DNA of 33,590 nt from an uncultured Eubacteriales bacterium. GTDB taxonomy: Bacteria > Bacillota > Clostridia > Oscillospirales > Oscillospiraceae. Shown piece after piece: positions 1 to 33,590 of the stretch (position 1 is its first letter; every line of letters starts with the position of its first letter). The notes under the pieces are model-generated. The model was not told where the DNA came from and did not search any database. It saw only the letters and a program-made list of their open reading frames with translations. The stretch spans positions 1 through 33,590 of the forward strand of contig CATJWG010000151.1 of NCBI GenBank assembly GCA_949744165.1, given 5' to 3'. The position numbers and the translations under genes are program-made.

Positions 1-112
1 ACCCGGCCCTGAGCGGGACTGGGGCTTTCGCCCTTTTCGGGGGGTCCGCTGGGCTTTGCCCCGCCGCACGGTAACCCGGCCCTGAGCGGGACTGGGGTTT
101 TCACCCTTTTCG
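1..112. repeat. Imperfect direct repeat of 39 bp (1-39 and 74-112, period 73)
   Basis: acccggccctgagcgggactgggg[c/t]tttc[g/a]cccttttcg occurs twice; 37/39 identical by eye. It may continue beyond the left edge. Confidence 0.8.
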
Positions 113-304
113 AAAGTCGATAAGCTCATCCAGAGACCGGCCGTACAAAACCGCCAGCTTTTTTGACTGCCGGATGTCCGGCAGCGTCTCGTCTTTCTCC
201 CATTTTGATATTCTCTGCCGGCTGACGCCCAGCTTCCCGGCAACCGCCTTCTGCTACAGGCTCCTGCTCTTTCTCGCTTCAAACAGGCTGTTTCCCAGGC
301 TCAT
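101..304 (-). pseudogene. XRE-family HTH regulator interrupted by an in-frame TAG at codon 17
   Basis: Minus strand reads MSLGNSLFEARKSRSL*QKAVAGKLGVSRQRISKWEKDETLPDIRQSKKLAVLYGRSLDELIDFRKG*. The stop at 254-256 splits a typical HTH_3 (LSQxxxAxKLGVSRQxxSKWE). Same frame on both sides, 68 codons in total. Confidence 0.75.
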
Positions 305-321
305 ATTATTTCCTCCCTGTA

Positions 322-341
322 ATTGATGTACGTCAATTATA
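322..341 (-). promoter_or_regulatory. Near-perfect palindrome ATTGATGTACGTCAAT overlapping the -10 (TATAAT) of the XRE gene
   Basis: Palindrome 322-337 with one mismatched pair; minus-strand TATAAT at 341-336. Confidence 0.5.
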
Positions 342-423
342 GCTTTTTTCGCGGAAAAAACCAGCAAAAAAGCCTTGCAGTTTCGCCCGTATTGCTTACA
401 TTCCGCCGCGGATGCTTCGGGGC

Positions 424-452
424 TTGACAATTCCACTTATATACGCTATAAT
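424..452 (+). promoter_or_regulatory. Consensus sigma-A promoter TTGACA-17-TATAAT for the MATE transcript
   Basis: TTGACA 424-429, 17-bp spacer, TATAAT 447-452. Confidence 0.75.
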
Positions 453-458
453 ATCGAA

Positions 459-676
459 CATTATACTCACCGTATAAAAATATTCGTCACCGGAGAACAC
501 TTGGCCGCAGCCATGTTGTTGAGAAGGTGTCGGGTGCGCCCGGTTAAGCTTTGAGCTGAGCTCAGAGCCATGCCGGGCGTACTATTGTTATGTCTTGGTC
601 CCGTCACGGGAAGATATATATCCCGCCGCGTCCCCTCTCAGGCGCGCGGGACGACTAATGTGGATTGGAGGTTAAT
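459..676 (+). ncRNA. Candidate structured 5' leader (possible riboswitch or attenuator) of the MATE gene
   Basis: ~218 nt between the predicted TSS and the ATG. Stems include CGCCCGG/CCGGGCG enclosing GCTTTGAGCT/GCTCAGAGC, and mutually exclusive CCCG/CGGG hairpins at 600-650. Confidence 0.4.
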
Positions 677-2005
677 ATGAAAATCCAGCTTTCAGACAGC
701 TTTGACTATAAAAAGCTTCTGCGTTTTTCCCTGCCGTCTATAATCATGATGATTTTTACGTCGATATACGGCGTGGTGGACGGCTTCTTTGTCTCAAACT
801 TCGTCGGCAAAACGCCCTTTGCGGCCGTGAACCTTATCATGCCGTTTCTGATGATACTCGGCACACTCGGCTTCATGTTCGGCGCGGGCGGCAGCGCACT
901 CATAGCCAAGACGCTCGGCGAAGGAGACGCAAAAAAGGCGAACGAATACTTTTCTCTGTTCGTCTATGTTCCCGCCATACTAAGCGTGGTCATGGCCGCG
1001 GCGGCGTATGTTTTCATGCCGGACGTGGCGCGGCTGCTCGGCGCAGAGGGTGAGATGCTGAGCAACTGCGTGCTCTACGGGCGGATAATCATTCTCTCGC
1101 TGCCCGCGCTCAACCTTGAGTTCGCTTTCTGCACGTTCTTCATTACGGCCGCGCGCCCGCAGCTCTCGCTGGCCGTATCCGTGGCCGCGGGCATGACAAA
1201 CATGGTGCTTGACGCGCTGTTTGTGGCGGTGTTCCGCTTCGGCCTCGCCGGCGCCGCGGCCGCCACGGCCATGAGCCAGCTTGTCGGCGGTGTGCTGCCG
1301 CTGATTTATTTCGCGCGGCGCAACTCCAGCCTGCTGCGTCTTGGCAAAACCCGCTTTGACGGCCGCGCGCTGCTCAAGGTCTGCGCCAACGGCTCGAGCG
1401 AGCTTATGTCGAACATATCCATGTCTCTTGTGAATATGCTCTACAACATGCAGCTTATAAAATATGCCGGAGAGGACGGCGTTGCGGCCTACGGCGTGCT
1501 CATGTACGTCAACCTCATTTTCCTGTCCGCCTTTATTGGCTACTCCAACGGAACCGCGCCTGTGGTCAGTTTCCATTTTGGCGCGAAAAACCATGCGGAG
1601 CTGCACGGCCTGCTTCACAAGGGGCTGAGAATAATCGCGGTATTTTCCGTGTGCATGGTTGCGGCCGCCTACGCTCTTTCCATACCCTTGGCAAGGATTT
1701 TTGTCAGCTATGACGCGCAGCTTTTGGAGCTTACCGTTCGGGCATTCCACATCTTCTCGCTTTCGTTCCTGTTCTCGGGCATGGCAATTTACGGCTCGTG
1801 CTTTTTTACTGCGCTCAACGACGGATTGACCTCGGCGCTGATATCCTTCCTGCGTACTCTGGTGTTCCAGATTGCGGCGGTGCTTCTGCTTCCTCTGGTA
1901 TGGGGAATTGACGGCATCTGGGCCTCTATAGTTGTGGCTGAGGCAGTAGCCGCCAGCTTTGCGGCCCTGTTTCTTATGATGAAAAGGGGGAAATACCACT
2001 ATTGA
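677..2005 (+). CDS. MATE family efflux transporter
   Basis: Multi-TM protein with MATE-like N-terminus (PSIIMMIFTSIYGVVDGFFVSNFVG); ATG at 677 preceded by TTGGAGG. Confidence 0.92.
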   Translation: MKIQLSDSFDYKKLLRFSLPSIIMMIFTSIYGVVDGFFVSNFVGKTPFAAVNLIMPFLMILGTLGFMFGAGGSALIAKTLGEGDAKKANEYFSLFVYVPAILSVVMAAAAYVFMPDVARLLGAEGEMLSNCVLYGRIIILSLPALNLEFAFCTFFITAARPQLSLAVSVAAGMTNMVLDALFVAVFRFGLAGAAAATAMSQLVGGVLPLIYFARRNSSLLRLGKTRFDGRALLKVCANGSSELMSNISMSLVNMLYNMQLIKYAGEDGVAAYGVLMYVNLIFLSAFIGYSNGTAPVVSFHFGAKNHAELHGLLHKGLRIIAVFSVCMVAAAYALSIPLARIFVSYDAQLLELTVRAFHIFSLSFLFSGMAIYGSCFFTALNDGLTSALISFLRTLVFQIAAVLLLPLVWGIDGIWASIVVAEAVAASFAALFLMMKRGKYHY

Positions 2006-2062
2006 GGATATAGTAAAAACATCTCTGCCCTATGCATCGCTAAATTCACAACGAAACGTATT

Positions 2063-2101
2063 AAGAAGCTGTCAGCGACTTTGCCGCTGACAGCTTCTTT
2101 C
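2063..2101 (+). terminator. Hairpin terminator after the MATE gene
   Basis: AAGAAGCTGTCAGCG...CGCTGACAGCTTCTT perfect 15-bp arms followed by a T-rich tail. Confidence 0.8.
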
Positions 2102-2114
2102 CCACAAACGGAGC

Positions 2115-2366
2115 TCACTTGCTCCCCTTGTACTTTATGCGCGTGGCGATGCCTCCGCGAATATGTCGCTCAGCCTTGTTGACTTCCAATATCTCCTTGA
2201 CACGGAGAAACAAGGGCCTGTTTATCAGTTCAAGACGCTCGGTAAGGTCTTTATGTACGGTGGACTTGCTTACCCCAAAATGTTTGGCGGCTGCCCTGAC
2301 GGTAGTTTTATTCTCAAGTATGTACTCCGCAAGCTCAACGGCACGCCGTTCAATATCGGATTTCAA
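2115..2366 (-). CDS. spoIIID: Sporulation transcriptional regulator SpoIIID
   Basis: AEYILENKTTVRAAAKHFGVSKSTVHKDLTERLELINRPLFLRVKEILEVNKAERHIRGGIATRIKYK matches the SpoIIID pattern. Start probably TTG at 2366 or a nearby GTG, downstream of TTTGGAG. Confidence 0.92.
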   Translation of the reverse strand: MKSDIERRAVELAEYILENKTTVRAAAKHFGVSKSTVHKDLTERLELINRPLFLRVKEILEVNKAERHIRGGIATRIKYKGSK

Positions 2367-2421
2367 ATGCACCACTCCAAACCATAATACTGCTAAACTA
2401 TATGCGCCTTTATGGTGCAAA

Positions 2422-2461
2422 ATGAACGCGGGACACGCCGTTGAGCGTGTCCCGCGTTCAT
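2422..2461 (-). terminator. Strong terminator between the 5'-nucleotidase gene and spoIIID
   Basis: ATGAACGCGGGACACGC/GCGTGTCCCGCGTTCAT 17-bp perfect stem. Confidence 0.7.
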
Positions 2462-2479
2462 TATTTTGCGGTGGACAAC

Positions 2480-4438
2480 TTAAAAACGGCTCAGGGACCG
2501 GCGGACGCGGCCGTTTCTCCTGCCGGCGGCGCGCTTTTTTCTCCTGCGGACGAGAGCCCGCACGGCAAAAACGGCAAGGGCAAGCAGGATTAAAACCGCA
2601 GCCGCGGCGACGAGCGTGAATTTATTGGGATTTTTCAGCAGTTTGTCCGGCCGCCAGCTCGCTGTCACCAGCTTGCGTCCGTCGGGTGCGGCATATTTCG
2701 CCTCCACCTCGCCGCCCATGGACTGGAGATAGGATGCGATGGCATACCACTCCTTAATCTCGTTTCCCCGCTCGTCGTGGACTATGTAGTCCTCTAAACG
2801 GTCCATATCGATAGGCGCGCCGTCCGCGTCTCTGGCCGTGATGGTCAGTAGTCCGAAGGAGGAACTCTCCGCCGCGCCGAGCATCTGGCCGCAGTACAGG
2901 CCCGTAACCACTCTGTAAAGACGTTCGTCGTCTATATCCTCCCGCACGCCGCCGTCACGAATGAGCACGGCGCTTGAGGTCTTATTGAAAAACATCCGGT
3001 TGGTATTATACTCCGCGGCGGCTCCGGAGTAGTACAGCCGCGCCGCTCCCATGAGCTCGGAGACCGAAGCATCCACCTCAATGGCGTTTTTTACATCCGC
3101 GCCTGTGAGATAAACCGCTATCAGAGGATAGCCCGGAACTCCGTCCGCGCCAATGCCCAGGGATGCAGCATTGAACACATCGGACACGGTGACGTCCCCA
3201 ACGGCAAAGGATTCGCGGATTACTCCCGACGCGGTGAGTGCCAGGTCCACTCTCTCGCCCGTGGCCTCCTCCACCGCCCATTTGTAAGCATCGGACAGCA
3301 GGCTGCCGAGATTGGAATCGTGGCGCGTAGCGTACACCTCGTCCACACTGTCGAAGGTGTAGGGGTTATAGGCCAGCACCTGGTCAAAGCTCAGGCCGAA
3401 ACGGCGGAGGTAGTTTTCGTCCACCTCTTTTTTGTACCCGTCAACCAGGGCGGCGATGTCAGGGTCGTCCGCAAAACTGCCGTCAATGGGGATGAGGCGG
3501 TAATCTGACAGAACGGTGTCGCCGTTTGGCTTATAGCCCATGGTGACGACGCCAAGATTTTTGGAATACTCTCCTGCCGAGACTATCCATGTGCCGTTTA
3601 CCTCAACCGGCTGGGTCAGAGTGCTGTGGGTGTGGCCGGAGACGATGAGGTGTATCCCTTTGACCTTCCGCGCCAGCTCATAGTCCTCGCCCTTGCCGTC
3701 TGAATCCGTGCCCGAGTGGGACAGGCAGACAACCAGAGGCTGCATTCCGTTTTTCTCCCAGCACTCGGCTTTTGCGGCGTCCACCGCACGCCGGGTCTTT
3801 TCAAATCGGTCGTGCAGTATCATTCCGGACATGGGCGCGCACTCGTCAGAGTCAACACCCATGATGCCGACTATGGCATACCATATCCCGCCGCGCTCAA
3901 GCAGGATATAATCGGACACTCCGCAGCGTGAGAAAGCGTCCCAGACCGCCTGTGCATCGTCATTGAAGCCGGCCTCGCCGGGCAGCGGCGGCAGATAGTT
4001 GGCCTCGACAATCGCAGGCAGACGGTCTCCGCTGTCTACAGCGGCATTAAGCATGGAAGCCAGACCCACAGCGCGGTAGTCGTACTCATGGTTGCCAAAG
4101 GTGATCGCGTCGTAACCCAGCGCACCCATTACGCGCAGCTCAGACGCTGTTTCGGCATATGCTGTCTGAAACAGCGAGCCCATGGAAAAATCGCCGCCGT
4201 CCACCAAAATTGCGTCGGGGTGCTCCGACTTCACGGAGTTAATCGCGGTTTTCAGGCGCGCGTAGCCGCCGTACTCCACTCCCGTCTCGTCGGTAGCGGG
4301 CAGAAAGTGGGAGTGCATGTCGTGGGTGAACATAATGGTAGACTGCATTGTCGGCGCGTCTGCCAACACGGGGGCAGACGCGCACAGAGCAAGCAGCATG
4401 GCAAGGCACAGGGCAAGAATCCGGCGGGTGAGCTTCAT
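2480..4438 (-). CDS. Secreted, membrane-anchored 5'-nucleotidase / metallophosphoesterase (UshA family)
   Basis: Signal peptide, FTHDMHSHF, DGGDFSMGS, FGNHEYDY and SGHTHS motifs, 5'-nucleotidase C-terminal domain, C-terminal TM plus basic tail. ATG at 4438 with GGAGG upstream. Confidence 0.9.
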   Translation of the reverse strand: MKLTRRILALCLAMLLALCASAPVLADAPTMQSTIMFTHDMHSHFLPATDETGVEYGGYARLKTAINSVKSEHPDAILVDGGDFSMGSLFQTAYAETASELRVMGALGYDAITFGNHEYDYRAVGLASMLNAAVDSGDRLPAIVEANYLPPLPGEAGFNDDAQAVWDAFSRCGVSDYILLERGGIWYAIVGIMGVDSDECAPMSGMILHDRFEKTRRAVDAAKAECWEKNGMQPLVVCLSHSGTDSDGKGEDYELARKVKGIHLIVSGHTHSTLTQPVEVNGTWIVSAGEYSKNLGVVTMGYKPNGDTVLSDYRLIPIDGSFADDPDIAALVDGYKKEVDENYLRRFGLSFDQVLAYNPYTFDSVDEVYATRHDSNLGSLLSDAYKWAVEEATGERVDLALTASGVIRESFAVGDVTVSDVFNAASLGIGADGVPGYPLIAVYLTGADVKNAIEVDASVSELMGAARLYYSGAAAEYNTNRMFFNKTSSAVLIRDGGVREDIDDERLYRVVTGLYCGQMLGAAESSSFGLLTITARDADGAPIDMDRLEDYIVHDERGNEIKEWYAIASYLQSMGGEVEAKYAAPDGRKLVTASWRPDKLLKNPNKFTLVAAAAVLILLALAVFAVRALVRRRKKRAAGRRNGRVRRSLSRF

Positions 4439-4501
4439 GTGGTGGTCCCTCCTCGGTAGCTTTGCCCCTATTTTGCCACAGCTTCTCCAAAATGGCAAGA
4501 A

Positions 4502-4534
4502 AAAGCCGGTCCGGGAAATTTTCGGACCGGCTTT
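4502..4534 (-). terminator. Terminator of the ABC exporter operon
   Basis: AAAGCCGGTCCG/CGGACCGGCTTT; minus-strand tail CTTTTTCTT. Confidence 0.8.
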
Positions 4535-4614
4535 GAATTCTTGTTGCAGATGTTGCTGCTATTTTTCGGGGCAGTGGGCCTATGTGTAGAAAAAGAATTT
4601 TCCTTCCTCTGGTC

Positions 4615-5910
4615 TTACTTTCCGCGAAGCATCCTGATTACCTGTCCGGGCTTTGGCACGTCGCCCTTGTACAGGGCCATGAGCGTATACACCTTCCCTG
4701 CCAGCAGCACCGCAAGGCCGCAAAGAAGCAGCGTCAGCAGCAGGCTCACCGCGCCCATAGCCGGCGTCACATTGCCGAGGAGCAGGCGGCTGGGCGTTAC
4801 GAGTATTGCTGTAAACGGCACCGCATCGAGCCAGCTGAAGCCCTCCGTGCCGCTCAGCCCCGCATACAGCGCGCAGAAAAAGCTGACGACAAGTATAAGC
4901 GTAAAGAGCATGTTCGCCGATTGCAGGTCCTCCGGCTTGCCGGCCAGCGAGCCGCCCACGGCCGCAAGCGTGCAGTACAGGAGAAAGCCCGCCAGCAATA
5001 TCAGCACAGCCAGCACACAGCCCGCGGGGGACAGCAGGCCCGACACACCGGCAAACGCACGGAACAGCTGTATCAGCAGCATATCGGTGTTGGGGTTAAG
5101 CACGTACACCAGCGCCGTGCCCGCGCCAAAGCCGGCGGCGAGCGAGACAATGAACAGCAGCACCTGCACCGCGCTGGCAGTCCACAGCGCCAGCACCTTG
5201 CCCAGCACCATTGCCTCGGGCCGTACCGAGATGAGAAATGTATCCATAAGCTTAGATGTTTTTTCCATGATAACGCAGTTGCCTACGCTCTGACCGTAGA
5301 ACAGCACAAGGAAATAGATTGCCATTATATTTGCGTAGGGCAGAAGCATCCCAAGTATTCCGCGCATATCCGCCATGGGGTCGTAATCCTCTCCCTCTTC
5401 AGGCTCCGGTTCGGGCTGCGCCGGCGCCGGCTCGGACTCTGCTCCAAGAGCGGCGTAGGCACACATCTGCAAAGTCTCCGCCAGACGCTCGGCCTGTCTG
5501 TTTGTCAGCTCCGAGCCCTCAGGCAGAACAAACTCGAGCTGCCAGTCACCGCCGCTTTCGCTCACGCTAAGAGCCAGCGCGTCCGGCTCAGCCGAGGCCA
5601 TGGACACGGCAGCGGCCGTACTCTCGCATGGCAGGAAACTGACGTTTTCCGCGCCGTCAGCTCCCCAGACGGTGAACGCAGCAAACACCGCTTCAAATTC
5701 CTCCTCGCCGCAGACGTAATAGACACGGCAGGGCACGAGCGCTTCCGGTGTCTCCGGCTCTCCAGTCCCACTGAAATACTCCACGCAGGGCATTACCACG
5801 CACGGCAGCAGAAACAGCAGCGCGCATACAACCGCGCAGGTGGTTCTCCAGCCGCGCGAGCCGAGCTGACGGCTGAATGTGAATGCAAAGACAGTCTTAA
5901 AATCGCGCAT
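4615..5910 (-). CDS. ABC-2 type transporter permease
   Basis: N-terminal TM, extracellular domain, TM cluster; contains MEKTSKLMDTFLISVRPEAMVLGKVLAL, typical of NatB/ABC-2 permeases. Confidence 0.85.
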   Translation of the reverse strand: MRDFKTVFAFTFSRQLGSRGWRTTCAVVCALLFLLPCVVMPCVEYFSGTGEPETPEALVPCRVYYVCGEEEFEAVFAAFTVWGADGAENVSFLPCESTAAAVSMASAEPDALALSVSESGGDWQLEFVLPEGSELTNRQAERLAETLQMCAYAALGAESEPAPAQPEPEPEEGEDYDPMADMRGILGMLLPYANIMAIYFLVLFYGQSVGNCVIMEKTSKLMDTFLISVRPEAMVLGKVLALWTASAVQVLLFIVSLAAGFGAGTALVYVLNPNTDMLLIQLFRAFAGVSGLLSPAGCVLAVLILLAGFLLYCTLAAVGGSLAGKPEDLQSANMLFTLILVVSFFCALYAGLSGTEGFSWLDAVPFTAILVTPSRLLLGNVTPAMGAVSLLLTLLLCGLAVLLAGKVYTLMALYKGDVPKPGQVIRMLRGK

Positions 5911-5911
5911 G

Positions 5912-6928
5912 TTACACAGCCTCCTTTCCGCCGCCGCGCGCCATACGCAGCATCTGCCACAGTCTGACGCGGCCGCCGCGGTAAATGAGCAGACCTGCGT
6001 AGATTCTCGCGCACAGCAGGGCCAGCAGCGCCACGCACACGGCCTGTATCGCCCAGGAAAGGCACAGCAGAGGCAGGCTCAGCGCACCCACTGCATACTG
6101 CGCCGGCGCGCAGAAAACGCTCAGCACCGGCACAAGCGAGCACACCGTGCTCATCGGTCCGCCGAAGGCTCCGGCCACAACCGAGACAAAATAGGCCAGC
6201 ATTATAAGCACTGTGCAGCCGCCCGCTGCCCCCTGCACGTCCTCGGTGGCCGAGCAGGCCGCGCCGAACAGCCCCGCGGCTATGGCAAAGGTGAAGTAGC
6301 CCAGCAGCAGCGACACAAGCGCGGCAATCACCGTGCCCGCTCTGATGTTCTTAAGCAGGGACACTCCGTCAGCTCCCGCGAAAAAGGAGACAGAGCTGTT
6401 CAGGAAAACCGACGACAGGACGTTCGACAGCACAAAGCAAAGCGCGACGAGCGCAAAGGCCATTAGCATGTACAGCATCACGGACAGTATCTTCCCCACA
6501 ATAAGAGCCAGTGGCTTTACGCTGACCATAAGCAGCTCAACAAGCTTGGAGGTTTTCTCCTCGGCCACCGCGCCGGTTATATAGCTTACCGACATAATAC
6601 TGACCATCATCACCAAAATTGAGTACACAAGCTGCACGAAGTAGCTGTCTGCGCCCTTCTCGCGGCCGTCAATGTGCTCGCTGTGGCTGACGACGCTGTA
6701 GCTTACGCTCAAATGCTCCCCATCCTGCGCCGGCGCGGCGTATTCATAGTCCGGCTCAGGCGCCGGAACGGAGCCGGAGGAAAACACAGACGCAGCCGGC
6801 ACGCTCACAAGCGCAAGGAGCATGAAAACCGCCAGCGAGATTATGTTGCCCTTAGCCTTTAAAAGCTGAATAAAAGAAAAGCTCAGCACGTGCCCTAAAC
6901 CGCTGAGGTTTTGCTTAAGCCGGCTCAT
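5912..6928 (-). CDS. ABC-2 type transporter permease
   Basis: AEEKTSKLVELLMVSVKPLALIVGKILSVMLYML; ATG chosen at 6928 (MSRLKQNL), overlapping the ATPase gene. Confidence 0.85.
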   Translation of the reverse strand: MSRLKQNLSGLGHVLSFSFIQLLKAKGNIISLAVFMLLALVSVPAASVFSSGSVPAPEPDYEYAAPAQDGEHLSVSYSVVSHSEHIDGREKGADSYFVQLVYSILVMMVSIMSVSYITGAVAEEKTSKLVELLMVSVKPLALIVGKILSVMLYMLMAFALVALCFVLSNVLSSVFLNSSVSFFAGADGVSLLKNIRAGTVIAALVSLLLGYFTFAIAAGLFGAACSATEDVQGAAGGCTVLIMLAYFVSVVAGAFGGPMSTVCSLVPVLSVFCAPAQYAVGALSLPLLCLSWAIQAVCVALLALLCARIYAGLLIYRGGRVRLWQMLRMARGGGKEAV

Positions 6929-7886
6929 GGACTTCACCAACCTTTTCCACAAATATCTCGTGCAGCGAGGGCTCGCGCAGGTCAAAGCATATCACCGGCA
7001 CGCCCGCGCGCGTGAGCAGGCCGAGCAGGAAGTTGGCCTGCTCCTCGCCGCTGACCTTAAGGCGGTACTCGTACTCCTTACGGGAGAGAAGGCGCGCGCC
7101 CGACTGGCGAATCTGCTCGTCCGCCTCCCGTTCCGTTTTCAGATAGAGGTTGACGCGGCCGTAGCTCTTTTTTATCTCGCTCAGGTGGCCCTGCAAAACG
7201 GCTTTTGAGCGGTCGAGTATGGTTATGTCGGTGCAGAACTCCTCCACTGTGGCCATCTGGTGGCTGGACATTATCAAATACTTGCCCGCGTCAATCTCCT
7301 CACGGATTATCGTTTTGAACAAATCCGTATTCACGGGGTCAAGGCCGGAGAGCGGCTCGTCAAGAATTATCAGCTCAGGGTCGGAGATAAGCGCGGTAAT
7401 GAACTGAATTTTCTGCTGGTTACCCTTGGAAAGCTGGTCGGCCAGCTTCGGCCGTGGCTTTTTCACTCGGGCGCGGCGTGCTCCGGCCGACGACTGCGCT
7501 GCAGCCTTTTCAGGATAGAGGTATTCCTCCACCTCCAGCCGCTCAGCCCAGCGAGCTATGCGGCGCTTCGCCTCAGCCTTTGGTACGCCGCGCAGGGCGG
7601 CAAAGTATATAAGCTGGTCCATCAGGCCGTACTTCGGATACAGTCCGCGCTCCTCGGCTAAGTAGCCAACGTTGCACTCCCCGACGTTCAGTTCGCCGCC
7701 ATTCCACAGCACCTCGCCGCCGTCGCGCGCGAGCATACCCAATATCATGCGTATGGATGTGGTTTTCCCCGCTCCGTTGGTGCCCAAAAGGGCGTAAACC
7801 CCAGGACGGGGCATTTCAAAGCTGAGGGAATCGACAACAACCCTGTCGCCGTATTTTTTCCTCAGATTGGATACAATAAGGCTCAT
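6915..7886 (-). CDS. ABC transporter ATP-binding protein (NatA-like)
   Basis: Walker A GTNGAGKTTS, Walker B LIILDEPLSGLDP, C-loop-like LSKGNQQK. ATG at 7886 after GGAGAAAAATT. Confidence 0.93.
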   Translation of the reverse strand: MSLIVSNLRKKYGDRVVVDSLSFEMPRPGVYALLGTNGAGKTTSIRMILGMLARDGGEVLWNGGELNVGECNVGYLAEERGLYPKYGLMDQLIYFAALRGVPKAEAKRRIARWAERLEVEEYLYPEKAAAQSSAGARRARVKKPRPKLADQLSKGNQQKIQFITALISDPELIILDEPLSGLDPVNTDLFKTIIREEIDAGKYLIMSSHQMATVEEFCTDITILDRSKAVLQGHLSEIKKSYGRVNLYLKTEREADEQIRQSGARLLSRKEYEYRLKVSGEEQANFLLGLLTRAGVPVICFDLREPSLHEIFVEKVGEVHEPA

Positions 7887-8043
7887 AATTTTTCTCCATA
7901 AAAATACATTTTTCGCCGTTCGGCAGAAATAAATTATACCACCAGCATTACATTTATTCACAGCAATGCTGAAAAGTTCAGTTTATTTAAGATTTTGCCT
8001 CAGTCTACCTCCCGTCTTATTTTTTGCCGATGACTGCAAACCG

Positions 8044-8108
8044 TCTCAACGGTGAAATCCGCGGGGGAGCGGACTGCTCCGCGCCCCCGCGGACCCTGCC
8101 TGTTGAGA
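8044..8108. repeat. Large GC-rich inverted-repeat element
   Basis: TCCGCGGGGGAGCGGA (8058-8073)/TCCGCGCCCCCGCGGA (8078-8093), 16 bp with one mismatch, nested in TCTCAAC (8044-8050)/GTTGAGA (8102-8108). Confidence 0.6.
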
Positions 8109-8305
8109 TAATAAAAGCGCGGCGCAGGAAGCTTTTCCTACACCGCGCATAAGCACACAGGCTCATCGCACGTTCCCCTTGAAAATTACGGGGGACGTGA
8201 TATAATGAGCTTGGCGCAATATTATTGCTGTGTGGGAGCCTCTATCTCCTGCATAGGGGCATGAGAGATTGCCGTCTCTCATGCCCTGCCTTTTATTATC
8301 CCGGC
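8108..8305 (-). ncRNA. Candidate ~198-nt ncRNA (minus strand)
   Basis: Promoter TTGCAT-17-TATAAT (8340-8312) and terminator GCGCGGTGTAGGAA...TTCCTGCGCCGCGC-TTTTATTAT (8148-8108), the latter including two G-U wobbles on this strand. No ORF. Confidence 0.45.
8213..8299 (+). ncRNA. Candidate ~87-nt ncRNA (plus strand), antisense to the one above
   Basis: Promoter TTGAAA (8179-8184)-16-TATAAT (8201-8206); terminator GGGCATGAGAGA/TCTCTCATGCCC followed by TTTTATTAT (8257-8299). Confidence 0.45.
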
Positions 8306-8505
8306 AAGGCCATTATATACTTTTCGACAGGCTAATGCAAGATTTATTTCCAATTATATCGTTTATCGGGGCCTTTTCCGGCGTGGGACTGGATGGCCCC
8401 GTTTATTTATGATTTAACAAGGAAAAACACGCGACAAATGGCGGGCAGTATGATATGATAATAAATATAGTCAGCATATAAAAACTCATAATGGAGGTTA
8501 AAGCG

Positions 8506-9978
8506 ATGGTTAAAGTCAAAGACCTGCGTACGGCGTTGGAGCGCCTGGCCGAAATACCGGGCCAGCTTGTGGAGACGAACGTCGAGGCTGACCCGCACGC
8601 CGAGATATCCGGCGTATACCGCTATGTCGGCGCGGGCGGCACCGTGATGCGCCCCACCAGGGAGGGACCCGCGATGATATTCAACAACGTCAAGGGGCAC
8701 CCCGACGCACGCGTGGCCATAGGCCTGCTCGCCAGCCGCCGCCGTGTGGGCTACCTGCTCGACGAGGCGCCCGAGAGACTGGGCTTCAAGCTCATGGAGG
8801 CCGTGTCAAACCCCATAGAGCCTGTGGAGATACCGCAGTCCGAAGCCAAGTGTCAGGAAATAGTGCATCTTTCCACCGACCCCGACTTTGACGTGCGCAA
8901 GCTTGTCCCCGCGCCGACGAACACCGAGGAGGACGCAGGTCCCTACATTACCATGGGCCTGTGCTACGCCACCGACCCCGAGACGGGCGAGAAGGACGTT
9001 ACCATTCACCGCCTCTGCCTTCAGGGAAAGGACATTATCTCCATGTACTTCGTTCCCGGCGGGCGGCACCTGGATATTTTCCGTGAAAAATACGCGAAAA
9101 TGGGAAAGCCCATGCCGATATCCGTCTCCATAGGCGTGGACCCCGCGATATGTATCGCCTCCTGCTTTGAGTCTCCAACCACTCCGCTGGGCTACAACGA
9201 GCTGGCCTGCGCCGGCGGCCTGCGCGGCGAGCCGGTGGAGCTGACGCGCTGCAAGACCATAGACGAGCTGTGCATAGCCAACGCCGAGTACGTCGTCGAG
9301 TGCGAGCTGGCACCGGGCGAATTTATCCGCGAGGACATAAACACGAACACGGGAAAAGCAATGCCGGAGTTTCCCGGCTACATCGGCGCGGCGCTGCCTG
9401 AGGTGCCGGTTTTGAAGGTCAAGGCTGTGACCACGCGCAAAAGCCCCATCATGCAGACAGTTATAGGCCCCAGCGAGGAGCATGTGAGCATGGCCGGACT
9501 GCCCACGGAGGCGAGCATCCTGCTCATGGAGCGCCGTGCGCTCAACGACTTCGTGCAGAACGTCTACTGCGCCCCCTTCGGCGGAGGCAAGTATGCGGCC
9601 GTGATACAGGTCAAAAAGTCCGCGCCCATTGACGAGGGCAAGCAGAGGCAGGCTGCGCTTCTGGCTTTCTCCGCCTTCCGCGAGCTCAAGCACGTATTTT
9701 TAGTGGACGAGGACGTGGATTTGTTCGATGTAAACGACGTTATCTGGGCCATGACCACGCGCTTTCAGGCAGACGTGGACCTGATACCCATCCCCGGCGT
9801 GCGCCTGCATCCACTCGAGCCGTCGAGCGCCCCCGCATATTCGCCGAGTATACGCCACCACGGCATCGCCTGCAAGGCTATCTTTGACTGCACCGTACCC
9901 TTTGAGCAGAAGGACCGCTTCAAGCGCTGTGTGTTCAAGGACCTTGACCCTGCCAAGTGGGTTCCCGAGCTGTTTTAA
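8506..9978 (+). CDS. UbiD family (prenyl-FMN dependent) decarboxylase
   Basis: UbiD-family protein (e.g. GLCYATDPETGEKDVTIHRLCLQGKD, ELACAGGLRGEPVELTRCKT, VNDVIWAMTTRFQADVDL). ATG 8506 after GGAGG. Confidence 0.93.
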   Translation: MVKVKDLRTALERLAEIPGQLVETNVEADPHAEISGVYRYVGAGGTVMRPTREGPAMIFNNVKGHPDARVAIGLLASRRRVGYLLDEAPERLGFKLMEAVSNPIEPVEIPQSEAKCQEIVHLSTDPDFDVRKLVPAPTNTEEDAGPYITMGLCYATDPETGEKDVTIHRLCLQGKDIISMYFVPGGRHLDIFREKYAKMGKPMPISVSIGVDPAICIASCFESPTTPLGYNELACAGGLRGEPVELTRCKTIDELCIANAEYVVECELAPGEFIREDINTNTGKAMPEFPGYIGAALPEVPVLKVKAVTTRKSPIMQTVIGPSEEHVSMAGLPTEASILLMERRALNDFVQNVYCAPFGGGKYAAVIQVKKSAPIDEGKQRQAALLAFSAFRELKHVFLVDEDVDLFDVNDVIWAMTTRFQADVDLIPIPGVRLHPLEPSSAPAYSPSIRHHGIACKAIFDCTVPFEQKDRFKRCVFKDLDPAKWVPELF

Positions 9979-10035
9979 ATTTGCTTTTAGATTATGCTGA
10001 GTCTGGGATTTAAGCACGGTAACAGTGCTGCATAG

Positions 10036-10410
10036 TTAGCCGAGGAAGCTTATTAGCGAGTGCTCGAGCTCGGCGAGGCAGGTCTCGCAGTTTTTTAGCA
10101 GGGTCTCAAGCTCGCTGGGGGTAGGCGCGTCGATGTGTACACCGGCGCTAACGCTCACGGTGCAATGAAGCGCTCTTGACAGGCGTTTGGCCGCGGCGGC
10201 GGAAACTCGGTCGTCGCGGTGGGTATGCACCGTCACCGTGCTGACCGTGGCGGAGTCCCTCTCCGGCTCGTAGACGGCAAGCGACACCGCGCCTATGTGT
10301 CCATGCGAGCCGCCGCATACGCTCACGTTCAGGTCCGAACCGCAAAAAAAGGCACTGGCGTAAACGTGATACCGCGTCCCCGCGCCGGTCTCGGCAAAAA
10401 ATGTGTTCAT
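10036..10410 (-). CDS. LpdD-like small protein (gallate decarboxylase subunit D / prenylated-flavin chaperone type)
   Basis: ~124 aa, GGSHGHIGAVSLAVYEP...STVTVHTHRDDRVSAAAAKRL; located between ubiD and ubiX. ATG with GGAGG upstream. Confidence 0.6.
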   Translation of the reverse strand: MNTFFAETGAGTRYHVYASAFFCGSDLNVSVCGGSHGHIGAVSLAVYEPERDSATVSTVTVHTHRDDRVSAAAAKRLSRALHCTVSVSAGVHIDAPTPSELETLLKNCETCLAELEHSLISFLG

Positions 10411-10451
10411 GTCATATTCCTCCGCAGATAAAAGCTCTGCGTAAATTATAA

Positions 10452-10481
10452 CCCCGCGGCCTCACAAAGGCAACAGCGGGG
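10452..10481 (+). other. Nested hairpin in the ubiX 5' UTR
   Basis: CCCCGC g GCCT cacaa AGGC aaca GCGGGG directly upstream of the ubiX SD. Confidence 0.4.
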
Positions 10482-10497
10482 AGAGTGGAGGCACAGT

Positions 10498-11052
10498 ATG
10501 AAGCTGATAGTGGGCGTATCCGGCGCCAGCGGCGTTGTCATGAGCCGCACGCTCCTTGGCACACTGAACCGTGCCGGCTGCGAGACGCACCTGGTGCTTA
10601 CAGACGCGGCGAGGCGTACTTGGGAGCTGGAGACGGAAAGCCCCATAGACGGTCTGCTGTCAATGGCTGACAGAGTTTACGGCTCGCATGATATGGCTGC
10701 GCTCATCTCAAGCGGCTCGTTCGTCACTGACGGCATGATAATCCTCCCGTGCAGCATGAAAACGCTCGCGGGCATAGTCTCGGGCTACACGGACAACCTG
10801 CTACTGCGCGCGGCCGACGTGTGCCTGAAGGAAAACCGCCGCGTGGTGCTATGCCCGCGCGAAATGCCGCTGGGACAGGTCCACCTGCGCAACCTTCTCG
10901 CCGCCGCAGAGCTTGGCTGCGCAGTGGTTCCGCCGATGCTGACTTTCTACAACGCGCCGCAGACCGTACAGGAGCAGATAAACCACGTCGTCGGTAAGGT
11001 GCTGCTGCAATTCGGGATAGTGAGCGGGGATTTTGTGCCCTGGGAAGGGTAA
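10498..11052 (+). CDS. ubiX: UbiX family flavin prenyltransferase
   Basis: IVGVSGASGVVMSRTLL N-terminus, IILPCSMKTLAGIVSGYTDNLLLRAADVCLKE, CPREMPL. Confidence 0.95.
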   Translation: MKLIVGVSGASGVVMSRTLLGTLNRAGCETHLVLTDAARRTWELETESPIDGLLSMADRVYGSHDMAALISSGSFVTDGMIILPCSMKTLAGIVSGYTDNLLLRAADVCLKENRRVVLCPREMPLGQVHLRNLLAAAELGCAVVPPMLTFYNAPQTVQEQINHVVGKVLLQFGIVSGDFVPWEG

Positions 11053-11055
11053 GGC

Positions 11056-11086
11056 AAAAGCCGCAGCTGGTATAGCTGCGGCTTTT
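11056..11086 (+). terminator. Bidirectional terminator
   Basis: AAAAGCCGCAGCTGGTATAGCTGCGGCTTTT. Confidence 0.85.
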
Positions 11087-11124
11087 CTCAGCGTGTCGAA
11101 CAGGCGGCACAGCCGCTTGTTCGA

Positions 11125-11295
11125 TTATTTTTTATGGCACTGTCCGCTCATGGCGCAGCTTGAGCAGCCGCAGCCGCAGGAGGACTTGCCCTGCTTTTTG
11201 TCCTTCACCAGAGAGCGCACTGCCAGCGCCGCGAGTATGATTACTACGGAGCACACGGCAATCGTGCCCCAATTGGCAGAAATCCATCCAAGCAT
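11125..11295 (-). CDS. FeoB-associated Cys-rich small membrane protein (56 aa, not in the supplied ORF track)
   Basis: Translated by hand: MLGWISANWGTIAVCSVVIILAALAVRSLVKDKKQGKSSCGCGCSSCAMSGQCHKK*; one TM plus CGCGCSSC...C, immediately downstream of feoB. Confidence 0.88.
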   Translation of the reverse strand: MLGWISANWGTIAVCSVVIILAALAVRSLVKDKKQGKSSCGCGCSSCAMSGQCHKK

Positions 11296-11298
11296 GTC

Positions 11299-13701
11299 TT
11301 ACACCTTCACAGTTTCGCTCGGCTTGCCGGACTCTCTGTAGGGCCGAACAAGCATATACACGATAAAGGAAACGCAGGCCAGCGCACAGATAAGTCCGGC
11401 AATGTTTACCGTTCCGGTAAACATCAGGCCGAGCTGATAAATGATAAGCGACACGGCATAAGCGAACACGCACTGATACCCTATTGCGAACAGGGTCCAC
11501 TTCGGGCTGTTCATTTCCCGTTTTATTGCGCCAATAGCGGCGAAGCAGGGGGCGCACAGCAGGTTGAACGTCAGGAACGAATAGCCTGCCAAGGCAGTCA
11601 TACCCTCAAAATCGAGCACACCGAATACACCGACGACCTCTTCTTTTGCCACCAGGCCCATAATCGTCGCAATCGTGGCCTTGATACTGCCAAAGCCAAG
11701 GGGTGAGAAAATCCAGCATATCGCGCCGCCGACAGCACCCAGCACACTGTTCTCAAGCTCCATATCGGTGTTAAAGCCAAAGCTCCCGTCCACGCTGCCG
11801 AATTTCGAGCCGGCCCAGATTATGATTGTCGCAAGCAGTATTATCGTGCCGGCCTTCTTGATAAAAGACCAGCCGCGCTCCCACATGCTGCGCAGCACGT
11901 TCGACACGGTGGGCCAGTGGTAGGCCGGCAGCTCCATGACGAAGGGTGAGGGCTCGCCAGCAAAAGGCTTTGTCTTTTTCAGTATCAGGCCGGACACAAC
12001 TATCGCGGCCATACCGAGGAAATAACAGCTTGGCGCAATCCAAGGCGACCCGTCAAACAGCGCGGCGGTGATAAGCGCGATTATGGGCAATTTCGCTCCG
12101 CAGGGGATAAAGGTGGTTGTCATTATGGTCATACGTCTGTCTCGCTCGTTTTCAATCGTGCGTGAGGCCATGATGCCGGGCACACCGCAGCCGGTGCCGA
12201 TAAGCACAGGAATGAAGGATTTTCCGGACAGACCGAACTTGCGGAATATACGGTCCATGACAAAAGCAATACGCGCCATATAGCCGCAGGCTTCAAGAAA
12301 TGCCAGGAAAATGAACAGCACCAGCATCTGCGGCACGAAGCCGAGCACTGCGCCGACACCACCGATGATACCGTCTACAATAAGGCTCCTGAGCCAAACT
12401 GCACAGCCGGCAGCTTCCAATCCGCGCTCGGCAAGCGCGGGGATGCCTGGGACCCATACTCCGTAGTCCGATGTATCGGGTGCACCCTCCATTGACACGG
12501 CAATCATTTCGCTTATCCCGAAGCCCTGTTCGTTAAGGGAGTCGGCATAGTTGCCAAGGCTCTCCTCAAAGCCAAAAAAATCATTGTTCTCGACAGCGTC
12601 GAGAATATCCTGCGCGCCAGTGGCGCCTGTGTCCACCGCCGCTTTTAAGGTTCCAACAAGCTCATCAGTCCACACATTTTCAGCCGCGTAGTCTACCGCT
12701 GCCTGCTCATACTCGCTGACGCCTATCCCGAACAGATGCCAGCCGTCGCCAAACAGCCCGCCGTTGGTCCAGTCAGTCACCCACGTGCCGACAGTGGTTA
12801 CGGAGACAAAGTAAACCACAAACATGATAGCCGCAAAGATAGGCAGCGCCAGGAATCGGTTGGTTACAACGCGATCAATCTTGTCCGAGACTGAGGCTCC
12901 GCTGGCGGACGTTTTCTTATAGCAGCCCTTGAGTACTCCGGCAATGTATATGTATCTCTCGTTTGTGATTATGCTCTCGGAGTCGTCATCCATCTCGCGC
13001 TCCGCAGCCTGGATATCCTGCTCGATGTGGTCAAGAAGGCTCGGTTCTATTTTGAGGCCCTCAAGCACCTTCTCGTCGCGCTCAAAAATCTTTATAGCAT
13101 ACCAGCGTTGACGCTCGGAGGGCAGAGAGTGCAGTGCAGCTTCCTCGATATGCGCTATCGCGTGCTCCACCACACCGGAAAAGTTATGCATCGGCACCGT
13201 GTGAGCGTGTGCCGCCGCTTCTACGGCGGCCTCCGCCGCCTCCGTAACGCCTGTACCTTTGAGCGCAGATATCTCCAGAACTCTGCACCCGAGCTCGCGG
13301 GCAAGCTCCTGCGTATTTATTTTGTCGCCATTCTTCCGCACAACATCCATCATGTTCACAGCCACCACAACCGGTATGCCCAGTTCAGTAAGCTGCGTGG
13401 TCAAATATAGGTTTCGCTCTATATTTGTGCCGTCAATGATGTTTAATATCGCATCCGGCCGCTCATTTATCAGGTAATTTCGCGCCACAACCTCCTCAAG
13501 CGTATACGGGGAGAGCGAATATATGCCTGGCAGGTCCATTATTACAACATCGTCGTGTTTCTTGAGCTTGCCTTCTTTCTTTTCCACCGTTACCCCAGGC
13601 CAGTTTCCTACAAACTGGTTCGAGCCTGTCAGTGCGTTGAACAGCGTCGTTTTTCCGCAGTTCGGGTTGCCCGCAAGGGCAATTTTAATCTCTTTGTCCA
13701 T
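11299..13701 (-). CDS. feoB: Ferrous iron transport protein B
   Basis: G1 GNPNCGKTTLFN, DLPGIYSLSPYT, VAVNMMDVV; Gate domains (GTGCGVPGIMASRTIENERDRRMTIMTTTFIPCGAKLP). Confidence 0.97.
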   Translation of the reverse strand: MDKEIKIALAGNPNCGKTTLFNALTGSNQFVGNWPGVTVEKKEGKLKKHDDVVIMDLPGIYSLSPYTLEEVVARNYLINERPDAILNIIDGTNIERNLYLTTQLTELGIPVVVAVNMMDVVRKNGDKINTQELARELGCRVLEISALKGTGVTEAAEAAVEAAAHAHTVPMHNFSGVVEHAIAHIEEAALHSLPSERQRWYAIKIFERDEKVLEGLKIEPSLLDHIEQDIQAAEREMDDDSESIITNERYIYIAGVLKGCYKKTSASGASVSDKIDRVVTNRFLALPIFAAIMFVVYFVSVTTVGTWVTDWTNGGLFGDGWHLFGIGVSEYEQAAVDYAAENVWTDELVGTLKAAVDTGATGAQDILDAVENNDFFGFEESLGNYADSLNEQGFGISEMIAVSMEGAPDTSDYGVWVPGIPALAERGLEAAGCAVWLRSLIVDGIIGGVGAVLGFVPQMLVLFIFLAFLEACGYMARIAFVMDRIFRKFGLSGKSFIPVLIGTGCGVPGIMASRTIENERDRRMTIMTTTFIPCGAKLPIIALITAALFDGSPWIAPSCYFLGMAAIVVSGLILKKTKPFAGEPSPFVMELPAYHWPTVSNVLRSMWERGWSFIKKAGTIILLATIIIWAGSKFGSVDGSFGFNTDMELENSVLGAVGGAICWIFSPLGFGSIKATIATIMGLVAKEEVVGVFGVLDFEGMTALAGYSFLTFNLLCAPCFAAIGAIKREMNSPKWTLFAIGYQCVFAYAVSLIIYQLGLMFTGTVNIAGLICALACVSFIVYMLVRPYRESGKPSETVKV

Positions 13702-13794
13702 AATCGTTTACTCCTTAAGCTGTATATTCCAAATTTAACGGGCTTCGCTTCCCGCCCGTGGGGTAATATCCCCCAATTTACGCAATATGTCCTC

Positions 13795-14016
13795 TTATTC
13801 GACCTCTATCATTTCCGCGTCGGCTTTCCTCAGCGAGAGCTCGTAGCCGCGTACTGTGACCTCTATGGGGTCGCCCAAAGGCGCAACCTTACGCACATAT
13901 ACCTCTATGCCCTTTGTTATTCCCATGTCCATGATGCGGCGCTTGACCGCACCCTCACCGTTGAGGCGCACAATTTTCGCGCTTTCGCCGATTTTTACTT
14001 GTCTGAGTGTTTTCAT
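13795..14016 (-). CDS. feoA: FeoA family protein
   Basis: 73 aa SH3-like: VRLNGEGAVKRRIMDMGITKGIEVYVRKVAPLGDPIEVTVRGYELSLRKADAEMIEV. Confidence 0.93.
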   Translation of the reverse strand: MKTLRQVKIGESAKIVRLNGEGAVKRRIMDMGITKGIEVYVRKVAPLGDPIEVTVRGYELSLRKADAEMIEVE

Positions 14017-14038
14017 AAGCTTTCTCCTCCCCTTAAGT

Positions 14039-14251
14039 TCACACCATTATTCGACTGGCCATCTCTCGGCTTAACGCCACGCGTGACTCCTTGACATTGA
14101 CAATAAGATTCCCACCTATTGACGAGACCACCGTCACTCTGCCGCCGGCCACGAACCCTAAATCCTCAAGATGTTTTTTCACCTCGGGACTGCCTCCTAC
14201 CTTACGGATTATGTTTTCCTCCCCAATATTTGCAAATATAAGTGGCATCAT
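14039..14251 (-). CDS. FeoA family protein (second copy)
   Basis: VKKHLEDLGFVAGGRVTVVSSIGGNLIVNVKESRVALSREMASRIMV; ATG at 14251 after GGAGGAAAAA. Confidence 0.88.
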   Translation of the reverse strand: MMPLIFANIGEENIIRKVGGSPEVKKHLEDLGFVAGGRVTVVSSIGGNLIVNVKESRVALSREMASRIMV

Positions 14252-14309
14252 TTTTCCTCCATATCCGCCCTGCTCATACGGCACCAAAAAGCAAAAAGTT
14301 AGAGTTCTT

Positions 14310-14350
14310 TAACTATATGGTAGTTTATAATGGCTAACTTAATTTGTCAA
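14310..14350 (-). promoter_or_regulatory. feo promoter region with a DtxR-box-like half site
   Basis: Minus strand TTGACA aat TAAGTTAGCCAT TATAAA. TTAAGTTAGCC resembles one half of the DtxR/IdeR consensus TTAGGTTAGCCTAACCTAA. Confidence 0.4.
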
Positions 14351-14540
14351 CTGTTTTTTTGCTGCCCCCACAAAATTGTTAAATGTGTCTAATTTTTGAT
14401 TAGAGGCATTTAATCTTTTGATAATTGCAATTTGTCTTTTGCTGTGTTAAGCTATTATGGATGTTATACAGGCTGCTCCGAGGTCGTCGGAGTGCGGCAG
14501 CCCGCGCAAGGGCAAAGTTGAAATTAGGGTGGTACGCGCA

Positions 14541-14927
14541 ATGAAAATTCAGAAATCCTCTGAGGACTATCTTGAAGCCATGCTCATGATGCAGGAAAAG
14601 CACGGCTTTATCCGCTCTACGGATGTGGCTGAGCACTTGGGCGTGACAAAACCGAGCGTCAGCTATGCCACGAAGCGGCTGCGTGAGGCGGGTTATATCA
14701 CCATGGACCGCGACGGCCTGATAACGCTTACCGGTTCCGGCATGGAGATAGCCCAACGCATGTACGACCGCCACAAGTTTCTCAGTCAGGCACTTATCTC
14801 CATCGGTGTGAGCGAGCGCACCGCGGTGGAGGACGCCTGCAAAATAGAGCACGACATAAGCCAGGAGACCTTTGACGCACTGCAAAGCATAGCAGAGCGC
14901 GAGCGGGAAAAGGGGCGCAGGCAATAA
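14541..14927 (+). CDS. DtxR/MntR family metal-dependent transcriptional regulator
   Basis: MKIQKSSEDYLEAMLMMQEKHGFIRSTDVAEHLGVTKPSVSYATKRLREAGYI...KIEHDISQETFDAL. Confidence 0.92.
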   Translation: MKIQKSSEDYLEAMLMMQEKHGFIRSTDVAEHLGVTKPSVSYATKRLREAGYITMDRDGLITLTGSGMEIAQRMYDRHKFLSQALISIGVSERTAVEDACKIEHDISQETFDALQSIAEREREKGRRQ

Positions 14928-14961
14928 AAAAGCCAGGCATTTGTAAATGCCTGGCTTTTTT
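14926..14961 (+). terminator. Bidirectional terminator after the DtxR-family gene
   Basis: AAAAAAGCCAGGCATTTGTAAATGCCTGGCTTTTTT. Confidence 0.9.
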
Positions 14962-14976
14962 CGTTCTAATATGCAC

Positions 14977-15004
14977 AAAAGCGGCCCTGCTTTCGCAGGG
15001 CCGC
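14977..15004 (-). terminator. Terminator of the TRAP operon
   Basis: GCGGCCCTGCTTTCGCAGGGCCGC with TTTT on the minus strand. Confidence 0.8.
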
Positions 15005-15050
15005 CAATGCATAAACAGTACTGTGCTTTACCGTGTTTCAGTCCAAAGGC

Positions 15051-15584
15051 TCAGATCCAGTTCTTCTGAAGCTCCTCTGCCATTTCCTTATCGAACATTG
15101 CAACAAAGGACTTTAAAGTGTCCAGAAGGAGAAGAAGCGTCATAAGACCGAACGCAACAAGCTCAAAAACATAGAACGGCCAATGGGGAATCAGAAGAAC
15201 GCCTGTTGCCTCTCCGTTGCTGTACTTGGCAAGTATCTGGAGATAGACGGCATATGTCGCAATTCCCATAACCGCAGTGGAAAGAGCCGATGTCAGACCA
15301 AAGGCGATAAAACGTAACTTATCGGGGAACATCTTTATGAACATTACGACATGAATGTGTCCATGCTGCGTCTGCGTGTAAGCCCAAGATGAGAATACAA
15401 GCGTGGACAGAAGGCATGAGGTAACCTCATAAGCGCCCAGAATGCGTGTGTCGAGCAGATGGCTGCACAAAACGTCAGCCGTCATGATTAGCATCATAAT
15501 TACAACGGCAAGCATACTGAAATAACATACATAATAGCATACTTTGTCGGTAATTGTTGTATATCCATTCAGAAATCTCTTCAT
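15051..15584 (-). CDS. dctQ: TRAP transporter small permease (DctQ-like)
   Basis: ~177 aa, four TM segments; adjacent to DctP and DctM. Confidence 0.88.
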   Translation of the reverse strand: MKRFLNGYTTITDKVCYYVCYFSMLAVVIMMLIMTADVLCSHLLDTRILGAYEVTSCLLSTLVFSSWAYTQTQHGHIHVVMFIKMFPDKLRFIAFGLTSALSTAVMGIATYAVYLQILAKYSNGEATGVLLIPHWPFYVFELVAFGLMTLLLLLDTLKSFVAMFDKEMAEELQKNWI

Positions 15585-15651
15585 GATTTTCGACCTTTCT
15601 ATGTTTGGAACTGATACTACACGTTATCGCGCATAGAGTCGAGAACCTTAA

Positions 15652-16833
15652 TCAGGCTTCCTTGTCCCAGTCAGTGTAGTTGAACGGGGTATCAAGGTCA
15701 TTCTCGTGATTGGGAGCAACCTCGGCGACTATCTGCATGCACTTGTCATAGATAGCCTGACCGTCAAGGCCCTTCTCATTGAGGTAGTTGATGTAATACT
15801 CATGCACGCTGTTGACAATCTCATCGGAGGTCATGTAGTCAAGAACTTCCTGAGAGGGCTCATAAACCTCAGCGCCGTTGTCAATCATCTTGTCGGCAAC
15901 CCAGAACTCGCAGGAATCCCAGTAGTAGCCAGCCATCTCGCTGAAGTAACCGCCGGCGTACTTGTCAACGATAGCCTTCAGGTCGTCGGGCAGAGCGTTA
16001 TACTTATCCTGGTTCATGAGAACGAAGCAAGAGCTGTAGCCGGGGTTGGCCTTCATGCAGTAGTCAATAACCTCATAGAGGCGGAAAGCGTCGATGTTGT
16101 GCCAGTCGTTGCAGATGGCGTTGATAACACCCTTTTCCATGGACTCATAGGTCTCGGAGGTGGCCATTGCAACCGAGGTTGCGCCCAGAGCGTTGAAGTA
16201 CATGGAGGGAATGGTGCCGGCAACGCGAACCTGCAGGCCCTTGAAGTCCTCGGGAGTTTCAACCTTCTTGCCGGTGGTGGAAATCGGGAAAGTAGCGGCG
16301 GACATCAGGCACAGGACCTTCCAGTCGTCAAACTCGGCCTTGCACTCGGGAATCTCATCATACATTCTTCTGAAAACTTCAGAGGCGCACTGTGCGCTGT
16401 TCATGCCGGTCTGGCACAGGTTGATGAACTCGGAGATGGGGAAACGTCCACCGTAGAAAGAGGTACAGGTCCGGCAAATGTCGGCGCTGCCGTCCTTAAC
16501 GGCGTCAAGGGTCTCAGTCGCACCGTACAGGGAGCCGCCGGGGTAGAATACGAACTTCATGCGGCCGCCGGACTCCTCTTCCATCATCTGGCAAATGGTC
16601 TCGACATAAGCTTCGCACATACTCTCACTGGTGTCGTGGTTGACAACGACGAACTCATAAACGGTGTCGTCTGCGGGAGCGGAGGCGTTGTTGTCCTTGT
16701 TGTCGGCAGGGGCATTGTTGTTATCAGCGGGGGTGTTGTTGTCAGCGGGGGCGTTGTTGTTGCCGTTGCCACAGCCGGCGCACAATGCAAAGAGCATTAC
16801 CAGCACCAGAACAACGGAGATTGCTTTCTTCAT
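15652..16833 (-). CDS. dctP: TRAP transporter substrate-binding lipoprotein (DctP-like)
   Basis: Lipobox LCAGCGNG; YPGGSLYGATETLDAVKDGSADI and VRVAGTIPSMYFNALGATSVAMATSETYESMEKGVINAICNDW are typical DctP motifs. Confidence 0.93.
   Translation of the reverse strand: MKKAISVVLVLVMLFALCAGCGNGNNNAPADNNTPADNNNAPADNKDNNASAPADDTVYEFVVVNHDTSESMCEAYVETICQMMEEESGGRMKFVFYPGGSLYGATETLDAVKDGSADICRTCTSFYGGRFPISEFINLCQTGMNSAQCASEVFRRMYDEIPECKAEFDDWKVLCLMSAATFPISTTGKKVETPEDFKGLQVRVAGTIPSMYFNALGATSVAMATSETYESMEKGVINAICNDWHNIDAFRLYEVIDYCMKANPGYSSCFVLMNQDKYNALPDDLKAIVDKYAGGYFSEMAGYYWDSCEFWVADKMIDNGAEVYEPSQEVLDYMTSDEIVNSVHEYYINYLNEKGLDGQAIYDKCMQIVAEVAPNHENDLDTPFNYTDWDKEA
16698..16764 (-). repeat. Short tandem repeat coding the Asn/Ala/Pro/Asp linker of DctP
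   Basis: Degenerate 18-21 bp units ttgttgt(t)(c/a)tcagcgggggYg encode NNxPAD repeats. Confidence 0.7.
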
Positions 16834-16871
16834 TTTTGTTCCTCCTGAATTTTTTAGATTGTGTTTTATAT

Positions 16872-16889
16872 AAATGCCCTACGGCATTT
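16872..16889 (-). other. Intercistronic hairpin between dctM and dctP
   Basis: AAATGCC-CTAC-GGCATTT in the 77-nt gap. Confidence 0.5.
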
Positions 16890-16910
16890 ACAGTGTAATC
16901 AGCCCAGTCC

Positions 16911-18227
16911 TCAGCCCATGGTGGTGTAGCCGAGCACGGACGGCAGGAACAGCGCTATCTGAGGAAGTATGCAGATGATGAACACAGCCACAAACATACC
17001 AACGACCATGGGAGCGACGCCCTTGAAAATTTTCTGCAGCGGCACATCCTTGGCCACGCCGGCGACGATATACACGTTCATACCGACAGGGGGTGTGATA
17101 AGTCCCATCTCCATGACCATTATCATGATAACTCCGTACCAGATTGCGTTGAATCCGATGGCTTTCATTATGGGCAGGAATATGGGAACGGTCAGCATGA
17201 CCATTGCCAGAGAGTCCATAAAGCAACCCATGATGGCGTAGATGATAAGGATAACGATAAGAATGATATATTTGCTGACGTCCAGACTGGTAACAAAGTT
17301 CGCCAGAATGGTCGGAAGCTGGGTGATAGCAAGGAATGAGCCAAAAACATAAGCGCCGATAAGTATAAGGAATATCATACCGCTGGTCTTAACTGTTTCT
17401 CTCAGGGAATCCATGAAGATTTTCATGGTAAAGCGCCTGCGGCCGATGAGGTAGAGCAAGCTCAGGAAAGCGCCTATTGCGGACGCCTCGTTTGCTGTGA
17501 ACCAACCCATAAAGATACCACCGACGACTATGACAAACAGCACTATCATAGCAACGCCGCCCTTTAGGGAGATGAGCTTCTCTTTAGCGGTGAAATGTAA
17601 TTTGCCGGGTGCAAGGTTGGGATTCTTACGCACCATTATCATTATAGCGGCTATGTAGCAGATGGCCAGGACAACGCCGGGAAGAATGCCGGCAGCAAAC
17701 AGACCTCCTATGGACTCGCCGGTTATAATACCGAAGATAATGAAACCGGTGGACGGCGGAATGAGTATACCCAAAGTGCCGCCGGCGGCTATGGAGCCGC
17801 AGGAGAGGCTGTCGTCATAGCCGTGCTTACGCATCTCAGGCAGAGCGACAACGCCCATGGTGGCCGCAGTGGCCGCGGTGGAGCCGCAGATTGCCGAGAA
17901 GCAGGCGCACGCTGCAACGGTTGCGATTGCAAGGCCGCCCTTCAGGCCGCCGAGAATCTTATGTGCAAAATCGAACAAATCAGACGACATTCCTGAATAG
18001 AAACACAACTGCCCCATCAGGACAAATAGTGGTATGACCGTAAATGAATATGTGGTAGCCTGCGTGTATGGAATTTGCTTTAGCAGTGCAAGAGCCGGGG
18101 AGAAGCCGCGGACATAGGCGTACCCGAAGAAGCCCACAGCCATCATGCAGATACCGATGTTCATTCCCATTATAAGAAGAACGAGAAGGATAACAACTCC
18201 GATAAGTGCAACAGTTAGATTGGACAT
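16911..18227 (-). CDS. dctM: TRAP transporter large permease (DctM-like)
   Basis: AICGSTAATAATMGVVALPEMRKHGYDDSLSCGSIAAGGTLGILIPPSTGFIIFGIITGESIGGLFAAGILPG, classic DctM. Confidence 0.95.
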   Translation of the reverse strand: MSNLTVALIGVVILLVLLIMGMNIGICMMAVGFFGYAYVRGFSPALALLKQIPYTQATTYSFTVIPLFVLMGQLCFYSGMSSDLFDFAHKILGGLKGGLAIATVAACACFSAICGSTAATAATMGVVALPEMRKHGYDDSLSCGSIAAGGTLGILIPPSTGFIIFGIITGESIGGLFAAGILPGVVLAICYIAAIMIMVRKNPNLAPGKLHFTAKEKLISLKGGVAMIVLFVIVVGGIFMGWFTANEASAIGAFLSLLYLIGRRRFTMKIFMDSLRETVKTSGMIFLILIGAYVFGSFLAITQLPTILANFVTSLDVSKYIILIVILIIYAIMGCFMDSLAMVMLTVPIFLPIMKAIGFNAIWYGVIMIMVMEMGLITPPVGMNVYIVAGVAKDVPLQKIFKGVAPMVVGMFVAVFIICILPQIALFLPSVLGYTTMG

Positions 18228-18258
18228 TTTGCCTTTCCTCCATCTCTGATTTTAGGTG

Positions 18259-18371
18259 GGGCGCCATATCGCAGGTAGGCGAGCCGTTCTGAGGCCCGCA
18301 AGTATCTTTCATGTCCGCTCATAGCGGACATGCGGGCATAATTTATGCCCGCGCATCTTGCGATACGCGCC
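18259..18371 (-). ncRNA. Candidate four-way-junction cis-acting RNA upstream of dctM
   Basis: P1 GGCGC.G.TATCGCA/TGCGATA.TG.GCGCC; hairpins CGGGCATAAATTATGCCCG and CATGTCCGCTATGAGCGGACATG; third hairpin CGGGCC-tcagaac-GGCTCG, whose G-U pair favours the minus strand. Confidence 0.5.
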
Positions 18372-18408
18372 TATACATTTTTCTGTCGGCTGAATGCCGG
18401 AGCGGACC

Positions 18409-19170
18409 TTACTTCTTTATGTAGAAGTCCGGCGAGAGCTCCTGCCAGCGTGCCATCCTGGCCGCCAGCTCAGCCTTGCTCTGCTCATCCTCCTTCATGG
18501 CTATGAGCTCCCACGGCATCTCTTCCAGCGCCGTGGTTACCTCGCCCAATTTTTGATAGGGAATCGCGATTATATGCAGCCCCGCCGGATAAATTTTGCG
18601 GCGCTTGAGCCCGTGGTGCAGTCCGGTGATGCAGAAGTTCACCTTACCGCTCAGATAGGGATAAACATAGACCCACGCGCAGCTCATAACGCATGAGGAT
18701 TTGCTCTCCCAAAGGTCTCCCGATATGTAGCTCGTCGCCCGCATGAGAATGTCCGCCTGTTTGTTCTCCGCCACGCACACCACCAGATCGGGGTCAAACG
18801 TGCAGCTCGAGACTGGGCAGAACTCAACGAAATTGACGCTTCCGGGAACAAGCGTGGGGTAGGTGTTGTGAAGTCTGGCGTTAGGGGCAGCGGTTTTGTA
18901 CACCCCAAAATCGACTCCCGCTATTCCGCTGGCAGCAAGCGGAGGCTTCGGGTCCATGCCGAGGGCCACCTTTCCGAAGCAGTCGTCATCCGCCTTCGTG
19001 GTGAAAAAGTGTTTCCCAGTCGTCTGCGCCTTCTTGAGGTACTGACAGAAAGACAGCTGCTCATCCGTGTGCTCAACCCCATCCGGCTGAGCATAGTGGA
19101 ACTTTATTGCAACCGCTGGGTACGGCATTTCCAGCTTTTCAAAATTTTTCTTTGCGGCTTCAGAGAGCAT
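18409..19170 (-). CDS. DUF169 family protein
   Basis: PAVAIKF...CQYLKKAQTTGKHFFTTKADDDCFGKVALGMDPKPP...; ATG at 19170 preferred because of the upstream GAGGTG. Confidence 0.8.
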   Translation of the reverse strand: MLSEAAKKNFEKLEMPYPAVAIKFHYAQPDGVEHTDEQLSFCQYLKKAQTTGKHFFTTKADDDCFGKVALGMDPKPPLAASGIAGVDFGVYKTAAPNARLHNTYPTLVPGSVNFVEFCPVSSCTFDPDLVVCVAENKQADILMRATSYISGDLWESKSSCVMSCAWVYVYPYLSGKVNFCITGLHHGLKRRKIYPAGLHIIAIPYQKLGEVTTALEEMPWELIAMKEDEQSKAELAARMARWQELSPDFYIKK

Positions 19171-19252
19171 GATTATCACCTCATAAATTAAGCGGAAAAA
19201 AGTCCCACAACGCAGCTATATGAACATTTACATATCAACTGCCGGTTGTGAG

Positions 19253-19281
19253 TTGTTAAACATTTGTTAATTAGTTGTTAA
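19253..19281 (-). promoter_or_regulatory. Three TTAACAA heptamers at 11-bp period (putative operator array)
   Basis: ttgttaa (plus strand) at 19253-19259, 19264-19270 and 19275-19281. Confidence 0.65.
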
Positions 19282-19285
19282 CGAG

Positions 19286-19314
19286 ATTATAGCGTTATAA
19301 ATGTTCTTTGTCAA
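19286..19314 (-). promoter_or_regulatory. Perfect consensus promoter TTGACA-17-TATAAT for the DUF169/TRAP transcript
   Basis: Minus-strand TTGACA 19314-19309, 17-bp spacer, TATAAT 19291-19286. Confidence 0.8.
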
Positions 19315-19447
19315 GAGAATTGAGGGAATTATTGTTTAAAAAATTATATCAGCGCACTTTTTAAGGGTGCACCGCTTTGTCCTGTAGCGCAAGCTCGATG
19401 TAAATTTTCTTGATACCCAGCACTCGGGGAAGCACCGATAATACGGG

Positions 19448-19480
19448 TCAAAAAAACCGCACGGCATATGCCGTGCGGTT
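19448..19480 (-). terminator. Terminator of the CoA-transferase gene
   Basis: AACCGCACGGCATATGCCGTGCGGTT perfect palindrome followed by a T run on the minus strand. Confidence 0.88.
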
Positions 19481-19486
19481 GGAAAG

Positions 19487-20803
19487 TCAAAAATAATACA
19501 ATTCCTTCGCCGCGCGGGTAAGCTCCTCACGGTCGTCCGGGTGGGCTATGGAGATAAGAAGCTTTGCCCTCTCCCTCACTGTTGTTCCCCGCAGGTCAAC
19601 TATGCCGTACTCGGTTACAACATACTGGATGTAGTTTCTCTGGTGCGTCACCACCGCTCCTGGGGTGAGCTGCGCCTTTATCTTCGGCAGCCCCTTCTTC
19701 GTGCGCGATGGGAAGCACAAAATCCCCTTGCCGTGCTCTGCGTAATACGTGCCCAGCGTAAAGCAGAAGCCGCCTCCAGAACCGGAATACTGCATAGGCC
19801 CGATGCTCTCGGCGCAGGCCTGACCGGTCAGGTCCATCTCAAGAAGGGTATTTATGGATACCATGTGGTCCTGTCTTGCAATGCTTGCGGGGTTTACCAC
19901 CTCACGCCCGGGGCGCATCACACACTTGGGGTTGTTATGCAGGTACTCGTACAGCTCGTGCACTCCGTCGGCAAATACGCCGACGTGCAGGCCCTTGTCG
20001 AAAACCTTGCGCTCGCCGGTTATCACGCCGGCGTCGATAAGCGTGGCCATTGATGAGGTGAACTGTTCGGTGTGTATGCCCAAATCGTGCTTGTCCATCA
20101 GGTGCGCGCCCACCGTGTCGGGGATGCCGCCAATACCCATCTGTATCGTATCTCCGTCGTCTATCAGAGAGGCGACCATCTCGCCTATCTCATCCTCCTG
20201 GGGCGTCGTCTCTACGGGGCCTATGACGTACTCCGGCGTGTCCACCTCGAACAGGCAGGTCACCGCCTCTATCGGCACGTAGGTGCTGCCGTTCATATAG
20301 GTCAGATTTTTGTTTACCTCAAGGATTATTCGCTTTCCCTGCTCCACCGCGTCCCTTACAGCCTGCTCCTCAAGCGTCTGGTTCATGCCGATGTACAGCC
20401 GGCCGTTCTCGTCCATGGGGGTCACCTGCGCCGTAAAGATATTGCAGGGACGGTTTCGGCTGGCCATGCGGTAATAGTTCGGTAAATCCGCGGGCACAAA
20501 GGTCGCATTTAGCAGGCGGTGAGCCTGGCGGTAGCTCGGACCGTAAAAATAATTAGCGCAGTTTATGTGCCCGTCCATGCCCGGAGTAAGCATGAAAGGA
20601 TAGCTGCCTATGCGGCTTTTATACACAAACACGTTTTCAACTCTGCCGGCTATCTCGTGGATATGACTTAGCAGAGTTGAGGACTCATTGTAGTTATTGG
20701 AGCTCCATATAACGTCGCCGGAATGAATAAGGCTCAGTGCGTCGGCCAGTGTGCCGCGGCGCTCCTGGTACATCCTTTTATAATCGTCGTATGTATAGGA
20801 CAT
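19487..20803 (-). CDS. Acetyl-CoA hydrolase/transferase family CoA-transferase
   Basis: IQMGIGGIPDTVGAHLMDKHDLGIHTEQF, GSGGGFCFTLGTYYAEHGKGILCFPSRTKKGLPKIKAQLTPGAVVTHQRNYIQYVVTEYGIVDLRG. Confidence 0.9.
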   Translation of the reverse strand: MSYTYDDYKRMYQERRGTLADALSLIHSGDVIWSSNNYNESSTLLSHIHEIAGRVENVFVYKSRIGSYPFMLTPGMDGHINCANYFYGPSYRQAHRLLNATFVPADLPNYYRMASRNRPCNIFTAQVTPMDENGRLYIGMNQTLEEQAVRDAVEQGKRIILEVNKNLTYMNGSTYVPIEAVTCLFEVDTPEYVIGPVETTPQEDEIGEMVASLIDDGDTIQMGIGGIPDTVGAHLMDKHDLGIHTEQFTSSMATLIDAGVITGERKVFDKGLHVGVFADGVHELYEYLHNNPKCVMRPGREVVNPASIARQDHMVSINTLLEMDLTGQACAESIGPMQYSGSGGGFCFTLGTYYAEHGKGILCFPSRTKKGLPKIKAQLTPGAVVTHQRNYIQYVVTEYGIVDLRGTTVRERAKLLISIAHPDDREELTRAAKELYYF

Positions 20804-21006
20804 GTTTTGCCCCCCAATAAACGGATTAGCGCCCCCGCCGGCATAGACGGCGGAATATCGCAGTCAATATTTCGGTATATTAATTTTATCATCATCCCCC
20901 CACAGTGTCAAGAACACGTTCACTTTTGGTACAGTGCTGTGCTTTTTCTTGTATTTTCAGCGCGGATAGTATATTATGTTGCGTATACGTACAAGGAGGA
21001 AATACA

Positions 21007-21453
21007 ATGGAGAATGAAAAGCAGCAGGATATGGAGCGGCAAATCCGCAGCTTCATTGATAAGATAAACGAGGAAAACCCCGACACCATGTGCGGGCTTA
21101 TAAAGCCCTGCTTTGTAAGCTGCGACGCCGGCGAGCAGACCGTGATAATGTCATATCCCGCGCAGTACTGGGAGCAAAACCCTATAGGCCGGATGCAGGG
21201 CGGCGTTGTCGCTGCCATACTCGACTTCACCGGCGGCTGCCTGGCGGTGTACTACGGTGGGAAAATGGCCGTGACGGTGTCGCTGCAAACGTCCTATCTG
21301 CGCCCTGGCCCGACGGAGGGGAAGGTAATTGTGAAAGCGCGCCTGACAAAGTCCGGCCGCAGCCTTCTGCACGCCTTCGCAGAGTGCTGGAGCGAGGACG
21401 AGCCGGGTAAATTGATTGCCACGGCGAACATGGTGTACATGGCGCAGGGGTGA
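21007..21453 (+). CDS. PaaI-like hotdog-fold thioesterase
   Basis: GRMQGGVVAAILDFTGGCLAVYYGGKMAVTVSLQTSYLRPGPTEGKVIVKARLTKSGRSLLHAFAECWSE; ATG 21007 with AAGGAGG. Confidence 0.87.
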   Translation: MENEKQQDMERQIRSFIDKINEENPDTMCGLIKPCFVSCDAGEQTVIMSYPAQYWEQNPIGRMQGGVVAAILDFTGGCLAVYYGGKMAVTVSLQTSYLRPGPTEGKVIVKARLTKSGRSLLHAFAECWSEDEPGKLIATANMVYMAQG

Positions 21454-21564
21454 GGATATGCCTAATTTCTTTTCATATTATAGTTTAATCGTTATATTCC
21501 CGTCAGTACCATGTCTCATGCATTTTAAAAAGGCCTGCCAGCAGCTGCGCATTATTAACAAAGT

Positions 21565-21578
21565 GTTATAATTATAAC
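21565..21578. promoter_or_regulatory. Perfect 14-bp palindrome GTTATAATTATAAC upstream of the lipoprotein gene
   Basis: Read directly; contains TATAAT on both strands. Confidence 0.4.
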
Positions 21579-21665
21579 CATTAACGTTGAATAACCATAA
21601 AAGCTACATTGCCGAAGCCTGCGGCTCATACTGCGAGTTTGCGGCAGTTCAAGGAGGTCAGTCTG

Positions 21666-22235
21666 ATGAAAGCTCGCGCTTGGCAGCTGCTTGTTACTGC
21701 CATTCTGCTCCTTTTCCTGTGCTCCTGCTCCGCCACCGGTCCGGACGCGGACATATCGATTCCGGACGCACCTTCGCCCACTCCGACCGCTGCTCAGGAG
21801 CGTATTCCGGATATAGGCATCGGAGTATGGGGTGACTCACCGGAAACTGTGGAGGCGCTCTGCGAATACGGTGAGTGGGCATTTGTCAGAACACCAGGTG
21901 AATTTGCCGGTTATGATTCGATTTTAGAATATTATTTCAACGACAAGGGCCTGTATTCCGGCCAGCATTGGATCATGGGAACCCAAAGCAGAGATGAAAA
22001 GTATCTTAGTATCAAAGAAATCCTGACCGTACAGTACGGCGAGCCCTCCGCCGAAAAGTTCCTTACCGGCGACCAGTCAGAGGGTCTGCCCTCCTTTGAG
22101 GATGTCTTAGAGCAGAACGGTCGCGCAGAGGTCTTCTGGCGTATATACGACGGTTCCAACAGCTCCCGCAGTTCCCTTCTCCTGTCCATGCTGCCAGACG
22201 GCCATGTCACCGTATTGATTTCCTCATTAGCTTAA
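21666..22235 (+). CDS. Putative lipoprotein of unknown function
   Basis: MKARAWQLLVTAILLLFLCSCSATG signal peptide with lipobox; AAGGAGG SD. Confidence 0.75.
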   Translation: MKARAWQLLVTAILLLFLCSCSATGPDADISIPDAPSPTPTAAQERIPDIGIGVWGDSPETVEALCEYGEWAFVRTPGEFAGYDSILEYYFNDKGLYSGQHWIMGTQSRDEKYLSIKEILTVQYGEPSAEKFLTGDQSEGLPSFEDVLEQNGRAEVFWRIYDGSNSSRSSLLLSMLPDGHVTVLISSLA

Positions 22236-22247
22236 ACACCCCATACA

Positions 22248-22278
22248 GCACCGGCTGGGCTACACCTGGCCGGTGCTT
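22248..22278 (+). terminator. Terminator after the lipoprotein gene
   Basis: AGCACCGGC...GCCGGTGCT then TCTTATTTC. Confidence 0.7.
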
Positions 22279-22308
22279 CTTATTTCAAAAAATTTCTGTG
22301 AATACCCC

Positions 22309-22339
22309 TTGACACGCAATACTCTACGGTGTATAGTAT
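22309..22339 (+). promoter_or_regulatory. Promoter and PadR-operator-like inverted repeat
   Basis: TTGACA-17-TATAGT; inverted repeat ATACTCTA-CGGTG-TATAGTAT (arms match 7/8) overlaps the -10. Confidence 0.65.
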
Positions 22340-22360
22340 CCTGCGACAGGAGGTGTTTCG

Positions 22361-22675
22361 GTGGATATACAGCTCAAGCGCGGGCTGCTCGAGGTCTGTG
22401 TGCTCAAGGCCCTGCAAAGGCAGGACTCCTACGGCTACCAGATAATCAAGGACATATCCGCGCACGTGAAAATATCAGAATCGACCCTCTACCCCATACT
22501 AAAGCGAATAGAGGCGTCGGACTTTGTGACCGAGTACTCCGTGGAGCACAACGGCCGGCTGAGAAAATACTACCATCTCACCGGCAAAGGCCGGCGCCGG
22601 ATTGAGGACTTCCTTATAGAATGGGAGGAGGTCATGCTGGCATATCAGTTTATAAGGGGTGACGAGGATGAATAA
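22361..22675 (+). CDS. PadR family transcriptional regulator (GTG start)
   Basis: LKRGLLEVCVLKALQRQDSYGYQIIKDISAHVKISESTLYPILKRIEASDFVTEY...GRLRKYYHLTGKG. Confidence 0.94.
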   Translation: MDIQLKRGLLEVCVLKALQRQDSYGYQIIKDISAHVKISESTLYPILKRIEASDFVTEYSVEHNGRLRKYYHLTGKGRRRIEDFLIEWEEVMLAYQFIRGDEDE

Positions 22676-23297
22676 AGAGGAATTTTTAAATGGCCTGCGC
22701 GCCCGGCTGGCCTATCTGCCTGAATCGGAGACAGAGAAATTCATAGCCTTCTACGCCGAGAGCATAGACGACCGCGTAGAGGACGGCATGAGCGAGGCCG
22801 AGGCCACCGCGGCCATGGGCGATATCGACAGCGTGGTGCATACGATAGAGTCGGAAATGCCCCTGAGCACCATCGTGCGGCAGCGCGTGAAAAACAGCCG
22901 CGAGCGCTCCGAAAACTCCGGCGGCGGGCACAGCGTCTGGTGGATAGTGCTCGCAGTGCTCGGCTTTCCGATATGGCTGTCGCTGGCCTGCGTGCTCGGC
23001 GCGGTGGTTGCGGCAATATACATCAGCGTTATGGTATTTGTCGCAGCGATATATCTCGTTCTGCTGGCCCTCGGTCTGAGCGCGGTGTTCATGCTCATGT
23101 ACTCTGTGTCGCGGCTTTTAACGGTCGGTCTTGCCTCGGCGTTGCTTGCGCTGGGCGTCGCGCTGGCGACGGCGGGCGCGTGCGCGGCGCTGCTGTGGCC
23201 CTGTGTCACGCTGTCAAAGTTACTGGTGAAGCTGCCGCTGCGATTCTGGCGCTGGCTAAAGGGGCTTATTATTGACCGAAGGAGGAATTTCGAATGA
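22668..23297 (+). CDS. DUF1700 / HAAS-domain membrane protein
   Basis: MNKEEFLNGLRARLAYLPESETEKFIAFYAESIDDRVEDGMSEAEATAAMGD then TM helices; overlaps the padR stop. Confidence 0.9.
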   Translation: MNKEEFLNGLRARLAYLPESETEKFIAFYAESIDDRVEDGMSEAEATAAMGDIDSVVHTIESEMPLSTIVRQRVKNSRERSENSGGGHSVWWIVLAVLGFPIWLSLACVLGAVVAAIYISVMVFVAAIYLVLLALGLSAVFMLMYSVSRLLTVGLASALLALGVALATAGACAALLWPCVTLSKLLVKLPLRFWRWLKGLIIDRRRNFE

Positions 23298-24430
23298 AAA
23301 AAACAGTTATAGCCGGTCTGGCACTGATTGCCGCGGGCGCCCTGGTATTCGGCGCCGGCTTTGTCGGCGCGCACGGGGACCTGAGTGTAATAAACGGAAA
23401 CTTTGGTCCCTTCGGCGTGCATTTTACGGACGGGAATGTCCACAGCGGCTTTTACACAAACGTCTCGGGCAGCAGCCATGGCATCGGCGGCGGACGCGAC
23501 AAGCCTGTGACCACGCCTCCTCCCACGCGTGCCGATGAGGTAGTATCCGTTGCGGACGTCTCGGACACACTGGAGAATCTGACGGCGGAGCCTGAGGGCT
23601 TACGGGAAATAATAATAAAAGAGCTCTATGCCGACGTGGAAATTTTGCCGTCTGACGACGGAGAGATACACATCAGCGCGGAAAAGCGGAGCGATTTTTA
23701 CTGCGAAGTGAGCAATGGCGGCGGCGTGCTGAGCATAGAACGCAAAGGCACCGTAAAGCCAATTATCCTCGGCTTTGACTCAGCCTCGCGCTCGACGCTG
23801 CGCGTATGCGTGCCGGAGGGCATGAGCCTTAAGCTGGAGATAGAAAACAACTGCGGCGACATCACAGTGTCGGACCTGAGCTTCGGCGAGGTTGAGCTTG
23901 AAACGGCGCTTGGCAACGTGAGCATTGAGAATGTGAAGTGTTCCTCGGCTGAGTTGGATTCCTCGATGGGCAGCGTGTTGGCGCAAAACGTGCAGTCCAC
24001 CGGAGACCTGAGCGCCGAATCGGACATGGGCGACGTGCTGGTGGACACGGTGAGCGCCGGCGGCAAGCTCACGGCTGAGAGCTCCTACGGCGCCGTTACA
24101 GTCAGCAACAGCAGCGCAAGAGAGCTTGAGTTAGGTTCGGACATGGGCAATGTGAGCGTGTTCGACTCTTCCGCGCAGAGCAAGGCGGAGCTCGACTGCT
24201 CCTGCGGCAGTATAGAGTTTCGCTCGCTGTCCGCGGGCCGCGAGATTGATATTGATAACGATATGGGCTCGATAGAGGGAACGCTTGCAGGAAGCATGAG
24301 CGACTACAGCATTGAGTCCTCCGTTGACTTGGGCAGCAGCAATCTTCCCGCTTCTCTCAAGCTCGGCTCCATCCTTCTGACAGTCACCGCCGACTGTGGC
24401 AGCATCGACATAAGCTTTGAGGATGACTGA
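23294..24430 (+). CDS. DUF4097 family putative adhesin-like beta-repeat protein
   Basis: N-terminal TM, then a repetitive beta pattern (xxSDMGNVSVxx, xxSSYGAVTVSN); ATGA overlap with DUF1700. Confidence 0.88.
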   Translation: MKKTVIAGLALIAAGALVFGAGFVGAHGDLSVINGNFGPFGVHFTDGNVHSGFYTNVSGSSHGIGGGRDKPVTTPPPTRADEVVSVADVSDTLENLTAEPEGLREIIIKELYADVEILPSDDGEIHISAEKRSDFYCEVSNGGGVLSIERKGTVKPIILGFDSASRSTLRVCVPEGMSLKLEIENNCGDITVSDLSFGEVELETALGNVSIENVKCSSAELDSSMGSVLAQNVQSTGDLSAESDMGDVLVDTVSAGGKLTAESSYGAVTVSNSSARELELGSDMGNVSVFDSSAQSKAELDCSCGSIEFRSLSAGREIDIDNDMGSIEGTLAGSMSDYSIESSVDLGSSNLPASLKLGSILLTVTADCGSIDISFEDD

Positions 24431-24444
24431 GGCCGACACAATAA

Positions 24445-24482
24445 AATAATAAGTCCGACCCTATTGGGCCGGACTTATTATT
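24445..24482. terminator. Bidirectional terminator between the DUF4097 gene and recQ
   Basis: AATAATAAGTCCG...CGGACTTATTATT; the recQ stop codon lies inside the stem. Confidence 0.85.
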
Positions 24483-26322
24483 TGCCATCTGCGTATTTTT
24501 CTATTTCTTCCAAAAACAAGTCGCCGTATCGCTCAGCCTTTACCGCACCGATACCGGGAACCTCCAGAAGCTGGCTGCGCGTTCTGGGCACCCGCGCAGC
24601 CATGTCTGCGAGCGTGGCATTTGAAAATATTATGTAGGCCGGCACACCCTCCCTACGGGCCAGATTTGTACGAAGAGCACGTAAGGCCATCAGCAGGTCC
24701 GACTCCGGTTCGGAGCGCCAATGCGCCGCGGGCTGCGCACGGCGTCTGCGCTCCCTGCGGCTCTCCTGCTGAAGGTCCTGACGCACGCTCATGCTCACGC
24801 GCTCGCCGCGAAACAGCACCGCCCCCGCCCGCTCGGTCATTCGCAGCGTGGAATGCTCCTGCTCAACGAACAGGTAGCCGGCGTTTTCCAGGTACTCAAT
24901 GCAGCCGCGTATCTCGGCGGAACTGCGGTCACGCAGCAGGCCATAGGTCGAAACGCCCTCCAGTCCCAGCTCCTCTATTCTCCGGCTCCTGCTGCCGCGC
25001 AGAACGGATACTATCGCCGTCATACCCACGTAATAGCCTAATTTGTCGTGAACCCTGCGTATGCAGGAGAGTATCATCTGTGCGGTTACAGTTATGTCGC
25101 TTTCAACATAGGACTCACAGCAGTTGCCACAGTTACCGCAGCCCGCGCCGTGCTCCTGGCCGAAATAGTCCAGAATACAGCCGCGCAGGCAACCTCCGTG
25201 CTTGCAGTAGCCGACCATCATCTCCAGCCGGCGCAGATCCTGCTCTCTGCGCCCCCCTTCCTCCCCGTTGTTGGGCTCACGCTCGCCGTGGGTTATGAGA
25301 AACTGTGCTGTCGCCACGTCGCCGGGGGCGTACAGCAATATGGCCTCGGCCGGCTCCCCATCGCGTCCGGCGCGTCCTGCCTCCTGATAATATGACTCAA
25401 GGTCCTTGGGCATATTATAATGAATGACGAAGCTGACGTTCGACTTGTCTATGCCCATGCCGAAGGCGTTTGTTGCCACCATCACAGTTTTGCGGTCGAA
25501 GCGGAAATCCTCCTGATTTTGACGGCGCTCGGCCTCGCTGAGCCCTGCGTGGTAGCGTGTGGCCTCTACTCCCGCTCTTTGCAGGGAAAAGCATACGCGC
25601 TCGACGTTCGCTCGCGTTGCGCAGTAGACAATGCCGCTTTTTTCCCGCCGCTCTCTGAGGAGCGACAGCAGGGCCTCGGTCTTGTTCGCGGGACGTCGCA
25701 CATCGAAAAACAGATTTGGCCTGTCAAAGCCAGTTACAACCTCAACCGGTCCGCGCAGGCCCAGCTTTTCACGTATGTCCTGCCGCACCCGCGCAGTGGC
25801 CGTGGCCGTGAAGGCACACAGCGGCGGACGCTCCGGCAGGGACTCGACAAAGCCGGCAATGCGCAGGTAGCTCGGCCGAAAATCCTGGCCCCACTGAGAG
25901 ACGCAGTGCGCCTCGTCCACAGCGATGAGGGACAGCCGCCGCTCCGAGATAAGCCGCAGAAAGCTGTCGCTGTCCAGCCGCTCGGGGGCTATGTAGATAA
26001 GGCGGTAACGGCCGCAGCGGACTCCATCCCGTGCCTGGTCAAGCTGCTCGGGCGTGAGCGAGCTGTTGATAAATGTCGCGCTTATGCCGGCATTTTCCAG
26101 CGCACCGACCTGGTCGGCCATGAGCGATATGAGCGGGGAGATGACAAGCGCCGTTCCATCAAACATCAGGGCCGGAATCTGATAGCACAGCGACTTGCCT
26201 CCACCGGTAGGCATGATACCCAGAGCGTCACGCCCCGACAAAACCGCGTCAATAAGCTTTTCCTGTCCCTCTCGGAATGAGGTGTGTCCAAAATACTGCT
26301 TTAAGACTGAATACTTGTCCAT
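24478..26322 (-). CDS. recQ: ATP-dependent DNA helicase RecQ
   Basis: MPTGGGKSLCYQIPAL, AVDEAHCVSQWGQDFRPSY, QEAGRAGRDG, Zn-binding Cys cluster, HRDC domain. Confidence 0.96.
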   Translation of the reverse strand: MDKYSVLKQYFGHTSFREGQEKLIDAVLSGRDALGIMPTGGGKSLCYQIPALMFDGTALVISPLISLMADQVGALENAGISATFINSSLTPEQLDQARDGVRCGRYRLIYIAPERLDSDSFLRLISERRLSLIAVDEAHCVSQWGQDFRPSYLRIAGFVESLPERPPLCAFTATATARVRQDIREKLGLRGPVEVVTGFDRPNLFFDVRRPANKTEALLSLLRERREKSGIVYCATRANVERVCFSLQRAGVEATRYHAGLSEAERRQNQEDFRFDRKTVMVATNAFGMGIDKSNVSFVIHYNMPKDLESYYQEAGRAGRDGEPAEAILLYAPGDVATAQFLITHGEREPNNGEEGGRREQDLRRLEMMVGYCKHGGCLRGCILDYFGQEHGAGCGNCGNCCESYVESDITVTAQMILSCIRRVHDKLGYYVGMTAIVSVLRGSRSRRIEELGLEGVSTYGLLRDRSSAEIRGCIEYLENAGYLFVEQEHSTLRMTERAGAVLFRGERVSMSVRQDLQQESRRERRRRAQPAAHWRSEPESDLLMALRALRTNLARREGVPAYIIFSNATLADMAARVPRTRSQLLEVPGIGAVKAERYGDLFLEEIEKYADGK

Positions 26323-26328
26323 GGCTCT

Positions 26329-28017
26329 TCACAGCCGGTTTCGTTCAAGCCATCCCGAGACAGCCGAGCCTATTTCTCCGATGCAGCCGTTCTCATACGG
26401 CAGTCGCAGTCCCGCTGAGGCCACGAGCTGCTCAAAGGTCTTTGTCCCTCCGGCATCCACAAAGGTCAAATAGCGCCGCCATGCGTCGTCCCTGTCCGCC
26501 ATCGCCGCCATCCAGAACTGGAAAGCCACCGTCTGGGCCATGCAGTAGTCGATGTAATACAACGGATAGAGATAGATGTGCAGTTGCCTCTGCCAGCCCG
26601 CGCCGCGGCTGTAGAACGGCAGGCCGTCAAAGTCTGTCCATGGGCGGTATTTACGCTCAAGCTCCAGCCACAGTGCGTTTCTCTGCTCCGGCGTCATCTC
26701 CGGATTTTCATACACGCGGTGCTGGAATTCGTCCACCATGCAGCCGTATGGGATAAAGGTCAGCGCGTCCTCGCAGTGGCCAAGCTCGTACTTTTTTGTC
26801 ATGGGTCCAAAAAATTTTTCGTGCCAGGGAGCGGTCAAAAACTCCATGGACATTGAATGAACTTCGCAGGACTCCATCCCCGGATTCATAAGTCCGCTCA
26901 GATATCCCTGGCGAGCGGCGCGGTAAAAAGCAAAAGCGTGGCCGGCCTCGTGGGTGAGTACATCAACGTCGCCGCTCGTGCCGTTGAAGTTGGAGAAGAT
27001 AAACGGCGCCTGGTAAGCCGGCAGGTCGGTACAGTAGCCGCCCGGGGCCTTGCCGGGCCGGCTGAGCACGTCCATGAGCTGAGCGTCATACAGAAATCCG
27101 GCGAACTCGTTCGTCTCCGGGCTCAGCTCACGGTACATCTCACGACCCGCGGAGAGAATATCGCCGCTTGTGCCCTGAGGCACGGCGTTTCCGTCAGGAA
27201 AGCGGAGAGTGTCGTCGTAAAAACGCAGCTTATCCACGCCAAGACGCTTTTCCTGCGCACGCTTGACCTTTTCCACAAGCGGCACCATGTCGCGCGCTAT
27301 CTGCTCGCGGAATTGCGAGACCTGCTCCGGACCATAGCAGTTGCGGCCAAGGCGGTCGTAGCCGAGGGGAATGTAGCTGTCATGGCCCAGAGCGCGGCCC
27401 TGTGCGGTGCGGCACTTCACCAGCTTGTCGAAAAGCTCGTCAAGCTGCTGATTATACGTGTCGAACCATCGGCCCTCCGTCTCGTAGGCGGCTCGGCGCA
27501 CCGCGCGGTCCGCGCTCTGCTTGAAGGGACCCAGCTTCGGCAGCGGCAGGCTCTCGCCCTGCCAGTCCACCATCGCCGAGGCATAGAGCTTTTGATACTC
27601 GCTCTGCAGGCGGTTTTCCTCCTGCATCAGCTCCATTATATCCGGCGACATCGCGCGCACGCTTATCTCAAGGTTTTTAAACATCAGGCTGCCGAGCTCC
27701 CTTTCAAGCTCGGCGCGGTACGGCGAGGCGAGCAGCGCAAGGTCAATTCTGCGCCCGAGCTCCTGCACCTCGGGGCTTATCCCATCAATATAGTCGTTCT
27801 CCGCGTCGTAAAATGCGTCACGCGTGTCCACAGTGTGGCGGATATAGGCCAGCGAAAATGCGGTTGATATCTTCTTGCCGTACTCGTCGTATTCGCGGTA
27901 AGCGGTCAGCTGCTGCGCTGCGTCCTGCGCGTTTTCTATCCTGCGCAGAGTCTCCTCCGCAAAAGCGCGAATTTCCTCAAGCTGTGGTCTTTCATAGGGC
28001 ATATCCGAAAATTTCAT
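26329..28017 (-). CDS. M3 family oligoendopeptidase
   Basis: LTHEAGHAFAFY (HEXXH), GMESCEVHSMSMEFLT. ATG 28017 after GGAGGACCGC. Confidence 0.92.
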   Translation of the reverse strand: MKFSDMPYERPQLEEIRAFAEETLRRIENAQDAAQQLTAYREYDEYGKKISTAFSLAYIRHTVDTRDAFYDAENDYIDGISPEVQELGRRIDLALLASPYRAELERELGSLMFKNLEISVRAMSPDIMELMQEENRLQSEYQKLYASAMVDWQGESLPLPKLGPFKQSADRAVRRAAYETEGRWFDTYNQQLDELFDKLVKCRTAQGRALGHDSYIPLGYDRLGRNCYGPEQVSQFREQIARDMVPLVEKVKRAQEKRLGVDKLRFYDDTLRFPDGNAVPQGTSGDILSAGREMYRELSPETNEFAGFLYDAQLMDVLSRPGKAPGGYCTDLPAYQAPFIFSNFNGTSGDVDVLTHEAGHAFAFYRAARQGYLSGLMNPGMESCEVHSMSMEFLTAPWHEKFFGPMTKKYELGHCEDALTFIPYGCMVDEFQHRVYENPEMTPEQRNALWLELERKYRPWTDFDGLPFYSRGAGWQRQLHIYLYPLYYIDYCMAQTVAFQFWMAAMADRDDAWRRYLTFVDAGGTKTFEQLVASAGLRLPYENGCIGEIGSAVSGWLERNRL

Positions 28018-28193
28018 GCGGTCCTCCGGAAATTTTAATTTGTAACAGAAGTTAGTATAACACAAAGCGGAAAAAAATGCACATCGTATTTCACCCGCCG
28101 CGCATTTTACCTCCCGCCTGTTGACTTCCTCGGCGGTATATGGTAAACTATCGCATACTTTATTATATTTGCACTGGAGAGTGATCTTTCGCC

Positions 28194-29480
28194 ATGGACG
28201 ATGGCAATAGTATATTACCGGCGATTATTATTGTGTTTTTACTGACCTGCGCGGCGTATTTCGCCGTGTGTGAGACAGCGTTTGCCTCGGTCAGCCGCAT
28301 AAAGCTTAAAACCGCGCAGGAGCACGGAGACAAGCGCGCGGACCGTGCTGTTTTTGTCGCGGAAAATTTTGACAAGGCCATCACCACCATACTCATCTGC
28401 ACAAACATAGTCCATCTCGCCGCGGCGTCATATGTCACGGTGCTTGTCACGCGGCGCTGGGGCGTCGGCGCGGTAAGCGTCAGCACGATTGTGACGACCA
28501 TTGCGGTGTTCTTCATCGGAGAGATGCTCCCCAAAAGCATAGGAAAAAAGTACAGCGAGACGCTTGCGCTGGGCACTGCGGGATTGCTGTGCTTTTTCAT
28601 GCGTGTTTTTACTCCTGTCTCCGCTGTCCTCACAGCCATAGGAAACTCCGCAGCAAGACTGACAACAGGTGATAACGAGGTTACTGTCACGGAGGATGAG
28701 CTGTGCGATATCATCGAGAACATGACCGACGGCGGTGAGCTGGACTCCAGCCGGGGCGAGCTGGTCCGCTCTGCGATGAGCTTCGGCGATGTTACTGTGG
28801 AAAATATACTCACCGCACGAGTTGACCTGGCTGCAATAGACGTCGGAGACGCTCCGGAGGAGATTATTACTCTGATAAAGCAACAGCGCCACAGCCGTAT
28901 CCCCGTCTACGAGGACAGTATTGACAACATCATAGGTATTTTGCAGATAAGAAAGTACATCAAGGCCTATTTAGCCGATGGCGAGCGTGTAAACCTGCGC
29001 GCCCTGCTGGACAAGGCGTACTTTATCCATAGCAGCACACATATTGACGAGTTGCTGCGTTATATGAGCAGCAGCAAGATAAATATGGCAATAGTCACCG
29101 ACAGCTACGGCGGCACGCTTGGCGTAGTGACGGTGGAGGATATTTTAGAGGAGCTCGTCGGCGAGATATGGGACGAGGACGACGAGGTCGTGGAAAAGAG
29201 CGTCAAAAACGGTGATGGAAGCTTTTCCTTCGACGCGTCCGTGAGCGTTGATGACGCCTTTGAGTTCATGGGCTACTCGGACCCCGACGAGTTTGACTTT
29301 GAGCATAAGTTTCTGGGCGAATGGGCCTATGAGCAGTTTGACTTTATCCCCGCAGAGGGGGAGAGCTTTGAGTATAACGGCCTGCACGTGACGGTTACGC
29401 AGGTAAACAGCCGCAGAATCATAAAGCTGCGCATAGACAGTCCTCCGGAAGCTGAGACGGAAGGGGGAGAGGAGAAATGA
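28194..29480 (+). CDS. CNNM (DUF21)/CBS-pair/CorC_HlyC domain protein 1
   Basis: CNNM TM domain, CBS pair (MTxxR-like TARVDLAAIDVGD, SRIPVYEDSIDNIIGIL), LEELVGEIWDEDDE. Confidence 0.92.
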   Translation: MDDGNSILPAIIIVFLLTCAAYFAVCETAFASVSRIKLKTAQEHGDKRADRAVFVAENFDKAITTILICTNIVHLAAASYVTVLVTRRWGVGAVSVSTIVTTIAVFFIGEMLPKSIGKKYSETLALGTAGLLCFFMRVFTPVSAVLTAIGNSAARLTTGDNEVTVTEDELCDIIENMTDGGELDSSRGELVRSAMSFGDVTVENILTARVDLAAIDVGDAPEEIITLIKQQRHSRIPVYEDSIDNIIGILQIRKYIKAYLADGERVNLRALLDKAYFIHSSTHIDELLRYMSSSKINMAIVTDSYGGTLGVVTVEDILEELVGEIWDEDDEVVEKSVKNGDGSFSFDASVSVDDAFEFMGYSDPDEFDFEHKFLGEWAYEQFDFIPAEGESFEYNGLHVTVTQVNSRRIIKLRIDSPPEAETEGGEEK

Positions 29481-30733
29481 GCTTTTACATTCCCGCGGCC
29501 ATAGCCTGCGTGCTGCTGTCGGCTTTCTTCTCCGCGTCGGAGATGAGCCTGTCCTCGGCCAACCGCCTGCGTCTTGAAAACATGCGCGACACCGGCTCCA
29601 AGCCCGCCGGGCTTGCTGTCGAACTCATCGAGAGCTTTGACAATACGCTCTCCACCATACTAATAGGCAACAACTTCGTAAACATTGCGCTCTCATCGCT
29701 TGCCTCTCTCATTGCGATAACAGCCTTTGGAGAGGAGTACACTTGGCTGGCCACCGTCATTGTGACGGTAACGGTTATTATCTTCGGCGAGACGATGCCG
29801 AAGATTGTAGCGAAAAAGAACGCAACTCGCATGTCCTCGGCGCTGGCCCCGTTCGTGCGGGCGCTGTCCGTGCTGCTGTTCCCCCTTGTGTGGGTGGTGG
29901 TGAAGCTTGTTCACCTGATAACCGCTCCGCTTAAGGGCGAGAGCAAAGGGGGCGAGGACGCCGCAGTTGAGGAGCTCCAGTCCATAATCGAGACGGCCGA
30001 GGACGAGGACGTTATAGATGAGGAGCGCAGTGAACTTTTACAGGCCGCGCTGGACTTCAACGAGGTCTCCGCGTCTGAGGTGATGACCGCACGCGTGGAT
30101 ATGCTCGCCATCGACATTGACGACGACTGGGACGAGATTGTACGCACCATCGAGGGCTCGACCTTTTCGCGCATCCCCGTTTATGAGGACAGCGTGGACA
30201 ACATCATAGGCATACTCTACCTCAATCACTTTTTCAAAGCCATGCTCGACGGCAGCAGCATGGACCTGCGCCGCCAGCTCATGAAGCCCTGCTTTATCTA
30301 CAAAACCGTAAAGCTTCCTTCGGTGCTTGAGGAGCTGCGCCGGGCAAAAATGCATCTTGCGGTGGTCACGGACGAGTACGGCGGCACGCTGGGGCTTATA
30401 AGCATGGAGGACGTTCTTGAGCAGCTCGTCGGCGAGATATGGGACGAGACGGACGTGATAGAGGACGAAGTCGTCCAGCGAGACAGCGGCGAGCTTGAGC
30501 TCGACGGCGACATGGTAATGGGCGACTTTCTCGAGCTCGTCGGCCGTGACGAGGACAGCTTTGAAACCGACAGCGCCACCGTCGGCGGCTGGACACTGGA
30601 AATCTTCGGCTCCTTCCCCGTCGATGGCGACAGCTTCATCTTTGAAAATCTTGAGGTCACAGTCCTCAAAATGGACGGCCTGCGTGTCGAAAAGGTACTG
30701 GTGAGGGTTTTGCCGGAGGATGATACGAAATAA
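29477..30733 (+). CDS. CNNM (DUF21)/CBS-pair/CorC_HlyC domain protein 2
   Basis: LLSAFFSASEMSLSSANRLRLE, MTARVDMLAIDIDDDWDEIV, SRIPVYEDSVDNIIGIL; ATGA overlap with the preceding gene. Confidence 0.94.
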   Translation: MSFYIPAAIACVLLSAFFSASEMSLSSANRLRLENMRDTGSKPAGLAVELIESFDNTLSTILIGNNFVNIALSSLASLIAITAFGEEYTWLATVIVTVTVIIFGETMPKIVAKKNATRMSSALAPFVRALSVLLFPLVWVVVKLVHLITAPLKGESKGGEDAAVEELQSIIETAEDEDVIDEERSELLQAALDFNEVSASEVMTARVDMLAIDIDDDWDEIVRTIEGSTFSRIPVYEDSVDNIIGILYLNHFFKAMLDGSSMDLRRQLMKPCFIYKTVKLPSVLEELRRAKMHLAVVTDEYGGTLGLISMEDVLEQLVGEIWDETDVIEDEVVQRDSGELELDGDMVMGDFLELVGRDEDSFETDSATVGGWTLEIFGSFPVDGDSFIFENLEVTVLKMDGLRVEKVLVRVLPEDDTK

Positions 30734-30815
30734 GACATCACATATTTCGCTGCGTGTACGCTGCGAATAAAATAAAATTGTTTTTTGTCAGGACATGCAC
30801 CTGGCAAAAAATACT

Positions 30816-30938
30816 CTGCGCGGAGCAACCATCGAACCATCCGAAGGGCGGTGAGGCGCAGTGTGCGGCAAGGTTTTCCCGAAAAAGATGCTCCGCCTCT
30901 TTTTCGAAGCTCTAAAGCGGCCCTTAAAAGGGCCGCTT
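30816..30938 (+). ncRNA. Candidate cis-regulatory RNA upstream of addB
   Basis: CTGCGC(30816-30821)/GCGCAG(30856-30861) stem; hairpin CGAAAAAGA/TCTTTTTCG (30880-30906), whose loop TGCTCCGC complements GCGGAGCA at 30820-30827; terminator-like hairpin 30915-30938. Confidence 0.4.
30915..30938 (+). terminator. Terminator-like hairpin 25 nt before the addB ATG
   Basis: AAGCGGCCC-TTAAAA-GGGCCGCTT. Confidence 0.6.
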
Positions 30939-30962
30939 ATTTGAAATTGTGGGTGAAGAAAT

Positions 30963-33590
30963 ATGCTAAAGCTTATCTTAGGCCGCGCTAAAAGCGGCAA
31001 GACGGCGGGGATAATGGACGAAATTGCCTCTCTTACCGCCGCGGAACAGGGGGGAATTGTGCTGCTGGTACCCGAGCAGTACAGCCATGAGGCGGAGACG
31101 GAGCTTTTGCGTCGCTGCGGCGACAGCCTTAGCCTGTACGCGGAGGTGTTCAGCTTCACGCGGCTGTGCTCGCGCGTCGAGGACGAGCTTGGCCGTCCTG
31201 AGGGCACGCTGCTGGACAAGGGCGGACGGCTGCTGTGCATGGCGCTGGCCGTGGACGCGGTCGGCTCGCGCCTGAAAATTTACGGCTCGGCTCGGCGTCA
31301 GCCTCCTCTACAGAGCCGACTGCTCAGAGCGATTGACGGGCTCAAGGCCGCCTGCATAACGCCGGAGCAGCTCGGCGCTTTCGCCGCGGCCTGTTCCCCC
31401 ACGCTTGCGGAAAAGCTCGGCGAGCTGACGCTTATCTATGAGGCCTACGAGGCCGTGCTTGCCCAGGGACGGCTCGACCCCACCGACCGGCTGACCCGTC
31501 TTGCCGGCAGCATAGGCCACTCGGCCTTTGCCCGTGGGCGCTTTTATTTGGACGGCTTCACTGACTTCACTTATCAGGAGCGCGAAATTATTCGCTCGCT
31601 CCTGCTCGCGGGCACAGATGTGACCGTGTGTCTTACCTGCGAGGGTTTTGAGGAGGGGCACGAGATTTTCCAGTCCAGCCGACGTGCCGCCCTGGCTCTA
31701 AAGCGCATGGCAGAGGACCTGTCTGTACCCTGTGAGGCCGTGACAGCCGTCGGCGGCGGAGTCGGCGCGATGGCTTTTCTCGAGCGTGAGCTTTTCAATT
31801 TCGCTCCTGCGAGCTTTGACGGCGGCGGCGCCGTTTGCCTGCGTCGCGCCGGAAGCATAAGTCAGGAATGTGAGGCCGCGGCCGCACGCTGCATTGATCT
31901 GGCGCGCGAGACAGGCTGCCGCTGGCGCGATATCGCCGTGGCCGTGCGCTCGTATGACAGCTACCGCGCCTCGCTGGAGAGCGCCTTCGCTCGCTGCGGC
32001 GTGCCGCTGTACTCGGCGTCCAAGAGCCCCGTAACACAAAAGCCGCTCTATACCCTTATCTCCTCTGCCTATGAGACCGTAACCGGCGGCTGGTCCTATG
32101 AGGACGTTTTTACCTATCTTAAAACCGGCTTGGCCGGACTGACGCGCGCCGAGTGCGACGAGCTGGAAAACTACGCTTTCACCTGGTCGGTAAAGGGTAC
32201 GGCCTGGACGCGTCCCGGCGATTGGAAAATGCACCCTGACGGCTACGGCGGGAAATACGACGAGCAAGTACTTGAAAAGCTCGGGAGAATAAACGCCCTG
32301 CGCCGCCGCGCCGCCGCGCCGCTGGCAAATTTTGAGCAGGCCGTCCGTCAGGCCAGCACCGCGCTGGAGCAGGCCGCGGCTCTTGCCGCGCTTTTTGACG
32401 AGCTGTCCCTGCCCGAAACGCTTGAGCGCAGGGCGCAGGAGCTGCGCGCCATGGGGCTCGAGCGTCAGGCTGCGGAGTATGTCCAGCTCTGGGAGATAGC
32501 CGTCTCGGCGCTGGAGCAGTGCGCAGGCATAGCCGCGCAGGCACAGACGGACGCTGAGAGCTTCGGCCGGCTCTACTGCCTGACCCTGTCGCAGTATGAG
32601 GTCGGTACAATCCCCATGTCGCTCGACGGCGTTTCTGCCGGAGACATGGACAGAATGCGCCGCAGGAACATAAAGCACCTGATAGTCCTCGGCTGCGACG
32701 GCACGCGCGTGCCGCTGATAAACCCCAACGACGGCATATTCAGCGAGGACGACCTCGGCGCTATGCTTGCCGGCGGCATAGACATCGGCAACAGCGCCGC
32801 GGACCGCCTTGAGCACGAGTTCGCGCTTATCTATAACTGCCTGACTCTGCCGTCGGAGACGCTGTATATGAGCTTCTGTGCCGGAGACGGGGAGGAGCCG
32901 GCCGCGCCGGCCTTCGTTATGAGCCGCGCCGCGAAAATTTTCAGCGTTCCGATAAGCACTCTCGACGCCGACGACTACCGCGCCGCAGCACCGGAGACGG
33001 CTCTGGAACTGGCCGCGCTGTCGCAGTCCGGACTCGGCGGCGAGCTGGGCGCGGCCTGCGCGCGCTATTTTGAGGAAAAGGGCCAGTACGCGCGGCTCGA
33101 ACGGGTGCGCGCCGCGGCGAACCTTGGGCGCGGACATCTATCCCCTGCCGCTGTGCGCGCGCTGTACGGCGAAACACCGCGGCTGTCCGCATCGAGGATA
33201 GACAAGCTCTCATCATGCAGCTTCGCATATTTCCTGCAATACGGGCTCAGGGCAAAACCCCGCTTAGCCGCGTCCTTCTCCCCGCCTGAGCTGGGCACCT
33301 TCATGCACTATATTCTGGAGCGCGTGTCGGGCGATATAAACGCCGCCGGCGGCTTCGGTGCGGTAAGCGACGCACAGGTGGACGAGCTGTGCGGGAAATA
33401 TGTCGCGCAGTACGTCCACGACACGCTCAATGATTTTTCGGACCGAAGCGCGCGTTTTGTCTACCTGTTCCGCCGGCTGACAAAAACGGTGCGCCGCGTG
33501 GTCGCGGACATGGTGCGCGAGCTGCGCTCATCGGACTTCCGGCCCTTGGACTTCGAGCTGAACTTCGGAAAGGACTTCCCTCCCCTGCAT
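30963..33590 (+). CDS. addB: ATP-dependent helicase/nuclease subunit B (AddB), truncated by the window end; not in the ORF track
   Basis: Hand translation MLKLILGRAKSGKTAGIMDEIASLTAAEQGGIVLLVPEQYSHEAETELLRRCGD...VFSFTRLCSRV...FYLDGFTDFTYQEREI; open to the edge (876 codons). Confidence 0.93.
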   Translation, partial: MLKLILGRAKSGKTAGIMDEIASLTAAEQGGIVLLVPEQYSHEAETELLRRCGDSLSLYAEVFSFTRLCSRVEDELGRPEGTLLDKGGRLLCMALAVDAVGSRLKIYGSARRQPPLQSRLLRAIDGLKAACITPEQLGAFAAACSPTLAEKLGELTLIYEAYEAVLAQGRLDPTDRLTRLAGSIGHSAFARGRFYLDGFTDFTYQEREIIRSLLLAGTDVTVCLTCEGFEEGHEIFQSSRRAALALKRMAEDLSVPCEAVTAVGGGVGAMAFLERELFNFAPASFDGGGAVCLRRAGSISQECEAAAARCIDLARETGCRWRDIAVAVRSYDSYRASLESAFARCGVPLYSASKSPVTQKPLYTLISSAYETVTGGWSYEDVFTYLKTGLAGLTRAECDELENYAFTWSVKGTAWTRPGDWKMHPDGYGGKYDEQVLEKLGRINALRRRAAAPLANFEQAVRQASTALEQAAALAALFDELSLPETLERRAQELRAMGLERQAAEYVQLWEIAVSALEQCAGIAAQAQTDAESFGRLYCLTLSQYEVGTIPMSLDGVSAGDMDRMRRRNIKHLIVLGCDGTRVPLINPNDGIFSEDDLGAMLAGGIDIGNSAADRLEHEFALIYNCLTLPSETLYMSFCAGDGEEPAAPAFVMSRAAKIFSVPISTLDADDYRAAAPETALELAALSQSGLGGELGAACARYFEEKGQYARLERVRAAANLGRGHLSPAAVRALYGETPRLSASRIDKLSSCSFAYFLQYGLRAKPRLAASFSPPELGTFMHYILERVSGDINAAGGFGAVSDAQVDELCGKYVAQYVHDTLNDFSDRSARFVYLFRRLTKTVRRVVADMVRELRSSDFRPLDFELNFGKDFPPLH

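Follow-up and report, generated by a model that had tools for sequence, protein, structure and literature searches.

Intergenic stem-loops, mostly without U-runs, have been reported 3' of highly transcribed operon genes in Clostridium cellulolyticum, and a correlation has been found between how stable they are and the ratio of the transcripts on either side (PMC4423207). The stem-loops of clostridial operons have been described as cleavage signals that also protect ends (PMC10311766). In R. cellulolyticum, low-U stem-loops located downstream of ABC-importer binding-protein genes have been shown to cause partial termination and to decrease downstream transcription (PMC9045158). Here we describe a folded element of 113 nt in a stretch of DNA of 33,590 nt (the window) from an uncultured Eubacteriales bacterium of the Oscillospiraceae, where it lies between a gene of the DUF169 family and dctM, the gene for the large permease of a TRAP transporter. 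Similar to the SRPS (selective RNA processing and stabilisation) stem-loops of the cip-cel operon of Clostridium (Ruminiclostridium) cellulolyticum, which are strong, mostly free of U-runs, intergenic and placed at the 3' end of the upstream gene (PMC4423207, PMC10311766), the element is a strong intergenic structure. Unlike these single stem-loops of about -14 to -24, it is a predicted four-way junction of -61 kcal/mol in another operon. Like the internal stem-loops of ABC-importer operons in cellulolytic clostridia (PMC9045158), the element appears to lie inside a transporter operon, before a permease gene, and it is low in U; unlike them, it follows DUF169 and not a binding-protein gene, and has no U-tract at all. 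We give a probability of roughly one half to the reading that the element is an intercistronic structure with a putative stabilising or processing function in the mRNA of a DUF169-dctM-dctP-dctQ operon.

The minus strand of window positions 18259-18371 is GGCGCGTATCGCAAGATGCGCGGGCATAAATTATGCCCGCATGTCCGCTATGAGCGGACATGAAAGATACTTGCGGGCCTCAGAACGGCTCGCCTACCTGCGATATGGCGCCC, and the parts of its fold are collected in Table 1 together with the neighbouring genes and signals. The MFE and centroid structures of this strand agree on one four-way junction, and both recovered the closing stem and the hairpins that an earlier, sequence-only reading of the window had described. The closing stem (GGCGC/GCGCC plus GTATCGCA/TGCGATAT) comprises 13 pairs and a single bulged base, and the three internal hairpins have 9, 9, and 7 pairs, with 7 in the third (P4). 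The outer arms of the element are near-perfect inverted repeats. The energy of the element was -61.4 kcal/mol compared to -38.4 +/- 3.7 (sd) for dinucleotide shuffles (z -6.3), and none of 200 shuffles was equally stable. The bases next to the closing stem are CCCACCTAAAATC, with no U-tract, and the element has in this the trait of the SRPS stem-loops, a stable structure mostly without a U-run after it. Folding of the whole DUF169-dctM gap of 181 nt, that is, in native context, gave the same element pairs with probabilities mostly of 0.8-1.0. An alternative in which the 5' arm of P4 pairs with the 3' arm of P2 lies 4.9 kcal/mol above the MFE, and some pairing of the Shine-Dalgarno region was seen in a long fold of the element context. 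The 3' edge of the element (18259/18260) is about 32 nt upstream of the dctM ATG at 18227; this distance and the missing U-tract both hold as they had been read from the letters. The folded structure is real, and is confirmed as the four-way junction described.

The rarity of such a junction was assessed in 391 kb of the same genome (7,788 tiles, both strands). No other junction among the matches listed combined a closing helix of 8 bp or longer with exactly three branches that were all clean hairpins of 6 bp or more, a count that is no more than indicative of rarity. A looser count of multibranch folds was too permissive to be informative and was rejected as a measure of rarity. The plus strand is nearly as stable as the minus strand, with -55.8 vs. 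-57.3 in one 110-nt tile folded on either strand, and it is likewise matched by the element's covariance model. Because the fold is near-symmetrical between the strands, the single G-U pair says little about the strand, and it is too weak an argument for RNA function in the operon direction, for which the sequence-only reading had used it.

The genes and signals around the element suggest the direction and extent of transcription. A scan of the DUF169-dctM gap found no promoter-like or terminator-like site. Since a perfect promoter lies before DUF169, none lies in the gap, and terminators follow dctQ, transcription should cross the element. The simplest transcription unit is apparently DUF169-dctM-dctP-dctQ, in which the element would separate the first gene from the second; co-transcription is predicted from this layout. 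The listed open reading frame of DUF169 begins at 19179 (GTG), and the ATG at 19170 is favoured by comparison with loci L063 and L064. DUF169 (COG2043) genes adjoin TRAP genes in two genomes, at 18409-19179 of the window and at 1432-2268 of locus L062, and this adjacency is a hint of a functional link for the uncharacterised DUF169 family. Elsewhere in the window, a gene for a UbiD-family decarboxylase is present at 8491-9978 (plus strand; best NCBIfam model VdcC, below cut-off), and a very stable hairpin region is found upstream of it at about 8041-8110.

Table 1. Positions in the window of the element, its parts, and the genes and signals of the apparent operon.
Feature	Position	Strand	Evidence or remark
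Terminator of the CoA-transferase gene upstream, setting the operon apart	19455..19480	-	13-bp perfect stem, then T run
Consensus promoter TTGACA-17-TATAAT upstream of DUF169	19286..19314	-	sigma-70, 12/12 matches
DUF169 gene, first of the putative operon	18409..19170	-	PF02596, E 6.7e-26; likely ATG 19170
Whole four-way-junction element, 113 nt	18259..18371	-	DUF169-dctM gap 18228-18408; MFE -61.4, z -6.3
Closing stem, 5' arm GGCGCGTATCGCA	18359..18371	-	partner is 18260-18273
Hairpin P2, GCGGGCATA/TATGCCCGC	18332..18352	-	fold
Hairpin P3, ATGTCCGCT/AGCGGACAT	18311..18331	-	fold
Hairpin P4, GCGGGCC/GGCTCGC, one G-U	18279..18299	-	fold
Closing stem, 3' arm TGCGATATGGCGCC, one bulged base	18260..18273	-	fold
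dctM, TRAP large permease	16911..18227	-	PF06808, E 3.9e-100
dctP, TRAP solute-binding protein	15652..16833	-	PF03480, E 3.6e-45
dctQ, TRAP small permease	15051..15584	-	PF04290, E 1.9e-15
Two terminator-like hairpins with T-tracts, after dctQ	14926..15004	-	terminator scan

According to the proposed mechanism, a transcript starting at the promoter before DUF169 would read through the element, and the folded block, being without a U-tract, would stop 3'-to-5' decay and/or mark a cleavage site. The DUF169 part and the dctMPQ part of the transcript would then differ in stability and abundance, a mode of action like that of the SRPS stem-loops of clostridial operons. The reading rests directly on the observed fold, its position, the layout of promoter and terminators, the single copy of the element, its absence at orthologous dctM genes, and the presence of strong stem-loops at this position in other TRAP operons; from these we infer co-transcription, processing, and an effect on transcript levels. 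Stem-loops before dctM were found at all eight junctions examined in the family that have dctM behind dctP in the same orientation (L024, L042, L044, L046, L047, L048, L050, and L051), which include homologous operons and are not eight independent events. Their energies range from -25.7 to -36.7 kcal/mol, their 3' ends lie 9-38 nt upstream of dctM, and their sequences are unrelated. Two or fewer T were present in the next 8 bases in five of these junctions, four in L047, and five in L024 and L048. The eight junctions resemble the internal stem-loops of ABC-importer operons (PMC9045158). As a control, 68 co-directional gaps of 50-200 nt, some of them at operon ends, were folded in 391 kb of the source genome; 16 of the 68 (24%) reached -25 kcal/mol and 27 reached -20 kcal/mol, with these gaps, like the U-tract counts, based on simple ORF calling. 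Strong hairpins are common, not universal, in the gaps of this genome. The element is the same kind of thing in the same place as the eight junction stem-loops, though it comes after DUF169 and takes the shape of a three-hairpin junction. The layout of promoter and terminators, and the stem-loops, unrelated in sequence, that other TRAP operons of the family have in this position, speak for one half of what the sequence-only reading had offered, a processing element acting in the operon direction.

Searches for relatives of the element gave a uniform result. The source genome (G000) is a 2.35-Mb draft assembly (296 contigs, completeness 87.5%), and the element is a single copy in it; no second copy was found there, and other matches were of 14-30 nt with E values of 0.06 or more. 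No DNA match to the element was detected in 60 relatives or in phages, plasmids, and viral contigs. A search of 401 family genomes yielded no homologue by DNA, and the short matches obtained (19-55 nt, E 0.004-0.009) are about what chance would give for that many genomes. A covariance model made of the single sequence and its own structure found only the element itself in 301 family genomes. With no conservation of sequence or structure wherever it was searched, selection on the fold is not demonstrable. The sequence-only reading had named conservation as a point on which it could fail; the lack of it speaks against a conserved regulatory RNA or riboswitch and leaves a simple structure for processing or stability unaffected. 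The dctM genes orthologous to that of the window, with 65-82% identity (L013-L023, L034, and L037), head a dctM-dctP-dctQ operon where downstream DNA is present. Their upstream regions had been proposed as the place to look for the element. None that could be read contains it; at L017 and L019 the upstream stretch is short or trimmed. No consistent 5'-UTR hairpin was found at orthologous dctM genes with their own upstream region (z -2.2 to +1.2), and in L013, L014, L015, and similar loci a divergent gene, probably for a LysR-type regulator, lies before dctM. Homologues of DUF169 (61-68% identity) have no dctM behind them, and one follows a TRAP dctP (L062). As orthologous dctM genes lack the element and DUF169 homologues lack dctM, the DUF169-dctM junction is lineage-specific among the genomes seen.

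A lineage-specific junction, the orthologous dctM genes (65-82% identity) having an upstream region of their own that lacks the element, is also what would be expected if the element were a palindromic insertion, a MITE- or REP-like remnant with hardly any function or none that stayed where dctMPQ came to follow DUF169. The genome is rich in other palindromic repeats, the near-perfect inverted repeats of the outer arms fit such an origin, and like REP/BIME and MITE palindromes the element is extragenic and palindromic with several hairpins. However, those families are defined by repetition, whereas the element occurs once in the genome and the family searches found nothing related to it, no flanking direct repeat or target-site duplication is visible on reading its flanks, and a profile of the abundant repeat of about 190 nt, built within the genus, has no match at the element. 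We regard such an insertion as possible but unlikely.

The repeat of about 190 nt had come into view because a hairpin match of 19 nt in L060, together with an GCCCGCAAGT-N8-hairpin in common, pointed to a repeat family for the element. Following the 19-nt hairpin brought up intergenic arrays of other genera first, and afterwards an abundant repeat of the window's own genus. An early test looked favourable to membership, with one of 200 structure-preserving randomisations as good, but its loci had been picked for that hairpin. A profile of 27 repeat copies from the genus, none picked for the 19-nt hairpin, gave no match at 18200-18450, compared to E 4e-41 at 30730-30918. Membership of the element in the repeat was therefore rejected, since a profile free of hairpin-selected copies misses it. 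The repeat itself consists of multiple hairpins, and a full intergenic copy is present at 30737-30918 of the window (plus strand; nhmmer E 2.7e-25, genus profile E 4e-41). In 391 kb of the source genome, 17 near-full-length copies occur alongside several partial ones; extrapolation gives roughly 100 copies per genome, which may be an overestimate because some of the contigs sampled had been known beforehand to contain the repeat. The repeat is also present in genomes G001, G002, G380, G416, and G347, with many copies in other Oscillospiraceae-type genera, and has no match in Rfam. Compensatory changes, on both sides with pairing kept, were found in 11 of 25 consensus pairs among 12 aligned copies. 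The third hairpin is the most variable part, and copies at L103 and L114 carry an extra hairpin module beside it. At L079, L106, and L112, similar terminator-like hairpins lie on both sides of the repeat copy, as if the repeat had inserted into or beside a terminator that was duplicated. A partial match to the last hairpin of the repeat, on both strands, at 11086-11132 of the window is likely a shared terminator-like hairpin. Though unrelated to the element, the repeat may merit its own study.

Improbable, in our judgement, is a partial internal terminator or attenuator, either intrinsic without a U-tract or linked to Rho, that would lower dctMPQ relative to DUF169. Low-U internal stem-loops at a comparable position do cut downstream transcription in R. 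cellulolyticum (PMC9045158), but CCCACCTAAAATC after the closing stem contains no U-tract, and the scan detected no terminator-like site in the gap. Very improbable is an assembly artefact, a chimeric join of the draft by which DUF169 came to stand beside dctM. The contig comes from a fragmented draft (296 contigs), and DUF169 stands directly before dctM in no other genome examined. Against such a join, the structure is a single copy, which makes a repeat-mediated join unlikely, the GC content is even across the junction, the segment AGAGATGGAGG of the dctM ribosome site recurs in the orthologues L018 and L020, and DUF169 adjoins a TRAP dctP in L062 as well.

The other half of the sequence-only reading, metabolite sensing, is not supported, and we give very little probability to a riboswitch or another RNA that would bind the substrate of the TRAP transporter. 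As in multi-branch riboswitches, a multi-hairpin junction stands upstream of a transporter gene, here that of the permease, and the Shine-Dalgarno pairing in the long fold and the alternative pairing at 4.9 kcal/mol could suit a switch. Unlike those riboswitches, the element lacks a conserved core, neither DNA nor covariance-model searches gave a homologue, and its position is internal to the operon; the orthologous transporters are without it. The Rfam scan that the sequence-only reading had suggested as a check returned no relevant match at gathering or permissive thresholds (best E 1.8 in the permissive scan), and neither a terminator nor a clean sequestration of the ribosome site provides an expression platform. 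It is also very improbable that the element is a lineage-restricted four-way-junction RNA of a class not yet described, binding a ligand or protein and tuning the DUF169-TRAP operon.

The element by itself is of modest interest. If the reading as an intercistronic stabilising or processing structure is true, operon-internal control by stem-loops, which is known for clostridial cellulosome and ABC-importer operons, would reach the TRAP transporters of Oscillospiraceae-type bacteria, and the element would be a case where position and stability are kept, and not sequence.
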